A stretch of DNA of 64,000 nucleotides from contig NZ_QNQT01000001.1 in NCBI RefSeq assembly GCF_003362805.1, forward strand, positions 496,001-560,000. The letters are read 5' to 3'. Under the pieces are notes generated by a model. It was not told where the DNA came from. It searched no databases and worked only from the letters and a program-made list of their open reading frames with translations. This document shows, piece after piece, positions 1-64,000 of the stretch; position 1 is the first letter of the stretch, and the number at the start of each line of letters is the position of its first letter. The position numbers were made by a program, and so were the translations under genes. The DNA is from Neobacillus piezotolerans. Its GTDB lineage: Bacteria > Bacillota > Bacilli > Bacillales > Cytobacillaceae.

Positions 1-1
1 C

Positions 2-355
2 GCGGCCAAAACGGAGGACCTCCTTCAAATTTCAGCTGACCTTGGAGAGGTTCAGGAAGAAATTGAGCAAATCACCGGAAAAATGAAGTATCTTCAAAAT
101 CAGTCATCATTGTCGACAATAAAAATTTCCCTTTTTGAAAGGAAAATAATTGCAAAGGCGACGAGCCCTAAGGAACTGGATACTTGGGCCAGGACGAAGA
201 AACAATTCATCAGCAGCACGAACTTCCTTCTCTCCGTTGGGTCGGGGTTGACAGTTTTTTTCCTTGGAAACCTGCCCATACTTCTCTTTCTTGCAGCTGT
301 CCTGCTACTTATCTTCCTTTTCTTTAAAAAAGGCATAAAAAGAAGGGGAGGCTGA
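2..355 (+). CDS. DUF4349-type membrane protein, C-terminal part only
   Basis: The reading frame is open from the first bases, so the window contains only the last 117 codons and the true start lies upstream. What is visible is a heptad-like helical stretch (TEDLLQISADLGEVQEE...) followed by a beta segment and a final hydrophobic helix of about 35 residues, ending in basic residues (KKGIKRRGG). That pattern, a coiled-coil insertion and a C-terminal membrane anchor, matches the end of DUF4349 family lipoproteins or membrane proteins. The function of the family is not established. An ATG at 83 exists, but the coding pattern clearly continues upstream of it, so it is not the start. Confidence 0.7.
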   Translation, partial: AAKTEDLLQISADLGEVQEEIEQITGKMKYLQNQSSLSTIKISLFERKIIAKATSPKELDTWARTKKQFISSTNFLLSVGSGLTVFFLGNLPILLFLAAVLLLIFLFFKKGIKRRGG

Positions 356-463
356 TGAAGAGCCCCTGTTCGACACCGTTTATATCTTTTAAGAAAAGTA
401 ATGTTCCGGTTTAGGCACTTTTTTGCTACTATAGGGATAAATATGATCCTTGGAGGAATCTGA

Positions 464-1126
464 GTGAAGAAAGATTTTGCGGTAATCGGCCTTGGCCGTT
501 TTGGCGGCAGTATTTGCCGCAGGCTGTCCGAACTGGGGATGGAAGTCCTTGCGATGGACAACAACGAAGAAAGGGTTAACGAATACGCATCGATAGCCTC
601 CCATGCAATTCTTGGTGATTCCACTGATGAGGCGGTCCTGAAGGAAATTGGAATCAGGAACTTCGACCACGTTATCGTCGCGATAGGGGACAATATACAG
701 GCAAGCATCCTTACGACACTGATTCTGAAGGAACTTGGGGTAAAACATGTGACAGCTAAAGCGCTCAATGACTACCATGAAAAGGTGCTTTTAAAAATCG
801 GCGCCGATGTTGTTGCGCACCCAGAAAGGGATATGGGCATCCGCATCGCCAATAATATTTCAACAAGCACCGTACTTGACTATTTGGAGCTATCCGACGA
901 GCATAGCATTGTCGAGATTGTCGCGAATGAACGGCTTGGAGGCAATACGATCATTGGACTGAACATCCGGGCAAGGTATGGAATAAACATTGTCGCAATA
1001 AAGAGGGGAAGTGATATCATCGTCTCACCGCTGGCAAGCGAGAAAATCTGGCTTGGCGATATTTTAATCGTAATTGGGGCTGATACGGATATTGAAAGGT
1101 TCCGGAAGAAGGTAATCGAAGACTAA
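464..1126 (+). CDS. ktrC: KtrC-type potassium uptake regulatory subunit (RCK domain)
   Basis: A 220-residue cytosolic protein with a TrkA-N/RCK Rossmann domain at residues 4-125 (glycine motif VIGLGRFGGS near residue 7 and an acidic residue after the second strand, for nucleotide binding) and a TrkA-C domain at about 135-220. This two-domain size is usual for the KtrA/KtrC gating ring that binds ATP/ADP and, in the C domain, c-di-AMP, and controls the KtrD/KtrB potassium channel. The start is GTG, with GGAGG 7 bases upstream. B. subtilis has ktrC next to rnjA in the same convergent arrangement. No ktrB or ktrD gene lies nearby. Confidence 0.9.
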   Translation: MKKDFAVIGLGRFGGSICRRLSELGMEVLAMDNNEERVNEYASIASHAILGDSTDEAVLKEIGIRNFDHVIVAIGDNIQASILTTLILKELGVKHVTAKALNDYHEKVLLKIGADVVAHPERDMGIRIANNISTSTVLDYLELSDEHSIVEIVANERLGGNTIIGLNIRARYGINIVAIKRGSDIIVSPLASEKIWLGDILIVIGADTDIERFRKKVIED

Positions 1127-1127
1127 A

Positions 1128-1159
1128 AAGGAAGCTTGCGGCTGCAAGCTTCCTTCTTT
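1128..1159. terminator. Bidirectional terminator between ktrC and rnjA
   Basis: A perfect 12-bp inverted repeat (AAGGAAGCTTGC at 1128-1139, complement at 1144-1155) with a 4-base loop. An A-run precedes it and T-rich sequence follows, so it can stop transcripts from both converging genes. Confidence 0.85.
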
Positions 1160-1178
1160 AATATTCTTCACACCCTTA

Positions 1179-2846
1179 TCAGATTTCCATAATGATGGGG
1201 AGAATCATTGGGCGGCGCTTTGTTTTTTCATAAAGGAATGGGCCGAGTGTGTCCGTAATTTCGTTTTTGATTTCGGACCACTGGGTCGTCTTTCGCTCCA
1301 TAATTTTGTTTAAATGCTTGGCTATCAAAGCCTGCGCATCGTTGATCAGATCACCGGATTCCCTCATATAAACGAATCCGCGTGAAATTAGGTCAGGGCC
1401 AGAAGCAATCTTGAATTCCTTCATATTGATGCTGACGACGACAACGACAAGGCCTTCTTCGGATAGAATCCTCCTGTCGCGAAGGACGATGTTCCCGATG
1501 TCGCCAACCCCGCTTCCATCAATGTAGACGGAGCCGGAAGGGATTTTGCCGGCGATTTGCGCGCTGTCCTCTGAAAGGGCGAGGACTTCGCCGTTGTCCA
1601 TAATAAAACAGTTTTCTTCAGGTACACCGCAATCGACGGCAAGCTTTGAATGCATCCGTTGCATTCTGTACTCGCCATGGATTGGCATGAAGAACTTCGG
1701 CTTGATAAGCCTCAGCATTAGCTTTTGCTCTTCCTGGCCTCCGTGGCCGGATGTATGGATATTGCTCAGCTTTCCATGAATGACATCGGCGCCAGCGCGG
1801 AACAGCATATTGATTGTCCTGCTAACACTGATCGTGTTCCCCGGTATCGGGGAGGAAGAGAATACAACAGTGTCACCAGGTATTATTTGAATTTGGCGGT
1901 GTGTGCCGTTTGCAATCCTCGAAAGGGCCGCCATCGGTTCACCCTGGCTGCCAGTACAAAGTATGGTCACCTGGTTAGCCGGGAGCCTGTTGATTTGCTG
2001 GGCGTCAATAAAGGTTTCTTTCGGAGCGCGGATATAGCCCAGCTCCTGGCCAATATTAATGGCCGCCTCCATGCTCCGTCCGAAGACAGCGACCTTCCTG
2101 CCACTTGTGACCGCCGCTTCAACGACCTGCTGAAGCCTGTGGATATTGGAAGCGAATGTGGCGAAAATGATCCTTCCATCCACTTTCCTGAAAATATCAT
2201 CAATGCTGTCGCCAACACGGCGCTCTGACATCGTGAAATCAGGGATTTCGCTATTTGTGCTATCCGATAAAAGGCAAAGGACGCCTTCTTTTCCGATTTC
2301 CGCCATCTTCGTCAAATTGGCCGGCTCGCCTACTGGCGTAAAATCAAACTTGAAATCCCCAGTGTGGACAACTTGTCCATTCGGGGTTTTTACAACAATG
2401 CCATAGGAATCAGGGATGCTGTGAGTTGTACGGAAGAAAGTAACCGATGTTTTCCGGAACTTGATGATATCATCTTCCTTTATTTCAATCAGTTTCGCTG
2501 TCCTAAGAAGTCCATGCTCTTCCAATTTGTTTTTTATCAGCCCAAGGGCAAGCTTTCCGCCATAAATCGGTATATTCACTTCCCTTAATAAATAGGGAAT
2601 CCCGCCAATATGGTCCTCATGTCCATGAGTAACAAAAAGCCCTTTGATTTTTTCGACATTTTTTACAAGGTAGGAATAATCCGGAATGACATAATCAATT
2701 CCAAGAAGTTCGTCCTCCGGAAATTTGATTCCGGCATCAATAACGATGATTTCATCCTGAAATTGGACTGCATACGTATTTTTCCCGATTTCGCCAAGGC
2801 CGCCAAGGGCGAAAACAGCGGTTTGGTCATTTTTAACGAATTTCAT
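1179..2846 (-). CDS. rnjA: Ribonuclease J1
   Basis: A 555-residue protein, the usual length for RNase J1. The metallo-beta-lactamase/beta-CASP core carries the zinc motif HGHEDHIGG near residue 74, a later HTGDFKFD motif near residue 160, and SGHGG/HGEYR motifs near residue 365-390; a C-terminal domain follows from about 450. RNase J1 acts as a 5'-3' exonuclease and endonuclease in mRNA decay and rRNA maturation in the cytoplasm. The gene lies 6 bases downstream of rpoY, so the two are almost certainly co-transcribed, as in B. subtilis. The ATG is preceded by GGAG. Confidence 0.97.
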
Positions 2847-2852
2847 AAATTA

Positions 2853-3062
2853 TCATATCTCCAATACATTAAAATCTTCATTTTGTTTTTCATATTCCAG
2901 GAAGGCGCCTTTGACTTCTTGGACATACTCAATATTATATCCGCGGTCGCCAAGTTTTTTCCTGACATCCCTTTCGGACTCTCCCTCGGTGTAAAGGGAT
3001 TTGGTATTTTCCCTTACTGGCACTTCGTTGAGGCGCTCCTGGTAGTATACTTTGAATAACAT
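2853..3062 (-). CDS. rpoY: RNA polymerase epsilon subunit
   Basis: A 69-residue protein beginning [18 protein letters not shown], the typical size and N-terminus of the small Firmicutes RNA polymerase subunit epsilon (formerly YkzG/DUF1447), which resembles phage Gp2-like folds and binds core polymerase. An AGGAGCG ribosome binding site precedes the ATG. A TATAAT at 3098-3103 (minus strand) is a good -10 candidate for the rpoY-rnjA unit, but I see no convincing -35. The pairing with rnjA is conserved across Bacillaceae. Confidence 0.92.
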
Positions 3063-3199
3063 GATATCTCGCTCCTATCTCCACAATTGCATTGTCTATT
3101 ATAAATCCCCAGGCCCGAGTTCCCTTCCTGTGCCGGACGCCGGGGGAAACGCTAACATTATCCCATTATGCTGCTGTTATTCAATTTACAATAAGGAAG

Positions 3200-3225
3200 G
3201 AGCCCTTCGCAAGTTTGAAGGGCTC
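3200..3225 (-). terminator. Terminator hairpin of the small peptide gene
   Basis: A perfect 9-bp stem (GAGCCCTTC at 3200-3208, complement at 3217-3225) with an 8-base loop, 6 bases downstream of the 23-codon minus-strand frame. The sequence after it on the minus strand is pyrimidine-rich (CTTCCTTATTG), a weak but plausible terminator tail. Confidence 0.6.
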
Positions 3226-3231
3226 AAAACA

Positions 3232-3303
3232 TTAGGCAATGGATTTTTTTCGTAATAAATCTCTCCACTGTTTTAAAAGCTTTTTTCGTAGCTTCTTTAA
3301 CAT
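3232..3303 (-). CDS. Putative 23-residue cationic amphipathic peptide
   Basis: A short frame starting MLKKLRKKLLKQWRD and ending KSIA. It has 9 Lys/Arg and one Asp in 23 residues, with Leu/Trp at i, i+3/i+4 spacing, so it would form a basic amphipathic helix. The support for a real gene is the sequence just upstream: AAGGAGATGATC is one base from the ideal anti-SD complement and sits 10 bases (counted from GGAG) before the ATG. A TATAAAAT box lies further upstream at 3326-3333, and a hairpin follows the stop at 3200-3225. No family is recognised; membrane binding is inferred from composition only. It could be a toxin-like peptide, a membrane-curvature peptide or a quorum peptide, and chance cannot be excluded. 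Confidence 0.5.
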   Translation of the reverse strand: MLKKLRKKLLKQWRDLLRKKSIA

Positions 3304-3493
3304 AGTGGATCATCTCCTTACCCTTATTTTATACCATCCTTGTCCAAAGTAAAGCAGCCAGGTGAATTATTGGGCGTATTTTTCTTGTTTTTGGACGTGA
3401 AACGAATAAAATCGTCCTTCTGGTTACTACTAGTATATGTCTGTTGGTTCAATTTCTTCATGGTTAATCATGGAATTGGCAATTGTTTGCAAA

Positions 3494-3522
3494 TTGACAA
3501 AATATTTTTAAAAGATTAATGT
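3494..3522 (+). promoter_or_regulatory. Sigma-A promoter of the EamA transporter gene
   Basis: A perfect TTGACA (3494-3499), a 17-base spacer and TAATGT (3517-3522) lie 33 bases upstream of the TTG start, within AT-rich sequence. Confidence 0.65.
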
Positions 3523-3555
3523 TTTTACTATTGAAAGAGGTCAGGGGGAATTAGG

Positions 3556-4464
3556 TTGGGCAGGCTTTATGCTTCGTTGATTGGATTGGGTATAATATGG
3601 GGAACTTCATTTCTGTTCATCAAGATTCTTTTAAAAACGCTGGATCCAGCAGAAGTGGTATTCGGCCGGACATTCTTTGGGGCCGCTATGCTCTTAGTCA
3701 TTGCTTTTGCGGCGAAAAAATCAATGCGGAATTTCAGGAAGCTTCCCCATGCAAAACTTATTGGGATCGCCCTTGCAAATAATATTTTGCCCTGGCTGCT
3801 TATATCCGCAGGGGAGACAAAAATAACATCAAGCCTTGCTTCAATCATTAATGCTACTACCCCTATCTGGACCTTGTTAATCGGATTTTTATTTTTTTCG
3901 GCTAGGCTTCGGAAAAACCAGTGGGCCGGTGCTTTTATTGGGTTCTGCGGAATTTTCATTCTATCCGATTTCGGGTCGGAGGCCTTTGGGAGGAGCAATT
4001 TGGCCGGCATCCTGATGATGAGCGGGGCCGCTCTTTGCTATGGCATTGGATCACAGCTAACGAAGAAATTTGCCAATGATATTCCCATATTTGAACTGTC
4101 ACTTTATACACTTGCTTTTTCTTCGGCGGCAAGCTTTATCGCCATGCTTGCAACGGGGCTGCCCGAGCCGTCGGTTTTCTTCAGCCTGGCCAACATTGGG
4201 GCGTTTTTGGGACTTGGCGCGATAGGATCCGGAATCGCGTATCTTATTTATTATTTTCTCGTGCAAAAAGGAAGTCCGGAATTTGCCGCGCTAGTTACAT
4301 ACCTTGCTCCGGTTTTCGCAATCATTTGGGGTGCGTTCCTTCTGGAGGAGCAAATCCATTTATCGATGCTTGCTGGACTTGGTTTAATTTTCTTTGGTGT
4401 TTTTATCTCTTCATTAAAGAAAAAAGCACTCTCAGCTATCCGGGCCATTCATGGGGATAATTAG
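3556..4464 (+). CDS. EamA/DMT family transporter
   Basis: A 302-residue protein with ten hydrophobic segments in two homologous halves, each an EamA repeat (residues about 5-135 and 145-287), the layout of the drug/metabolite transporter superfamily. The N-terminal half has GIIWGTSFLFIKI and PAEVVFGRTFFGA, typical of EamA permeases. The substrate cannot be read from sequence; members export amino acids, metabolites or drugs. The TTG start has a CAGGGGGAA ribosome binding site and a good sigma-A promoter. The gene is monocistronic, converging on def through a strong terminator. Confidence 0.85.
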   Translation: MGRLYASLIGLGIIWGTSFLFIKILLKTLDPAEVVFGRTFFGAAMLLVIAFAAKKSMRNFRKLPHAKLIGIALANNILPWLLISAGETKITSSLASIINATTPIWTLLIGFLFFSARLRKNQWAGAFIGFCGIFILSDFGSEAFGRSNLAGILMMSGAALCYGIGSQLTKKFANDIPIFELSLYTLAFSSAASFIAMLATGLPEPSVFFSLANIGAFLGLGAIGSGIAYLIYYFLVQKGSPEFAALVTYLAPVFAIIWGAFLLEEQIHLSMLAGLGLIFFGVFISSLKKKALSAIRAIHGDN

Positions 4465-4518
4465 GACGAGGAAAATGGTTTTATACCTATTTTCCAATTA
4501 TTGAGGATTTTCAGCGTA

Positions 4519-4553
4519 AAAACGGCTGCCCATTAAAATTGGGCAGCCGTTTT
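4519..4553. terminator. Bidirectional terminator between EamA gene and def
   Basis: A perfect 14-bp stem (AAAACGGCTGCCCA at 4519-4532 with its complement at 4540-4553) and a 7-base loop, flanked by A- and T-rich ends. Confidence 0.9.
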
Positions 4554-4554
4554 A

Positions 4555-5109
4555 TTACCTTTCAATCGCGATTGCATTTTCGATTGGTTTGTACGGGTCT
4601 TCCTTATTGATATGGTCATAGAACATAATGCCATTCAAATGGTCGATTTCATGCTGGAAGACAACGGAAGTTAGCCCTTTCAAGCGGAGCTTTACTTCAT
4701 TTCCCTCCGAATCGTATCCTTTCACGGTAATGCGTGCGTAACGGGGGACATATCCCGGGTAAGGCTCATCAACAGAAAGGCACCCTTCACCTGAAGTAAG
4801 GTATGCCAGTTCCACGGAATGGCTGGCGATCTTTGGGTTAAAAAGCGCGTGGCTGTGCAAATTCCCTTTCTCGTCATGCACATGCACCGCAATCATCCTT
4901 TTTTGCACATTTATTTGCGGGGCTGCCAGGCCTATGCCTGGGCGAAGTCCGTATTTTTCAGCAATCTCGCTGTTCTGGCTATTTATAACATATTCCAGGA
5001 GGCTCGCAAGAATTTGCTTGTCTTCTTCAGATGGCGGCATCGGAACTTGAGAGGCGGTTTTTCTTAAAGTTGGATGACCGTCGCGAATAATATCGTCCAT
5101 AGTTATCAT
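4555..5109 (-). CDS. def: Peptide deformylase
   Basis: A 184-residue Fe/Zn hydrolase that removes the formyl group from nascent N-termini. The three family motifs are present: GIGLAAPQI (about residue 58), EGCLS (about 109) with the metal-binding Cys, and HEIDHLNG (about 153) with the two metal His and the catalytic Glu. The start at MITMDDIIRDGHP is chosen because CAGGAG precedes it and because it gives the length of B. subtilis DefB/YkrB; the frame could extend 26 codons upstream, but without a ribosome binding site. The long insertion between motifs is usual for type II Gram-positive enzymes. Confidence 0.95.
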   Translation of the reverse strand: MITMDDIIRDGHPTLRKTASQVPMPPSEEDKQILASLLEYVINSQNSEIAEKYGLRPGIGLAAPQINVQKRMIAVHVHDEKGNLHSHALFNPKIASHSVELAYLTSGEGCLSVDEPYPGYVPRYARITVKGYDSEGNEVKLRLKGLTSVVFQHEIDHLNGIMFYDHINKEDPYKPIENAIAIER

Positions 5110-5283
5110 TTTAGTCCACTCCTGTAAAACAGTACATTTATTCAACCCTCCAATAGGGAAGAAGTATGCCATTAGTCTATCAGACAATCGGCGAAAAGTT
5201 AATTACATGGAATTATCTTTTCGGTATGAAGGAGATTTAGCGCAAAGTAAAGAAAGGCGGTAAGGGAAATAAGCGGCAACAAA

Positions 5284-5307
5284 AAGAAGAGGCGGGCACC
5301 TCTTCTT
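5284..5307 (-). terminator. Terminator of the YjcZ-type gene
   Basis: A 9-bp stem (AAGAAGAGG with CCTCTTCTT) and a 6-base loop, followed on the minus strand by TTTTTG. Confidence 0.75.
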
Positions 5308-5315
5308 GACTAACA

Positions 5316-5444
5316 TTATAGCCAGGCAGAGCCGACGATAATCAATAGGATAAACAGCACGACAATCAAGGCAAAACCTCTGCCCCATCCGCAAAATCCA
5401 CCATATCCGACAAATCCAGGATAGCCATATCCATAACCGTACAT
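5316..5444 (-). CDS. yjcZ: YjcZ-family small sporulation protein
   Basis: A 42-residue protein with a Gly/Tyr-rich N-terminus ([10 protein letters not shown]...) and a hydrophobic C-terminal helix ([19 protein letters not shown]). This is the standard architecture of YjcZ-like peptides made during sporulation and found in spore membrane or coat fractions. AGGAGG lies 8 bases upstream of the ATG. A sigma-K-like promoter lies about 60 bases upstream and a terminator immediately after the stop. The family is known only as sporulation-associated; its precise role is unknown. Confidence 0.8.
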
Positions 5445-5498
5445 AAGCGAACCTCCTCAGTATCATGTTTGCCAGCCCTATTAATCGGGCGACTATTA

Positions 5499-5526
5499 CA
5501 GCCTATGTTAGCCAGCTCTGGATAGT
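5499..5526 (-). promoter_or_regulatory. Sigma-K-like promoter of the yjcZ-type gene
   Basis: On the minus strand an AC dinucleotide (5525-5526), a 17-base spacer and CATAGGCTG give one mismatch to the sigma-K -10 consensus CATANNNTA. The placement suits late mother-cell expression. The consensus is short, so this is tentative. Confidence 0.4.
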
Positions 5527-5664
5527 TTGGGCCAGTGCCCAGTCATAAATGACGATTGTCAAGAATAAACTTTAATCGGCTGGACAAGCTTTGCTGCCAA
5601 ATAAAGTTGTCAAATACATGAACTCTCGATATAGTTGAATTGTTAAGAAAAGGAGTGATTGATT

Positions 5665-6330
5665 TTGCTATTTTCTCCAATAAATAGAATACTATTCCTT
5701 TTGGCTGGAGCCGTTCTGGTGCTTTCAGGCTGCCTCGGAAAGGAGTCGCCTGAAACCGAGCTGTACGAAGTGCTGGAGAAAGCGGTCAAGGCGGAAAAAC
5801 AGTTTGAAGCACAGCAAGATCCGCTCATTGAGCTTGAAACAAAAGAAAAAGCGATTTTTGATAAGATCATGGGTCTTGGCTTGAAGGAATACAGCCAAAT
5901 ATCCACTCTTTCCGACGAGGCATTGGAGATTGTCGAAAAGAGAAAGGAACATATAGCCCTTGAGCGCCAGAGCCTGGAGGAATCCCGGAAACAATTCGAA
6001 GAAGCCTTAACGATTCTCAAGGAAATCAAAAAGCCGGAGCTGAAGGAAAAGGCCCAATTGCTATATAAAACGATGAAAGACCGATATGAAACACATGAAA
6101 TGCTTTATAAGGAATACATGAATGCGCTTGATGGCGACCGTCAACTGTATACATCCTTGAAAGCCAAGGATGTGTCTTTGGAAAATCTGGAGGGCCAGGT
6201 TAACACCCTTAATGAATATTACAAAGAGATCCTTGAGGCGAATGAAAGGTTTAATGAATTGACCGAAAAATATAACAAGGAAAAGCTCGACTTTTACGAA
6301 TTAGCCGGGCTGATCGGCGAGGAATCCTAA
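5665..6330 (+). CDS. ykyA: YkyA-family putative cell-wall-binding lipoprotein
   Basis: A 221-residue lipoprotein: signal peptide residues 1-22 with lipobox L-S-G-C (Cys about residue 23), then an almost entirely helical, Glu/Lys-rich body with long coiled-coil heptads. This is the YkyA family (PF10368), found immediately upstream of pdhA in B. subtilis as here. The start chosen is the TTG at 5665, 9 bases after AAGGAG; the TTG at 5659 is too close to it. It should be anchored to the outer face of the membrane. Its molecular function is unknown. Confidence 0.8.
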   Translation: MLFSPINRILFLLAGAVLVLSGCLGKESPETELYEVLEKAVKAEKQFEAQQDPLIELETKEKAIFDKIMGLGLKEYSQISTLSDEALEIVEKRKEHIALERQSLEESRKQFEEALTILKEIKKPELKEKAQLLYKTMKDRYETHEMLYKEYMNALDGDRQLYTSLKAKDVSLENLEGQVNTLNEYYKEILEANERFNELTEKYNKEKLDFYELAGLIGEES

Positions 6331-6334
6331 CTGG

Positions 6335-6360
6335 AGCAGGCAGAAGATGCCTGCTTTTTC
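6335..6360 (+). terminator. Terminator after ykyA
   Basis: AGCAGGCA (6335-6342), a 5-base loop, TGCCTGCT (6348-6355), then a T-run. It separates ykyA from the pdh operon. Confidence 0.85.
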
Positions 6361-6517
6361 TTTTATTTTTGGGCGAACGGGTTCCTTGGAAGTTTTATTG
6401 GAGATATTTGGATATAACAGAACTGATACAGATGAATAAAAAACATTAGTACAGATATACCCTTTTTATGGATATTTTCTAATATTTGTATAGTGAAAAA
6501 TTTATAGGTCATGTTTA

Positions 6518-6547
6518 TTGACGGTTTGGAAGAGAATGGTGTACACT
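6518..6547 (+). promoter_or_regulatory. Candidate sigma-A promoter of the pdh operon
   Basis: TTGACG (6518-6523), an 18-base spacer and TACACT (6542-6547). It would start a transcript near 6554, giving an untranslated leader of about 300 nt before pdhA. Confidence 0.5.
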
Positions 6548-6553
6548 CGATTT

Positions 6554-7970
<1,417 letters not shown>

Positions 7971-7972
7971 TC

Positions 7973-8950
7973 ATGGCTCAAATGACGATGATCCAGGCAA
8001 TCACGGATGCCTTGCGCATAGAACTTCGCAATAACGAGAAGACTTTGGTATTCGGGGAGGACGTTGGTGTAAACGGTGGTGTTTTCCGTGCAACCGAAGG
8101 CCTCCAAAAGGAATTTGGCGAAGAACGCGTATTTGATACGCCGCTTGCCGAATCCGGCATCGGCGGCTTGTCAATCGGCCTTTCCCTGACAGGTTACCGC
8201 CCAATCCCCGAAATCCAGTTTTTCGGATTTGTTTTCGAGGTGATGGACTCCATCGCGGGCCAGATGTCAAGGATGCGCTACCGTTCCGGGGGACGCTACA
8301 ATATGCCGATTACGGTCAGGTCTCCATTTGGCGGAGGGGTACATACTCCGGAACTTCACTCCGACAGCCTTGAAGGGCTAATGATGCAGACGCCGGGACT
8401 TAAGGTTGTTGTTCCATCGACTCCATACGATGCCAAGGGGCTGCTGATCTCTTCGATTCGCGATAACGATCCGGTTATTTTCCTTGAACACTTAAAGCTT
8501 TATCGTGCTTTCCGTGAGGAGGTTCCAGAGGAAGAATACACTATTCCACTGGGAAAAGCGGATATTAAAAGGGAAGGCAAAGATTTGACCATCATTACGT
8601 ATGGCGCGATGGTCCATGAATCACTCAAAGCCGCGGAGGAACTTGAAAAAGATGGACATTCCGTGGAAGTACTTGATCTTCGAACCCTAATGCCATTGGA
8701 TATTGAAGCTATTGTTGCTTCTGTTGAAAAAACCGGGCGCGCTATCGTTGTCCAGGAAGCCCAAAGGCAGGCAGGAGCGGCAAATCATGTTGTCCGTGAA
8801 ATCATGGAACGGTCAGTACTGAGCCTTGAGGCGCCAGTTCTTACTGTTGCGGCTGCGGATACAGTTTATCCGTTCTCTCAGGCTGAAAACGTATGGCTGC
8901 CGAATTACAAGGATGTCATTGAAACAGCCAGGAAAGTACTTACGTTCTAA
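7973..8950 (+). CDS. pdhB: Pyruvate dehydrogenase E1 component, beta subunit
   Basis: A 325-residue transketolase-like subunit with the pyrimidine-binding domain at residues 4-180 (GEDVG near 28 and the conserved Glu in AESGIGG near 60) and a C-terminal transketolase domain at 195-318. It pairs with PdhA in the E1 enzyme. It begins 2 bases after the pdhA stop with a purine-rich site (AAAGGAG) inside the end of pdhA, implying translational coupling. Confidence 0.97.
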
Positions 8951-9024
8951 TTGGACAAGTGCCGCCCATGCAAGGAATTTTCAAGCCAGAAGATATTCAA
9001 GTAACACTAGGAGGATGAGGCATA

Positions 9025-10398
9025 GTGTCATTCCAATTTAAAATGCCTGATATAGGTGAAGGAATCCACGAAGGCGAAATAGTCAAATGGTTCATTAAGC
9101 CAGGCGATAAAGTACAGGAAGACGATGTTCTATGTGAAGTGCAAAATGATAAAGCTGTAGTAGAGATCCCTTCCCCAGTAGAAGGAACCGTCGAGGAAAT
9201 ACTGGTTGGTGAAGGCACAGTGGCGACTGTTGGCCAGGTGCTTGTTACGTTTGATGCGCCAGGCTATGAAAACCTTCAATTCAAAGGCGATAGCCATGAG
9301 GATGAAGAACCTGCAAACGAGAAAACAGAATCCCAAGTTCAATCAACTCTTGAGTCGGGCCAGCAGATTAAAAAGGAAGAAGCACAAGTTCCGGCATCTG
9401 AAGGAGCCACTGGAGCGGGGGCTGCTGCTGCAAATGCAGCGCCAAAAGTCGATGTTGACCCAAACCGAAGAGTCATAGCGATGCCTTCGGTGAGGAAGTA
9501 TGCTCGGGAAAAAGGAGTCGATATCCGCCAAGTTTCAGGCTCAGGCAACAATGGCAGGGTGCTTAAAGGCGATATCGATGCATTCTTGAGCGGAGGTCAG
9601 GCAGCTCCGAAAGACGAGGCTCAAACAGCTGTCAATGAAACTGTTCCGGCAGCGGAAGAGGCGAAGCAGGCTCCTGCTCCAATTCCGCAGGGCCAATATC
9701 CTGAAACACGCGAGAAGATGAGCGGAATTCGCCGCGCGATCGCCAAGGCGATGGTGAATTCCAAGCATACCGCTCCACACGTTACCCTTTTGGACGAGGT
9801 GGACGTGGCAAGCCTTGTCGCCCACCGCAAGAAATTCAAAGAGGTTGCGGCTGAGAAGGGTATTAAGCTTACCTTCCTTCCATACGTCGTCAAGGCGCTT
9901 ACAAGCGCGCTAAGAGAGTATCCTGCATTGAATACTTCTGTAGACGATGAGGCGGGGGAAATCATTCAAAAGCATTATTACAACATTGGGATCGCCGCTG
10001 ATACAGATAAAGGCCTGCTTGTCCCTGTTGTAAAGGATGCGGACAGGAAATCGGTATTCGCCATTTCCAATGAAATAAACGAGCTTGCTACCAAAGCAAG
10101 GAGCGGAAAGCTTGCCCCGGATGAAATGAAGGGCGGATCCTGCACAATCACCAATATCGGTTCTGCGGGAGGACAATGGTTTACGCCTGTCATCAACCAT
10201 CCGGAAGTTGCCATCCTTGGAATTGGCCGCATCTCGGAAAAAGCAATCGTAAAAAATGGGGAAATCATTGCCGCGCCAGTTCTCGCACTTTCCTTAAGCT
10301 TTGACCACCGGGTTATTGATGGCGCAACCGCTCAGAATTTCATGAACCACATCAAGAGGTTGTTGAACGATCCGGAACTCTTGTTAATGGAGGCGTAA
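9025..10398 (+). CDS. pdhC: Pyruvate dehydrogenase E2, dihydrolipoamide acetyltransferase
   Basis: A 457-residue core enzyme: one lipoyl domain at 2-77 with the acceptor Lys in [10 protein letters not shown] near residue 43, an Ala/Pro/Glu-rich linker, a peripheral subunit-binding domain near 150-187 ([14 protein letters not shown]...GRVLKGDID), a second linker, then the catalytic domain from about 225 ending with the HRVIDGA active-site motif near 431. It transfers acetyl groups to CoA and forms the scaffold of the complex. It starts with GTG after GGAGG. Linkers make it slightly longer than B. subtilis PdhC. Confidence 0.97.
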
Positions 10399-10402
10399 TA
10401 AA

Positions 10403-11812
10403 ATGGTAGTAGGAGATTTTCCAATAGAAACAGATACAATCGTTATCGGGGCAGGACCCGGCGGGTATGTGGCGGCAATCAGGGCCGCCCAGCTCGGCCA
10501 AAAAGTGACCATCGTTGAGCGAGGAACATTGGGAGGGGTCTGCCTGAATGTCGGCTGTATTCCTTCCAAAGCCCTCATAGCAGCGGGCCACAGGTACGAA
10601 TCGGCAACCCATTCCAGTGACATTGGAATTAACGCCGAGAACGTCACAGTCGATTTTTCCAAGGTCCAGGAGTGGAAAGCGGGAGTCGTCAAAAAACTTA
10701 CAGGCGGCGTCGAGGGCCTCTTAAAAGGAAACAAGGTCAATATCGTCCGCGGTGAGGCGTATTTTGTAGATGCGAATACCTTAAGGGTAATGGATGAAAA
10801 TTCCGCCCAAACATATACTTTCAACAATGCAATCATCGCGACAGGCTCACGTCCGATTGAATTGCCTGCCTTCAAATATTCCAAACGCGTCCTTGATTCA
10901 ACAGGGGCCCTTGCCCTGAAGGAAATTCCGGAAAGCATCGTTGTAATTGGCGGAGGCTATATCGGAACAGAACTTGGAGGAGCATACGCAAGCTTTGGAA
11001 CAAAGGTGACCATTCTTGAGGGTGCTGACGAAATCCTCAATGGCTTTGAAAAACAGATGTCCTCACTCGTAAAACGCAACCTTAAGAAAAAGGGTGCTGA
11101 AATTGTTACGAAAGCCCTGGCAAAAGGTGTTCAGGAATCCGGGGATTCTGTAAAAGTCACTTATGAAGTAAAAGGCGAGGAAAAAACAGTCGAAGCCGAT
11201 TATGTTTTCGTTATGGTTGGGCGCCGCCCAAATACCGATGAACTTGGCCTCGAACAAGTGGGAATCGAATTGACTGACAGGGGTATTGTAAAGGTGGATA
11301 AGCAATGCCGGACCAACATCGGCAATATTTATGCCATTGGCGATATCGTACCAGGCCCTCCTTTGGCACATAAGGCATCCTATGAAGGAAAGATTGCTGC
11401 GGAAGCCATTGCGGGCCATCCGGCTGAAATCGATTATCTTGCCATCCCGGCAGTTGTGTTCTCGGATCCCGAGCTGGCATCCGTTGGTTACACTGAAGCA
11501 CAGGCTAAAGAAGAAGGCATTGAGGTGATAGCCGCCAAGTTCCCGTTTGCCGCTAATGGCAGGGCATTGGCGCTCAACCAGACAGATGGCTTCATGAAGC
11601 TTGTAACTCGCAAGGAAGACGGCCTAGTTATTGGGGCGCAAATCGCCGGCCCGAGCGCATCTGATATGATTGCCGAACTCGGCTTGGCAATTGAAACCGG
11701 CATGACTGCCGAAGACTTGGCCATGACAATCCATGCCCATCCAACACTTGGGGAAATCACCATGGAAGCGGCGGAAGTTGCAATCGGAAGCCCAATTCAC
11801 ATCGTAAAATAA
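10403..11812 (+). CDS. pdhD: Dihydrolipoamide dehydrogenase (E3)
   Basis: A 469-residue flavoprotein with an FAD-binding [17 protein letters not shown] motif near residue 16, the redox-active disulfide motif [15 protein letters not shown] near 42-56, a NAD-binding [11 protein letters not shown] near 185, and a C-terminal dimer domain ending with the His-Glu pair motif HAHPTLGE near 448. It reoxidises the lipoyl group in the pyruvate dehydrogenase complex and probably in the 2-oxoglutarate and branched-chain complexes too. It is the last gene of the operon, 4 bases after pdhC, and is followed by a strong terminator. Confidence 0.97.
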
Positions 11813-11832
11813 GTAACAGTTGCTAAAACAAT

Positions 11833-11861
11833 AAAGCCCTTCCCGCATCGGGAAGGGCTTT
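11833..11861. terminator. Bidirectional terminator between pdhD and slp
   Basis: A perfect 13-bp stem (AAAGCCCTTCCCG at 11833-11845, complement at 11849-11861) with a CAT loop. Its right arm includes two bases of the minus-strand slp stop codon. Confidence 0.9.
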
Positions 11862-12249
11862 AATCCATTTTAAAGTTCTTTCCATCCAAAGCTTTGGAAA
11901 CCGGCTGGATAATTTTCTCTTTGGTTGTAATGCCGTGAATTCGGACCATTACCTTTTCCTTATATAGGACAATCAGGGCTGGACCCGATTTTATATCAAA
12001 TTCGTCATAGTATTTTTTTTCTTCTTTGCTCGAAAGGACCATCAGGTTTTCCATTTCATCCGGAAAATCTTTTTTTAGTTCTATCAAGGCATCGTAATAG
12101 GCGGCTTCCCGCTTATATTGCTTTTCGTCTGAAAAGAAAATAACCTGCTTCGAGTTTTTGTCCACTGATAGCCTTGCCTGCTCCCCTTTGCCGCAGGATG
12201 ATGTAATGAATAGTGAGAAAAGAATTAGATAAACAGGAAAACCTTTCAT
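11860..12249 (-). CDS. slp: Small peptidoglycan-associated lipoprotein (Slp-like)
   Basis: A 129-residue lipoprotein: N-terminal signal MKGFPVYLILFSLFITSSCGKG with the lipobox Cys near residue 19, then a small alpha/beta domain with a thioredoxin-like strand order (VIFFSDEKQY..., GPALIVLYKEKVMVRIHG). The context pdhD-slp-speA matches B. subtilis, where slp encodes a small lipoprotein associated with peptidoglycan. The ATG at 12249 is preceded by GGGGG about 8 bases upstream; the frame extends 15 codons further without support. Function beyond cell-envelope localisation is unknown. Confidence 0.65.
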   Translation of the reverse strand: MKGFPVYLILFSLFITSSCGKGEQARLSVDKNSKQVIFFSDEKQYKREAAYYDALIELKKDFPDEMENLMVLSSKEEKKYYDEFDIKSGPALIVLYKEKVMVRIHGITTKEKIIQPVSKALDGKNFKMD

Positions 12250-12385
12250 AACATTTGCCCCCATTATTTCGTCAATGATTCCTGCAGTTGGCAATACACG
12301 GCATCAACCACATTTTATCATACGGATAGCGGCTACTTTTCCTTGTCATGCAAATGTTACAGAATTGAAAAATATCAAGGGGAGG

Positions 12386-12419
12386 CCTGGCATATACTTC
12401 AGTAAATGGCCAGGTTTTT
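12386..12419 (+). terminator. Terminator-like hairpin upstream of small membrane protein gene
   Basis: CCTGGC (12386-12391), a 17-base loop and GCCAGG (12409-12414) followed by TTTTT. The stem is short. It lies 27 bases before the following gene and no plus-strand gene ends just upstream, so it could be an attenuator or the end of an unrecognised small RNA. Confidence 0.3.
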
Positions 12420-12445
12420 CCTGGGTTGGTCAGGCGGTGAAAGGG

Positions 12446-12706
12446 ATGAAGGTGTATGTTTTGTTCCTAATCCAGTTTATTATTTGGAGCGGATATACAT
12501 TAACGGAATGGCTATCGAAACACGACCATCCTTTATATAATGGTCTCATGTTTTTGGTGTTTTTTTATCTTGCAGTGGTTATCGGTGAAAATTTTATCCA
12601 ATCGCAAAGAAAGGTTCTATTTATTACTGCATTCAGCCTTGGACTGTACGCATCCTTCCACATTGTCCTATCCTATTTTCACTTTCCTCCTATTTTGCAA
12701 AAATAG
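12446..12706 (+). CDS. Small predicted membrane protein of unknown function
   Basis: An 86-residue protein with three hydrophobic segments (about residues 1-18, 28-47 and 57-77) and basic or His-containing loops (SKHDHPLYNG, QSQRKV). I do not recognise the family. The start is uncertain: ATG 12446 has AAAGGG directly against it, and an in-frame GTG at 12437 is an alternative; neither has a well-spaced ribosome binding site. It is followed by a clear terminator shared with the convergent DUF1885 gene. Confidence 0.5.
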   Translation: MKVYVLFLIQFIIWSGYTLTEWLSKHDHPLYNGLMFLVFFYLAVVIGENFIQSQRKVLFITAFSLGLYASFHIVLSYFHFPPILQK

Positions 12707-12724
12707 AAGCTTGCTAAAATAACG

Positions 12725-12747
12725 AAGCATCCCTCGATGGGATGCTT
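12725..12747. terminator. Bidirectional terminator
   Basis: A 9-bp stem AAGCATCCC/GGGATGCTT with a 5-base loop between convergent genes. Confidence 0.8.
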
Positions 12748-12753
12748 GCTGAT

Positions 12754-13191
12754 TTATTTCCTCGGATTGTAATACATGATTCTTCCATTAAATAGATGAA
12801 GCTCAGCCTGAAATTTTTTGGCCAGGAATTTGCAGAATTCATTTGCTTTCCCTTTGTCTCCCGCAGTCGCTCCGTCAGGCAAAGTTATCTGGACATAGGG
12901 TTGGATCGCCGGGGTTCCCTCATCAGTCTCCACAGCTTCCTTTCCGACTGCTACCGCTATCGCCCGGTACCTGTCGGGGTCTGTGGAATTGAGGTAAAAC
13001 CAGTCTCCCTTGCCTTCAGGTGTTTCCTTTATTTCGTATGGAAACGCGCTTTCGTCATAATTCCAGCCAACCTGTGTGCCTGTTTTGGAAGTGATTTCCT
13101 TGTAATAAGTGAACAGTTTCTTTAATTCATCAAGTGTAACAGATTGTTTTGCAGATGAAGGCACAAGTTTAATAAAAGCGTTTTCAGCCAT
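12754..13191 (-). CDS. DUF1885 family protein
   Basis: A 145-residue soluble protein starting MAENAFIKLVPSSAKQ and ending with the characteristic GKANEFCKFLAKKF...NGRIMYYNPRK. I recognise this as the Bacillaceae DUF1885 family, of unknown function. The ATG at 13191 is 7 bases after GGGGGG; a second ATG two codons upstream is too close to it. It is likely monocistronic. Nothing in the sequence suggests a catalytic motif. Confidence 0.7.
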   Translation of the reverse strand: MAENAFIKLVPSSAKQSVTLDELKKLFTYYKEITSKTGTQVGWNYDESAFPYEIKETPEGKGDWFYLNSTDPDRYRAIAVAVGKEAVETDEGTPAIQPYVQITLPDGATAGDKGKANEFCKFLAKKFQAELHLFNGRIMYYNPRK

Positions 13192-13346
13192 CACCATTCC
13201 CCCCCTGATCCATTTTTCTGTACAACCCCATTGTAGCATTGACTAAATTCGATAAACAACCGCCAAATAGTGAAGCAGGCCTTTTGTTTGTAATTTAGAA
13301 AAATTTGAATTATAATAATATTCTAATAAATGTAAGGAGGAGTGTT

Positions 13347-13646
13347 ATGGATCAATTCGAAAAGTTATATGATGAACACGAGAATGTAAAGGTTCGTTTC
13401 ACTGGATTTACTACTGAAAATGCGCGTTATGATTTTGGAGTTGTCTATTCCTCCTTGTTTTTCGGAAAGCCTCTAGTCGTTTGTATGCAAACCGGCCGAT
13501 CAACTCTCCTCGAACCTAAAGACCTGGATGACGTAGAGCATTTGCAGCATGTTTTTCGGATTAGTGATGAAGGACAGGCAAATGAACTGGTCGAATTCTT
13601 TTCGGAAATCCTTCCGTCCGTTCCCTTTACCACCCAATATGAATGA
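13347..13646 (+). CDS. DUF3055 (SAV0927-like) family protein
   Basis: A 99-residue acidic cytosolic protein (MDQFEKLYDEHENVKVRF...). The pattern FGKPLVVCMQTGRSTLL followed by a C-terminal helix pair matches the DUF3055 family found throughout Bacillales. The function is unknown. The start is the ATG at 13347, behind a strong AAGGAGGAG; the frame extends 14 codons upstream without a site. A short terminator follows. Confidence 0.7.
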   Translation: MDQFEKLYDEHENVKVRFTGFTTENARYDFGVVYSSLFFGKPLVVCMQTGRSTLLEPKDLDDVEHLQHVFRISDEGQANELVEFFSEILPSVPFTTQYE

Positions 13647-13652
13647 GCATGG

Positions 13653-13676
13653 CAGGCCATCCAATGGCCTGTTTTT
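13653..13676 (+). terminator. Terminator after DUF3055 gene
   Basis: CAGGCCAT/ATGGCCTG stem (13653-13660 and 13664-13671) with a 3-base loop, then TTTTT. Confidence 0.85.
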
Positions 13677-13723
13677 ACATTTTTCGAAGATTGATGGTGA
13701 TAATTGCCGTTAAAAAGGTTAAT

Positions 13724-13734
13724 AATGACATACA
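13724..13734 (+). promoter_or_regulatory. CcpN-like operator upstream of SR1
   Basis: AATGACATACA matches 10 of 11 positions of the CcpN consensus TRTGHYATAYW. It lies just upstream of the SR1 -35, and a weaker 9/11 match (13765-13775) overlaps the -10. In B. subtilis CcpN represses sr1 under glycolytic conditions. The site is inferred from consensus only. Confidence 0.5.
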
Positions 13735-13741
13735 ATATCGG

Positions 13742-13770
13742 TTGATATTCTAAAAAGGTTATATTATTAT
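13742..13770 (+). promoter_or_regulatory. Sigma-A promoter of SR1
   Basis: TTGATA (13742-13747), a 17-base spacer and TATTAT (13765-13770). The predicted transcription start is near 13777. Confidence 0.7.
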
Positions 13771-13783
13771 ATAGTTAAACCTT

Positions 13784-13797
13784 ATTAAGCGCTTACA
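13784..13797. promoter_or_regulatory. cre-like CcpA site at the start of SR1
   Basis: Read on the minus strand this is TGTAAGCGCTTAAT, 13 of 14 positions of the cre consensus TGWAARCGYTWNCW. It lies about 8-20 bases inside the predicted SR1 transcript, a roadblock position. CcpA contributes to sr1 repression in B. subtilis, although its site there is placed differently. Confidence 0.55.
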
Positions 13798-13826
13798 TTT
13801 CATATTTTTAAAGGGAGCTGATCAAC

Positions 13827-13952
13827 ATGGGAACGATTGTATGCCAAACTTGCAATTCGACGATTGATCATTTCGAAGATGAAAAAGTAACTGTCCTTTA
13901 CTCTAAATGTACTTGTGATAAATGCCATTCCATCCAGGATGAAAATCTTTAA
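13827..13952 (+). CDS. sr1P: SR1P, GapA-binding peptide encoded by SR1
   Basis: A 41-residue peptide starting MGTIVCQTCNSTIDHFEDEK and continuing VTVLY, with two Cys pairs (CQTC near residue 6 and CTCDKC near residue 33) that look like a small metal-binding knuckle. The N-terminal sequence is that of SR1P, which in B. subtilis binds glyceraldehyde-3-phosphate dehydrogenase GapA and enhances its interaction with RNase J1; the rnjA gene lies at the start of this window. AAGGGAG sits 10 bases upstream of the ATG. Confidence 0.85.
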   Translation: MGTIVCQTCNSTIDHFEDEKVTVLYSKCTCDKCHSIQDENL

Positions 13953-14005
13953 AATTCTCTGGTGAAAAGCCTGAGACAGGACCGCGGCAACTATATTTTC
14001 AAAAC

Positions 14006-14037
14006 AAAAAACAGGATTCCCAGGAATCCTGTTTTTT
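14006..14037. terminator. Bidirectional terminator of SR1 and speA
   Basis: AAAAAACAGGATTCC (14006-14020) and its exact complement (14023-14037) form a long stem with A- and T-runs on both sides. The speA stop codon begins two bases later. Confidence 0.9.
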
Positions 14038-14038
14038 G

Positions 14039-15511
14039 TTATTTTATTGCCTTGTATTCCTTAATTACCCTGATTGACTTAATCTGATCATCTTCAGGTC
14101 CTTGGACCGGCAGGCCAACCTCAAGGTTCTTTTGGATATAAAGGAGGTTTTCCTTCGTAATAATCTCTCCTGGGATAAAGATTGGGATTCCTGGAGGATA
14201 GACCATAATAAACTCGGCTGTTATCCTTCCCTCCGATTCTTCGAATGGAACGACTTCCGTTTCGGAGTAAAAAGCATCTCTTGGCGTAAGGGCCAAAAGC
14301 GGGATGTCCGGAAGGAACACCTGTAATGGCTCCGGCTTTCCGGCTTCCCCAACGCATTCTTCGGCAAGCTCGCGCAGCGCATTGACAAGAATGTCTGCCT
14401 CACGCTCGGTATCACCAGGTGTGACGATGCAAAGAATATTATACAAGTCGGAGAGTTCAACTTCGATATTATGCCTGTCACGAAGCCATTTTTCAACTTC
14501 ATATCCGGCAATGCCAAGATTCTTGACAGAAATTATCAGCTTCGTCGGATCGTAATCAAAGGCCGCCTTTGATTTTAGTATTTCTGGCCCAACACAATAG
14601 AGCCTGTCGATTTCATTGATTCTGTCCCTTATGGACTGCGCCAGGCTAATCGTTTTAGAAATTAATTCACGTCCTTCGGTGGCAAGCCTTTTTCGCGCGA
14701 CATCCAATGACGCCAAAAGAAGGTAGGACGTCGAAGTGGTTGTAAGCATGCTCAAAATGGATTGAACGCGTTTGGAAGAGACAAGGCCTTCCCGGACATT
14801 CAATACAGAACTTTGGGTCATTGACCCGCCTAGTTTATGGACGCTGGTCGCGGCCATATCCGCGCCAGCCTGCATCGCGGATAAAGGCAGTTCATCATGG
14901 AAATGGATATGGACGCCATGCGCTTCATCGACAAGGACCGGTACGTTGTAAGAGTGGGAGATTTCCACGATTTTCCTTAAATCTGCGGATATCCCGAAAT
15001 AGGTGGGATTTATCACGAGCACTCCTTTCGCGTCAGGGTGCTGGTCCAATGCCCTAGCCACAGCCTCGGTTGTAATGCCGTGGGAAATACCGAGATTTTC
15101 ATCAATTTCCGGATGAATGAAGACTGGAATGGCACCTGAAAAAACGATCGCTGACATGACTGATTTATGGACGTTGCGGGGGACAATAATCTTATCCCCA
15201 GGCCCGCAAACAGTCATGACCATAGTCATAATCGCTCCGCTTGTGCCCTGGACTGAAAAAAATGTATGGTCCGCGCCAAACGCCTCGGCAGCCAAATCCT
15301 GTGCCTGCTTTATGATCCCTTTCGGGGAATGCAAATCATCGAGCGGGCCAATATTTATCAAGTCAATGCTTAAAGCATTATCGCCAATGAATTCTCGAAA
15401 GTCTGGATCTATTCCGGCTCCCTTTTTATGACCCGGGATATGGAATTGGACTGGATTCTTTTTAGCGTGTTCAACAAGGCCGGTGAACAACGGCGTATCA
15501 AATTGGGACAA
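14039..15511 (-). CDS. speA: Arginine decarboxylase (Orn/Lys/Arg decarboxylase family)
   Basis: A 490-residue PLP enzyme, the same length as B. subtilis SpeA. The N-terminus has FHIPGHKKGAG and a conserved SVQGTSGA segment, the PLP Lys lies in ATSVHKLGGSLTQ-like ATSVHKLGGSMTQ near residue 232, and DEAHGVH lies near 200. It makes agmatine, the first step of polyamine synthesis. The start chosen is the TTG at 15511 (giving MSQFDTPL), 9 bases after AGAGG; a GTG four codons upstream overlaps that ribosome binding site. It converges on SR1 and shares its terminator. Confidence 0.95.
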   Translation of the reverse strand: MSQFDTPLFTGLVEHAKKNPVQFHIPGHKKGAGIDPDFREFIGDNALSIDLINIGPLDDLHSPKGIIKQAQDLAAEAFGADHTFFSVQGTSGAIMTMVMTVCGPGDKIIVPRNVHKSVMSAIVFSGAIPVFIHPEIDENLGISHGITTEAVARALDQHPDAKGVLVINPTYFGISADLRKIVEISHSYNVPVLVDEAHGVHIHFHDELPLSAMQAGADMAATSVHKLGGSMTQSSVLNVREGLVSSKRVQSILSMLTTTSTSYLLLASLDVARKRLATEGRELISKTISLAQSIRDRINEIDRLYCVGPEILKSKAAFDYDPTKLIISVKNLGIAGYEVEKWLRDRHNIEVELSDLYNILCIVTPGDTEREADILVNALRELAEECVGEAGKPEPLQVFLPDIPLLALTPRDAFYSETEVVPFEESEGRITAEFIMVYPPGIPIFIPGEIITKENLLYIQKNLEVGLPVQGPEDDQIKSIRVIKEYKAIK

Positions 15512-15765
15512 GATTTTCCACACCTCTTTTACTGAATGATCGGTAGGTTCAACTATGTTCCTGCAGAGGAATGGCCCCTGTCAAAATTAAAATATGGCCG
15601 GCAGGACATAAAACAAGTGAATTATAGCACTTCTGCTTACGTTTGCAAATAAATATTCATTTCCTTTATGGGATTTACGGTTTTCTATGTAGTTTCCCGT
15701 TAAGAGAGGAAAATTAACCGGATTAGGAGAATAACAGTAAGGAAGAGGATGGAGGAGGCGGGAAA

Positions 15766-16731
15766 ATGAAGTGGAATACAAGAATAACAGAACTTCTTGG
15801 TATACAGTACCCGATTATACAAGGAGGATTGGCCCACCTTGCATATTCTGAACTTGCTTCGGCAGTTTCCAATGCTGGAGGCCTTGGCCAAATAACAGCC
15901 ATGTCTCTGGAAAGCCCTGAATTGCTGCGGGAGGAAATCCTGAAAACAAAGGAAAAAACGGATAAGCCGTTTGGCGTGAATTTTGCCATTGGGCAGCACG
16001 GGAGGCCATACCAAAAATTTGTGGAAGCCGCTATTGAAGAAAATGTCCCTGTCATCTCAATGACAGGCGGAAATCCGGCGCCGCTCTTTGAGCAATTAAA
16101 CGGGACTGGATGTAAAAAACTCGTCTTGGTTGCCTCAAGGAGACAGGCGATCAAGGCGGAACAGCTTGGAGCGGATGCTGTAATGGTTGTCGGGCAGGAA
16201 GGAGGCGGCCATCTTGGAAAGGAGGATTTGGGAACAATGGTACTCATTCCGCGTGTAGCCGAATCCGTTTCAATTCCTGTTATCGCGTCCGGTGGGATCG
16301 CGGATGGAAGGGGTCTGATGGCCTCATTCGCGCTTGGCGCCGAGGGAATCGAAATGGGGACGAGGTTTATCGCTGTAAAGGAATGTGTACATGCGAGCGA
16401 CCAGTATAAACATAAATTGCTTGAAAGCGCCGAATCAGATACCCTTATCATAAAAAAATCACTCGGTGCCCCAGGAAGGGTCATCCACAATATATGGGCG
16501 GAAAAGATAATTGAACTTGAAAAGAAAGGTTCCAGTTATGAGCAATTAAAGGAATATATCAACGGAGATGCAAACCGGAGATTTATATATGAAGGAAAGG
16601 TGGATGAAGGTTTTGCTTGGGCAGGCCAGGCAATCGGATTAATCCATGACATCCCAACAACCGCTGAATTGTTTGAAAGGATTCTGGACGAAGCAGCAGA
16701 AATCCGTAAACGATGGGGGAATTCAAACTAA
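15766..16731 (+). CDS. NAD(P)H-dependent flavin oxidoreductase / nitronate monooxygenase family
   Basis: A 321-residue FMN TIM-barrel protein. Family marks are the N-terminal LLGIQYPIIQGGLAHLA, the VVGQEGGGH loop near residue 143, and ASGGIADGRGLMASFALGAEGIEMGTRF near 180-205 for phosphate binding. Such proteins are annotated as nitronate monooxygenase (2-nitropropane dioxygenase) or as FabK-like enoyl-ACP reductases; sequence alone does not separate them, and no fab genes are adjacent. The start ATG follows GGAGGCGGG. Confidence 0.85.
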   Translation: MKWNTRITELLGIQYPIIQGGLAHLAYSELASAVSNAGGLGQITAMSLESPELLREEILKTKEKTDKPFGVNFAIGQHGRPYQKFVEAAIEENVPVISMTGGNPAPLFEQLNGTGCKKLVLVASRRQAIKAEQLGADAVMVVGQEGGGHLGKEDLGTMVLIPRVAESVSIPVIASGGIADGRGLMASFALGAEGIEMGTRFIAVKECVHASDQYKHKLLESAESDTLIIKKSLGAPGRVIHNIWAEKIIELEKKGSSYEQLKEYINGDANRRFIYEGKVDEGFAWAGQAIGLIHDIPTTAELFERILDEAAEIRKRWGNSN

Positions 16732-16816
16732 ATCAGGGAATCCGGGTTTATTTTCGGTGGGCACGAAAAGATGGTAAACTATATCCGCGGGATTAATATG
16801 TAAAGAAGGTGCTTAG

Positions 16817-17089
16817 ATGGATTACCAATATCCTATCGATTACACGTGGTCTACTGAAGAGACCGTCCAGGTTATCCACTTCTTCCAGGCAGTGGAGGAG
16901 GCATATGAAACTGGAATAGGACGGGAGCAATTTATGGCGGCATACCGGAATTTCAAGCAAATTGTTCCGGGAAAGTCCGAAGAAAAGAAGTTATGCGGGG
17001 AATTCGAGGAGCTAAGCGGCTATTCGCCCTATAAAGCTGTCACGAAAGCAAAAGAGCTCCCTGATGGAGGAAAACTGCGCATAAAGTAA
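16817..17089 (+). CDS. yktA: UPF0223 family protein YktA
   Basis: A 90-residue helical cytosolic protein (MDYQYPIDYTWSTEET...HFFQAVEEAYETG) with the family's FK-IVP-K-EEK-L segment near residue 52. It is the YktA/UPF0223 family, of unknown function, in the same neighbourhood as B. subtilis yktA-yktB. The ATG follows AAGAAGGTG. Confidence 0.85.
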   Translation: MDYQYPIDYTWSTEETVQVIHFFQAVEEAYETGIGREQFMAAYRNFKQIVPGKSEEKKLCGEFEELSGYSPYKAVTKAKELPDGGKLRIK

Positions 17090-17094
17090 ACTAA

Positions 17095-17125
17095 AACCCC
17101 CTTTGCCTGTCGAGGTAAGGGGGTT
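17095..17125. terminator. Bidirectional terminator after yktA
   Basis: AACCCCCTT/AAGGGGGTT with an inner CCT/AGG pair, between converging yktA and yktB. Confidence 0.85.
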
Positions 17126-17221
17126 CGTTATTTTGAAAGGGAATCCCACGCTTGGATGACGCAGGGCAGCCTGCACTTTATCTTATTATGGTACAATTGT
17201 TTTCCATTATATTTTGCAGGT

Positions 17222-17842
17222 TTATGTCAATTTATATAGGGGTAATATTTGTCTAAATACACCATCCAAACTTTTAAGCAAATCCGATGGGCCCATCTTG
17301 ACAACTTCATCGCGATCAAAGTGACAGCCGCAAAGGATTTCCGCTTTTTTTACATCCTTAAGGCGCTGGAAGGAATCATTCAGATTTTTTGCTGATAGGC
17401 TGCCATGGCTGATCGCTCCAGGCTTCATGTGGTCTTCGGACCAGACAAAGTTGTTTGGGATTCCCGCATGGATGTCACCGAGGTGATTCTGGAAGTTTTC
17501 CCCGATTTGCGGTTTTCCCTGGCATTCATAGATAACCGCGAACCAAACGAAAAGGTGGGTTTCCCACAGGCCAATCTGAAAGTGCGGCAGCATTTTATAC
17601 CCTCTCGGATTACCAGAGATGGCAACCCACGTATCGTTCGGGGGATTCTTGGTTCTTCTGGCGTGCTTGGCAACATGGGCGAACATTTCCTGTCCTGCCA
17701 ACGTGGACAATAGAGGAGCATAATGTTCCCCAAGCCACGTTAATTTTGGACGGACATGGGTAATTAAAGCATCCATTCGCGCTTCCAGGCCGTCAATAGA
17801 AAATACATTAAAATCATCTTGGGTGAAACCACTAAATTCCAT
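17222..17842 (-). CDS. yktB: DUF1054 (UPF0637) protein YktB
   Basis: A 206-residue protein close to the length of B. subtilis YktB. It shows the conserved block HVAKHARRTKNPPNDTW near residue 76 followed by PRGYK-LPHFQIGLWETH and WSEDHMKP. Structures of the family are known, but no activity is assigned. AGGAGG lies 7 bases upstream of the ATG. It is monocistronic on the minus strand, and the roughly 180 bases upstream probably hold divergent promoters with ykzI. Confidence 0.9.
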   Translation of the reverse strand: MEFSGFTQDDFNVFSIDGLEARMDALITHVRPKLTWLGEHYAPLLSTLAGQEMFAHVAKHARRTKNPPNDTWVAISGNPRGYKMLPHFQIGLWETHLFVWFAVIYECQGKPQIGENFQNHLGDIHAGIPNNFVWSEDHMKPGAISHGSLSAKNLNDSFQRLKDVKKAEILCGCHFDRDEVVKMGPSDLLKSLDGVFRQILPLYKLT

Positions 17843-18019
17843 ATGGGCCTCCTAAATTACAGTGATGAAATTATTTTAGCATACAGAAGCCGACTCTTAA
17901 AATTAGTTGTACTAATATGATGGATACAATCACATTTTGTCGCAGATTTACAAAGAGCTTCATACTATAATATCAAAAATCTGAAAAATCAGTATAATTG
18001 CCGGAAGGAGTGTTTACTA

Positions 18020-18214
18020 ATGAAACAGTTGATTAATACGACTAGAAAAAAGGCATTCGATAAGGAAAGGACCGCGGTTTTAAGGCTTGAAATGGACTAT
18101 GAGCTAGCAACATTGTATGATGCGATGGCGGAGAACAATGAAGAGATGAAGAAACATTGCAAATTGCGCCTAGAAAAGATCCGGCAGGAACTTCTCCGAT
18201 TAAAGGCCTTGTAA
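18020..18214 (+). CDS. ykzI: YkzI-like small protein
   Basis: A 64-residue, highly charged and wholly helical protein (KERTAVLRLEMDYELATLYDAM...). Position between yktB and the inositol monophosphatase gene yktC, together with the length, matches B. subtilis YkzI. Function unknown. GGAAGGAGTG lies upstream of the ATG. Confidence 0.7.
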   Translation: MKQLINTTRKKAFDKERTAVLRLEMDYELATLYDAMAENNEEMKKHCKLRLEKIRQELLRLKAL

Positions 18215-18271
18215 GAAGCGGAGAGGAAGACCATACAAAAATGGAATGGGAAAATAAATATGCGGAAGCTT

Positions 18272-18317
18272 AAAACGGACTCCCGGCAATGCTGGAGAGT
18301 TCGTTTATTATTTTTTG
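18272..18317 (+). terminator. Imperfect terminator after ykzI
   Basis: AAACGGACTC pairs with GAGTTCGTTT (one G-U pair), followed by ATTATTTTTT. Confidence 0.65.
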
Positions 18318-18417
18318 GCGGTGAAGGGTACCATAATGGTTGATGGGCGCTCCGCATTTGTATAAGCTAAACAATACGGACGGATTTGAAGAGGACACTA
18401 TTTTGGGGGGCGGCTTA

Positions 18418-19212
18418 ATGGATACAGTCCATGTGTTTGGGCAGGCAAGAAAGTGGATTCTTGAAGCGGGGGAACAGATTCGATCTTCATTTGATAAAAC
18501 TCTTAATATCCATACAAAATCTGATCCGAATGACCTTGTAACAGACATTGACAGGGACACGGAAAAATTTTTCATCGAGAATATCAGAGCGGTTTTCCCG
18601 GGGCATAGGATACTTGGCGAGGAAGGATTCGGCGATAAACTCCAAGATCTCGAAGGAGTTGTGTGGATTATTGACCCGATTGACGGAACGATGAATTTTA
18701 TCCACCAGCAAAGGAACTTTGCAATATCAATTGGAATATATGAGAATGGCAAGGGGAAAATCGGCCTTGTTTATGATATCGTCCACAATGAACTTTATCA
18801 TGCAATAGCAGGAAGCGGCGCATTTCTAAATGGAAAGGAATTGCCGAAGCTTGAAAGGGCCGCTGTTAAAGAATCAATCGTGGCGTTGAATATCAGCTGG
18901 GTCCTGGAAAATAAGAGGGTTGACCATAACCTGCTCATTCCGCTTGTCAGGGAAGCAAGAGGGACAAGGTCGTATGGATCAGCTGCGCTTGAACTTGTTT
19001 ACGTGGCGACGGGCAGGGTAAATGCCTATATTTCGCCAAGGCTGGCCCCATGGGATTATGCGGGCGGAGCTCTCATTGTGGAAGAAGCGGGCGGCAGTGT
19101 GACAAACCTTAATGGAGGTAAGCTCGATATGCTGAACAAATCGTCCGTGCTCGCCGCTGGGCCGGGCCTTCATGGAGATATCCTCGAACGGTACCTAAAA
19201 GTGGGGAAATAA
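18418..19212 (+). CDS. suhB: Inositol-1-monophosphatase family protein
   Basis: A 264-residue Mg2+-dependent phosphatase with all three IMPase metal motifs: GEEG near residue 68, WIIDPIDGTMNF near residue 82-93 and WDYAGGALIVEEAGG near 208-222. The family hydrolyses inositol monophosphate and related sugar phosphates; the B. subtilis counterpart is YktC. The start at 18418 follows a GGGGGG run and gives the usual length; the frame stays open 26 codons upstream without support. A bidirectional terminator follows. Confidence 0.92.
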   Translation: MDTVHVFGQARKWILEAGEQIRSSFDKTLNIHTKSDPNDLVTDIDRDTEKFFIENIRAVFPGHRILGEEGFGDKLQDLEGVVWIIDPIDGTMNFIHQQRNFAISIGIYENGKGKIGLVYDIVHNELYHAIAGSGAFLNGKELPKLERAAVKESIVALNISWVLENKRVDHNLLIPLVREARGTRSYGSAALELVYVATGRVNAYISPRLAPWDYAGGALIVEEAGGSVTNLNGGKLDMLNKSSVLAAGPGLHGDILERYLKVGK

Positions 19213-19219
19213 ACGAATA

Positions 19220-19262
19220 AAGCACTGAGGGGGCCGGAAGCCGTACCCTTCAGTGCTTTTTT
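19220..19262. terminator. Bidirectional terminator between suhB and ylaF
   Basis: AAGCACTGA (19220-19228) pairs with TCAGTGCTT (19250-19258), with inner GGG/CCC, then a T-run. The ylaF stop codon is inside the right arm. Confidence 0.85.
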
Positions 19263-19429
19263 TGGCCTTTCTTTTTCCTTTTAAACCCTTCCCTCATTGC
19301 GAAAGAAAGAACAGCGATACAAGCCAGAATCCCAAGAATGCTCTGTTCCCCAATCGCGATTCCTATGCCCGAAATGGACGCGGCCGCCATAATCGCCAAC
19401 CCGAAGATGTCCCATTTTATTTTTTTCAT
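19250..19429 (-). CDS. ylaF: YlaF-like small membrane protein
   Basis: A 59-residue protein starting MKKIKWDIFGLAIMAAAS with two hydrophobic helices (about residues 7-26 and 30-45) and a very basic C-terminus (FKRKKKGQKKH). It lies just upstream of and divergent from typA, as ylaF does in B. subtilis, and has the same size and topology. AGGAGAGCC precedes the ATG by 4-5 bases. The function is unknown. A longer frame overlapping it in another register is not the gene. Confidence 0.75.
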   Translation of the reverse strand: MKKIKWDIFGLAIMAAASISGIGIAIGEQSILGILACIAVLSFAMREGFKRKKKGQKKH

Positions 19430-19621
19430 CGGCTCTCCTATCTTTTCCCCAACGTATATTTTGCTTAATCTTCATTAATTTGGGGAAAATATAGACTTCA
19501 AAGCCTATTGTACTCAAAAAATTTATAGGTTTCTACATGATATGTGTTATAATGTTTCAGTTGTACTTGAAATAAAAGCCAAAAAAGCTTTATCCCTTAT
19601 AAAAGGCAGGAGTGAACCACC

Positions 19622-21460
19622 TTGAATAAACGAAATGATATTCGCAATATAGCCATTATTGCCCACGTTGACCATGGAAAAACAACCCTCGTTGACCAAT
19701 TGCTCAAGCAATCGGGGATTTTTCGTTCCAACGAGCATGTCGAAGAAAGGGCAATGGATTCGAATGATATAGAGCGCGAAAGAGGAATTACGATCCTTGC
19801 AAAAAACACCGCGATCCAGTACAAAGATACAAAAATCAATATCCTGGATACCCCTGGGCACGCCGACTTTGGAGGAGAAGTGGAACGGATCATGAAAATG
19901 GTCGATGGCGTTCTCCTTGTTGTTGATGCTTACGAAGGGACGATGCCGCAAACAAGGTTCGTTTTGAAAAAAGCGCTTGAACAAAAGCTTACTCCAATTG
20001 TTGTTGTCAATAAAATCGACCGGGACTTCGCCCGGCCGGAAGAAGTAATTGATGAAGTTATCGATTTGTTCATCGAGCTTGACGCCAATGAGGACCAGCT
20101 TGAATTCCCGGTGATCTATGCTTCTGCATTAAATGGAACAGCTAGCACAAATCCCGAGCAACAGGATGAAAACATGCAGGTGCTCTATGAATCGATCATC
20201 GAGCATATCCCGGCACCGGCCGATAATCGCGAAGAACCCCTTCAATTTCAGGTAGCCTTATTGGATTACAACGATTATGTTGGCAGGATTGGGATTGGAC
20301 GGGTTTTCCGCGGGACGATGAAGGTCGGCCAGCAGGTGGCATTAATGAAACTTGATGGTTCAGTCAAACAATTTCGCGTTACAAAAATGTTCGGTTTCTT
20401 TGGGCTGAAGCGCCAGGAGATCCAGGAAGCTTTTGCAGGGGACCTCGTTGCCGTATCGGGGATGGAAGACATCAATGTCGGTGAAACTGTATGCCCTGTT
20501 GAGCACCAGGAAGCTTTGCCTGTACTCCATATTGATGAACCCACTCTTCAAATGACGTTCGCTGTCAATAACAGCCCGTTCGCGGGAAGGGAAGGAAAGT
20601 ATTTAACTTCCAGGAAGATTGAGGAGCGGCTTCTGGCCCAGCTTCAGACAGATGTAAGCCTGAGGGTTGAAAACACGGATTCACCCGATGCCTGGATTGT
20701 TTCTGGAAGGGGTGAACTTCACCTTTCCATCCTGATTGAAAATATGCGCCGTGAAGGGTATGAACTCCAGGTTTCAAAACCCGAAGTTATTGTAAAAGAA
20801 GTAGATGGAGTACGCTGCGAGCCAATCGAGAGGGTTCAAATCGATGTACCGGAGGAATATACCGGAGCTGTCATGGAATCAATCGGTGCGCGAAAAGGCG
20901 AAATGTCCGATATGGTCAATAACGGCAATGGCCAAGTCCGCCTAATATTCATGGTTCCGGCCAGGGGCTTGATTGGTTATACTACTGAATTTCTGACTTT
21001 GACGCGCGGTTACGGAATCATCAACCATACGTTTGATAGCTATCAGCCAATGCTTGCTGGCCAGGTAGGCGGTAGGCGCCAAGGCGTGCTTGTATCCATG
21101 GAGTCAGGCAAAGCGTCAACCTATGGCATCATGCAGGTTGAAGACCGGGGTACGATTTTTGTCGAGCCTGGAACTGAAATTTATGAAGGCATGATCGTCG
21201 GGGAACATACACGTGAAAATGACATTACTGTAAATATAACAAAAGTGAAGCATGCAACCAACGTCCGTTCGGCGAACAAAGACCAAACTTCAACAATTAA
21301 AAAGCCGCGGATCATGACGCTGGAGGAATCACTTGAATATTTGAATGAAGACGAGTATTGTGAAGTTACACCGGAGTCAATCCGCCTTCGCAAAAAGATA
21401 CTAGATAAAAACGAGCGGGAACGGATTGCCAAGAAGAAGAAATACGCGGAAATGAACTAG
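19622..21460 (+). CDS. typA: Ribosome-associated GTPase TypA/BipA
   Basis: A 612-residue translational GTPase with G1 AHVDHGKTT near residue 14, switch region RGITI, G3 DTPGHADFGGE near 74, G4 NKID near 131 and G5 SALNG near 167, followed by domain II, EF-G-like III and V, and the TypA-specific C-terminal domain. It acts on the 50S subunit during assembly, especially in cold or stress. The start is TTG, 6 bases after a CAGGAGTG site. Confidence 0.97.
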   Translation: MNKRNDIRNIAIIAHVDHGKTTLVDQLLKQSGIFRSNEHVEERAMDSNDIERERGITILAKNTAIQYKDTKINILDTPGHADFGGEVERIMKMVDGVLLVVDAYEGTMPQTRFVLKKALEQKLTPIVVVNKIDRDFARPEEVIDEVIDLFIELDANEDQLEFPVIYASALNGTASTNPEQQDENMQVLYESIIEHIPAPADNREEPLQFQVALLDYNDYVGRIGIGRVFRGTMKVGQQVALMKLDGSVKQFRVTKMFGFFGLKRQEIQEAFAGDLVAVSGMEDINVGETVCPVEHQEALPVLHIDEPTLQMTFAVNNSPFAGREGKYLTSRKIEERLLAQLQTDVSLRVENTDSPDAWIVSGRGELHLSILIENMRREGYELQVSKPEVIVKEVDGVRCEPIERVQIDVPEEYTGAVMESIGARKGEMSDMVNNGNGQVRLIFMVPARGLIGYTTEFLTLTRGYGIINHTFDSYQPMLAGQVGGRRQGVLVSMESGKASTYGIMQVEDRGTIFVEPGTEIYEGMIVGEHTRENDITVNITKVKHATNVRSANKDQTSTIKKPRIMTLEESLEYLNEDEYCEVTPESIRLRKKILDKNERERIAKKKKYAEMN

Positions 21461-21481
21461 TAGTAGGGGAGGAATGCTGGA

Positions 21482-21787
21482 ATGGAGGACAGGCTGTCCT
21501 TTTTTGCGGCACTTTATAAGGTAGGGGAAAACCCAAAAATGGGGATGTGGATGCTGTATGTTACGATAGTCGCCCTTTCTGTCGTTGTGTACAAATTGGG
21601 GTTCGCTAAAAAACTCCCTCCTGCCAAATCTGCTGTCATTTACTTGTTCCTCGCGCTTGGCAGCACAATCCTGACCTTTTTGGGAGTCATGCTGCCGATA
21701 ACCGAAGGACTCGTGGTTGCTGCAATCATTTTGATCATTTACAAAATCCGCCTGAACCAGGAGCGGAAACAAAAAACAGAAGCTTGA
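21482..21787 (+). CDS. ylaH: YlaH-like membrane protein
   Basis: A 101-residue protein with three hydrophobic segments (about residues 20-38, 47-66 and 70-88) and a basic C-terminus. It directly follows typA (21-base gap), as ylaH does in B. subtilis, and matches the YlaH family (PF14036). Function unknown. It overlaps the open frame of the next gene by 4 bases (TGATG) but probably not its true start. Confidence 0.8.
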
Positions 21788-21804
21788 TGGGGGAGGGTCT
21801 GCAA

Positions 21805-22110
21805 ATGAATTCCCTGCAGGATACTATTTACAATTGGCTCACTATCAAAGTGGTATGCGACGCCCGGCCCAACGATTCTGCCGCTTTGGAAACAATGGAG
21901 ATGTTTGAAGGGATGCTTACCGATAATTATGGGGTCAGCGCTTCCGATTTAACAATCGAAACGGATGAAAACATGTATTACGTCCACTATGAACGTGATG
22001 GGGAAAAGAAGAAAACACGTTTTCCACGTGAGCTGATCGAAGTAATGCTGAACCAGATCAATATGGAACCCGATAAGTTCTGCAACTTTCCGGATGAATC
22101 TGAAAGCTGA
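21805..22110 (+). CDS. Conserved hypothetical acidic protein
   Basis: A 101-residue soluble acidic protein (MNSLQDTIYNWLTIKVVCDARP...). It resembles a small alpha/beta domain with helices around residues 25-37 and 78-90. I do not recognise a named family. The ATG at 21805 is 8 bases after GGGAGG; an ATG at 21784 overlapping the ylaH stop would add seven residues but lies in front of that site. It is likely translationally linked to typA-ylaH. Confidence 0.6.
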   Translation: MNSLQDTIYNWLTIKVVCDARPNDSAALETMEMFEGMLTDNYGVSASDLTIETDENMYYVHYERDGEKKKTRFPRELIEVMLNQINMEPDKFCNFPDESES

Positions 22111-22115
22111 TTGCA

Positions 22116-22147
22116 AAACCCCCTGAACGGGCCTGTTCAGGGGGTTT
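22116..22147. terminator. Bidirectional terminator before ylaI
   Basis: AAACCCCCTGAAC (22116-22128) with a perfect complement at 22135-22147 and a 6-base loop, then T-rich sequence. Confidence 0.9.
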
Positions 22148-22154
22148 GTCTTTT

Positions 22155-22355
22155 TTAAAAGTCGTCTTTGTTCTTTTTTGTACGGTATAGGCGGAAATTG
22201 CCGCTTGCAATCCGTTCATTAGTCCTCTCTGCAATCCTGTCATGGCAAGGAATACACATATACGTATGGATTGGCCGGTTGCGAAGCCTTTTTGCTTCCG
22301 GGGATTCGTCCGGAATCATTTCAATTGTATCACATAGAACACATTTTACTCTCAA
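22155..22355 (-). CDS. ylaI: YlaI-like small zinc-ribbon-type protein
   Basis: A 66-residue protein with two CxxC knuckles (CVLC near residue 5 and CIPC near residue 34) in the arrangement of a small zinc ribbon, followed by a basic tail. Size and position after typA-ylaH match B. subtilis YlaI. The start is TTG (giving MRVKCVLCD), 7 bases after GAGGTGG. The function is unknown; RNA or protein binding is only a guess from the fold. Confidence 0.8.
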   Translation of the reverse strand: MRVKCVLCDTIEMIPDESPEAKRLRNRPIHTYMCIPCHDRIAERTNERIASGNFRLYRTKKNKDDF

Positions 22356-22532
22356 GCTCGGGCCACCTCAAATCTGTTTGCTTTCACCTTGGTTAATTTA
22401 TTGGCATACTAATAGTATAACATGGGATATTCCATGAACATAGTCCCGGCATTCCCGCAAGTTGCTGTATGAAATGGTTAATAGTAAGATGGGGGAGCCG
22501 GGAATTTAACAGAATCGAAAGGAGCATTTTTT

Positions 22533-22988
22533 ATGGCTAACCAGGTAGAACCAAAACTAATCAAACCGTTATTCGACGAATTGCAGAAGGAACGGTTTGC
22601 CACAATTGCCACGATAGACCACGAAACGGGCGGACCGAACATCAGCGCCATTTCATGGCTGCTTGCAAAAGATGAAAGCACCATTTATTTCGCAGTGGAT
22701 AATCGTTCGAGGATTGTTCAGAACATTAAAAACAAAGGCGAAGTGGCTATAAATGTCATTGCCAATGAAACTACATACGCGATTAATGGCAATGCGGCTG
22801 TTAAACATGAAAAGATGGAAGGCGTTCCTTTAAAGCTGGCACTGATCGAAGTGAAAATCAATGAAGTTCGTGATGTCATGTTTTACGGTTCCAAAATTAC
22901 ACAAGAGCCAGAATACGATAAAACGTATGACAAAGCCGCCGCGGCACGGCTTGATACGCAGGTCATGGAGGCATTCCGGAAAGCCTGA
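22533..22988 (+). CDS. ylaL: Pyridoxamine 5'-phosphate oxidase-like flavin-binding protein
   Basis: A 151-residue split-barrel protein with the family pattern ERFATIATIDHETGGPNISAISW at the N-terminus, a strand pair TIYFAVDNRSRIVQNI and a later NVIANETTYAINGNA segment. Such proteins bind FMN, F420 or heme; which one cannot be told. It is probably the YlaL counterpart by location in the yla cluster. AAAGGAG precedes the ATG. Confidence 0.75.
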   Translation: MANQVEPKLIKPLFDELQKERFATIATIDHETGGPNISAISWLLAKDESTIYFAVDNRSRIVQNIKNKGEVAINVIANETTYAINGNAAVKHEKMEGVPLKLALIEVKINEVRDVMFYGSKITQEPEYDKTYDKAAAARLDTQVMEAFRKA

Positions 22989-23005
22989 TCTCCTGCGGGA
23001 CTAAA

Positions 23006-23039
23006 AATGGAAGCCCGGCAAGTTTGCCAGGCTTCCATT
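23006..23039. terminator. Bidirectional terminator between ylaL and ylaJ
   Basis: AATGGAAGCC/GGCTTCCATT with an inner GGCAA/TTGCC, separated by single mismatched bases. Confidence 0.85.
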
Positions 23040-23157
23040 GCATTTTCAGCATGTCATTGTTGGGCATTCTTCAATTTCGCTTAATGAGGCCTGGTTTTGG
23101 AAATGATTTGTTATTGAAACATGTTGGGTCTGAACGTTTTTCCGTTTCACGGATCCA

Positions 23158-23745
23158 TTACTTTTTCCTTAAGGACTCTTCTTCCTGTCTCCGCTCCAAT
23201 TTTTTCTTGTCTTGTTCAGGCATTTGTTCCTTATTCCCTTTCACAGGCCTGCCCCGCTCCGGCTCTACGATTTTACCCGGAACTTCAGGTACAATCCTCC
23301 CGGCCAAGTCTGCCAGTTCATATAAAATCCCCTGTATAGGTTTGCCATTTTGAACATCCTCCGAAATTTCCTTTAAACGCGCATTCATATCTGGATCCGC
23401 AACGACCATCGCCCTGGCTCCGTAAGGGTCGTCTTTCAGTGCTTCGGCGACTGAGTATTTGATTGTCCCTGCTTCCGATCGTTCCACAGTGGAATCGATG
23501 TCAATGCCAACTATCGCATATTTTCCTAGTACGACAGCATTCGCTCCATTTACGTTCGGTACGGATGAAGCAATCTTCTCCAGATGGCGGGCTGCCCTCT
23601 TCCCTGTTTTTCTGTCCGTATTCGGAGCGGCGCTGTTTTTTACTTGTACAAGGTGATTTGTGGCCTTGCCGCCATCAGTCCCTTGATTTGCACCGCAGCC
23701 GGAAAGAGCGAGCATAATACCAAGAATCATCATTAATTTTCCCAT
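23158..23745 (-). CDS. ylaJ: YhcN/YlaJ family sporulation lipoprotein
   Basis: A 195-residue lipoprotein: signal MGKLMMILGIMLALSGCGAN with the lipobox Cys near residue 17, a YhcN/YlaJ domain at about 50-150 (ASSVPNVNGANAVVLGKYAIVGIDID, KYSVAEALKDDPYGARAMVVADPD) and a Lys/Glu/Gln-rich tail. YlaJ homologues are made in the forespore and affect germination. The start is uncertain: ATG 23745 is 11 bases from AGGTGG, and an in-frame TTG two codons upstream is better spaced. Confidence 0.85.
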   Translation of the reverse strand: MGKLMMILGIMLALSGCGANQGTDGGKATNHLVQVKNSAAPNTDRKTGKRAARHLEKIASSVPNVNGANAVVLGKYAIVGIDIDSTVERSEAGTIKYSVAEALKDDPYGARAMVVADPDMNARLKEISEDVQNGKPIQGILYELADLAGRIVPEVPGKIVEPERGRPVKGNKEQMPEQDKKKLERRQEEESLRKK

Positions 23746-24072
23746 GAACAAGAAAACCACCTACCTTTTAAAATGCCGGAAGCCGTTCCGAAAAAAACAG
23801 ATTCCGCCGATGATTAGCCCCTTTCAACTTCCGCTAAATTAGCAGCTAACGCGTATTAAAAACAGGCAGTACGAACCCGATTGGTTCCACTAGGCAGCAG
23901 AAACCCAAAGTGCCGAGTATCACTGTAGCCCACTTCCAGGACCTATATATAAACTTACACGGTTGGCAAAGGGGGTAACACGATTATTGTCCGGAATATC
24001 GTCTATCTTTATTCGCAAAATCATATATTTTACCAAAAGTTGAGAGAGGCCATATAAGCGGGAGGCATTCAA
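23746..24072. other. Gene-free stretch between ylaJ and ylaK
   Basis: This 327-base interval separates divergent ylaJ and ylaK. It contains one copy of the intergenic repeat (23805-23943). The rest is AT-rich and includes the ylaK ribosome binding site (GGGAGG at 24060). I see no convincing promoter hexamer pair. Confidence 0.5.
23805..23943. repeat. Intergenic repeat, copy 1
   Basis: This 139-base sequence is homologous over its whole length to 42784-42920 in the same orientation. A 68-base core (from GCAGTACGAACCC to the CACTGTAGCCCAC motif) aligns without gaps at about 57 of 68 positions by eye, including 22 consecutive identical bases. It contains a GAACC-CGATT-GGTTC hairpin and a GGCA/TGCC hairpin. 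It is not coding in any frame. It may be a dispersed palindromic element or a structured RNA. Confidence 0.75.
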
Positions 24073-25401
24073 TTGAATAAAATCTATGTATTGGACACCA
24101 ATGTTTTGCTGCAGGACCCCTATTCAATTTTTTCGTTTGAGGACAATGATATTGTCATACCTGCGGTCGTTTTGGAGGAAGTCGATTCCAAGAAGCGTTA
24201 TATGGACGAAATAGGCCGGAATGCGCGCCAGGTTTCCAGGCTGATTGACGGGTTCAGGGCCCATGGAAAGCTTCATGAAAGAATCAATCTGGAAAATGGG
24301 GGGAATTTAAGAATCGAAATTAATCATCGCTCTTTCCATGAACTTCAGGAAATTTTCACGGAAAAAACAAATGACAACAGAATCCTTGCCGTAGCGAAGA
24401 ATTTGTTTTTGGAGGAGCAGGCGAAGGAAAACGGAAAAAATGTTATTTTGGTCAGCAAAGATGCCCTTGTCAGGGTGAAAGCTGATGCGATCGGCCTCAA
24501 TGCCGAGGACTTCCTCCAGGATAGGGTGGTTGAGGCAGACCACTTGTATGATGGTTTTCTTGAAATCCATTTGCCAGTCGAAACACTAAATAAATTTTAC
24601 GCAAAAGGGGAATTGCCTGTTTCGGAATTGGCGAACCATCCTTTTTATCCAAATCAGTTCCTGATTATGAAAGATGCACTTGGCAGTTCGTCCTCTGCCC
24701 TGGGCCTAATTGACAGCTCGGGGAAAAAAGCAAGGAAGCTTGCTGTGAAACAGGAACATGTATGGGGAATCCATGCGAGGAATGTCCAGCAGACAATGGC
24801 GATTGAATTGCTGCTGAGGAAGGACGTCCAGCTTGTCACTTTATCCGGGAAGGCGGGGACTGGTAAAACACTGCTCGCGCTAGCCGCGGGTCTGATGCAG
24901 ATCGAAGACCTGAAGCAATACAAAAAGCTGCTTGTAGCCAGGCCGATTGTGCCAGTCGGAAAAGACCTTGGCTTCTTGCCGGGAGAAAAACAGGAAAAGC
25001 TGAGGCCGTGGATGCAGCCAATCTTCGATAATTTGGAGTTTTTGTTTAATACAAAAAAACCGGGGGAGCTTGATGCGATTTTGGCAGGTCTTGGTTCAAT
25101 CGAGGTGGAAGGGCTGACTTATATTAGGGGAAGGAGCCTGCCCGACCAATACATTATTATCGATGAGGCCCAAAACCTGACAAAGCATGAAGTGAAGACC
25201 ATCCTTACGAGGGTAGGGGAGGGGAGCAAGATAGTCTTGATGGGCGATCCAGAACAAATTGACCATCCTTATCTGGATGCTTATAATAACGGCCTCACAT
25301 ATGTCGTCGAAAAATTCAAGGACCAGGCGATCGCCGGCCATGTCAAGCTTCTGAAGGGGGAGAGGTCAGGGCTCGCGAGGCTTGCCGCGGACCTGTTATA
25401 A
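24073..25401 (+). CDS. ylaK: PhoH-family ATPase with N-terminal PIN domain
   Basis: A 442-residue protein, the same length as B. subtilis YlaK. The N-terminal PIN domain (residues about 3-140) opens with YVLDTNVLLQDP and carries acidic residues for metal binding (for example EEVDSKKR, TNDNRILA and the DAL helix). The C-terminal PhoH domain has the Walker A motif GKAGTGKTLLALAAG near residue 260 and the Walker B motif IIDEAQNLT near 358. PIN-PhoH proteins are RNA helicase-ribonucleases in the mycobacterial case. TTG start, 7 bases after GGGAGG. Confidence 0.92.
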   Translation: MNKIYVLDTNVLLQDPYSIFSFEDNDIVIPAVVLEEVDSKKRYMDEIGRNARQVSRLIDGFRAHGKLHERINLENGGNLRIEINHRSFHELQEIFTEKTNDNRILAVAKNLFLEEQAKENGKNVILVSKDALVRVKADAIGLNAEDFLQDRVVEADHLYDGFLEIHLPVETLNKFYAKGELPVSELANHPFYPNQFLIMKDALGSSSSALGLIDSSGKKARKLAVKQEHVWGIHARNVQQTMAIELLLRKDVQLVTLSGKAGTGKTLLALAAGLMQIEDLKQYKKLLVARPIVPVGKDLGFLPGEKQEKLRPWMQPIFDNLEFLFNTKKPGELDAILAGLGSIEVEGLTYIRGRSLPDQYIIIDEAQNLTKHEVKTILTRVGEGSKIVLMGDPEQIDHPYLDAYNNGLTYVVEKFKDQAIAGHVKLLKGERSGLARLAADLL

Positions 25402-25406
25402 AAATA

Positions 25407-25430
25407 AAAAACAGCCCTCGGGCTGTTTTT
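25407..25430. terminator. Terminator after ylaK
   Basis: AAAAACAGCCC and its complement around a TC dinucleotide (a few inner pairs must open to form the loop), followed by a T-run. Stem A-runs allow use on both strands. Confidence 0.85.
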
Positions 25431-25472
25431 CGTTACTTGGTATTGCCCCCTCGGAATCGGAATCAGGCACAT

Positions 25473-25967
25473 TTACTTGATAATAAATTCTGTCACATTC
25501 CTGATCGGGTTGTCCCTATTTGACCCATCTTCTAGGTAAAGGTGGATAGGGCCATCCTCGCGGAGCGGTTTGCCTTTATTGGAAAATGCGGCGACCAAGC
25601 TATATGCCTCTGAAAGGGGAAAGGTATACTCCTTGCCGTCCGCAATGACGGAAAATGTGGTGGCGTCCCCTTCAGGCTCGGCGTTTTTCAGGAAAGGGCC
25701 GATTGGCATCCCGAAGGTGCCTTCAAGAACCTTCTGTTTTTCAAATTTTTTCTTTCCCGGCTCTTCCGGAAGCTGCGCCCCTTCGGTGAATTCCTTGTCC
25801 CACTGCTTCGAAACCGACTTTGTATAAGCTTCAAGTTCTCCGCCGGTATCCCGTGCCTGTTCAAAAAAAGTATCGAGGTCTACTCGGCGCTCGTCGAAAA
25901 TCCAGACGCCGGGGTCAATCGTTATCGGAAATCTTACCTTTCCGGTCAACTTTATAATCCCATCCAT
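25473..25967 (-). CDS. Conserved Bacillaceae protein, sometimes named peptidyl-prolyl isomerase
   Basis: A 164-residue soluble protein beginning MDGIIKLTGKVRFPITIDPGVWIF and ending with a beta-rich segment (GPIHLYLEDGSNRDNPIRN). I remember similar Bacillus proteins carrying a peptidyl-prolyl isomerase label, but none of the known isomerase motifs is visible, so I do not assign that activity. The start is the ATG 7 bases after GGAGG; an ATG two codons upstream abuts the site. It lies between ylaK and ylaN on the opposite strand. Confidence 0.6.
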   Translation of the reverse strand: MDGIIKLTGKVRFPITIDPGVWIFDERRVDLDTFFEQARDTGGELEAYTKSVSKQWDKEFTEGAQLPEEPGKKKFEKQKVLEGTFGMPIGPFLKNAEPEGDATTFSVIADGKEYTFPLSEAYSLVAAFSNKGKPLREDGPIHLYLEDGSNRDNPIRNVTEFIIK

Positions 25968-26141
25968 TGCCATTCCTCCAATTCCATACTGCAATATGAG
26001 TATACTCCGTTTACCTTTTAAAGTCATTAATGCGGCCCGGGAGGAATAAAAGGGCTTGCTCCTTAATAGTTCTTGCAATTTTCGGCCATGACCTGTAAAA
26101 TTTAAAGATAGTGGAGTAATCGCTCGGAAACGGGGGGATCG

Positions 26142-26426
26142 ATGTTGGCGTCCGAAATGATCATTAATCATCAGGAAAAAGCATATGCCCTATTACAGGC
26201 TGACGCTGATAAAATATTGAAATTAATCAAGGTGCAAATGGATAACTTGACGATGCCCCAATGCCCTCTATATGAAGAGGTCTTGGACACGCAAATGTTC
26301 GGCTTATCCAGGGAAATAGATTTTGCCTCCAGGCTTGGGCTGATAGATGAAAAGGACGGCAAAGCCATCCTTGAAAAACTGGAGAGGGAGCTTTCCGCCC
26401 TCCATGAAGCCTCCATGAAAAAATAA
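26142..26426 (+). CDS. ylaN: YlaN (UPF0358) protein
   Basis: A 94-residue helical protein with the highly conserved centre [17 protein letters not shown] and [19 protein letters not shown], recognisable as YlaN. It is needed for growth under iron limitation in B. subtilis and S. aureus and is reported to act with Fur. The exact first codon is uncertain (ATG 26142 or the following TTG); a GGGGGG run lies upstream. It is next to ftsW, as in B. subtilis, and separated from it by a terminator. Confidence 0.93.
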
Positions 26427-26431
26427 TCCCC

Positions 26432-26461
26432 AAACCCAAACAGAGCCATGTTTGGGTTTTA
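26432..26461 (+). terminator. Terminator after ylaN
   Basis: AAACCCAAAC/GTTTGGGTTT stem with an 8-base loop and T-rich tail. Confidence 0.85.
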
Positions 26462-26581
26462 TTATTGTTTCCGCCTCGTATTTCAATTTCATTTCAAATG
26501 ATGAAAATAGCAATTTATTCAACTAAAACTTCCAATTTTCATTTATAATAGATACATTCATTATGGAATCGGGGAAATGCG

Positions 26582-27781
26582 ATGCTGAAAAAAATCCTTA
26601 AATCATATGATTATTCATTGATAGCGGTCATTGCTGTTTTATCAATCTTCGGCTTGGTCATGGTATATAGCGCAAGCATGGCATTTGCGGTGCAAAGGTA
26701 TGGTGTCGCCCCGGACCATTTTTTTCAAAAGCAAAAATTGTTTTTGATCGGGGCAGCGGTTATTTTTTCGTTTTTTGCCTTCTTTCCGTACAAAATCATG
26801 AGAAGCACTAGGCTGCTCGCCCCAATGGTTATGATGTCCCTTTTGGGCCTGGGCGGGATACTCATTTTCGGCAAGGTTGCAGGCAACGCCCAAAGCTGGT
26901 ACCAAGTTGGAGGAGTAAGCATCCAGCCATCCGAGTTCGCGAAGCTCGCGGTCATCATTTACCTCTCGGCAGTTTACGCGAAAAAACAAAGTTATATAAA
27001 TGAATTCAATAAAGGCGTTGTCCCTCCGCTCCTTTACCTTGTGTTCGTCTGCGCTCTTATTATGATTCAGCCGGATTATGGTACTGCAGGAATCATCATC
27101 CTGATTGCAATGGCGATTATCCTGTCCTCAGGGATGAATTGGAAAAACATCTTTAAGTTGATTGGCATTGGGGCGCTCGCCCTTATCGTCTTTTCCCTGG
27201 CCCTTCACGATAAGATATTTTCCGAAGAGAGGCTCCAGAGGGTTACCGTACTCGAGGATCCGTTCAAGGATGAACTGGATGAAGGTTTCCACTTATCCAA
27301 TTCCCTTCTGTCAATCGGATCAGGGGGGATAACAGGCCTTGGATTGGGAAAAGGGGTCCAGAAGCTTGGCTATTTGCCTGAATCCCATACAGATTTCATA
27401 ATCGCCGTCGTCGCGGAGGAGCTCGGGATTGTTGGAGTAGCATTTGTCCTTTTTTGCATCGGATTCATTGTCCTGAAAGGAATCTATATCGGGATGAAAT
27501 GCAAAGACCCGTTTGGCAGCCTCCTTGCACTGGGAATTTCAAGTATGATTGGAATCCAGTCGGCCATTAACCTTGCGGGCGTTTCCGGTATGATTCCGCT
27601 GACAGGGGTTCCACTCCCGTTCGTCAGTTATGGAGGCTCATCCATCATCCAGTTGGCGATTGCGTCGGGAATTCTTGTAAATGTTTCGATGTTTGCCAAT
27701 TACGAAAGGAAATTCAAGGCAAAGCAGGCCCAAAACCCTCCTGCTCCCGCCATGAGTGAACCAATCAGGGCCAGAAGGTAG
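26582..27781 (+). CDS. ftsW: Septal peptidoglycan glycosyltransferase FtsW
   Basis: A 399-residue SEDS-family polymerase with ten predicted membrane helices. Typical sequence blocks are VMVYSAS near residue 25, WYQVGG-SIQPSEFAKL near 106-125, the central FHLSNSLLSIGSGGITGLGLGKGVQKLGYLPE-type region (here split across residues 238-268) with the SHTDFI-AVVAEELG motif, and PLPFVSYGGSS near 345. It works with PBP2B, encoded by pbpB later in this window, at the division septum. In B. subtilis it is followed by pycA, which is missing here. Confidence 0.95.
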   Translation: MLKKILKSYDYSLIAVIAVLSIFGLVMVYSASMAFAVQRYGVAPDHFFQKQKLFLIGAAVIFSFFAFFPYKIMRSTRLLAPMVMMSLLGLGGILIFGKVAGNAQSWYQVGGVSIQPSEFAKLAVIIYLSAVYAKKQSYINEFNKGVVPPLLYLVFVCALIMIQPDYGTAGIIILIAMAIILSSGMNWKNIFKLIGIGALALIVFSLALHDKIFSEERLQRVTVLEDPFKDELDEGFHLSNSLLSIGSGGITGLGLGKGVQKLGYLPESHTDFIIAVVAEELGIVGVAFVLFCIGFIVLKGIYIGMKCKDPFGSLLALGISSMIGIQSAINLAGVSGMIPLTGVPLPFVSYGGSSIIQLAIASGILVNVSMFANYERKFKAKQAQNPPAPAMSEPIRARR

Positions 27782-27824
27782 CCGCCGGACCTAATAAATT
27801 ATCGCCCTCTGTAATAAGCAAACT

Positions 27825-27863
27825 AAAAAGGATGCCTCCAACGCGTGGTGGCATCCTTTTTTT
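27825..27863. terminator. Bidirectional terminator between ftsW and ctaA
   Basis: AAAAAGGATGCC pairs with GGCATCCTTTTT, with an inner CCA/TGG. The ctaA stop codon overlaps its T-tract. Confidence 0.85.
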
Positions 27864-28764
27864 ATTGGCGTTTGCTCCGGTAAACAAGCAGGATAAAGTA
27901 GCTGAACATCCCGAAAAGGCAGGTGATGAAAAACGCATGGGCAAGTGCGATGTAAAGATTCAATCTTGTAAATATAACCAGCGCGCCGGCGATTACCTGG
28001 AGGCTCACAAGGATAAGGGAAATGATCCAACCCCAATAAATCACTTTCTGGTTCCTGTAATTCCGCGCCGCTAGCCAAGCGATATACGCCACCCAAATAA
28101 AAATGATCCCAGCCGCCGCCCGGTGGCCCATTTGCACCCATTCATAAATATTGTCTGGCAGGCTAAAGCCGCTGTTGTTGCACAAAGGCCATTCAGGGCA
28201 TACGAGGCTGGCGTTCATGTGCCTGACAAGGGCGCCAGTATAAATGACGGCATAGCTATAGATGGTCACCCAGATAATATGGAACCTCATTCTCTTATCA
28301 ATTACGAGATTTTCCGCATCAAATTTCTTATCCACTTCAAAAATAAGCAGCGTCAAAAGGAATACGGATGCGAACGAGATTAAAGAAATACCGAAATGAA
28401 GCGCAAGGACAAAATCGGATTGTCCCCAAACAACCGCTGCCGCTCCAATCAAAGCTTGAAGCATGAGAAACGCGAAAGAAAGGATTGCCAGGAATTTGGT
28501 TTCCCTGATATGGCCGATGGCACGCCATGCCCAAACAGAAAGGCCCAATACCATCAAGCCTACTGTTCCTGAAACGAGGCGATGGGCAAGTTCAATGATT
28601 AATTCAGGGGTAACATCGCCAGGCAAAAATTCTCCGTTGCATAACGGCCATGATCTTCCGCAGCCCATTCCTGAATCCGTTTTTGTAACGAGTGCGCCTC
28701 CGAGTAATATAAATACCATTCCAATTGTTGTAGCAACTGCAAACCACTTTAACGAGCGCCGCAA
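27862..28764 (-). CDS. ctaA: Heme A synthase CtaA
   Basis: A 300-residue protein with eight membrane helices in two four-helix halves. Conserved elements are [20 protein letters not shown] near residues 22-42 (the loop Cys pair), the first heme His in ELAHRLVSG near 60, LHFGISL, and in the second half the Cys pair [11 protein letters not shown] and QMGHRAAAG. It oxidises the C8 methyl of heme O made by CtaB. The start is TTG (giving MRRSLKWF), 6 bases after AAGGTG; the frame stays open 72 codons further upstream without family similarity. Confidence 0.93.
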
Positions 28765-28940
28765 AAGATTCACCTTCTTAAAGTTCAATAATTTGTCATA
28801 AAAACTAGTTGTCAGTATAATAAATGGGAGTTGAGGGAAAGGTCCCCATACATAATAGCCAAGTAAAGGAGAAAAGACCAGGGACATGCATGTTTCAAAG
28901 CCTCGACTATGAGGCCTCAATAAATTGACAATCCATGAAC

Positions 28941-28978
28941 GGATATGACATGGCCTAACTATTGGCCGCCTCATATCC
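28941..28978. repeat. Nested inverted repeat upstream of ctaA
   Basis: GGATATGA (28941-28948) and TCATATCC (28971-28978) flank an inner GGCC-N8-GGCC pair. This could be a protein-binding dyad or an RNA hairpin in a long ctaA leader. No T-run follows on either strand, so it is not an intrinsic terminator. Confidence 0.5.
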
Positions 28979-29234
28979 AATTCAATTAATGCGGGAATTT
29001 TCTTTCAATAATTTTGATTTAACCCATTATTATAGTGGAATATAAAAATATTGCCTAAATATAGTATCTTCTCGCAACTATTAGGGAGTGCGGCACCTAT
29101 ATTCATTTTTCCGGTAAAAAAAGGAGCAAACGCCGTCCTTTCCATTGTAACTGATTTAACCTGATGCGGAAACTAAAAATCGTTCAGGTACAAAGAGATG
29201 TTGTCATAAATTTGTTGAATTAAATTCGAAAAAA

Positions 29235-29301
29235 GTTCACAAAAAAGGGATGAAGTGTGATTTAATATACAGAGAAAGCAATTACCTTTTTCTTATATAA
29301 T
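29235..29301 (+). promoter_or_regulatory. Candidate activator-dependent ctaB operon promoter
   Basis: TATAAT at 29296-29301 has no recognisable -35 at the usual distance. Upstream lies GTTCACAAAA (29235-29244), whose complement resembles the ResD motif TTTGTGAA, as part of a TCACA-N14-TGTGA dyad. A weak -35 with an upstream activator site fits the known ResD dependence of cta genes in B. subtilis. The assignment of ResD is inference. Confidence 0.4.
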
Positions 29302-29426
29302 TAACATTATTCTGATAGTGTAAAATAGAACAACCCTATACAGAGAGATACATCACCGACTACCCCTATGGAGGAATTGTCATTTCCGGCGATTCCGGTC
29401 CACTGGGCAGACAGGGAGGAATTAGG

Positions 29427-30359
29427 ATGTCCAATCCAAAGGCGTACAGCGAAGCATCGGTAAACGATGGAATTGGAACAATTGGCCTGGAAAAATCAAC
29501 GGCCTGGAAAGACTTTTTTGCTCTAATAAAAATTGGCATTGTCAATTCGAATTTAATCACTGCATTTACGGGGCTCTGGCTTGCCCTTCATTTTTCAGGC
29601 ATGCGTTTCCTCGACAACCTGGATATCGTATTTTTCACGCTTGCCGGGTCAGCGCTTATTATTGCTGGTTCCTGCAGCATAAATAATTATTATGACCGGG
29701 ATATTGACCCGTATATGGAACGGACGAAGGGACGGCCAACCGTAAACGGCAAGGTTCAGCCTGTCATTGCCCTTGGACTTGGGCTCGCTCTAATCCTTAT
29801 TGGAACCATGTTTTTATTCCTGACTACCACAACAGCGGCAGTGATTGGCATCATTGGCGTTTTCAGCTATGTTGTCCTCTATACAATGTGGTCTAAACGG
29901 CTTTATGTATCCAATACAATCGTTGGAAGCATCTCTGGTGCCGTCCCTCCGCTTATCGGGTGGGCCGCGGTGGATCCTGGCCTCGGGCCAATGGCCTGGG
30001 CGCTATTCGCTTTAATGTTCGCATGGCAGCCCCCGCACTTTTACGCTCTTGCGATGAGGCGTGTGGAAGAATATAGGGCAGCTGGCATTCCTATGCTTCC
30101 AGTTGTGAAAGGCTTTCAGGTAACAAAGCACCATATCGTGATTTGGGTGGCGCTATTGCTCCCAATCCCTTTTTTCCTCGGTTCACTCGGGATCCCATTC
30201 CTGATTCTGGCTACCCTGCTGAACTTAGGCTGGCTGGCATTGGGGATTTATGGATATAAAATCAAAGATGATATTAAATGGGCGAAACTGATGTTTGTCT
30301 ATTCGCTTCAGTACATGACGATTATGTTTGTGGCTATGGTCATTTTCTCAGTCATCTAG
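29427..30359 (+). CDS. ctaB: Protoheme IX farnesyltransferase (heme O synthase)
   Basis: A 310-residue UbiA-family membrane prenyltransferase with about nine helices. The prenyl diphosphate motif [19 protein letters not shown] lies near residues 87-105, and the second polar loop includes [27 protein letters not shown] near 195-225. It adds a farnesyl group to heme B to give heme O, the substrate of CtaA. The start ATG follows AGGGAGGAATTAGG, and it leads the ctaBCDEFG run. Confidence 0.95.
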
Positions 30360-30363
30360 TTTT

Positions 30364-30404
30364 CCCCATAGGGGCTTCCTGCCCAGCAGGAAGGCGGATC
30401 CGCC
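30364..30404 (+). other. Cluster of three hairpins between ctaB and ctaC
   Basis: Three dyads follow one another without gaps: CCCC-ATA-GGGG, CTTCCTGC-CCA-GCAGGAAG, and the palindrome GGCGGATCCGCC. No T-run follows. Placed just after the ctaB stop, they could block 3' exonucleases or mark an mRNA processing site that sets different levels of CtaB and the oxidase subunits. Confidence 0.55.
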
Positions 30405-30446
30405 CACACATTAAGACTTTAATTGAAAGAGGGGTTAGATTAAGCT

Positions 30447-31520
30447 ATGAAAAGGCTTGCAAAATGGCGCTTGTTCCCGTTGTTATCGGCCGTGGCGCTC
30501 ATTCTCTCCGGCTGTGGAGAACCTTATCTATCAGCACTGAGGCCCGCTGGCGAAGTTGCTGAAAGGCAATATTGGCTAATGAAGCTAAGCACCGGGATTA
30601 TGGTTGTGGTTATCCTGGTAGTAACAATTATCTTCCTTATAGTCCTGTTTAAATTCCGTCGCAAACATGACGGGGAAATTCCTAAACAGGTCGAAGGAAA
30701 CCACACAATGGAAATTATCTGGACAGTCATACCTATTGTTTTGCTGTTGATCCTAGCTGTACCAACTGTCGCCGAGACGTTTCATCTCGCTGACGTAAAG
30801 CCAATGGATAAGAAAAACAAGGATGGCACAAGGGACGCGCTTGTTGTCAATGTCCGTGCCAGCCTTTACTGGTGGGAATTCGAATACCCGGATCAAAAAA
30901 TTGTGACAAGCCAGGAACTGGTTGTCCCAACGGATGAAAAAGTATATTTCAACCTTAAGGGATCCGATGTTAAACATTCTTTCTGGATTCCGGCCGCCGG
31001 TGGAAAGATGGATACGAATACCGATACGTTAAACAAGATGTGGCTCGTATTTGACAGCAAGAAAGCGGAAGAAGCGGGCGACCTTTTCTATGGTAAGTGC
31101 GCCGAGCTATGCGGCCCATCCCACGCGTTTATGGATTTCAAGGTGAAGGCGCTCCCACGTGCTGAGTTTGACAAGTGGGTTGCTTCCATGCAAGACGTCA
31201 AGGAGCCGGTCAAGGCGGAAACCGCCGACGCGCAGGCAGGGCAGGAAATCTTCAATAAAAGCTGTATCGGCTGCCACGCAGTAACACCTGCCAATACGAC
31301 TCCTGAAGCCGCAAGGAAAGGCCCGAACCTGACCAATTTTGGCGACCGTACACGTGTCGCGGGCATTTTGGAACATGATGAAGAAAACTTGAAGAACTGG
31401 ATTAAAGACCCTGAAAAATATAAGCCAGGAAACCTGATGTCCGGTGCTTATGGAGAACTTGAGCCCGAACAGCTCGACCAGCTTGCTGCTTATTTGATGG
31501 GATTGAAAGTCCAGGATTAA
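30447..31520 (+). CDS. ctaC: Cytochrome caa3 oxidase subunit II with fused cytochrome c
   Basis: A 357-residue lipoprotein: lipobox L-S-G-C near residue 25, two membrane helices (about 45-70 and 90-110), then an outer CuA cupredoxin domain with CAELCGPSHAFM near 220-231 (Cys, Glu, Cys, His, Met ligands). A C-terminal cytochrome c domain follows, with CIGCH near 275 and a Met ligand in NLMSGAYG near 333. The fusion identifies caa3-type oxidase, which takes electrons from cytochrome c. Confidence 0.96.
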   Translation: MKRLAKWRLFPLLSAVALILSGCGEPYLSALRPAGEVAERQYWLMKLSTGIMVVVILVVTIIFLIVLFKFRRKHDGEIPKQVEGNHTMEIIWTVIPIVLLLILAVPTVAETFHLADVKPMDKKNKDGTRDALVVNVRASLYWWEFEYPDQKIVTSQELVVPTDEKVYFNLKGSDVKHSFWIPAAGGKMDTNTDTLNKMWLVFDSKKAEEAGDLFYGKCAELCGPSHAFMDFKVKALPRAEFDKWVASMQDVKEPVKAETADAQAGQEIFNKSCIGCHAVTPANTTPEAARKGPNLTNFGDRTRVAGILEHDEENLKNWIKDPEKYKPGNLMSGAYGELEPEQLDQLAAYLMGLKVQD

Positions 31521-31549
31521 CCTGGGATTGTTGAAAGGGAGGTAAAACT

Positions 31550-33421
31550 GTGAGTACCTACGCTCAAAAAAGGGGATTCGGCGCAGTTTTATGGGATTAT
31601 TTAACGACTGTCGACCATAAAAAAATTGCAATCCTTTACTTAATCGCAGGCGGATTTTTCTTTCTCGTCGGCGGTTTGGAAGCGATGTTCATCCGCATCC
31701 AGCTAATTCGCCCCGACAATAACTTTGTATCGGCGGGAGCATTTAACGAAATTATCACAATGCACGGAACGACGATGATTTTCCTCGCGGCGATGCCGTT
31801 GCTATTTGCTTTTATGAACGCCGTGGTGCCTCTGCAGATTGGAGCGCGTGACGTCGCGTTTCCATTCGTGAACGCACTTGGCTTCTGGCTGTTCTTTTTT
31901 GGAGGTCTTTTCCTCAACCTATCCTGGTTTCTCGACAACGCACCGGATGCGGGCTGGACTTCTTACGCATCACTGGCGACACACAGTAAGGGACACGGGA
32001 TTGACTTCTATGTGCTGGGATTGCAAATTTCCGGTTTTGGTACGCTGATGGCGGGAATTAACTTCCTTGTAACTATTATTAACATGCGCGCCCCAGGAAT
32101 GACCTACATGAGGATGCCGCTGTTTACCTGGTCTACATTTGTAGCTTCCGCTCTTATTCTGTTCGCTTTCCCACCGCTTACAGTAGGTTTGACATTGATG
32201 ATGTTTGACCGGATGTTCGGCGCTAACTTCTTTGATGTTGCAAATGGCGGAAATACTGTTATATGGGAGCATTTATTCTGGATCTTCGGGCACCCTGAAG
32301 TTTACATCCTGGTTCTTCCGGCATTCGGTATTTTCTCGGAAATCTTCAGTATTTTCTCGAGAAAGCGCCTATTTGGTTATTCGTCAATGGTATTCGCAAC
32401 CGTTCTGATTGGTTTCCTCGGGTTCATGGTTTGGGCCCACCATATGTTTACAACTGGACTTGGTCCGGTCGCAAACGCTATTTTCGCTGTTGCTACAATG
32501 GCTATCGCTGTACCGACAGGAATCAAAATTTTCAACTGGCTGTTTACGATGTGGGGAGGAAGCATTAAGTTTACGACGCCTATGTACTGGGCTGTCGCAT
32601 TCATTCCTTCGTTCGTTATGGGGGGCGTCACCGGCATCATGCTGGCGTCAGCAGCCCAGGATTACCAGTACCATGATACTTATTTCGTTGTAGCCCACTT
32701 CCACTATGTAATCGTCGGCGGCGTTGTGTTTGCCCTTATTGCCGGGACGCATCTATGGTGGCCGAAGATGTTTGGGACAATGCTCAACGAAACAATGGGT
32801 AAAATTACATTCTGGCTATTCTTTATCGGTTTCCATTTAACATTCTTTATCCAGCACTTCCTTGGACTGATGGGAATGCCGCGCCGGATCTTTACGTTCC
32901 TGCCGAACCAGGGGCTTGAAACGGGGAACTTGGTAAGTTCGATAGGGGCGTTCTTTATGGCGGCTGGGGTTATCGTAATGCTTTATAACATAGTTGCCAC
33001 ACAAGTCAGGAATGAGCGCATTGGAAATGATCCTTGGGAGGACGGAAGGACCCTCGAATGGTCAATTTCTTCTCCGGCTCCATTCTATAACTTTAAGCAG
33101 CTTCCGCTTGTCCGCGGCCTAGATGCATTATGGCTGGAAAAAATGGAAGGCAAAAAAGGCATGATGCCGGCCGAACCGCTTGGCGACATTCATATGCCGA
33201 ATTCATCCTTTGTGCCGGTTGTCATGTCGTTCGGGTTCTTCGTTGCCGCTTTCGGCGCTCTTTACCGCCCGGACGGGTATGCGTGGGCGCTTCCTGTATT
33301 GATTATCGGGCTTCTGATTTCCTTTGGCGCAATGATTTTCCGTTCCGTCAAGGACGACCATGGATTCCATATCCATAAGGAAGACCTGATCGATAAAAAT
33401 GACAAGGGGGTTGAGGCATAA
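31550..33421 (+). CDS. ctaD: Cytochrome caa3 oxidase subunit I
   Basis: A 623-residue heme-copper oxidase core. The heme a His lies in ITMHGTTMIFL near residue 70, the CuB His and the crosslinked Tyr in WIFGHPEVYILVLPAFG near 243-259, two further CuB His in VWAHHMFTTGL near 292, and the heme His pair in VAHFHYVIVGG near 381-391. It has 12 core helices plus extra C-terminal segments, as usual for Bacillus subunit I. GTG start after GGGAGGT. The stop shares its last base with the ctaE start (TAATG). Confidence 0.97.
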   Translation: MSTYAQKRGFGAVLWDYLTTVDHKKIAILYLIAGGFFFLVGGLEAMFIRIQLIRPDNNFVSAGAFNEIITMHGTTMIFLAAMPLLFAFMNAVVPLQIGARDVAFPFVNALGFWLFFFGGLFLNLSWFLDNAPDAGWTSYASLATHSKGHGIDFYVLGLQISGFGTLMAGINFLVTIINMRAPGMTYMRMPLFTWSTFVASALILFAFPPLTVGLTLMMFDRMFGANFFDVANGGNTVIWEHLFWIFGHPEVYILVLPAFGIFSEIFSIFSRKRLFGYSSMVFATVLIGFLGFMVWAHHMFTTGLGPVANAIFAVATMAIAVPTGIKIFNWLFTMWGGSIKFTTPMYWAVAFIPSFVMGGVTGIMLASAAQDYQYHDTYFVVAHFHYVIVGGVVFALIAGTHLWWPKMFGTMLNETMGKITFWLFFIGFHLTFFIQHFLGLMGMPRRIFTFLPNQGLETGNLVSSIGAFFMAAGVIVMLYNIVATQVRNERIGNDPWEDGRTLEWSISSPAPFYNFKQLPLVRGLDALWLEKMEGKKGMMPAEPLGDIHMPNSSFVPVVMSFGFFVAAFGALYRPDGYAWALPVLIIGLLISFGAMIFRSVKDDHGFHIHKEDLIDKNDKGVEA

Positions 33422-34050
33422 TGCAAACTGAAGAAAAATTGACGTTTGAAACTTGGCCTGCCCTCCCTGAAAAAGCAACGCTTGAAGGTAAAAATAAGTT
33501 TTTGGGTTTTTGGCTTTTCCTTGGCGGCGAAACGGTTCTGTTCGCTTCCCTGTTTGCGACCTATCTTGCCTTGAAAGACAAGGTGCCAGATGATACCCAT
33601 CATCTGGCGGCGGAAATTTTCGATCTTCCGCTGACTTTTGTCGCGACCATGCTCCTGTTGACAAGCTCGCTCACAAGCGTGTATGCGATGTATCATATGA
33701 AAAACTTTGCTTTCAACAAGATGATGCTTTGGCTCGGCGTGACAGTTGCCCTTGGCCTTGGCTTCCTTGGCCTTGAAATCTATGAATTCAACCACTATGT
33801 CCATGAATACGGACATACATTTACAAGTTCCGCTTTTGGATCCGCGTTCTATTCACTCGTTGGATTCCACGGTGCACACGTTGTTTTCGGCCTTGTATGG
33901 ATAACTACATTAATGATCCGCAACGCGAAGCGAGGGCTTAGCCTTTACAACGCGCCTAAGTTTTACCTAGCGAGTCTGTACTGGCACTTCATCGACGTTG
34001 TATGGGTATTCATCTTTACAGTAGTTTATTTAATGGGAATGGTGGGATAA
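33421..34050 (+). CDS. ctaE: Cytochrome caa3 oxidase subunit III
   Basis: A 209-residue protein with five membrane helices in the heme-copper subunit III fold (FLGFWLFLGGETVLFASLFATY at the first helix, HGAHVVFGLVWITTLMIR near residue 150 and YWHFIDVVWVFIF near 188). It overlaps the ctaD stop by one base, indicating translational coupling. It stabilises the oxidase core. Confidence 0.96.
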   Translation: MQTEEKLTFETWPALPEKATLEGKNKFLGFWLFLGGETVLFASLFATYLALKDKVPDDTHHLAAEIFDLPLTFVATMLLLTSSLTSVYAMYHMKNFAFNKMMLWLGVTVALGLGFLGLEIYEFNHYVHEYGHTFTSSAFGSAFYSLVGFHGAHVVFGLVWITTLMIRNAKRGLSLYNAPKFYLASLYWHFIDVVWVFIFTVVYLMGMVG

Positions 34051-34054
34051 ACTG

Positions 34055-34390
34055 ATGGCGAATCAAAATTTGAACTCAGGGAACCCAAGAATCGACCTTG
34101 CCTACAGGAAGCGTAAAAGCAAAGAGGAGATGCGTTATCAGATCATCTCCTTCTCAATGATGCTGTTTTTAACGTTCATTGCTTTTGCTGCTGTAGGAAT
34201 GGGGAGTTTCTCCAGCTGGTTTACTATTCCCCTGATTTTGCTTCTTGCCGCGGTGCAAGTAGTTTTCCAGCTGTATTATTTCATGCATATGAGCCATAAA
34301 GGACATGAAGCGCCTGCTTTGTTCCTGTATACAGGCCTCTTGATCGGCCTCATTACAATCCTGGCCTTCATGACAATCATTTGGTGGTAA
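34055..34390 (+). CDS. ctaF: Cytochrome caa3 oxidase subunit IV
   Basis: A 111-residue protein with three membrane helices and a polar N-terminus rich in Lys/Arg. The third-helix sequence FQLYYFMHMSHKGHE is typical of the COX4_pro subunit IV family. It follows ctaE by 4 bases. Gene order and size match B. subtilis ctaF. Confidence 0.93.
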   Translation: MANQNLNSGNPRIDLAYRKRKSKEEMRYQIISFSMMLFLTFIAFAAVGMGSFSSWFTIPLILLLAAVQVVFQLYYFMHMSHKGHEAPALFLYTGLLIGLITILAFMTIIWW

Positions 34391-34395
34391 AAAGA

Positions 34396-34470
34396 AAAGC
34401 GCAAGCGCCCTGCGCTGTAGCTAGACAAAGAAAAGCGCAAACGCCCGTTTAGCGCAGTGGCAGGGCAAAA
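34396..34470. repeat. Tandem GCGC-rich intergenic repeat units
   Basis: Two units each starting AAAAGCGCAA(G/A)CGCC, at 34396 and 34432, lie between ctaF and ctaG, each with a following GCGC stretch able to pair back (for example AAGCGC with GCGCTG). They resemble the short palindromic AAAAGCGCAAGCGCC elements often scattered between Bacillaceae genes. A related GGCGCTTGCGCA stretch lies near 43039. Confidence 0.55.
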
Positions 34471-34494
34471 TGATAAATCCTAATTTTAGACTGG

Positions 34495-34521
34495 AAAATC
34501 GGCTTGAGGCCGATTTTCTTT
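34495..34521 (+). terminator. Terminator between ctaF and ctaG
   Basis: AAAATCGGC/GCCGATTTT with a 5-base loop, then CTTTTT. It implies ctaG has its own promoter or depends on partial readthrough. Confidence 0.8.
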
Positions 34522-34618
34522 TTATGGACCGACATACTAAGGGAATTGCTTCCTTTGCTATCCGATATTCCATTGGCTATAATTTAAGTGGAACAAACTT
34601 TTAAGAGGTGATGATGCG

Positions 34619-35512
34619 GTGCTTACACTAGACATTTTTGGATTTCAAGCACTATGGAGCCCGTACTTTTTACTATCAATTGTGGTTTTGACCGTGGCCT
34701 ATTTTCTACTCACTGTAAACTTTAGGGGGCGTTTCACGGAAAGTGAACCATTAACAGCCAAACAGGCATCCTACTTTGTCACCGCAATGATTTTGATTTA
34801 TGCCATTAAAGGGTCTCCCCTTGACTTGATGGGGCACATAACTTTATGGGCGCACATGATCCAAATGGCATCCTTGTACCTGATCGTACCGCCTCTATTG
34901 GTAATGGGAATTCCGCCATGGCTTTGGAGGGCGGTGCTGGGGGTGCCAGTTGTCAGCACAATCTTCTCATTTATGACGAAGCCATTGATTGCGTTGGTTC
35001 TATTTAACGGTTTGTTTTCCATTTACCATATCCCATTGGTTTTTGATACGGTGAAGCAATCCATGCTCCTGCATGCGGGTTATACAGGTATGCTGTTCTT
35101 CCTGGCAATCATAATGTGGTGGCCGATTGTCGCCGTTTTGCCGGACCATCAGTCGTTAAGCGGGCTGAAAAAAGTCGGTTACATCTTTGCCGACGGGATA
35201 TTAATCACGCCTGCCTGCGCGCTGATAATCTTTTCGAATAGTCCGCTATACGCCACATTTTCCGATCCCGTGCTCTGGGCAAAGTCGATGGAACTTTGTG
35301 TCTCACCAACACTGCTTGCCGGGCTTGATTTGAGCGGGCCGGAAATGTTCAGTTCAATGAGCCTTCTCGAAGACCAGAGGCTAGGCGGTGTCGTTATGAA
35401 AATAATCCAGGAAGTTGTTTATGCTGTATTCTTAGGAAAAGTATTTTTTGAGTGGTACCGGAAGGAGCAAACAGGGATTGATCCCGAGCCCGAACCGATC
35501 GTAGCTGAGTAA
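34619..35512 (+). CDS. ctaG: Cytochrome c oxidase assembly factor CtaG
   Basis: A 297-residue caa3_CtaG family membrane protein with seven helices; HITLWAHMIQMASLYLIVPPLLVMG near residues 72-96 carries the His residues thought to matter for copper delivery, and HAGYTGMLFFLAIIMWWPI near 143-161 is also typical. It is required for active caa3 oxidase in B. subtilis, probably for CuB insertion. GTG start after AAGAGGTGATG. Confidence 0.93.
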   Translation: MLTLDIFGFQALWSPYFLLSIVVLTVAYFLLTVNFRGRFTESEPLTAKQASYFVTAMILIYAIKGSPLDLMGHITLWAHMIQMASLYLIVPPLLVMGIPPWLWRAVLGVPVVSTIFSFMTKPLIALVLFNGLFSIYHIPLVFDTVKQSMLLHAGYTGMLFFLAIIMWWPIVAVLPDHQSLSGLKKVGYIFADGILITPACALIIFSNSPLYATFSDPVLWAKSMELCVSPTLLAGLDLSGPEMFSSMSLLEDQRLGGVVMKIIQEVVYAVFLGKVFFEWYRKEQTGIDPEPEPIVAE

Positions 35513-35534
35513 AGTCCCCTAGTAGGGGGCTTTT
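35511..35534 (+). terminator. Terminator overlapping the ctaG stop
   Basis: AAAGTCCCCT and AGGGGGCTTT (one G-U pair) around AGT, then T. The left arm begins inside the TAA stop codon. Confidence 0.75.
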
Positions 35535-35630
35535 CGTTTGCATGGGAGCGGAAAGACGGTCAACGGGTTTGAAAATTGGAAACAACTCGTCTAAAATTAT
35601 TATAGAATAAATGATTGTGAGGATTTAACC

Positions 35631-36098
35631 ATGGATCATACTTTACCGATTTTGCCTACCATCAGTACCTCTTTTATTGTCATTAGTGCCATCCTTGTCG
35701 CCGTCGGATGGTACCAGATTGCAAAAAGGAAGGTAGAGGCCCATAAACGGACCATGTTGTTCGCTGGGGCAGCAGCCTTAACCTTTTTCATCATTTACGC
35801 ATCGCGGACGATTTTCATTGGAAACACCTCTTTCGGCGGGCCGGACAACCTTAAAATTTTTTATACGGTTTTCCTGATTTTCCATATTACGCTGGCAACG
35901 CTGGGCGGCATTATGGGACTTGTAAACATATACACAGGCCTTAAAGATAAACTTGGCATACACAGGAAACTCGGGCCAGCAACCAGCATCATCTGGTTTG
36001 GCACAGCCGTAACCGGAGTAACAGTATACTTGCTGCTCTATGTCTTTTACAAGGGCGGGGAAACTACTTCGGTCATTAAGGCTATCTTGGGCTCATAA
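35631..36098 (+). CDS. DUF420 membrane protein
   Basis: A 155-residue protein with four or five hydrophobic helices and conserved His/Arg-containing turns (KVEAHKRTMLFA near residue 34, YASRTIFIGNTSFGGP near 56, FHITLATLGGIMG near 85, HRKLGPATSIIWFGTAVTG near 111). This is the DUF420/YozB family, often found beside ctaG in Bacillaceae and suspected of a role in oxidase assembly, though unproven. No strong ribosome binding site is seen; GAGGATTT precedes the ATG. Confidence 0.85.
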   Translation: MDHTLPILPTISTSFIVISAILVAVGWYQIAKRKVEAHKRTMLFAGAAALTFFIIYASRTIFIGNTSFGGPDNLKIFYTVFLIFHITLATLGGIMGLVNIYTGLKDKLGIHRKLGPATSIIWFGTAVTGVTVYLLLYVFYKGGETTSVIKAILGS

Positions 36099-36119
36099 AC
36101 TGGATATGTTAAAATAAGG

Positions 36120-36143
36120 ACAGGCAGCCAATCGGCTGCCTGT
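36120..36143. terminator. Bidirectional terminator
   Basis: ACAGGCAGCC-AATC-GGCTGCCTGT perfect stem between the convergent DUF420 and YtvI-like genes. Confidence 0.88.
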
Positions 36144-36150
36144 TTCCTAT

Positions 36151-37209
36151 TTATATTTTGTAATTAAATTTCAAAATGCCCGCTTCCCTGGCTGAACTTA
36201 TTGCCACAACGAGGATTGGGCCAAGCACAATCCCTGTCAGGCCTAAAATTTTGAATCCCAGGTACATCGCGGCCAAAGTCAGCAATGGGGAAAGGCGGAA
36301 ATGGGAGCCGAGCATTTTCGGCTCAAGGTAATGCCGTGTTGTAATCAGTACGGCGGCGAGAGCTGACAGCTCGATTGCTAGCAGTGTGTTTCCCATTAAT
36401 GCAGCAAAAATTGCCCATGGACCAAGCACGATAATGGATCCGATTATTGGAATAAAATCGAAAAGCCAAATAATGAAAGCGGCAAAAACAGCCGCCTCCG
36501 GGACAATCAAATAAAGCCCGAGCAAGGAAATCGCGAATATTAGTATACTGACCAGCAGCTGGGCTTTCAAAAAGCCGAGAATAATATAGGATAGCCTCGA
36601 AAACATAAGATTGACTTTTTCCGCGGTCCGCTCGGATAAATGCTTGTGGAGGCCAAGCCTCAGCCTTGGAATGTCAATCATAAACAGGAACAACGCGACC
36701 AGGTAAACAAGGAACGATATCAGGAGATTAGGGACGTTTGTCAGCAGAGCCCTGATGTTCCCGATATTTACATAGGCTAAGAGGACATTTTTGATGGTGT
36801 CGATAAATTTATCAAGCTGCCCTGTAAGCTGAATGACGATTGCATCAGGCAAGTCCTTCGCGGCTCGGGCAATCGCTTGCTTGGCCTCAAACCAAAAGGC
36901 AGACAGCTTATTGACGAATACTGGCATATGGTTGACAGCAATAATGGCTTCTGTTATTGCTTTTGTCGCCACATAGTAACCGACCGAAGCGGCGATAAGG
37001 ACGAAAAGCGAAAACACTGCAAGAACAGATTGATTGCGTTTCAGTTTAAGCTTAACACCCGCGAGGCGGACAGCAGGTTCAAGCAGGATGGCAGTAATGA
37101 GCGCCATAATCAGCGGAATGGAGACCGGCAGAATGAAATATAGTGCAATGGCAGCAGCAGCAATGCCGACGAGCCAAGCAATTCTCTTTTTTGAAAAATA
37201 AGCAGTCAA
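36151..37209 (-). CDS. AI-2E family transporter (YtvI-like permease)
   Basis: A 352-residue protein with about eight hydrophobic segments and the UPF0118/AI-2E family signature DFIPIIGSIIVLGPWA near residue 250 and EPKMLGSHFRLSPLLTL near 297. The family includes Bacillus YtvI, a sporulation membrane protein, and Na+/H+ antiporter-like members, so the substrate is open. The TTG start has AAGGTAGGT about 10 bases upstream. It is not part of the B. subtilis cta-ylb segment. Confidence 0.8.
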   Translation of the reverse strand: MTAYFSKKRIAWLVGIAAAAIALYFILPVSIPLIMALITAILLEPAVRLAGVKLKLKRNQSVLAVFSLFVLIAASVGYYVATKAITEAIIAVNHMPVFVNKLSAFWFEAKQAIARAAKDLPDAIVIQLTGQLDKFIDTIKNVLLAYVNIGNIRALLTNVPNLLISFLVYLVALFLFMIDIPRLRLGLHKHLSERTAEKVNLMFSRLSYIILGFLKAQLLVSILIFAISLLGLYLIVPEAAVFAAFIIWLFDFIPIIGSIIVLGPWAIFAALMGNTLLAIELSALAAVLITTRHYLEPKMLGSHFRLSPLLTLAAMYLGFKILGLTGIVLGPILVVAISSAREAGILKFNYKI

Positions 37210-37317
37210 TGGTTTATACCTACCTTATGTTATATGAATGCCTGTTCTTTTCATTATAGCTTTAAAGATGGAAATCGAACAATCCTGGATTTTTTAAAAA
37301 AGATATATTGGCAATAA

Positions 37318-37343
37318 AAAAGGCGCATATACCGATGCGCCTT
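37318..37343 (-). terminator. Terminator of ylbA
   Basis: AAGGCGCAT/ATGCGCCTT with a 6-base loop; on the minus strand a TTTTTTATT run follows. Confidence 0.85.
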
Positions 37344-37388
37344 AACACTTGAAGTATTAACTTTTGCCCGCAAAAATGATGCTGCAAT

Positions 37389-37748
37389 TTACTCCGCGAA
37401 TGCTGAAATCTCTTCCTTTAACCCATCTAGCAAATTCTTGCACTGGTTCACGAGGGAAGCGGGGAAGTTCTCACCTTCTCCGTATTCAACCCCGTGCGGG
37501 TAATAATGCTTGCCAAGAAGCGGGGTAAGTAGCTGGATGATGGCTCTCCCGGAGTCGACATCGCCTTCAACCGCATATCCCCGAACCCTTAAATAGAAAG
37601 TTCCGTCCTTTAATTCAAACTTTTTATCAAAAGTAACTCGTTCATAATCCCACTGTCCTTCACGGACGAGGCCATGGCTGAGCATTACTTCATCAAGCCT
37701 TCCCAATTCCGCTTTCAGGTTTTCAATACCGGTATTTTCAAACTTCAT
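37389..37748 (-). CDS. ylbA: YugN-like family protein YlbA
   Basis: A 119-residue soluble protein. The block GLVREGQWDYERVTFDKKF near residue 26 and LTPLLGKHYYPHGVEYGEGE near 75 are typical of the YugN-like family, and position between the cta and ylb genes matches ylbA. Function unknown. AGGGGG lies upstream of the ATG. Confidence 0.85.
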   Translation of the reverse strand: MKFENTGIENLKAELGRLDEVMLSHGLVREGQWDYERVTFDKKFELKDGTFYLRVRGYAVEGDVDSGRAIIQLLTPLLGKHYYPHGVEYGEGENFPASLVNQCKNLLDGLKEEISAFAE

Positions 37749-37952
37749 TTTAGTTATCCCCCTTTAAAAACATGCCCGCAACTATATTATCTGGCAATTA
37801 AGTTCATTTTTATAATAGTGTAAATGCCCGCAATATGCAATGAATTCACATGGAAGAACCATCCTTAATGGAATAATGGGGCAGACTTGGGTAAAAGATA
37901 AAGGCGCGGGGCATTGAATCAACCAATCATTCATTAACGGGAGGATTAAGTG

Positions 37953-38387
37953 ATGGAAAAAGTCGGCGATATCATGACAGAAAATGTGGAAACTTGCTCA
38001 ATACTCGACAACATGTATGAAGTTGCTGTTAAAATGAAGGAGCTGAATGTGGGAGCGATTCCAGTCGTGGATGACGGGAAACTAGTCGGAATTATTACCG
38101 ACAGGGATATTGTTGTCAGGGGGACTGCTGAAAAGCATCCTGGTTCAACAAGGGTGGAGGATATCATGACTGAGAAACTTCATACTATTTCTCGGGATGC
38201 CACCACAAATGAGGCTGCGAGGATGATGGCCAGACATCAAATCCGCCGGCTGCCAGTAGTTGATGGAGACAAGTTGCTGGGAATCGTGTCACTAGGTGAT
38301 TTCGCCGTAAGGGAAATGACCGACGATCAAGCAAAAGGGGCCTTGTCAGAAATATCCGAAACAAACTATAACGGGGTCCAGCATTAG
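37953..38387 (+). CDS. ylbB: CBS-domain protein YlbB
   Basis: A 144-residue protein made of two CBS repeats (about residues 5-60 and 70-125), each with the pattern G-IPVVD-GKL-GIITDRDI and RRLPVVDGDKLLGIVSLGD. Paired CBS domains usually bind adenine nucleotides as energy or stress sensors. The start ATG 37953 is 8 bases after GGGAGG; a GTG immediately upstream is also possible. It is followed by a strong terminator. Confidence 0.92.
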   Translation: MEKVGDIMTENVETCSILDNMYEVAVKMKELNVGAIPVVDDGKLVGIITDRDIVVRGTAEKHPGSTRVEDIMTEKLHTISRDATTNEAARMMARHQIRRLPVVDGDKLLGIVSLGDFAVREMTDDQAKGALSEISETNYNGVQH

Positions 38388-38390
38388 GAA

Positions 38391-38416
38391 AAAGGCGCCA
38401 TCAGGCGCCTTTTTCC
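38391..38416 (+). terminator. Terminator after ylbB
   Basis: AAAGGCGCC-ATCA-GGCGCCTTT with TTTCC following. Confidence 0.88.
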
Positions 38417-38580
38417 TTTGATCGTGGAAGACCAGTGGCTACATATTGATAGCCTTGCGCGAATTTGTTAAGAATTTGTTATAATTATATAGTCGGCTAT
38501 TACCTTTGCCGCCGCTGATGATATAATTATTTTTGCCTATACATATAGTATTGTAGACAATCTGGGAAGGGGGGACGGTC

Positions 38581-39651
38581 CTGAAGGCGCTTTTACGGAT
38601 ACTTATACTATCGACTGTCTTTCTGACAATTGGATTTTATGTTAGCCAAAACGATTCAGACTATAAAGATTCACTTATTAGGGAAGAACCGGTTCCCGCC
38701 CCTGAGCAGCCAGCACACCCTAAACAAAGGGGGACAGCAGGATACGAGATTCCCGAGCGGCCCGAAGAAGGATTGTCCGTCCTGATTGGAAAAAATGTCG
38801 CCGAGGTGGAGAAAGTACTCGGAAAGCCACAAAGGATCGACAAGTCCAGTTATGATTATGATTGGTATATCTATAACTTGTTTCTTGATAAATATGTACA
38901 GGTAGGAATCCTGGATAATAAGGCGGTCACCATTTATGCAATCGGTCGGGACGTAAACGTCGAACCTTTTAAAATCGGAAAACCGCTGGAAGAAATCTTC
39001 ACCACCTTTGCCATCCAGACGAATATAACGATTGATTATGAAGGGAATGCGTATCGGCTTGAGTTGAACGATACAGATGTTAATACGATGCCCCTCATAC
39101 AGCTTGGGGATATCTATGCTCAGCTTTATATCGATAAATTTACAGGAATCCTGTCCAGCGTCCGCTTCATTGATGCCGAAACACTTATCAAGATGAGGCC
39201 CTATGAAGTGGCTTACAGGGGAACCCTTATCGAAGCCAGGGAACTTGGAGAGGAAGAATGGCAGGAAGTGGAGATGGGGGCGGAAAAGCAAATTTTTGAT
39301 TTGACAAATGTGCTTCGGGTCCGCCACGGACTCGAAACAGTAAAGTGGGATGAAAAAACCGCTGAGGCGGCTTATGGACATAGCCTTGATATGTTTGAGA
39401 CGAATACGTTTTCCCATGAATCGGAAAAGTACGGGGATTTATCCGACCGACTTAAAAAGGCAAGGGTGGTCTACCAATCGGCCGGCGAAAATATTGCAGC
39501 GAATTATGGTGATGCACCCGCCGTCGTAGAGGGTTGGCTGAACAGCAAGGGCCATCGTGAGGCACTCCTGAATAAGGATTTTACACATCTTGGAGTTGGT
39601 GTTTACCGCAAGTATTATACACAGAATTTCATCCAGAAGTGGCTTGAATAA
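38581..39651 (+). CDS. ylbC: Secreted CAP-domain protein YlbC, probable CTG start
   Basis: A 356-residue secreted or anchored protein. The frame begins LKALLRILILSTVFLTIGF, a signal/anchor helix, then a Pro/Glu-rich spacer, a CAP-associated N domain (about 60-205, starting LIGKNVAEVEKVLGKPQRID) and a C-terminal CAP/SCP domain (about 240-355) with HSLDMFETNTFSHES and VVEGWLNSKGHREALL. There is no ATG, GTG or TTG between the upstream stop at 38554 and residue 64. CTG at 38581 stands 6 bases after GGAAGGGGGG, so it is the likely initiator; starting at the TTG at 38773 would remove the signal sequence. Confidence 0.85.
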   Translation: MKALLRILILSTVFLTIGFYVSQNDSDYKDSLIREEPVPAPEQPAHPKQRGTAGYEIPERPEEGLSVLIGKNVAEVEKVLGKPQRIDKSSYDYDWYIYNLFLDKYVQVGILDNKAVTIYAIGRDVNVEPFKIGKPLEEIFTTFAIQTNITIDYEGNAYRLELNDTDVNTMPLIQLGDIYAQLYIDKFTGILSSVRFIDAETLIKMRPYEVAYRGTLIEARELGEEEWQEVEMGAEKQIFDLTNVLRVRHGLETVKWDEKTAEAAYGHSLDMFETNTFSHESEKYGDLSDRLKKARVVYQSAGENIAANYGDAPAVVEGWLNSKGHREALLNKDFTHLGVGVYRKYYTQNFIQKWLE

Positions 39652-39653
39652 TG

Positions 39654-39684
39654 AAAGGAGGGTGGCCTATGCCACCCTCCTTTT
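39654..39684. terminator. Bidirectional terminator after ylbC
   Basis: AAAGGAGGGTGGC-CTAT-GCCACCCTCCTTT perfect 13-bp stem followed by T. Confidence 0.9.
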
Positions 39685-40046
39685 CAGCTTTTTTCAACGA
39701 TCTCAACCCTGTTCGCATGGAACCAGTTTTTTTCCCAGCAGCCGTAAATCCGGACGGTTTGGCCCGCATGATAGCCCTTAATTGCCACGCCTTTCGTTAA
39801 AGGGGTGATGATTTTGGCCTTTACTTGCCTTCCTTCTGTCCTGACAGCCAATTCCTGGACAAAAATATATCGGTGGTAATAGAAGCGCTGCTTTTCCTCA
39901 ATGACTGATAGCACTTCTCCAAAAACGATAGCTTCCTCTTCCGCTGTTGCAGTTTGGAGCCATTTTTTCTCGTTCTCCTTGGCCTCCTTCAAGGTGAGCC
40001 ATAGGAAGTAGAAACAGATAATTGGAATAAGGATGGCGGTAACCAT
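39684..40046 (-). CDS. Conserved hypothetical protein with N-terminal anchor
   Basis: A 120-residue protein: one hydrophobic helix (MVTAILIPIICFYFLWLTL), a charged helix, then a beta-rich domain (EEEAIVFGEVLSVIEEKQRFYYHRYIFVQELAVRTEGRQVKAK, split into strands) ending WFHANRVEIVEKS. The strand-rich body resembles an OB-like fold, but I do not recognise a family. It lies 7 bases downstream of the thioesterase gene, so the two probably form an operon. Confidence 0.55.
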   Translation of the reverse strand: MVTAILIPIICFYFLWLTLKEAKENEKKWLQTATAEEEAIVFGEVLSVIEEKQRFYYHRYIFVQELAVRTEGRQVKAKIITPLTKGVAIKGYHAGQTVRIYGCWEKNWFHANRVEIVEKS

Positions 40047-40053
40047 ATATGAA

Positions 40054-40554
40054 TCACTCTCCGCTGCTTACCTTCTTTTCTACAATAAAGAAGCTTCCTG
40101 TCGCCTGCGCGGCTTTTTTGCCATCTGCCCGAAAAATCTCCGCGCTTACAACCATCGTATTTTTTCCCTGATGGGCGATTTCCGCGCGGCAGCGAAGAGT
40201 ATCGCCAATACCGGGAGCCAGGTAATGGATATTCAATTGGGATGTAACCGCCCCATAGCCTTCCGGGGCGAGCATGTTTGCAAGGGTCCCCATTGCCGAA
40301 TCGGCCAAAGTGGCTGTAATGCCGCCATGGACGATTCCCAATGAATTGTACAGAACAGGATTGATGGGTATCGTCATTTCCCAAATCGAATCATCTGGGT
40401 TTTTTTTATATTGGAGAATTCCTCCGATATAGGTGGTGGATTTTCCCTCCAGCTTGTTATTCATTCCCTTGAGGACGTGGGCCATTGCCTTAAGTCCGGT
40501 TTCGTCCGCTTTGTCCATATAATCCTTCAAAAGCTGTTCCAATTTTTTTTTCAA
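40054..40554 (-). CDS. PaaI-family hotdog thioesterase
   Basis: A 166-residue protein whose C-terminal 120 residues form a hotdog domain: NSLGIVHGGITATLADSAMGTLA near residues 68-90 carries the HGG and Asp active-site features of acyl-CoA thioesterases, followed by TSQLNIHYLAPG. The N-terminal 40 residues are helical and charged. The acyl substrate is unknown. TTG start after AGGAGAG. It is absent from the B. subtilis ylb cluster as I remember it. Confidence 0.8.
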   Translation of the reverse strand: MKKKLEQLLKDYMDKADETGLKAMAHVLKGMNNKLEGKSTTYIGGILQYKKNPDDSIWEMTIPINPVLYNSLGIVHGGITATLADSAMGTLANMLAPEGYGAVTSQLNIHYLAPGIGDTLRCRAEIAHQGKNTMVVSAEIFRADGKKAAQATGSFFIVEKKVSSGE

Positions 40555-40627
40555 GTCGTTCTCTCCTTTTCTCCCTAAATAGTACCATTTTGAATGCTGT
40601 TTTTATAGTTTTTAGAATTGGCCTTTC

Positions 40628-40655
40628 ACCCATTCACATTCGCCTACATATCGTA
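40628..40655 (+). promoter_or_regulatory. Sigma-K promoter of ylbD
   Basis: AC (40628-40629), a 17-base spacer, then CATATCGTA, an exact match to CATANNNTA. It is 35 bases upstream of the ylbD start and fits a late mother-cell coat gene. Confidence 0.6.
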
Positions 40656-40689
40656 TTATAGGCATGCAAAAAAGGGAGGGGATGCGCCA

Positions 40690-41097
40690 ATGGCAGAGGA
40701 TAAGCTGCATCCTTCTGTGGGCAGGTTTAAGGAATTTGTTTCGAACAATCCTCATATTGTAAAGGAAGTGCGGGAAGGAAAAGCTACATGGCAGCAGCTG
40801 TATGAGGAGTGGTACCTGCTGGGAGAAGATGATCCGCGCTGGAATGGCCAATCTGAAACAGGGAAAACCGTCCCTGCAGAAGCAAAAGAAGCGGGAGGCA
40901 AATCCGACTTGATGAAGAATTTATTGAATATGGCAAAAAAGATGGACGCTGCCCAGCTGCAGGGGCACCTTTACAATCTTAGCCAGGCACTTGGGGCTAT
41001 TCAAGGCTTGATTGGCCAGTTTCAAAGCAGCCCGCCGCCTCAGGCACAGCATCGGGAAATGGTTCCGCCTCAGCCCTTTCCTTACCGCAAGGATTGA
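40690..41097 (+). CDS. ylbD: Putative spore coat protein YlbD
   Basis: A 135-residue protein (MAEDKLHPSVGRFKEFVSNNP...) with a conserved helical N-terminal half containing WQQLYEEWYLLGEDDPRW and a Pro/Gln-rich C-terminus. It is the YlbD coat family. The ATG at 40690 lies about 10 bases after GGGAGGGG. A sigma-K promoter is visible upstream. It is followed by ylbE with a 14-base gap. Confidence 0.85.
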   Translation: MAEDKLHPSVGRFKEFVSNNPHIVKEVREGKATWQQLYEEWYLLGEDDPRWNGQSETGKTVPAEAKEAGGKSDLMKNLLNMAKKMDAAQLQGHLYNLSQALGAIQGLIGQFQSSPPPQAQHREMVPPQPFPYRKD

Positions 41098-41111
41098 GAG
41101 GAGGTAATACG

Positions 41112-41360
41112 ATGAGAGCGGAAGTGATGGAATATATCAGCGGACGGAAGGATTTGAAACAATTCCTCCGGGAGCAGCCGGTCTGGTATCGGAAGTTATC
41201 GAGGAACCCAAATGACCTTGAGGCATTCGAAACAGCTTCTTTATATTTCTTCGAAAAAACAATCCCGCACAGGGTGGCAAAGTTTTCAAACGGTGTCCAG
41301 ATGGCTTCAATGATGTTCCAAATGCTCCAAAGCATGAAAAGCTCGAACCAGGGAGGCTAA
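41112..41360 (+). CDS. ylbE: YlbE-like protein
   Basis: An 82-residue helical protein with the conserved stretch QFLREQPVWYRKLSRNP near residue 15 and ETASLYFFEKTIPHRV near 37. Family function unknown; it is co-transcribed with ylbD. GAGAGGAGG precedes the ATG at 41112, so the alternative TTG six codons upstream is unlikely. The terminator overlaps its end. Confidence 0.85.
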   Translation: MRAEVMEYISGRKDLKQFLREQPVWYRKLSRNPNDLEAFETASLYFFEKTIPHRVAKFSNGVQMASMMFQMLQSMKSSNQGG

Positions 41361-41380
41361 GAAACCCTCTTGGTTCTTTT
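41345..41380 (+). terminator. Imperfect terminator overlapping the end of ylbE
   Basis: GAACCAGGG pairs with CTTGGTTC through two G-U pairs, followed by TTTT. Confidence 0.5.
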
Positions 41381-41458
41381 AAGGAATACTAGGTTTTTTC
41401 AGAAAGATTTCACCTTTTTACTGTCTACGTGGTAAAATGGCAGTGGAGGTGGGCGAAG

Positions 41459-41905
41459 TTGCTAGCGACTACTGAGAGAATTGAATTGCTCGAATATGCC
41501 GAGCAGCTGGGCAGGATGGTTATCGAATCCGATGTTGCCGAGCAGTATCGGCGTTGTCTATATAAATTACGTACAAGCAGGGAATCTCAAAGGAAGATTT
41601 CCCGATTCGTCAAATTGAAGGACCAGTATGAGGAGGTACAGCGTTTCGGCAAATACCATCCGGATTACAAGTCAATCATGATTCAAGTCAGGGAAGCAAA
41701 ACGGGATATGGATCTTGATGACAGGGTAGCGGAGTTCAAACGTGCGGAAACCGACCTGCAGTCCCTGCTTGACGAGATCAGCGTCATGGTCGGTGCATCC
41801 GTTTCAAAACATATTAAAGTCCCGACCGGGAATCCGTTTTTCGATACGGGATCAAGCTGTGGAGGCGGCTGCGGTTCCGGTGGGAGCTGCGGATGCTCTG
41901 CGTAA
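41459..41905 (+). CDS. ylbF: YlbF (RicF), subunit of the YlbF-YmcA-YaaT complex
   Basis: A 148-residue helical protein of the YlbF/YmcA family with RFGKYHPDYKSIM near residue 72 and a Cys-rich C-terminus (SCGGGCGSGGSCGCS). In B. subtilis YlbF, YmcA and YaaT form a complex that carries iron-sulfur clusters and directs RNase Y cleavage, affecting competence, biofilm and sporulation. TTG start (MLATTERIE), 8 bases after GGAGG; an earlier in-frame ATG lies before that site and does not resemble the family. Confidence 0.93.
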   Translation: MLATTERIELLEYAEQLGRMVIESDVAEQYRRCLYKLRTSRESQRKISRFVKLKDQYEEVQRFGKYHPDYKSIMIQVREAKRDMDLDDRVAEFKRAETDLQSLLDEISVMVGASVSKHIKVPTGNPFFDTGSSCGGGCGSGGSCGCSA

Positions 41906-41927
41906 GGATTGTGAAACACAATAGAAG

Positions 41928-41953
41928 AGGCCCGCATCCGCAGGCCTTTTTTG
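41928..41953 (+). terminator. Terminator after ylbF
   Basis: AGGCC-N10-GGCCT followed by TTTTTTG. Confidence 0.65.
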
Positions 41954-42011
41954 TTTTGTCACTATTTTATTTGTTGATTTCCTCTCCACAAGGAAAGCCC
42001 CGTGAATAGTT

Positions 42012-42341
42012 TTAAAATCTGTCATGTTGGAATCGGACACAGTCAACACACAAATTCCCGCAGCAAAACATTTTTCGCTGCGGAACAAAAAATCGGTGGC
42101 GAAAGACGTAGTAATTCCCGCCACGCCTCACAAACACGGTCTCGCTGCTTAGCCTTTTCCCTTTCATCGCTTCCGCCGAACACACTCGAATCCCTGCTTC
42201 AATCGCATCGAGAGTTCCGTTTTTATCAACAGTAATGAACAGGAACGGAATCCCGGCGATTTTTCTCATTTCAATATTAGCCACACCACGGATTTCCGAT
42301 GCTTTAACCATAAAGATATCCCAAATTATATCGAGGTCCAT
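42012..42341 (-). CDS. Conserved hypothetical protein with C-terminal cysteine cluster
   Basis: A 109-residue protein (MDLDIIWDIFMVKASEIRG...). The middle is alpha/beta, with FLFITVDKNGTLDAIEAGIRVCSAEAMKGKRL-type segments, and the C-terminus has FCCGNLCVDCVRF, a Cys cluster that could bind zinc or iron. I do not recognise a named family. The ATG at 42341 is about 9 bases after GAGGAG. It is the only minus-strand gene between ylbF and ylbG. Confidence 0.6.
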   Translation of the reverse strand: MDLDIIWDIFMVKASEIRGVANIEMRKIAGIPFLFITVDKNGTLDAIEAGIRVCSAEAMKGKRLSSETVFVRRGGNYYVFRHRFFVPQRKMFCCGNLCVDCVRFQHDRF

Positions 42342-42481
42342 TTCCAGAGCTCCTCTCAAAAGTTCCAGATTCCTTCTATTATATTCGGGAGTTTTATCTA
42401 TCTTGCCGAAAGCGTAATTGCCTTACCCCGTTTTAATATGCTAGACTTATAAGAAACACCGACAATGAAGGGGAAAATTTT

Positions 42482-42757
42482 ATGTTTGGGCAAAGGCAAG
42501 GTTTGGTGGTTTGGCTTTATACGTTGAAGCAGGCCAAAATGCTGAGAAGGTTTGGAAACGTCCACTATATTTCCAAAAAGCTTAAATATGCTGTCATTTA
42601 CTGCAATCAGAGTGAAATAGAAACAGTCATGGAGAAACTGCAGTCATACTCCTTTGTTAAAAAGGTTGAGCCATCTTATAAACCTTTTGTAAAAGTGGAA
42701 TATGAAAATTCGTCACCTGATAAAGCAAAAGAATATGATTACAAAATGGGTATTTAA
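42482..42757 (+). CDS. ylbG: UPF0298 protein YlbG
   Basis: A 91-residue protein with a ferredoxin-like alpha/beta layout and conserved [21 protein letters not shown] at the N-terminus and KAKEYDYKM at the C-terminus, typical of YlbG. Function unknown. AAGGGGAAAA precedes the ATG. It is followed by hairpins and the intergenic repeat. Confidence 0.88.
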
Positions 42758-42783
42758 AGTGAACCTTCCATCAGCGGTTTTTT

Positions 42784-42920
42784 CGCTGATGGTTAGCCCC
42801 GTTCTACTGCCGCTAAATTGTCCGCTTAGGCGGATAAAAGCGGCAGTACGAACCCGATTGGTTCAACTAAGCCGCTGAAGCCCACAGCGGCAAGTTTCAC
42901 TGTAGCTCACCAATTGGACC
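42784..42920. repeat. Intergenic repeat, copy 2
   Basis: Homologous to 23805-23943 in the same orientation. This copy folds better: TACTGCCGCT pairs perfectly with AGCGGCAGTA around a TCCGC-TTAG-GCGGA hairpin, followed by GAACC-CGATT-GGTTC and GCCGCT/AGCGGC. The strong pairing suggests this is nearer to the intact form. Confidence 0.75.
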
Positions 42921-42967
42921 TTTAGGGACAGTTGCCCTTAGGGCTTACTGTCCCTTAAGAGTGGGAT

Positions 42968-42995
42968 AAGTGAGGGAGAACATCCCTCACTTTTT
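42968..42995 (+). terminator. Terminator downstream of the second repeat
   Basis: AAGTGAGGGA-GAACA-TCCCTCACTT with TTTTTG. Any transcript from ylbG through the repeat would end here. Confidence 0.88.
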
Positions 42996-43067
42996 GTTCG
43001 TCCAGGAAATTATAAATTTCTGGTCGAGCCTGCCCAATGGCGCTTGCGCATTTAGTTCTTCCACCCC

Positions 43068-43457
43068 CTACGACAGTGGAGGCAGGAAATGGTTCAAGCG
43101 GAGAATCCCAATCAGCTGCTGGTAATACAATTCAGGCTCGGCAAATAGCGAAGAGGGCTTGATGGCCAATTCGCATATATCCTTTCCATGCCTGTCCGCG
43201 GCTTCCTGAAATAGGGAGAACCGCTTGCTGGGCATTGTACGCGGATTTGGCACTCCTTCCCGGCAAATATAAATTGGCTGGAATTTCCCTTCTCCCGCCG
43301 GGTTCAGTATGATTGCGAGTGAAGTAACTTCTTTATTGCCGATAACAGTATTCAGGGCGAGGAAATGCCTGATTCGATGCGAATTTGTTTCCGCGATTTC
43401 AATCAGTTCGTACAAATCCCCGTACCCCCCGCCAAGTTCAATGAAACGCTGAATCAA
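43068..43457 (-). CDS. Conserved hypothetical Bacillaceae protein
   Basis: A 129-residue soluble alpha/beta protein (MIQRFIELGGGYGDLYELIEIAE...) with a conserved-looking ICREGVPNPRTMPSKR loop near residue 68 and a LYYQQLIGILRLNHFLPP ending. I remember similar proteins in Bacillus genomes under inconsistent names, including methylthioribose kinase; its size and lack of kinase motifs argue against that. TTG start, 7 bases after AGGGGCG. A terminator and several hairpins lie directly upstream on its strand, which may control it. Confidence 0.65.
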   Translation of the reverse strand: MIQRFIELGGGYGDLYELIEIAETNSHRIRHFLALNTVIGNKEVTSLAIILNPAGEGKFQPIYICREGVPNPRTMPSKRFSLFQEAADRHGKDICELAIKPSSLFAEPELYYQQLIGILRLNHFLPPLS

Positions 43458-43520
43458 CGAATTTCGCCCCTTTTCAATTATTCTGCTTCCCTACATTACC
43501 ACATCGCCCTTTTTGAAAAA

Positions 43521-43715
43521 AGAAAAAAACCCCGCAGGAATCCTGCGGGGTCCTTCTATATCCCACTGGGGACAGAAGGCAAAGGGAGAGGAGAAACCGG
43601 AGGAAAACTTATGGGGAAACGTAAGTTTTCTCCGCGGTTGGCAACAACATCCTCGAAATGATGTTGTTACTACCAGTATTTCCACTGAAGGCTAGGATAT
43701 ACTCCCGTTTTTCCG
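43521..43715 (-). ncRNA. Structured minus-strand RNA or attenuator leader
   Basis: Read on the minus strand, four hairpins follow each other: AACAACATC/GATGTTGTT (43643-43668), a 13-bp stem with one bulge around GGGG (43598-43634), CCTTCT/AGAAGG with inner CCC/GGG (43552-43579), and a GC-rich terminator with a T-run (43521-43550). This ends 64 bases before the minus-strand gene at 43457. It may be an attenuated leader of that gene or a free small RNA. A ylbH leader motif has been described upstream of ylbH in Bacillus, and this may be that element; the T-run argues for the minus strand. No promoter is certain. Confidence 0.5.
43523..43550 (-). terminator. Strong minus-strand terminator
   Basis: CCCCGCAGGA/TCCTGCGGGG, followed on the minus strand by seven T residues. 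No minus-strand gene ends nearby upstream, so it must terminate a non-coding or leader transcript. Confidence 0.85.
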
Positions 43716-43757
43716 GAAATTTTTCTAAAATAGAAATACAAACCGGAAAAATTAGAT

Positions 43758-43786
43758 TTGGCTGTCAGGGCCAATTGTGTTAGGAT
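43758..43786 (+). promoter_or_regulatory. Sigma-A promoter of rsmD-coaD
   Basis: TTGGCT (43758-43763), a 17-base spacer and TAGGAT (43781-43786), 37 bases upstream of the rsmD start. Confidence 0.45.
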
Positions 43787-43823
43787 TATGAAAAAAGTAT
43801 TTTCAGATTAGCGGTGATTGTTG

Positions 43824-44880
<1,057 letters not shown>

Positions 44881-44891
44881 TAAAAATATGA

Positions 44892-44923
44892 AAAAGCCGG
44901 GCTACTGAGCCTCCGGCTTTTAT
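44892..44923. terminator. Bidirectional terminator between coaD and ylbJ
   Basis: AAAAGCCGG/CCGGCTTTT with a 12-base loop. Confidence 0.85.
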
Positions 44924-44952
44924 TTGTTTTCGTGGCCGTTGTAAAACTACCA

Positions 44953-46173
44953 TTATGGGCTTCCCCGTTTAAGCCTTTTGAATAAAATGGCTATGTAGAC
45001 GGCCAGTGCGAAAATGGTGATCAACGGGCCTGCCAAGGCAAGTTGGAAAAAGGAATGGGAAATAAGCTGTGACTGTTCCTGGAGCATGACCGGGACAGCA
45101 CCCAGTCGAGCCACGGAACCTCCTACCTTGGAATAGAACGGTTCCCACAATAAAAAAGAAAATGTGCTGGCGAAACAGCCATGCATAATTCTTGCGATGA
45201 AAAAGGGTTTAAACCGGATATCCGTTTGCGCAAGGATGCTTGCTACCTGGGCCTGGACGCTAAAACCGCTGAATGCGAGGATAAAACTTGTAACCATTGC
45301 CTGCTGTCGCAATGTCGCCTCGTGGACCTGGCTGGTGAGCTGGCTGCCGAGTGTGATCTCAAACAGGCCGGAAATAAAGGGAATGCTCAGTACTTTAGGA
45401 AAAGCCAGTGAAGAAAGGAGAAAATCCACGCCTTGTGCCAGGAAAGCTGTAACTTGAAGATGGAATAGAAGTTTGTTTACTACTGAAAACAGGATAATAA
45501 ATCCACCAATCATAAGAAGTGTCTGGATTGAAGAAGTAACCGCGTCGCCAAGCAGCTTGCCTATCGGCCTGTTATCTTTTATACGTGTCCTATGAAGGGC
45601 GGCGAGGGCCTCCCTTATTTTAAACTTTTTGTGGCGGCTGCTCCTTGTCATTCGTTCATCGTACCCATAAAATCTCATGAGAAGGCCCACGGCAATATTG
45701 CCGAGGTAATGGGAAATGGCAAGGATTACCCCCAATTTTGGGTTACCGAAAAATCCAACTGAAACAGCCCCGAAAATAAAAAGGGGATTCGAAGAATTGG
45801 TAAATGACACAAGCCTTTCCGCTTCCAACCTGGTAAGGCTGCCTTCCTGCCTAAGCCGGGCGGTCAATTTCGCACCTGCAGGGTAGCCGGAGGCCATCCC
45901 CATCGCCCATACGAAACCGCCCACGCCAGGCACTTTAAAAAGCGGCCTCATGAACGGTTCCAGGAGAACTCCTATGAATTTAACAACCCCAAATCCAATC
46001 AGCATTTCCGAAATGATAAAAAAAGGAAGCAAGGAAGGGAAAACAATTTTCCACCACATATTCAAACCCCTAACCGACGCCTGAAACGATTCCTGTGGAA
46101 AAGCGATTAAAGACGCCGCCATGAGGGTTACAGAAGCTGCTAGGAAAATTGTTTTTATTTTGGAACGGAACAT
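44953..46173 (-). CDS. ylbJ: Sporulation integral membrane protein YlbJ
   Basis: A 406-residue membrane protein with about eight hydrophobic helices and nucleoside-recognition (Gate)-like blocks: WWKIVFPSLLPFFIISEMLIGFG near residue 41 and GMASGYPAGAKLTARLRQEGSLT near 92. YlbJ is mother-cell expressed and needed for spore outer-membrane or cortex-related resistance in B. subtilis. The start ATG is preceded by GAAGGAGGC. A possible sigma-E -10 is noted upstream. Confidence 0.92.
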   Translation of the reverse strand: MFRSKIKTIFLAASVTLMAASLIAFPQESFQASVRGLNMWWKIVFPSLLPFFIISEMLIGFGVVKFIGVLLEPFMRPLFKVPGVGGFVWAMGMASGYPAGAKLTARLRQEGSLTRLEAERLVSFTNSSNPLFIFGAVSVGFFGNPKLGVILAISHYLGNIAVGLLMRFYGYDERMTRSSRHKKFKIREALAALHRTRIKDNRPIGKLLGDAVTSSIQTLLMIGGFIILFSVVNKLLFHLQVTAFLAQGVDFLLSSLAFPKVLSIPFISGLFEITLGSQLTSQVHEATLRQQAMVTSFILAFSGFSVQAQVASILAQTDIRFKPFFIARIMHGCFASTFSFLLWEPFYSKVGGSVARLGAVPVMLQEQSQLISHSFFQLALAGPLITIFALAVYIAILFKRLKRGSP

Positions 46174-46486
46174 GGCTTGCCTCCTTCGTGATACAAGTAG
46201 AATGGATGGTTAAGCGCAAAAAGGCATGATAGAATGGTTAGGCACGCTGAAGACGTAAAGGATTGGAAATGGCTCTTATTTGCAAAAAAGCTTATGGACA
46301 TGGGTGGATCAGAATGCCGCATAACCCTTGTCCCTGTAACACAATATACTCATAGAATGATGATTTAGACCATAAGATTGAAGGAGATTTTCCGGCCTTG
46401 CCAGCTAGTCCAAAAAATGCTTGCATCAGGCATTGCAGCCTCTGCCAGTGTAAAGAATGATTAGGATCAGAGGAGGACAGATTGTA
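46174..46486. other. Divergent region between ylbJ and ylbK
   Basis: A 313-base interval with no convincing gene. It holds the ylbJ upstream region, including a possible sigma-E -10, and the ylbK ribosome binding site (GAGGAGG near 46470). I see no clear hairpin or repeat in the middle. Confidence 0.5.
46201..46208 (-). promoter_or_regulatory. Possible sigma-E -10 element of ylbJ
   Basis: On the minus strand CATCCATT matches 7 of 8 positions of the sigma-E -10 consensus CATACAHT. The -35 region is poor (ATCATGC), so the call rests largely on ylbJ being sigma-E dependent in B. subtilis. Confidence 0.3.
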
Positions 46487-47269
46487 ATGGCCCCAAAAGT
46501 AGGTTTGGCGCTTGGATCAGGAGGAGCCCGGGGATTTGCCCATTTGGGGGTACTCAAGGTTTTGCGGGATGAGGGAATTCCCATTGATATGATTGCGGGG
46601 AGCAGCATGGGCGCGCTTGTCGGGTGCCTGTACGGAACCGGAATCGATTTGGAACGATTTCATAAACTATCGATTTCCTTCAAGAGAAAATACTTTCTTG
46701 ATTTCTCCGTTCCCAAAATGGGCTTTATCGCTGGAAAACGGGTAAAAGAGTTTATTAGGTTATTTACCCATAATAAAAATATAGAGGAACTGGATCTGCC
46801 AGTCGCGATTGTCGCGACCGATTTAATGAGTGGGGAAAAGGTCGTTTTTAAAGACGGCCCTGCAGCAGAGGCGGTCAGGGCCAGCATTTCGATACCCGGT
46901 ATCCTGATTCCTGAAAAAATAGGCGGAAGGCTCCTAGTAGACGGAGGAGTCGCTGACAGGATCCCTGTCTCCGTTGTAAAGGAAATGGGTGCAGATATTG
47001 TCATAGCCGTGGATGTTTCCGGTTTCCAGCGGAATGCCCGGATTGATTCGATTTATGATGTCATAATGCAAAGCATCGACATCATGCAGGCCGAACTTCT
47101 GAAAAACCGGGAAATCGAATCGGATGTAATGATTCGCCCGCAGGTTGGCAGATTCAGTTCTCGAGCCTTTACCAATATTGAAGAGATTATTAAAATAGGG
47201 GAAGAAGAGGCTCGAAAAACGATAGGACCAATCAAGGATGCCATTAGGCGCTGGAAGGAGCAGCAATAG
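46487..47269 (+). CDS. ylbK: Patatin-like phospholipase family protein YlbK
   Basis: A 260-residue serine hydrolase of the patatin/RssA type: oxyanion-hole motif GSGGARGFAHLG near residue 10, nucleophile elbow GSSMGALVG near 40 and the Asp of the dyad in LLVDGGVADRIPV near 158. It presumably acts on lipid esters. The start ATG 46487 is about 10 bases after GAGGAGG and gives exactly the B. subtilis length; ten upstream in-frame codons are not supported. The gap to ylbL is 2 bases. Confidence 0.92.
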   Translation: MAPKVGLALGSGGARGFAHLGVLKVLRDEGIPIDMIAGSSMGALVGCLYGTGIDLERFHKLSISFKRKYFLDFSVPKMGFIAGKRVKEFIRLFTHNKNIEELDLPVAIVATDLMSGEKVVFKDGPAAEAVRASISIPGILIPEKIGGRLLVDGGVADRIPVSVVKEMGADIVIAVDVSGFQRNARIDSIYDVIMQSIDIMQAELLKNREIESDVMIRPQVGRFSSRAFTNIEEIIKIGEEEARKTIGPIKDAIRRWKEQQ

Positions 47270-47271
47270 AA

Positions 47272-48300
47272 ATGCACAAAAAACACCTGAAAATCCCATA
47301 CGTACTCGCGGCACTCCTAATAGTGGCAAGTATGTTCTATACTTTGCCTTACTATATATCAAAGCCCGGATTGGCAAAAGAACTTGAACCCATCATCTCG
47401 GTGGAAGGCGGCCATAAGGAAGAAGGAAGCTTCATGCTCACGACTGTCAGGATGGGGAAGGCCAATATCTACACCTACCTACTGGCGAAATTCGGCAAAT
47501 ACCAGGAAATCTATCCTATTGAAACGATTCTTCGCAAAGGGGAAAGTGAGCAGGACTACAACACCAAACAGCTGCATTTAATGGAAAGTTCGAAAACGAA
47601 CGCGATTGAAGCGGCATACAAAAAAGCCGGGATTCCTGTGGAGTACAGGTATAAGGGAGTTTACGTGATGAGCATCGTGCCAGGCATGCCGGCTGAAGGA
47701 AAGCTTGAAACAGGGGACAGGCTCATGACCGCCGATGGGAAAAACCTCAAGTCGATGACAGAGCTATTGACCCTCCTTGCCTCGAAGAAAGCAGGGGAGA
47801 GCGTTGAACTGGATTATATAAGAGACGGGAAAAAACATCATGTAAAGCTGCCGCTCAAGCCATTCGAAGAGTTACCCGAAAAAGCGGGCATTGGCATTGA
47901 ACCTGTCGATGACAGGGAAATCATCGTCAGCCCTAAAGTGAAGGTCAAAACCGATGAAATCGGGGGGCCATCCGCCGGCTTGATGTTCGCACTTGAAATT
48001 TACAACCAGCTAACCGAGGAAGATTTGACGAAAGGGTACCAAATCGCGGGCACCGGTACGCTAAGTGATGGAATTGTCGGCCCGATCGGCGGAATTGAAC
48101 AAAAAATAGTAGCTGCCGATAAGGCGGGGGCGGAATACTTTTTCGCGCCAAATGAAAAGGGTGCCAAAGACTCGAATTATCGGGCCGCAGTAAAAACAGG
48201 AAAGGATATAGGGACAGATATGGTCATCGTACCAGTCGATACCTTTGACGATGCAGTCACATATCTAGAAAAACTAAAACCCAAAAAAGGAAAGGGATGA
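47272..48300 (+). CDS. ylbL: Membrane-anchored PDZ-Lon-type protease YlbL
   Basis: A 342-residue protein: N-terminal membrane anchor (about 8-28), a PDZ domain (about 115-190, GVYVMSIVPGMPAEGKLETGDR) and a C-terminal Lon S16 proteolytic domain with the catalytic Ser in GGPSAG (residue 234) and Lys in IEQKI (residue 278), the Ser-Lys spacing typical of Lon. In B. subtilis YlbL degrades the cell-division inhibitor YneA together with CtpA. It is coupled to ylbK. The stop codon is within the terminator stem. Confidence 0.95.
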   Translation: MHKKHLKIPYVLAALLIVASMFYTLPYYISKPGLAKELEPIISVEGGHKEEGSFMLTTVRMGKANIYTYLLAKFGKYQEIYPIETILRKGESEQDYNTKQLHLMESSKTNAIEAAYKKAGIPVEYRYKGVYVMSIVPGMPAEGKLETGDRLMTADGKNLKSMTELLTLLASKKAGESVELDYIRDGKKHHVKLPLKPFEELPEKAGIGIEPVDDREIIVSPKVKVKTDEIGGPSAGLMFALEIYNQLTEEDLTKGYQIAGTGTLSDGIVGPIGGIEQKIVAADKAGAEYFFAPNEKGAKDSNYRAAVKTGKDIGTDMVIVPVDTFDDAVTYLEKLKPKKGKG

Positions 48301-48323
48301 TGCCTCATGGCTTCATCCCTTTT
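48292..48323. terminator. Bidirectional terminator between ylbL and tmcAL
   Basis: AAGGGATGA (48292-48300) pairs with TCATCCCTT (48313-48321). The left arm contains the ylbL stop and the right arm overlaps the tmcAL end. Confidence 0.7.
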
Positions 48324-49533
48324 CGATAAGGACAGGCGGCTGGCTGTATTCCATTTCCAGCAGGTTTTGGCCTGGGGTTCCGGGAATGCCGAGTGAATAA
48401 ACGGCGGAAGCCCTTATGTCGAGATTAATCTCTGTCCCAGGAAAAGAAGAAAGCTTCGATACCAGGGGAAGACCAAGGGTCCCTTTATGCATGTTGAGGT
48501 AACTTCTGCCCTTCTCCGTCATCCCCAAGAGGCGCAAATAGCTGGCCCCGGTGGAATCCGCAGCCATTTCCTCCTTTTTCGCATTAACAAGCACATGGGT
48601 GCAAAGTCGCTGGATCCTCGTCCACGTATAGCGCTTTGTTTTTGCGAATTCCATGAATTCCTGAAAATTCGCAGACCTGCGTGCGGCTTCCACTAGACGG
48701 TTTTCGAGGCCTTCTTCCGCTTCATAAATCGTACCGAGGTCTTCGGGGCTGCTTTGAAGCAGGCGATACTTCAAAAATGGCCAGTAGCTTTCCCAATTAT
48801 GGAAACCGCCGAATTCACCCATGTATTCCAGAAGTATTTTCCTGGTTTGTCCAGGGATATAGCGTCCAATTCCTTCAAGGCCCGAGTCTCCTGCGAATAG
48901 GGCCTTTCTGAGGCTTGTCGCGCTCGCAATCGTCGCGGAAGAAAAATCCTCGTCGTGGTAGTTTGCGTTTTTCCTCCTAACGGTCATCGGTTTCATCCTG
49001 CTATTAAGTGAAGAAATTGATTTTACATAATGATAGCCAAGGATATTGTTTGGCTGCGATAGTGGAATCGTATCAGGCGGCGGATTCAGGTCGGCAAATG
49101 CCAGCGAAGCGGCCCTCGGATAACTAACCCCTGTTTTGCTGTATTTTTTGATCAGACCGTCGTATGCCGGCCTATTCGCATCGATGAAGGCTGCCGTTTT
49201 TTCAAAGGCGCCAGCTTCCCCAGATTCGCTTCCGAAGCAAAGGTGCGAACAGCCGGCGGCATCAAGGATGGAAACGGCGCCGCGGGCAAATAATTCTGCT
49301 TTCTGGGTGCTGAATTTATAAGGCAATTCAAAGACGATGTCAACTCCATTTAAAAGGGCCATCTTTGTCCTTGCCCATTTGGAGACCAGTGCTGGTTCCC
49401 CTCTTTGGAGAAAACTGCCGCTCATCGCGGCTATGGCGATGTCGGCACCAGTTATCTCCTTTGCAGATTCAAGATGGTATAAATGGCCATTATGGAACGG
49501 ATTATATTCTACAACGATACCGACGGCTTTCAA
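48313..49533 (-). CDS. tmcAL: tRNA(Met) cytidine acetate ligase
   Basis: A 406-residue nucleotidyltransferase-like enzyme (former YlbM) with the HxGH-type motif VVEYNPFHNGHLYHL near residue 7-21 and RRKNANYHDE near 185. TmcAL makes N4-acetylcytidine at the wobble position of elongator tRNA(Met) from acetate and ATP. The ATG follows a purine-rich AAAAGGGGGG. It is monocistronic on the minus strand opposite ylbN. Confidence 0.93.
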   Translation of the reverse strand: MKAVGIVVEYNPFHNGHLYHLESAKEITGADIAIAAMSGSFLQRGEPALVSKWARTKMALLNGVDIVFELPYKFSTQKAELFARGAVSILDAAGCSHLCFGSESGEAGAFEKTAAFIDANRPAYDGLIKKYSKTGVSYPRAASLAFADLNPPPDTIPLSQPNNILGYHYVKSISSLNSRMKPMTVRRKNANYHDEDFSSATIASATSLRKALFAGDSGLEGIGRYIPGQTRKILLEYMGEFGGFHNWESYWPFLKYRLLQSSPEDLGTIYEAEEGLENRLVEAARRSANFQEFMEFAKTKRYTWTRIQRLCTHVLVNAKKEEMAADSTGASYLRLLGMTEKGRSYLNMHKGTLGLPLVSKLSSFPGTEINLDIRASAVYSLGIPGTPGQNLLEMEYSQPPVLIEKG

Positions 49534-49773
49534 TTAACAGCCCCCCTTTTACCTATACTCTTTACCTCTTACTATAAATCAGTGGGGGCCAACAGTAAAA
49601 CCCCTTAATCGGAGGTCATGTTTGCGCCCGCCATTTAAGGTTAAACTAAAGAATAGCAAGGTTCGTCCGCTGACTGGGGTGAGTTTTTCATCCCGCTTTG
49701 GGTGTAAAGAAAAAATATTGACAAATGGTTTTGTGGGGGCTATAATTACCTTTGTTGCCTTGGGGTGATGAAA

Positions 49774-50298
49774 ATGAAATGGACAATAAACCAGCTGCAA
49801 AAAAGCCGGAATAAGGAAATGGCGATTGATGAAATGGTCCAAGCCGATGAAATCAAGGAGATTGATTCATCCATCAGGGGCGTTTCCCCGATCCATGTAA
49901 CTGGACGGGCTGATATCGGTGCGCATAAAGTTGTGTTCCATATCAGGATGAAAGGCCATTTGGTCCTGCCTTGTTCCAGGACATTAGTTGATGTCAATTA
50001 TCCAGTTGATGTCGAAACGACGGAAACATTCCTTTTCAATACTTCTGGATATGAAACAGATGAGGAAGCCCATCAGGTTAAGGGTGACGTGGTCGACTTA
50101 ATGCCCGTCATCAGGGAAATCCTTCTGCTTGAGGTTCCGATGCAGGTATTTTGCGATGATGTAAACGCCGAAGGGGCCGCTCCTCAATCCGGAAAGGATT
50201 GGGAGGTTGTCCGCGAGGAAGATAAAAGCAACCGGATTGATCCGAGGCTTGCGGGGCTCGCCAAGTTTTTTGACGACAACAATCCATCCGATTCATGA
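49774..50298 (+). CDS. ylbN: YceD/DUF177 family protein YlbN
   Basis: A 174-residue protein of the DUF177 family with GRADIGAHKVVFHIRMKGHLVLPCSRTL near residue 47-75, a conserved Cys in that block and another in VFCDDVN, and the terminal DPRLAGLAKFFD. It is linked to 23S rRNA accumulation and always precedes rpmF. The ATG at 49774 (MKWTINQL) is 6 bases after GGGGTG; GTG or ATG two to three codons upstream overlap that site. Confidence 0.9.
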   Translation: MKWTINQLQKSRNKEMAIDEMVQADEIKEIDSSIRGVSPIHVTGRADIGAHKVVFHIRMKGHLVLPCSRTLVDVNYPVDVETTETFLFNTSGYETDEEAHQVKGDVVDLMPVIREILLLEVPMQVFCDDVNAEGAAPQSGKDWEVVREEDKSNRIDPRLAGLAKFFDDNNPSDS

Positions 50299-50379
50299 TC
50301 GGCAAAAAGTAAGCAAGTGAAGAACCAGCATTTCTGGCCTTCATAACTTTCTTATAACTCTTTTAAGGAGGTGGGAAGA

Positions 50380-50553
50380 ATGGCTGTACCTTTTAGGAGG
50401 ACTTCTAAAACTGCGAAAAGAAAGCGTCGCACTCATTTTAAATTAAATGTTCCTGGTATGGTGGCATGCCCAAATTGCGGAGAAATGAAACTTGCTCACC
50501 GCGTTTGTAAAGCTTGCGGAACATACAAAGGGAAAGAAGTTGTCAACGACTAA
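50380..50553 (+). CDS. rpmF: 50S ribosomal protein L32
   Basis: A 57-residue basic protein ([19 protein letters not shown]...) with a four-Cys zinc knuckle (CPNC near residue 30 and CKAC near 43), the zinc-binding form of L32. AAGGAGGTGG lies 7 bases before the ATG. The ylbN-rpmF pair is conserved. A strong terminator follows. Confidence 0.97.
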
Positions 50554-50567
50554 TTTTCCGTTCGATC

Positions 50568-50600
50568 AAGCACAAGGGATTGCATCCCTTGTGCTTTTTT
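50568..50600 (+). terminator. Terminator after rpmF
   Basis: AAGCACAAGGGAT-TGC-ATCCCTTGTGCTT followed by a T-run. Confidence 0.92.
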
Positions 50601-50648
50601 CGTTTGTTTGGCAAAGTAAAACATATACAAAATCCGGGAGGTCCAGGA

Positions 50649-51404
50649 ATGGCTTATTCAATTAAACAGCTTAATGGAGGTATCCTTCTCTTTACAATCG
50701 AGAGGGAAGAAAAGCGGAATGCCATCAACTATGAAATCATGGAAGGACTTACAAGGCTAATGGACGAAGCGCGTGGGGAAGCGATTAAGGCCATAGCGTT
50801 AACGGGGACCGGAGACCGGGCGTTTTGTTCGGGAGGGGACCTGGGGGAATTTCACTCGCTAAAAACAAAGGAGGAGGCATTGCCGATGCTCTCCAGGATG
50901 GCTGGCATTCTCCATGGCCTCCTGACATTCCCCAAGCCGACAGTCGCGGTCTTTAACGGCACAGCCGTTGGGGGAGGATGCGAGCTTGCTGCCGCCTGCG
51001 ATTTCCGGATTGCCAAATCTGGGATAAAGGCCGGCTTTATCCAGGGGAGGCAGGGAATCACAACGGGCTGGGGAGGCGGGTCCATCCTTTCGGAAAAATT
51101 TCCGGGACCGTTTGCGATGCGGCTGTTAATGGAAGCGGAACCGCTGCCAGCGGAGGAATTGGCCGAGGCCGGCTTCATTGACAAAATCTTTGAAAACAAC
51201 CCTGAAGAGGCGGCGGGAGAGTTCCTATCGAAGATGGTAAGGCATGAGACGGGCGTTCTTGTAGGTTACAAAAGAGTATGGACCGCCAAATGGGAGGCAG
51301 CGAAACTCTGGGATAGAATGAAAAAAGAAGTTGATTTTTGCTCGGGGCTGTGGGAAAGCGAAGCCCACAACCGGCAAGTGGCGGCGTTCCTGAAAAGAGG
51401 CTGA
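50649..51404 (+). CDS. Enoyl-CoA hydratase/isomerase family protein
   Basis: A 251-residue crotonase-fold protein. The oxyanion hole residues sit in AFCSGGDLGEF near residue 58 and AVGGGCELAAACDFRIA near 102, and QGITTGWGG occupies the position of the second catalytic loop; the usual hydratase Glu at that loop is not obvious, so isomerase, hydrolase or decarboxylase activity is possible. ATG after GGGAGGTCCAGG. It is not in the B. subtilis ylb cluster as I recall, and may relate to the carboxylase operon downstream. Confidence 0.85.
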   Translation: MAYSIKQLNGGILLFTIEREEKRNAINYEIMEGLTRLMDEARGEAIKAIALTGTGDRAFCSGGDLGEFHSLKTKEEALPMLSRMAGILHGLLTFPKPTVAVFNGTAVGGGCELAAACDFRIAKSGIKAGFIQGRQGITTGWGGGSILSEKFPGPFAMRLLMEAEPLPAEELAEAGFIDKIFENNPEEAAGEFLSKMVRHETGVLVGYKRVWTAKWEAAKLWDRMKKEVDFCSGLWESEAHNRQVAAFLKRG

Positions 51405-51484
51405 AAAATCCGGCCATCCGATGCTATTCTATCTTTCCTATTACGCGCATATGTATGAGGTAAAACAAATAGGAGGGATGACGG

Positions 51485-52090
51485 ATGCCATCGACACGCC
51501 AGGACGCATGGACGCCGGATGAGGATTTGCTGCTCGCCGAGGTAATTCTCAGGAACATTAGGGAAGGCGGCACCCAGCTGCAGGCATTTGAAGAGGTGGG
51601 AAGACAGCTTTCCCGCACTCCAGCAGCATGCGGATTCAGATGGAATTCCCATGTAAGGAAACAATACAAGGCCGGAATCGAACACGCCAAAAGCCAGCGG
51701 AAGGAAGGAAAAAAGCTGGGGGATCCACAGGGGAAAAAAGTTTCCCGGAATGTAGGGGAAATTGAGAGAGAAGAGCGGAAAGAGGAAGGCGGCAAGCCAA
51801 TTGATTTCCATTCAATCATTTCCTATCTTGGACAGCTTTATGAATTAGCGGAAAACTCGGCATCGAACGCAAATGGGCAAAAACAATTACTTGCGCGCAT
51901 AGAAGAGCTGGAGGTTGAAAATGGGAGGCTGCTAGCGGAATTGGACAGGATTAAGGAGGACTATCACTCCCTTATGGAAATCCTTGAAAGAGCAAGGACA
52001 ATGGCATTCAGCAAGGACGGGTCCCAGCAGATGCAGCAAAAAGCAAAGTTCCAGGTTGACAAGTTCGGAAACTTGGAACGGATTGAATGA
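51485..52090 (+). CDS. gerR: RsfA-family prespore/mother-cell transcription factor GerR
   Basis: A 201-residue regulator: an N-terminal Myb/SANT-like DNA-binding domain (residues 5-58, [21 protein letters not shown] and [11 protein letters not shown]), a basic linker, and a C-terminal coiled coil from about 140 ([24 protein letters not shown] split across heptads). This is the YlbO/GerR-RsfA family; GerR modulates sigma-E regulon genes. AGGAGGG precedes the ATG. A CATATGTA box near 51448 is only a weak sigma-E candidate. Confidence 0.9.
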
Positions 52091-52103
52091 ATGGAATCCA
52101 GAA

Positions 52104-52132
52104 AAAGGCTGCATGTCAACCATGCAGCCTTT
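52104..52132. terminator. Bidirectional terminator between gerR and ylbP
   Basis: AAAGGCTGCATG-TCAAC-CATGCAGCCTTT perfect 12-bp stem. Confidence 0.9.
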
Positions 52133-52148
52133 CACTTTAAAAGGATGA

Positions 52149-52622
52149 TTAATGATGCTGGGCGCTGACCCCTTCAGGGTACCAGACAAGCGGATTTTCC
52201 CCTAGGTCCCTTTCGACCTCATAAACGACATCCGTGAAGCCGTGCTTATGCCAGAAGCCCTGGGAACCGACGCGCGGGTTCGTCTTAATCGGGTATCCAA
52301 ATCCCTTCGCGAATTGGACGAGCGCTGTTCCGTATCCTTTTCCCTGATAGTCTGGAAGGACCTCCAGTTTCCACAGCTCAAGATATGTCTGGGGTGGCTC
52401 GAAATAGCGATCGAATTTTGAGTCTACCTGGTAAAGGCTCATCCTTGCGACCAGTTTATCGCCGAAGTAAATCCCATAAAAGGGCGACACGCTATCATTT
52501 TCAATAATGTTCGCTTCAAGGTCCTCGAGCATGGAAAGTTCTTGAAGCCCATACTCCTTGAATCTTTTAAATTCTTCAAGCGTTTTGTAATTGACTTTCA
52601 GCTTTTCAACTTTTACCGCCAC
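52149..52622 (-). CDS. ylbP: GNAT N-acetyltransferase YlbP
   Basis: A 157-residue GNAT protein. Motif A is LELWKLEVLPDYQGKGYGTALVQFAK near residues 82-107, with the acetyl-CoA pyrophosphate loop Q-G-K-G-Y-G. Conserved N-terminal YKTLEEFKRFKEYGLQELSMLEDL matches YlbP. The substrate is unknown. It starts with GTG about 8 bases after GGGGGG. Confidence 0.88.
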   Translation of the reverse strand: MAVKVEKLKVNYKTLEEFKRFKEYGLQELSMLEDLEANIIENDSVSPFYGIYFGDKLVARMSLYQVDSKFDRYFEPPQTYLELWKLEVLPDYQGKGYGTALVQFAKGFGYPIKTNPRVGSQGFWHKHGFTDVVYEVERDLGENPLVWYPEGVSAQHH

Positions 52623-52930
52623 ATTAATACCCCCCTAATTACCCTCTTTTATTTCAATTCAGAAGAAAGAAACAGGTGATGCTGTGTATCTTTGGTTTAC
52701 CAGTTTTATTATATATCAAAAAAACAAAAAATTCTGCATTAAAGCATGGATTTCCAATTTCAAAATTTGCAGGATATTCAGAGTATATGGTAGAAACATA
52801 GTATAAGGACTTATTATTCCATAAAAAACTGTATCCGCTTACATTCCGATTTCCGTGCCGCGACATGGAAGTTGCTATTTTGGGAGTTTTTTAGGGATGT
52901 AATGGACAACAGGAAAGAAAGGGGTATTAT
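52623..52930. other. Upstream region of ylbP and the carboxylase operon
   Basis: This 308-base AT-rich interval separates divergent genes. It contains a cre-like site at 52830-52843 and the GAAAGAAAGGGG ribosome binding site of the biotin carboxylase gene. A short open frame on the minus strand (52654-52866) looks fortuitous. Confidence 0.5.
52830..52843. promoter_or_regulatory. cre-like CcpA site upstream of the carboxylase operon
   Basis: TGTATCCGCTTACA matches 12 of 14 positions of TGWAARCGYTWNCW on either strand and lies about 90 bases before the first gene. It suggests carbon catabolite control. No clear sigma-A promoter could be placed relative to it. Confidence 0.4.
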
Positions 52931-54259
52931 GTGCGAAGGGTTTTGATTGCGAACAGGGGTGAAATAGCCCTTAGGATAATAAAAACGTGCGAGAAGATGG
53001 GCATTGAAACGATTGCCATCTATTCCGATGCCGACTCGGGCCTTCCATATGTGAAAGAAGCCACGGAGGCAGTGCGGATCGGCGAACCTCCAGTCCTAAA
53101 ATCGTATTTGCAGTCCGAAGCGATTATTGAGGCCGCAAAAAGGTTGGGCGCTGATGCAATACATCCCGGATATGGATTTTTATCGGAAAATGCCGAATTT
53201 GCCGAAACAGCCCAACGGGAAGGTATTACTTTCATCGGGCCAGAGCCTGGGACAATCCGGCTGATGGGAGACAAAGTCGCTTCCAGGGAAACGATGCAAA
53301 AAGCGGGTGTTCCGGTTGTGCCAGGGAGCTTCGCCGGAATAGAGACAATGGAAGAGGCCGCTGAAATCGCGGAGTCAATCGGTTACCCTGTAATGCTGAA
53401 AGCATCAAGCGGAGGTGGCGGGATTGGTATGGTGAAATGCTCGACAAAGGAAGAACTGGAGAAGTCTTTTTCGTCCGTTAAGTCGAGGGCTAAGGCCTAT
53501 TTCGGGTCGGACGGCGTCTTTCTTGAAAAATTCATTCAAAATGCCCGGCACATTGAGGTGCAGGTTTTTGGGGACTGCCATGGAAACGTCGTCCATCTTT
53601 TCGAGCGGGATTGCTCGATTCAAAGGAGGAACCAAAAGGTAGTGGAGGAATCCCCATCTCCATTTCTGTCGGAAGGGTCGAGGCAAAAACTTTTTGAAAC
53701 CGCTATCAAAGCTGCGAAAGCAGTCAACTACACGAATGCGGGAACAATCGAGTTCATATTTGATGAGGAGGAGAATTTCTACTTCCTTGAAATGAATACC
53801 CGGCTCCAGGTTGAGCATCCAGTAACCGAAGCGCTTACCTGCCTGGATCTGGTGGAATGGCAGATTCGCGCCGCCCGCGGTGAAACTCTCCCGGCAAAGC
53901 AAAGCGAAATAACCGCCTCGGGCCATGCGATCGAATTTCGACTGTATGCCGAAGACCCTGTGAAATTCCTACCTTCCCCAGGGAAAATCGAGGTGTTTTC
54001 TTTTTTGGAAGGAGTAGGAATGCGGATTGACTCTGGATATATGGAAGGGGATACAGTCACCCCTTATTACGACCCGATGATCGCAAAATGCATCTTTTCA
54101 GGAAAGAGCAGGGAAGAAGCCCTGGCGCGGTCGAAAAAATTCTTTGAAGAAATGCGATTGACGGGCATCAAAACGAATGCGCCGCTCTTCAGGGAAATCC
54201 TTGAGAACCGGGATTTCGCGGAAGGAAATTATACCACCGCATTCCTGAACAACCGCTAA
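52931..54259 (+). CDS. Acyl-CoA carboxylase, biotin carboxylase subunit
   Basis: A 442-residue ATP-grasp enzyme like AccC: N-terminal VLIANRGEIALRIIKTCEKMG, the P-loop-like SSGGGGIGMVKC near residue 160, HIEVQVFGD near 208, ERDCSIQRRNQKVVEE near 226 and the active-site EMNTRLQVEHPVTE near 285. It carboxylates the biotin on the small carrier encoded next. Sequence does not tell the final acyl-CoA; the companion carboxyltransferase is of the propionyl/methylcrotonyl type, so this is a second system distinct from housekeeping accBC. GTG start after AAAGGGG. Confidence 0.9.
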   Translation: MRRVLIANRGEIALRIIKTCEKMGIETIAIYSDADSGLPYVKEATEAVRIGEPPVLKSYLQSEAIIEAAKRLGADAIHPGYGFLSENAEFAETAQREGITFIGPEPGTIRLMGDKVASRETMQKAGVPVVPGSFAGIETMEEAAEIAESIGYPVMLKASSGGGGIGMVKCSTKEELEKSFSSVKSRAKAYFGSDGVFLEKFIQNARHIEVQVFGDCHGNVVHLFERDCSIQRRNQKVVEESPSPFLSEGSRQKLFETAIKAAKAVNYTNAGTIEFIFDEEENFYFLEMNTRLQVEHPVTEALTCLDLVEWQIRAARGETLPAKQSEITASGHAIEFRLYAEDPVKFLPSPGKIEVFSFLEGVGMRIDSGYMEGDTVTPYYDPMIAKCIFSGKSREEALARSKKFFEEMRLTGIKTNAPLFREILENRDFAEGNYTTAFLNNR

Positions 54260-54317
54260 CCGGTTTAAAGAGAAAGCGCCACGCTGGAAAAATAATAAAA
54301 TGATGGAGGAAAAACGC

Positions 54318-54530
54318 ATGAAGGAAATAGTATCTTCTATGGCAGGAACAGTATTCAATATTTTGGTGTCAGCAGGTGATGACGTTGCCGAGGGGCAAAC
54401 CATCCTCATCCTGGAATCAATGAAAATGGAAATTCCCGTAGAAAGCACTGCCAGTGGAAAAATAGCAGACTTAAGGGTGGCAATTGGAGACTTCGTAAAT
54501 GAAGGCGATATCCTGGCCACTTTGGAATAA
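54318..54530 (+). CDS. Biotin carboxyl carrier protein (stand-alone biotinyl domain)
   Basis: A 70-residue protein consisting only of a biotinyl/lipoyl domain with the biotinylation motif ESMKM, Lys near residue 36. It lacks the long N-terminal part of housekeeping AccB. ATG at 54318, 8 bases after GGAGG. It sits between the biotin carboxylase and the carboxyltransferase and shuttles carboxybiotin between them. Confidence 0.92.
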   Translation: MKEIVSSMAGTVFNILVSAGDDVAEGQTILILESMKMEIPVESTASGKIADLRVAIGDFVNEGDILATLE

Positions 54531-54540
54531 GGAGGAGCTT

Positions 54541-56082
54541 ATGACAGGAACAAGTGCAATCCAGCAGAAATTAACCGACAAAAGGAAGGCCGCCGAAGCA
54601 GGAGGGCACCAAAAATACCATGAAAAGCTGAAAGAGCAGGGGAAGCTTTTCGCAAGGGACCGGCTTGCATTGCTTTTCGACAATGGGGAATACGAGGAAG
54701 ATGGCAAATTTGCCAATAACACCACAGAAGGCCTTCCTGCAGACGGGGTGGTAACCGCCATAGGAAAAGTGGGCGGCCAGACTGTTTGTGTGATGGCGAA
54801 CGATTCGACCGTAAAAGCGGGGTCCTGGGGTGCAAGGACGGTGGAAAAGATCATCAGGATCCAGGAAACCGCCGAAAAGCTGAAAGTACCTCTTCTTTAC
54901 CTCGTGGATTCCGCGGGAGCCAGGATTACGGACCAGCTGGACATGTTCCCGAACCGCAGGGGCGCTGGCAGGATTTTTTATAATCAAGTCAAGCTTTCGG
55001 GCATGATTCCGCAAATCTGCATCCTGTTCGGCCCTTCCGCTGCTGGCGGAGCATACATACCGGCTTTTTGCGACATTGTGATTATGGTCGACGGGAATGC
55101 GTCAATGTACCTGGGCTCCCCGAGGATGGCGGAAAAGGTAATCGGGGAAAAAGTCACACTCGAGGAAATGGGCGGAGCCAGAATGCACTGCTCGATTTCA
55201 GGCTGCGGGGACGTCCTCGCTTCCTCGGAGGAAGAAGCGATCGATTCCGCGAAAAATTACCTTGCGTATTTCCCTGCGAACTTCCGTGAAATGCCGAAAG
55301 CCATTTCTTCTCAGCCGCCGGCTCCAGGTCGTGAACTTGAAGCGATCATCCCGGAAAATCAAAATGCCCCTTTTGATATGTATGAAGGAATTCACACCCT
55401 GATTGACGAGGGCAGCTTCTATGAGATTAAGAAACTTTTCGCGCCGGAACTGATTACCGGGCTTGCGCGAATTGGCGGGAAGACAGTTGGCATCATCGCG
55501 AACCAGCCAAAGGTAAAAGGCGGAGTGCTGTTTGTCGATTCAGCTGATAAAGGGGCGAAGTTCATCCAGCTTTGCGACGCTTTCCACATCCCGTTGCTTT
55601 TCCTGGCGGATGTTCCGGGCTTCATGATAGGGACCAAGGTGGAAAGGGCAGGAATTATCCGCCACGGAGCAAAGCTGATTGCGGCGATGAGCTCCGCGAC
55701 AGTGCCGAAAATTTCGGTAATTGTCAGGAAGGCCTATGGAGCGGGATTGTACGCGATGGCCGGCCCCGCGTTCGAACCAGATGTATGCATCGCCCTGCCT
55801 ACGGCCCAAATCGCCGTAATGGGGCCGGAAGCCGCGGTAAACGCTGTTTACTCAAATAAAATCAATGAAATCGAAGACCCGAAGGAAAAGATGGCATTCG
55901 TCCAGGCTAAACATCAGGAGTACAGGGAATCCATCGATATTTATAAATTGGCTTCCGAATTGATCGTCGATGAAATCGTCGCGCCTTCGGAATTGCGCGA
56001 TGTATTGATCAAACGGTTCGGCTACTATGAAACGAAGGAATTGAATTTCAGTACAAGGAAGCATCCGGTCTACCCGGTATAA
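54541..56082 (+). CDS. Acyl-CoA carboxylase carboxyltransferase subunit (PccB type)
   Basis: A 513-residue protein with the two crotonase-like halves of propionyl/methylcrotonyl-CoA carboxyltransferases: an N-terminal half with YLVDSAGARI near residue 120 and GPSAAGGAYIPAFCD near 163, and a C-terminal half with PLLFLADVPGFMIGTKVE near 352 and RKAYGAGLYAMAG near 397. Ten bases after the carrier gene, ATG after AAGGAGG. The natural substrate is propionyl-, acetyl- or a branched acyl-CoA. Confidence 0.92.
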   Translation: MTGTSAIQQKLTDKRKAAEAGGHQKYHEKLKEQGKLFARDRLALLFDNGEYEEDGKFANNTTEGLPADGVVTAIGKVGGQTVCVMANDSTVKAGSWGARTVEKIIRIQETAEKLKVPLLYLVDSAGARITDQLDMFPNRRGAGRIFYNQVKLSGMIPQICILFGPSAAGGAYIPAFCDIVIMVDGNASMYLGSPRMAEKVIGEKVTLEEMGGARMHCSISGCGDVLASSEEEAIDSAKNYLAYFPANFREMPKAISSQPPAPGRELEAIIPENQNAPFDMYEGIHTLIDEGSFYEIKKLFAPELITGLARIGGKTVGIIANQPKVKGGVLFVDSADKGAKFIQLCDAFHIPLLFLADVPGFMIGTKVERAGIIRHGAKLIAAMSSATVPKISVIVRKAYGAGLYAMAGPAFEPDVCIALPTAQIAVMGPEAAVNAVYSNKINEIEDPKEKMAFVQAKHQEYRESIDIYKLASELIVDEIVAPSELRDVLIKRFGYYETKELNFSTRKHPVYPV

Positions 56083-56088
56083 ACGGCA

Positions 56089-56125
56089 AAAGGGCTTTTC
56101 CCCAAGGGAAGCCCTTTATTTTTTT
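56089..56125 (+). terminator. Terminator after the carboxylase operon
   Basis: AAAGGGCTT/AAGCCCTTT with an inner CCC/GGG, followed by TTTTTTT. Confidence 0.85.
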
Positions 56126-56229
56126 AAATCCACGAAAAACTAGGAAAGTGCGCTAAATAACTAATTTTCGGTACAAAGGTCCTGTAATTTGGTAAAATGT
56201 AGGCAAAGAGAAGGCGGGTTGATTTTACG

Positions 56230-57120
56230 ATGAAAATAGGAATTGTCGGGGCAGGTTCGATAGGTTTGCTTTTCGCCGCTTACATGAACGGCCTATTCGA
56301 TGTGACTGTATATACGAGGACGATTGGCCAGGCGGAACGAATTAACAGAAACGGCGTGAGGCTAGTTAAAGGGGCTGGACCTTTGACGGCTAATGTTCGG
56401 GCAAAAGCCCTGGGGACCGGTCCAATGGACAACGATTTGACAATCATCGCGGTAAAGCAATATCAGCTTGAATCGGTCCTCTCCCACCTTCCTGCTAAAG
56501 GAGCTCTGCTTTTTCTGCAAAATGGGATGGGGCATTTGAGGCTGCTCGAACAATTGAATGTGGAAGCGATTTATGTAGGCTCGGTAGAACATGGAGCCTT
56601 GAGGGAAACCCCTGACACTGTGAGCCATAATGGCGCCGGCCTCACCAGGGTCGCTGTATTCAGAGGAAGCCCCGACCTGCTTGAAAAGGTTGCATCGTTG
56701 TTGTCCGATACATTCCCAATGAAACTGGAACCGGATTTCTATGAAATGCTTGCTGGCAAGCTCGCGGCCAACGCCGTCATTAATCCTTTAACCGCAATAC
56801 TTGGAGTGAGGAATGGGGAGCTCGTTGAGAACCCGCGCTATGAAAAGCTTCTCGAAAAAGTCTTTGAAGAGGCTGCCGCAATATTGGGTTTTAAGGATCC
56901 GCAAGATAGGCTTGCGAATGTAAAGAGGATTTGCCGCAATACTTCCGAAAACCGGTCATCGATGCTGAAGGACCTTGATGCTGGAAGGCCGACGGAAGTT
57001 GACGCAATCCTCGGCTACCTCCTTGATGAGGCGGATGACAGGGAAATGGCTGCCCCTCTTTTGAGGGCGTTTTATGAAATGATAAAAGGAAAGGACTCGA
57101 ACGGGAGGGAAAGCTGTTGA
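56230..57120 (+). CDS. panE: 2-dehydropantoate 2-reductase
   Basis: A 296-residue KPR-family enzyme: N-terminal NADP-binding GAGSIGLLFAAYM near residue 7, KQYQLESVLSHL near 76, and the C-terminal helical domain with KLAANAVINPLTAI near 177 (catalytic Lys) and SSMLKDLDAGRPTEVDAILGY near 247. It makes pantoate for CoA synthesis and corresponds to YlbQ. AAGGCGGG precedes the ATG. Its stop overlaps the next start (TTGA). Confidence 0.93.
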   Translation: MKIGIVGAGSIGLLFAAYMNGLFDVTVYTRTIGQAERINRNGVRLVKGAGPLTANVRAKALGTGPMDNDLTIIAVKQYQLESVLSHLPAKGALLFLQNGMGHLRLLEQLNVEAIYVGSVEHGALRETPDTVSHNGAGLTRVAVFRGSPDLLEKVASLLSDTFPMKLEPDFYEMLAGKLAANAVINPLTAILGVRNGELVENPRYEKLLEKVFEEAAAILGFKDPQDRLANVKRICRNTSENRSSMLKDLDAGRPTEVDAILGYLLDEADDREMAAPLLRAFYEMIKGKDSNGRESC

Positions 57121-57512
57121 GCACAATTTTGTCATCCATTTTCGCATTGTTCATTTTTCTCCCGTTGCTGGGATATGTACTTGTATTTGCGATATGCAAA
57201 CCTCTCTTAGGCAGCCATCGCCGTTCGGTTGGGCTTGCGCTTGACGCCACGACGTTTCTTTTGGTCATATCTGTCCATTTTCTGATCCTGACAATCTGGA
57301 AAGTCTCGTTTCTTTGGCTCATTTTTGTTGTCCTATTGTCGGTGGGGATGGCTGCGGCTGTTTTCCAATGGAAAACAAAAGGGGAAGTCGTTTGGCGCAA
57401 AGTATTCAAAGGGTTCTGGCGGTTTACTTTCTTGCTTTTTTTTACAGCTTATGTCGGATTGATTTTATTCGGCCTTGTGGAACGGGCAATCATTGCCGTC
57501 CAGGCTTCCTAG
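57117..57512 (+). CDS. DUF3397 family membrane protein
   Basis: A 131-residue protein with four hydrophobic helices and the family's conserved ALDATTFLLVISVHFLI and FKGFWRFTFLLFFTAYVGLIL segments (DUF3397). Function unknown. It begins with TTG overlapping the panE stop by 4 bases, with GGGAGGG nearby, so it is translationally coupled to panE. Confidence 0.8.
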   Translation: MSTILSSIFALFIFLPLLGYVLVFAICKPLLGSHRRSVGLALDATTFLLVISVHFLILTIWKVSFLWLIFVVLLSVGMAAAVFQWKTKGEVVWRKVFKGFWRFTFLLFFTAYVGLILFGLVERAIIAVQAS

Positions 57513-57609
57513 AATCCAGAAAAAAAACAGGCAAAGTTTTTTTCCTGGCGCGGTGTAAATGCTATACTCATATGGTATGACTATCGTTAAATCAGAAAGG
57601 AAGTACTGT

Positions 57610-59244
57610 ATGGAGATTTCAGATCTCTCACTGCCGGCTGTGAATCGATTTGCTTCAGAATACCTGGAGCAGTCGGATGCGGTGAGGCCGTTTTTTCATT
57701 ATACATATAACACGCCCGGAGTTGATAGGGAAAGGCTGGATGATTTGGCATCAAGGGATTTCCCAAGGGAGAAGATTGCCGCGCATATTGAATCGTACAT
57801 GTCCAGGTTCGGGATAAGCGCGCAAACCCATGAAACCATAGAAAAATTAAAACGGCCCGATAGTGCGGTTGTTATTGGGGGGCAGCAGGCCGGGATATTG
57901 ACTGGCCCTCTTTATACGATACATAAAGTTATATCGATCATCCGGCTCGCAATGCTTGAAGAGGAAAGGCTCGGAGTCCCGGTCGTGCCGGTTTTCTGGA
58001 TTGCCGGCGAGGACCATGATTACCATGAGGTCAACCATATTTATGTCCCCTCTGGAAATTCCGCTGAAAAGTGGATTTTCCCCCAAAAAACAACCGGGAA
58101 AAAAATGGTTTCCGATATTGAAATTGACCGTGGGCTTTGCGGGGAGTGGGTTTCCAAAATTTTTGCCCATTTCGGTGAGACGGGACATACAAAGGAATTG
58201 GCCGGATTTATTGAACGTTCCCTCGAGGCGTTTTCTTCCTACAGCGATTTTTTCGCCGCGCTGGTCCTTCATCTTTTCAAAGATACCGGACTGCTGATTG
58301 TGGACTCGGGAAATAAGGAGCTACGCCAAATCGAGAGCAGCAGATTCGAGGCGATTATAAATAGCCATGCTGAAATCTCCGGAGCACTCCTTCGCCAGCA
58401 GGAGGCGATTAGAAAACAGGGATTTACCAATACAATCGAGGCGTCGGAAAATTCAGCGAACCTGTTTTATTACGACCCAACACTTGAAGAAAGGATCCTT
58501 CTTGAATTTGATCCTGAGGCTGAACGGTTTACCGGTAAAAGCGGATCGGTGGTTTTTTCGAAAGATGAATTGCTGCTAATTGCTAGGGAAAAACCGTTTT
58601 TGTTAAGCAACAATGTCGTGACGAGACCGTTGATGCAGGAATGGCTATTTCCAGTCCTCGCCTTTATAGGAGGGCCAGGCGAAATCGCGTACTGGGCTGA
58701 ATTGAAACAGGTGTTCGAACACTTCTCAATGAAAATGCCTCCAATCGTTCCGAGGCTTAATATTACTCTTCTTGAACGCGCGGTAGAAGATGACATCCAG
58801 GAATTAGGCCTGGATATCGCCGATGCCCTTATCCATGGCACAGGCGCGGACGAAGAGAAGTTCCTGTCTTCCATAAAGGATGAAGAATTAGACGAGGCGT
58901 TCGAGAAGGCGAGGGATGCAATAGTCAGGCAATATGAAGCGCTTGTCGAAAAGGCGGCAGCTTCCGTTCCGTCCCTTCTTCCGATTATGAAAAAAAATGA
59001 ATCAATCATCCTCTCCCAGGTCGCTTTTTTGGAAAAAAAGCTTGAAGAAGCTCTCCGATTGAAGCATAAGGCAGTCCTCGATAAATTCGCGCGTATCAAC
59101 CTTGCCCTTCGCCCGGATGGCAGCCCGCAGGAACGGGTATGGAACATCGTTTACTACCTGAATAAATACGGCCCGGATTTTGTTTCAAGGCTTGCCGCCC
59201 TAGATTATCAATTTGATGGAAAACATAAAGTGGTCCGGCTATAG
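57610..59244 (+). CDS. bshC: Bacillithiol biosynthesis cysteine-adding enzyme BshC
   Basis: A 544-residue enzyme, near the B. subtilis YllA length. A Rossmann-like core shows VIGGQQAGILTGPLYTIHK near residue 84-102, FWIAGEDHDYHEVNH near 132, and a C-terminal coiled-coil (about 415-510). It joins cysteine to GlcN-malate in the last step of bacillithiol synthesis, the low-molecular thiol of Bacillaceae. The start ATG 57610 follows AAAGGAAG; the frame extends 17 codons upstream without similarity. It sits directly before mraZ, as in B. subtilis. Confidence 0.95.
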   Translation: MEISDLSLPAVNRFASEYLEQSDAVRPFFHYTYNTPGVDRERLDDLASRDFPREKIAAHIESYMSRFGISAQTHETIEKLKRPDSAVVIGGQQAGILTGPLYTIHKVISIIRLAMLEEERLGVPVVPVFWIAGEDHDYHEVNHIYVPSGNSAEKWIFPQKTTGKKMVSDIEIDRGLCGEWVSKIFAHFGETGHTKELAGFIERSLEAFSSYSDFFAALVLHLFKDTGLLIVDSGNKELRQIESSRFEAIINSHAEISGALLRQQEAIRKQGFTNTIEASENSANLFYYDPTLEERILLEFDPEAERFTGKSGSVVFSKDELLLIAREKPFLLSNNVVTRPLMQEWLFPVLAFIGGPGEIAYWAELKQVFEHFSMKMPPIVPRLNITLLERAVEDDIQELGLDIADALIHGTGADEEKFLSSIKDEELDEAFEKARDAIVRQYEALVEKAAASVPSLLPIMKKNESIILSQVAFLEKKLEEALRLKHKAVLDKFARINLALRPDGSPQERVWNIVYYLNKYGPDFVSRLAALDYQFDGKHKVVRL

Positions 59245-59313
59245 GAGGCATTGCCCCCCGCGGGTGCCGCGCCCTAAATGATGGCAGCCTCGTGCTCCTG
59301 CAAGCTTGTTTTT

Positions 59314-59340
59314 AGCTCTCCTTATGGAGGGCTTTTTTTT
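59314..59340 (+). terminator. Terminator after bshC
   Basis: AGCTCTCC/GGAGGGCT (one G-U pair) with a 4-base loop and an 8-base T-run. Confidence 0.85.
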
Positions 59341-59405
59341 TGCATTTTTTCAACCATCTTGTTTCAGGCTTTTAAGGAAACATTTTGGGGGAAAAGAAAA
59401 AAAGT

Positions 59406-59430
59406 GTGGAGGAAAGTGGTGGATTGTGGT
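59406..59430 (+). promoter_or_regulatory. MraZ operator (three GTGG repeats, 10-bp period)
   Basis: GTGGA, GTGGT and GTGGT begin at 59406, 59416 and 59426, exactly one helical turn apart, 35 bases upstream of mraZ. Direct TGG-type repeats are the known binding site of MraZ, which autoregulates the division cluster. A TACATT -10 candidate (59430-59435) overlaps the last repeat. Confidence 0.75.
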
Positions 59431-59460
59431 ACATTTTAATTAGAAAGTGGGGGTAATGGC

Positions 59461-59892
59461 ATGTTCATGGGCGAATATCATCATAACATTGATAATAAAG
59501 GCCGCCTGATAGTGCCTTCTAAACTAAGGGACAGCCTTGGGGAAATGTTCATCATCACCCGGGGGCTGGATCGATGCCTTTTTGGATACCCGCTAACCGA
59601 ATGGAGCCTCATTGAAGAGAAGCTTAAAGCGCTTCCCCTCACAAAGAAGGATGCCCGTGCTTTTACGCGGTTTTTCTTTTCCGGGGCAACTGAAAGCGAA
59701 ATTGATAAGCAGGGCAGAATCAACATTCCGGCTCCATTGCTTGACTATGCAAATTTACAAAAAGAATGTGTAATCTTAGGGGTTTCCAATCGAATTGAAA
59801 TTTGGAGCAAGCAGATTTGGGAAGAATACTTCCAGGAATCCGAGGATTCTTTTGCTGAAATTGCAGAAAATATGATTGGCTTCGATATATAA
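59461..59892 (+). CDS. mraZ: Transcriptional regulator MraZ
   Basis: A 143-residue protein of two AbrB/SpoVT-like repeats (residues about 5-50 and 76-120), each with the D-KGR-IVPSKLR or [12 protein letters not shown] pattern. It forms a ring-shaped oligomer that binds direct repeats upstream of its own gene. It leads the cluster mraZ-rsmH-ftsL-pbpB. AAAGTGGGGG lies upstream of the ATG, and the operator is described separately. Confidence 0.96.
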
Positions 59893-59952
59893 GGGAATTA
59901 TTTTTTCCGAATAGTTTCCTTGAATATCGTTCGATTGGAAGGGTGGCTAGCT

Positions 59953-60885
59953 ATGTTTCAACATACTACCGTTTTACTGGATGAAGCAGTTGAAGGACTA
60001 AATATTAAACCGGATGGCATCTATGTGGACTGCACATTGGGAGGTGCGGGCCACAGCATGGAAATTATCCGGAGGCTTGGAGAAAATGGCAGGCTGGTTG
60101 CATTTGACCAGGACGAGACAGCAATCAAAAATGCAAGGGAAAAGCTTGCGCCCTTTGCCGGCAAGCTTACTTTGATTCAAAGCAACTTCCTGCATCTTGA
60201 GAGCGGCCTCGAAGAAATCGGGATACATAAGGTCGACGGAATCCTATATGATTTGGGAGTATCTTCTCCGCAGCTCGACACACCTGAGCGGGGGTTCAGC
60301 TATCACCATGACGCGCCGCTAGATATGAGGATGGACCAAAGCGCGGACATATCGGCTTATGATGTGGTGAATGGCTGGGATTATAATGACTTGGTGAGGA
60401 TTTTTTTCCGCTATGGGGAAGAGAAATTCTCCAAGCAGATTGCCCGTAAAATCGAAGCTGCAAGGGAAAAAAAACCGATTGAAACAACATTCGAGCTTGT
60501 TGAACTAATCAAGGATGCCATACCCGCTCCCGCAAGGAGAAAAGGTGGACATCCTGCGAAAAGGATTTTCCAGGCGATCAGGATTGCGGTGAACGATGAA
60601 CTGGGCGTTTTTGAAAATTCCCTAAAACAGGCAATCAATTTGCTGAACCCAGGCGGGAGGATTTCCGTCATTACGTTCCATTCCCTAGAAGACAGGATTT
60701 GTAAAGCGGCCTTCAAGCAAGCTTCCGAAACGCCGCCGCTACCTCCGGGGCTGCCAGTCATACCAGACGAATTCAAACCCGTCTTAAAACTCGTGAACAG
60801 GAAACCAATCCTTCCTTCAGACAGGGAACTTGAAGAAAACAACCGCGCACGGTCGGCAAAACTGCGCATTGCGGAGAAACTTTAA
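59953..60885 (+). CDS. rsmH: 16S rRNA (cytosine1402-N4)-methyltransferase
   Basis: A 310-residue SAM methyltransferase (MraW): [15 protein letters not shown] at the start, motif [15 protein letters not shown] near residue 24, [11 protein letters not shown] near 100 and the C-terminal [13 protein letters not shown] near 240. The ATG at 59953 is preceded by GAAGGGTGG; an open stretch of 11 codons upstream is not supported. It is 60 bases after mraZ. Confidence 0.96.
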
Positions 60886-60937
60886 AATGCCAAAATCAGA
60901 GACGAGATAATAAAGCAGAAAATCAGGAGGGGAAAGA

Positions 60938-61294
60938 ATGAGCAGTTTAGCAAGAAAGCTTCAGGAACAGCAGAGCCAGCAAAGGCAGCAGGTAGTCCAG
61001 CCTGAAAGGAGAAAAGCGTTAAGGCATCAGGTTACGCCAGGTGAAAAACTGATTTGGGCTATATTTGCAGCCCTGCTATTCTTCGGGGCGGTCCAAATTG
61101 TCTCAGCTCAATCTGAAATCTATACAGTGAACAAGGATATCCAGGAAATGAAAGCATTTGTCAAGGAACAGGAAAAAGCGAACGGAGACCTGAAAATCCA
61201 GGTGAAAGAACTTAGCAACTACGACCGGATTATGGCAAAAGCAAGGGAACTTGGCTTGATGCTGAACGAAAATAATGTCAAGGTCGTGCAATAA
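60938..61294 (+). CDS. ftsL: Cell division protein FtsL
   Basis: A 118-residue bitopic protein: a Gln/Arg-rich cytoplasmic tail (1-33), one membrane helix (about 36-56) and an extracellular leucine-zipper-like coiled coil (about 62-105) ending in the RELGLMLNENNVKVV motif. It joins DivIB/DivIC and PBP2B at the septum. AGGAGGGG lies 5 bases before the ATG. The gap to pbpB is 2 bases. Confidence 0.95.
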   Translation: MSSLARKLQEQQSQQRQQVVQPERRKALRHQVTPGEKLIWAIFAALLFFGAVQIVSAQSEIYTVNKDIQEMKAFVKEQEKANGDLKIQVKELSNYDRIMAKARELGLMLNENNVKVVQ

Positions 61295-61296
61295 AA

Positions 61297-63510
61297 ATGG
61301 TGAAAAAACAACCGAATATTAACAGGGGAGCAGTTGGATTGTTTTTTCTATTCAGCCTGCTCTTTTTTGCCATCCTATACCGTTTTTTTGTTATTGGCAT
61401 AACAGGGGAAGCAGCCGGCCAGCCTCTTGCGGCTCGGGCGGAACAAAAACATATGAGGCATGGCACGATTGAGGCGGCGAGAGGCACCATCATGGACAGG
61501 AGTGGTGAAGTCATCGCAGAAGACACCGCCTCCTATAGCCTTGTTGCCATCCTTGATAAGAAAATGACCACAAACCCTGAAAATCCGAAGCATGTCGTGG
61601 ATCCCGAAAAAACCGCCGCCACACTGGCAAAATATATCGATTTAAGTGAAAGCGAAATCCTCAGGATCCTCTTGAAGAAAAAAGATAACCCAAAATTATT
61701 CCAAGTGGAGTTTGGCAAAGCCGGAAAAGATATATCCTTTCAGGCAAAGAAAAAAATTGAAGCCGAAAAGCTGCCTGGAATTACATTTAAAAAGGAATCA
61801 AAGCGCTTTTATCCGAACGGTGTTTTTGCCTCCCATGTTGTTGGTTTCGTTGAAAAAAAGGAAGGAAACAACGGGTCGTCAAAGACTATTGGGAAACTTG
61901 GCATAGAAAAATCGATGGATAAATCTTTAAAGGGCGAGAATGGTAGTATCGATTACGAGAGCGACCTATGGGGATATTTACTGCCCTCCGGGAAGGAGCT
62001 TGTCACGCCCGCTCAAAATGGCAATGATATTTATTTGACTCTGGACAAAAAAATCCAGACATTCCTTGAGGATGCATTAAATAAGACGGTCGAGGAATAT
62101 AATCCGAAAAAAATCATTGCAATTGTCGCCAATCCGAAAACAGGAGAAATACTGGCGATGGGCCAAAGGCCAACGTTCCACCCAAAAACAAGGGATGGAA
62201 TTGAAAAAAGCTGGCATAATGAAGCAATCGAATATCCGTTTGAGCCAGGTTCCACAATGAAAATCTTTACATTAGCCGCCGCGGTAAATGAAGGAGAATT
62301 TAATCCGGAAGAAAAGTACAAATCCGGGTCTTACAGAGTTACTGAGCGTGATAAGGCGATCAAGGACCATAATGGTAGAGGATGGGGAACAATCACCTAC
62401 CTTGAAGGCGTCCAGCGTTCATCGAACGTGGCCTTTGCCAAAATCGCCAAAGAAAAGTTGGGATTTGAAAAGTTCCGGGAGTATTTAACAAGGTTCGGGC
62501 TCGACAGGCCGACGGGTATCGATCTTCCTGATGAGGCGACGAGCCAGCTTCGCTATGACTGGCCAATCGAAAAGATCACAACTTCGTTCGGCCAGGGGAC
62601 GGCAATCACCGCCATCCAGCAAATCCAGGCGGCGACCGCCATCGCGAACAACGGAAAAATGATGAAGCCGCACGTCATCAAGAAGATCGTCGACCATGAT
62701 ACAGGAGAAATAATAGAGGAAACAAAACCTGAAGTCGTAGCAGAGCCGATTACCCCGGAAGCCGCGAAAAAAGTCAGGGATATCCTTGAAACGGTTATCA
62801 CATCACCAAAAGGAACGGGGCATAACCGGTATAATCTTGAAGGTTACAGTGTCGCGGGAAAAACAGGGACAGCGGAAATGTCCCAGGGCGGTGGATATTT
62901 AAACGGTCCGGGGGATTATATTTTTTCCTTTCTTGGTATGGCGCCAGCGGATGATCCGAAGCTGATTGTCTATGTGGCCGTTCAGCAGCCTGATATCGAC
63001 AGCTATTTCAAAGGCTCGCTTCCTGTTTCGATGGTCTTTAACCCGGTCATGAAAAACAGTCTGCAGTATATGAATATAAAGCCTTCAAGCCTCGTTGTCG
63101 CAAAAACAGAAGCGCTTCCCGACCTTGTCGGCAAGCCTTCCGCCGAAGCGGGGAAAGCGCTGAAGGAAAAAGGATTTGACACGGTTACCATGGGCAAGGG
63201 AGGGACTGTCTCCGGCCAGATTCCCGCCCCGGGTGAAACTGTGATGGAAGGCGAAAAAGTAATCCTTCGAACTGCTGGCGATGCGATTATGCCGGATTTG
63301 ACCGGATGGTCTTTGCGGGATGCCCTGAAGGCCGCGAACCTTGCCGGGCTTAACCTGAACTTCAAAGGCTCAGGGTATGTCGTGAAGCAAAGCGTTACAA
63401 AGGGTACGCCTATAAAAAGCGGCGACCATCTCACGGTCGAATTGGAAACGCCTCTTGACAGCTTGAATAGGGACGATAAGGTAGAGGAGAACCCTGAAAT
63501 TAAGGAGTAA
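61297..63510 (+). CDS. pbpB: Penicillin-binding protein 2B
   Basis: A 737-residue class B transpeptidase: membrane anchor (about 12-35), dimerisation/pedestal domain (about 60-220), transpeptidase domain with the active-site S in PGSTMKIF (about residue 319), SSN in RSSNVAFAK (near 372) and KTG in AGKTGTAEM (near 525), and two C-terminal PASTA domains (about 600-715). It crosslinks septal peptidoglycan with FtsW. It follows ftsL by 2 bases. Confidence 0.96.
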   Translation: MVKKQPNINRGAVGLFFLFSLLFFAILYRFFVIGITGEAAGQPLAARAEQKHMRHGTIEAARGTIMDRSGEVIAEDTASYSLVAILDKKMTTNPENPKHVVDPEKTAATLAKYIDLSESEILRILLKKKDNPKLFQVEFGKAGKDISFQAKKKIEAEKLPGITFKKESKRFYPNGVFASHVVGFVEKKEGNNGSSKTIGKLGIEKSMDKSLKGENGSIDYESDLWGYLLPSGKELVTPAQNGNDIYLTLDKKIQTFLEDALNKTVEEYNPKKIIAIVANPKTGEILAMGQRPTFHPKTRDGIEKSWHNEAIEYPFEPGSTMKIFTLAAAVNEGEFNPEEKYKSGSYRVTERDKAIKDHNGRGWGTITYLEGVQRSSNVAFAKIAKEKLGFEKFREYLTRFGLDRPTGIDLPDEATSQLRYDWPIEKITTSFGQGTAITAIQQIQAATAIANNGKMMKPHVIKKIVDHDTGEIIEETKPEVVAEPITPEAAKKVRDILETVITSPKGTGHNRYNLEGYSVAGKTGTAEMSQGGGYLNGPGDYIFSFLGMAPADDPKLIVYVAVQQPDIDSYFKGSLPVSMVFNPVMKNSLQYMNIKPSSLVVAKTEALPDLVGKPSAEAGKALKEKGFDTVTMGKGGTVSGQIPAPGETVMEGEKVILRTAGDAIMPDLTGWSLRDALKAANLAGLNLNFKGSGYVVKQSVTKGTPIKSGDHLTVELETPLDSLNRDDKVEENPEIKE

Positions 63511-63548
63511 AGTGATACACTGCCAGTTAACGAATACTCTCGCAATTG

Positions 63549-63583
63549 GAACGCCGGCGGCAATTCCGCCGGCGTTCTATTTT
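63549..63583 (+). terminator. Terminator between pbpB and spoVD
   Basis: GAACGCCGGCGG-CAATT-CCGCCGGCGTTC, a 12-bp GC-rich stem followed by TATTTTG. Confidence 0.88.
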
Positions 63584-63603
63584 GTTGGATGCCCGCATAA
63601 AAA
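63575..63603 (+). promoter_or_regulatory. Possible sigma-E promoter of spoVD
   Basis: TTCTATT (63575-63581), a spacer of exactly 14 bases and CATAAAAA (63596-63603). It resembles the sigma-E pattern KMATATT-N14-CATACAHT. It overlaps the right arm and T-tract of the pbpB terminator. spoVD is sigma-E dependent in B. subtilis. Confidence 0.4.
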
Positions 63604-63681
63604 TGAACCGACAGGCATGTCCCTTAAAAGGGAAACGCCAAGCGTTTATCCGGAATGGCGCGCGAAGAAGGGGGAGCAATT

Positions 63682-64000
63682 ATGCGGGTTTCAAATGTTA
63701 CTGTAAGAAAGCGCCTTATGGCAGCCCTGTTCACGGGCATTCTGATTTTCTTTATTATTGATGTCAGGCTTGGCTACGTCCAGTTTTACCTAGGCGATAT
63801 GCTGACAGGCAAGGCGAAGGATTCGTGGAGCAGGAACATTCCGTTCGCCCCTGAAAGGGGGGAAATTATTGACCGCAATGGTGTTCCGCTGGCGACCAAC
63901 ATCAGTTCCCCAACGGTCTGGATTGTTCCCAGGCAAATTGTAGATCCCGAAGTTGCCGCGGAAAAGCTGGCGGCCGTCTTAAATACTTCGAAGGAAAAAA
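63682..64000 (+). CDS. spoVD: Sporulation-specific penicillin-binding protein SpoVD, 5' part
   Basis: The first 106 codons are present and the gene runs off the window. It begins MRVSNVTVRKRLMAALFTGI with a membrane anchor (about 12-32), followed by the pedestal domain with APERGEIIDRNGVPLATNISSPTVW, the conserved RG-I-DRNG motif of class B penicillin-binding proteins. Its place directly after pbpB matches spoVD, which makes spore cortex peptidoglycan. GGGGGAG precedes the ATG. Confidence 0.9.
   Translation, partial: MRVSNVTVRKRLMAALFTGILIFFIIDVRLGYVQFYLGDMLTGKAKDSWSRNIPFAPERGEIIDRNGVPLATNISSPTVWIVPRQIVDPEVAAEKLAAVLNTSKEK

Follow-up and report, generated by a model that had tools for sequence, protein, structure and literature searches.

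The ylbH leader element of Neobacillus piezotolerans is almost certainly the complement of csfG, an already described sporulation small RNA gene

The structured element upstream of rsmD (ylbH) in Neobacillus piezotolerans is almost certainly the csfG gene of this species, which encodes an already described sporulation small RNA; we place the probability of this reading at about 0.96. It was found in a window of 64,000 nt (assembly GCF_003362805.1, contig NZ_QNQT01000001.1, positions 496,001 to 560,000, forward strand), to which all coordinates below refer unless another contig is named. The identification is made because the Rfam family RF00516 lies on the complementary strand, because the neighbourhood is that of ylbF, ylbG and rsmD, because the element co-occurs with SpoIVA, and because of a northern blot published for Bacillus subtilis. 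The founding description of B. subtilis CsfG is reportedly that of Marchais et al. in 2011. An initial annotation of this locus had reported the element and inferred that it may belong to the strand opposite rsmD. Both the observation and the strand inference are correct, but the thing itself was already known. The features of the locus are the following.

41429-41905: ylbF, neighbour
42482-42757: ylbG, match to PF09902
43068-43457, minus strand: DUF7147 gene (PF23648, 183.6 bits), encoding a full-length protein; a neighbour, not part of the element
43516-43672, minus strand: csfG small RNA gene, assigned from its fold and as the reverse complement of RF00516; predicted start near 43670, T-rich end at 43529-43516
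43520-43637, plus strand: match to RF00516, 'ylbH leader' (107.9 bits, gathering cut-off 50), complement of csfG
43523-43551, minus strand: intrinsic terminator (terminator scan and fold), stem 43551-43529, then seven T
43552-43579, minus strand: hairpin 3 (fold)
43581-43596, minus strand: CU-rich run TTTCTCCTCTCCCTTT, unpaired (alignment and fold), a likely target-pairing stretch
43597-43637, minus strand: hairpin 2 (central), with a TTTCCCC loop, nearly invariant (alignment, consensus and fold)
43643-43668, minus strand: hairpin 1 (5' hairpin), outside the Rfam model, with a stem of at least 5 pairs in 140 of 140 loci
43674-43702, minus strand: promoter-like pair GTATA-N14-GGAAATACTG, of the forespore (sigma-F/sigma-G) kind, a conserved pattern
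43824-44405, plus strand: rsmD (ylbH; TIGR00095, 190.3 bits), start at 43818 or 43824, a divergently transcribed neighbour

The span first given to the element, 43457-43720, does contain it but is slightly too wide, promoter and RNA together occupying about 43702-43516. The distance to the minus-strand gene at 43068-43457, put at 64 bases, was found to be about 65. It had also been stated that no minus-strand gene ends above the element. The open reading frame list and Pfam indeed gave no recognisable minus-strand gene ending just above it; the first such gene to have a Pfam match lies past rsmD and coaD, with its end at 44953. This gene (44953-46173, minus strand) carries a nucleoside-recognition Gate domain (PF07670) and stands in the place of ylbJ, which we take to be the gene for the sporulation membrane protein SpoVV. 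On the other side of the locus, a terminator-like hairpin with a short T-run (42968-42992, plus strand) lies 3' of ylbG and faces the DUF7147 gene.

Folding of the minus strand between 43668 and 43523 gave a minimum free energy of -59.4 kcal/mol, against a mean of -35.5 for shuffled sequences (z = -6.1, 0 of 200 shuffles as good). The terminator scan of this strand extended the stem to 16 pairs at 43557-43523, with seven T at its end (tail CTTTTTTCAA); the plus-strand version of the stem, at 43529-43551, has 10 pairs and the tail CCTTCTATAT. Fold and scan therefore agree with the three hairpins, one of them with a 13-bp stem, and the terminator with seven minus-strand T of the initial annotation. 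Conservation was followed in 99 relatives of the same family, which make 100 loci with the window, and in 40 loci from other families of the class. Hairpin 2 keeps 13 pairs in the class-wide consensus, and TTTCTCCTCTCCC, within the CU-rich run, did not vary in any of the 41 aligned sequences and was unpaired in the fold. RNAalifold, applied to this 41-sequence alignment, returned a total covariation of just 0.09, and the 5' hairpin was absent from its prediction because the sequence of this hairpin is too variable for good alignment. Among the 40 class loci it has 34 distinct stems, the stem itself being kept while the sequence varies widely between families. The central hairpin varies so little in sequence that it shows next to no covariation.

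A search of the whole window with Rfam release 15 at gathering thresholds gave a single match, full-length and on the plus strand, to RF00516, in agreement with the ylbH leader motif named by the first annotation. A permissive scan of both strands from 43300 to 43850 detected no other Rfam family above cut-off. Weak second matches to RF00516 (around 30 bits) were seen at three relatives' loci (L102-L104); they are below cut-off and none of the three has the core motif, and we took them as chance matches. According to PMC3574147, the ylbH leader family stems from Barrick et al. 2004.

The distribution of the element follows sporulation. We surveyed 398 genomes of the class for RF00516 (E of at most 0.001, strict filters) and for SpoIVA (PF09547). 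RF00516 was present in 229 of the 268 SpoIVA-positive genomes and in 1 of the 130 SpoIVA-negative ones, so that 229 genomes had both, 1 had RF00516 alone, 39 had SpoIVA alone and 129 had neither. In 193 of the 230 RF00516-positive genomes the match was above Rfam's own cut-off. In the genomes covered (398 of the class, plus 14 controls) the element is restricted to endospore formers, SpoIVA being found in 229 of the 230 carriers within the class. In the sole exception (G422) the element is just upstream of rsmD. The 39 SpoIVA-positive genomes in which the first scan gave no RF00516 were searched with our own minus-strand model, R1. Eight of them gave a match at E of at most 0.001, and for one (G110) the position beside rsmD was confirmed. 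Inspection revealed a diverged copy beside rsmD in G216 (E 0.049) and in G115; G343 (E 0.0066), G179 and G269 were assigned neither to the carriers nor to the genomes without the element. Family f18 accounts for 26 of the 39, and none of these gave an R1 match better than E 0.09 over its whole genome; in one of them (G102) the SpoIVA match itself is weak (E 1.9e-12).

One f18 genome matches the RsmD of Lysinibacillus fusiformis at 100%, and the loci around rsmD were collected as the best 80 by similarity to this protein. The element is present in 53 of these best 80 loci. The 27 loci lacking it comprise 25 from Lysinibacillus, Ureibacillus, Kurthia, Psychrobacillus, Paenisporosarcina and Planococcus, which we group together, by assumption, as Planococcaceae, and 2 from Domibacillus. 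No CsfG was detected within 1.5 kb of rsmD in any of the 25 Planococcaceae loci among the best 80. CsfG is thus apparently absent from Planococcaceae, and among the papers listed by a literature search none treats CsfG and Planococcaceae together. The two Domibacillus loci (L242 and L259) are likewise without CsfG at rsmD, among the same 80.

The gene that follows the element on the same strand encodes a DUF7147 protein, and the initial annotation had proposed that the element is a riboswitch or other leader of this gene. As such, it would be a cis-acting element, riboswitch or attenuator, controlling DUF7147. Sixty-two of the 63 genomes with DUF7147 have gene and element on one contig; in all 62 the gene is on the strand of CsfG, at most 3.5 kb away, and in 20 it begins 54-107 bases past the end of the RF00516 match, as expected of a leader. 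However, in the 42 others the distance is 323-3473 bases, and in L007, the one of these 42 loci that was inspected, the interval holds a 400-codon open frame that is oriented the other way. Co-occurrence is also incomplete: of the 101 family genomes, 100 gave a match to RF00516 (the one that did not is 66% complete) and 63 a match to DUF7147, which leaves 37 of the 100 element-bearing genomes with no DUF7147 match. The DUF7147 family was detected in none of the 14 control genomes, B. subtilis included. The gene is in turn found without the element: in 7 Planococcus or Paenisporosarcina loci, out of the 25 Planococcaceae loci among the best 80, ylbG, DUF7147 and rsmD adjoin without CsfG. The other 18 have neither ylbG nor DUF7147 within 1.5 kb. 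Finally, the promoter-like sequence and the terminator make the element a complete transcription unit. A leader controlling DUF7147 is therefore very unlikely, and this part of the first interpretation was abandoned. There is a small chance that, where DUF7147 is 54-107 bases past the terminator, read-through could bring it into the forespore programme; if so, CsfG would be one RNA acting both in trans and in cis.

The functional strand of the element is the minus strand. We searched for GTATA followed, after 14-15 bases, by at least 9 of the 10 positions of GGAAATAATG. This pattern was written after the element had been viewed, and its occurrence on the minus strand of 99 of 100 family loci and on the plus strand of none (0.4 per 100 on average in shuffled sequences) therefore indicates conservation, not an independent discovery. 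We take the pair to fit the sigma-F/sigma-G promoter consensus, an assignment that also rests on the B. subtilis csfG literature. A looser pattern was not enriched genome-wide (8 matches, against 13 for a reversed control); one of the 8 is csfG and another precedes sigG (NF006071, 431.9 bits), and a search upstream of spoIIR and gpr, also in this genome, gave nothing. On contig C35 of this genome (L154, positions 65035-65063), a forespore-type promoter pattern starts 60 bases before an open reading frame of 52 residues, for which no Pfam or NCBIfam match was obtained.

Base pairs within the 5' hairpin point to the same strand. A G.U pair on one strand is an A.C mismatch on the other, and hairpins were identified with a symmetric test in which both were scored alike. 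Read on the minus strand, the 5' hairpins of the 100 family loci had 71 G.U and 11 A.C, and those of the 40 class loci 23 and 3, from which it follows that the minus strand is the RNA. Shuffled controls leaned the opposite way, with G.U:A.C ratios of 1732:2206 (family) and 601:882 (class), and more than 2 in 50 shuffles equalled the real hairpin at 8 of the 40 class loci and at 0 of the 100 family loci. An earlier count in loose windows had given a weaker contrast (250 G.U against 164 A.C for the 5' hairpin, 417 against 74 for the terminator) and was superseded by this stricter version with its shuffle control. The covariation analysis suggested as a check thus found a nearly uncovarying consensus, but an asymmetry in the 5' hairpin that favours the minus strand. 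As for the terminator, a scan placed a stem at 137 of the 140 loci and none at the other 3; of the 137, 97 have at least five T in the eight bases after the stem when read on the minus strand, and 28 when read on the plus strand.

Rfam has the element as a plus-strand leader of rsmD, and in 98 of 99 relatives' loci rsmD does lie at most 700 bases downstream on that strand. The plus strand also folds about as well as the minus strand, and folding energy therefore cannot choose between them: in the window it reaches -62.9 (z = -5.5), and over the relatives the means are -56.1 for minus and -56.2 for plus, minus being better in 51 of 99. Nor are the counts made on each strand's own consensus structure evidence (G.U 297 against A.C 15 for minus; 143 against 59 for plus, read on plus), since each structure favours its own strand. 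The base-pair asymmetry and the T-run, however, are both on the minus strand. In B. subtilis, northern blotting did not detect the plus-strand RNA that had been supposed to be a ylbH orphan riboswitch; the reverse-complement probe gave a strong signal, consistent with CsfG (PMC3574147). Moreover, rsmD is without the element nearby in the 27 loci of the best 80 described above, and L007 keeps the element without an adjoining rsmD. It is thus extremely unlikely that the element is part of a plus-strand ylbH transcript, and the promoter-like pair, the asymmetry and the published northern all side with the original suggestion of the opposite strand. We judge the orientation of RF00516 in Rfam to be wrong. 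In L007, the place of rsmD beside the element is occupied by a gene that resembles, by eye, an FAD-linked oxidase.

A small plus-strand protein gene, suggested by GGAGG followed by ATGGGGAAACGTAAG, was also considered, as ATGGGG occurs behind a Shine-Dalgarno-like sequence in 137 of 140 loci. The frame nevertheless runs on for anything between 9 and 59 codons, and its continuation takes 26 different forms among the family loci and 37 among the 40 of the class. Over the first nine codons the third positions vary no more than the other two, and the constraint is therefore on the nucleic acid. With divergent continuations and no third-position freedom, this frame was rejected, and the chance that it is a gene is negligible.

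We return to csfG. Its anatomy, strand, conservation, promoter-like sequence and co-occurrence with sporulation were computed here for N. piezotolerans and its relatives, and its transcription in the forespore by sigma-F and sigma-G is predicted after the B. subtilis literature. In PMC8216469 and PMC9147052, both of which cite the original work, CsfG is under sigma-F and sigma-G control in the forespore. An RNA of about 150 bases would be made from the minus strand, from the forespore-type promoter at 43702-43674 to its own terminator near 43516-43523. It would fold as three hairpins and the terminator, leaving CU-rich stretches unpaired: the TTTCCCC loop, and TTTCTCCTCTCCC between hairpins 2 and 3. 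In the forespore, these would most likely pair with target mRNAs at their purine-rich ribosome-binding sites, and such pairing may lower the translation or the stability of the targets, in the manner of RoxS and FsrA.

Forty-one genomes were searched for the exact complement of a 13-base part of the CU run. Of the 48 matches obtained, 7 are elsewhere if one per genome is csfG itself. Four of the 7 were inspected: L277 has its match 18 bases ahead of an ATG, in L282 and L297 the match falls within a reading frame, and in L284 it is outside any. Among the perfect complements in these 41 genomes, with 4 of the 7 off-locus matches inspected, no recurring or convincing CsfG target emerged. Papers of 2021 and 2022 (PMC8216469 and PMC9147052) say that CsfG has no known target, and one of 2025 states in a single sentence that CsfG regulates mRNAs. 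For the question of what CsfG regulates, the SpoIVA-bearing Planococcaceae, in which no CsfG was detected, would form a natural comparison group.

Elsewhere in the literature, a B. licheniformis RNA-seq study lists a CsfG transcript at ylbG and ylbH, and PMC8501984 and PMC10267692 do no more than cite the CsfG paper. Rfam carries the leader family on the wrong strand, as this locus shows, and genome papers have repeated this. PMC4342826 listed the motif without a regulated gene, noting an opposite-strand CDS that separates it from the gene that comes next; in PMC4634765 validation of the motif failed, which was put down to low expression. Three points keep some interest: the wrong orientation in Rfam, the targets of CsfG, and its apparent lack in Planococcaceae.

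Compared with known systems, the element covers the same DNA as RF00516, with a full-length match, but the Rfam family is built on the complementary strand, does not extend to the conserved hairpin at the 5' end and has the type of a cis-regulatory leader. With B. subtilis CsfG it shares its place in the ylbG-ylbH interval, on the strand opposite ylbH (rsmD), its conserved CU-rich stretches and structure, its own terminator, a forespore-type promoter-like sequence and an occurrence tied to sporulation. The published gene is likewise encoded between ylbG and ylbH and conserved in CU-rich stretches, and its RNA co-purified with Hfq (PMC3574147). Unlike in B. subtilis, csfG of N. piezotolerans has a DUF7147 gene downstream on its own strand. 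The C-rich regions of CsfG have been likened to those of RoxS and FsrA (PMC4409812), a likeness to CsfG that PMC8216469 draws as well, and the element does have C-rich unpaired stretches in common with RoxS/RsaE and FsrA, which are C-rich small RNAs of Bacillus; it is however no member of the RsaE family by sequence, RF01820 scoring just 20.4 bits at the element against a cut-off of 79.
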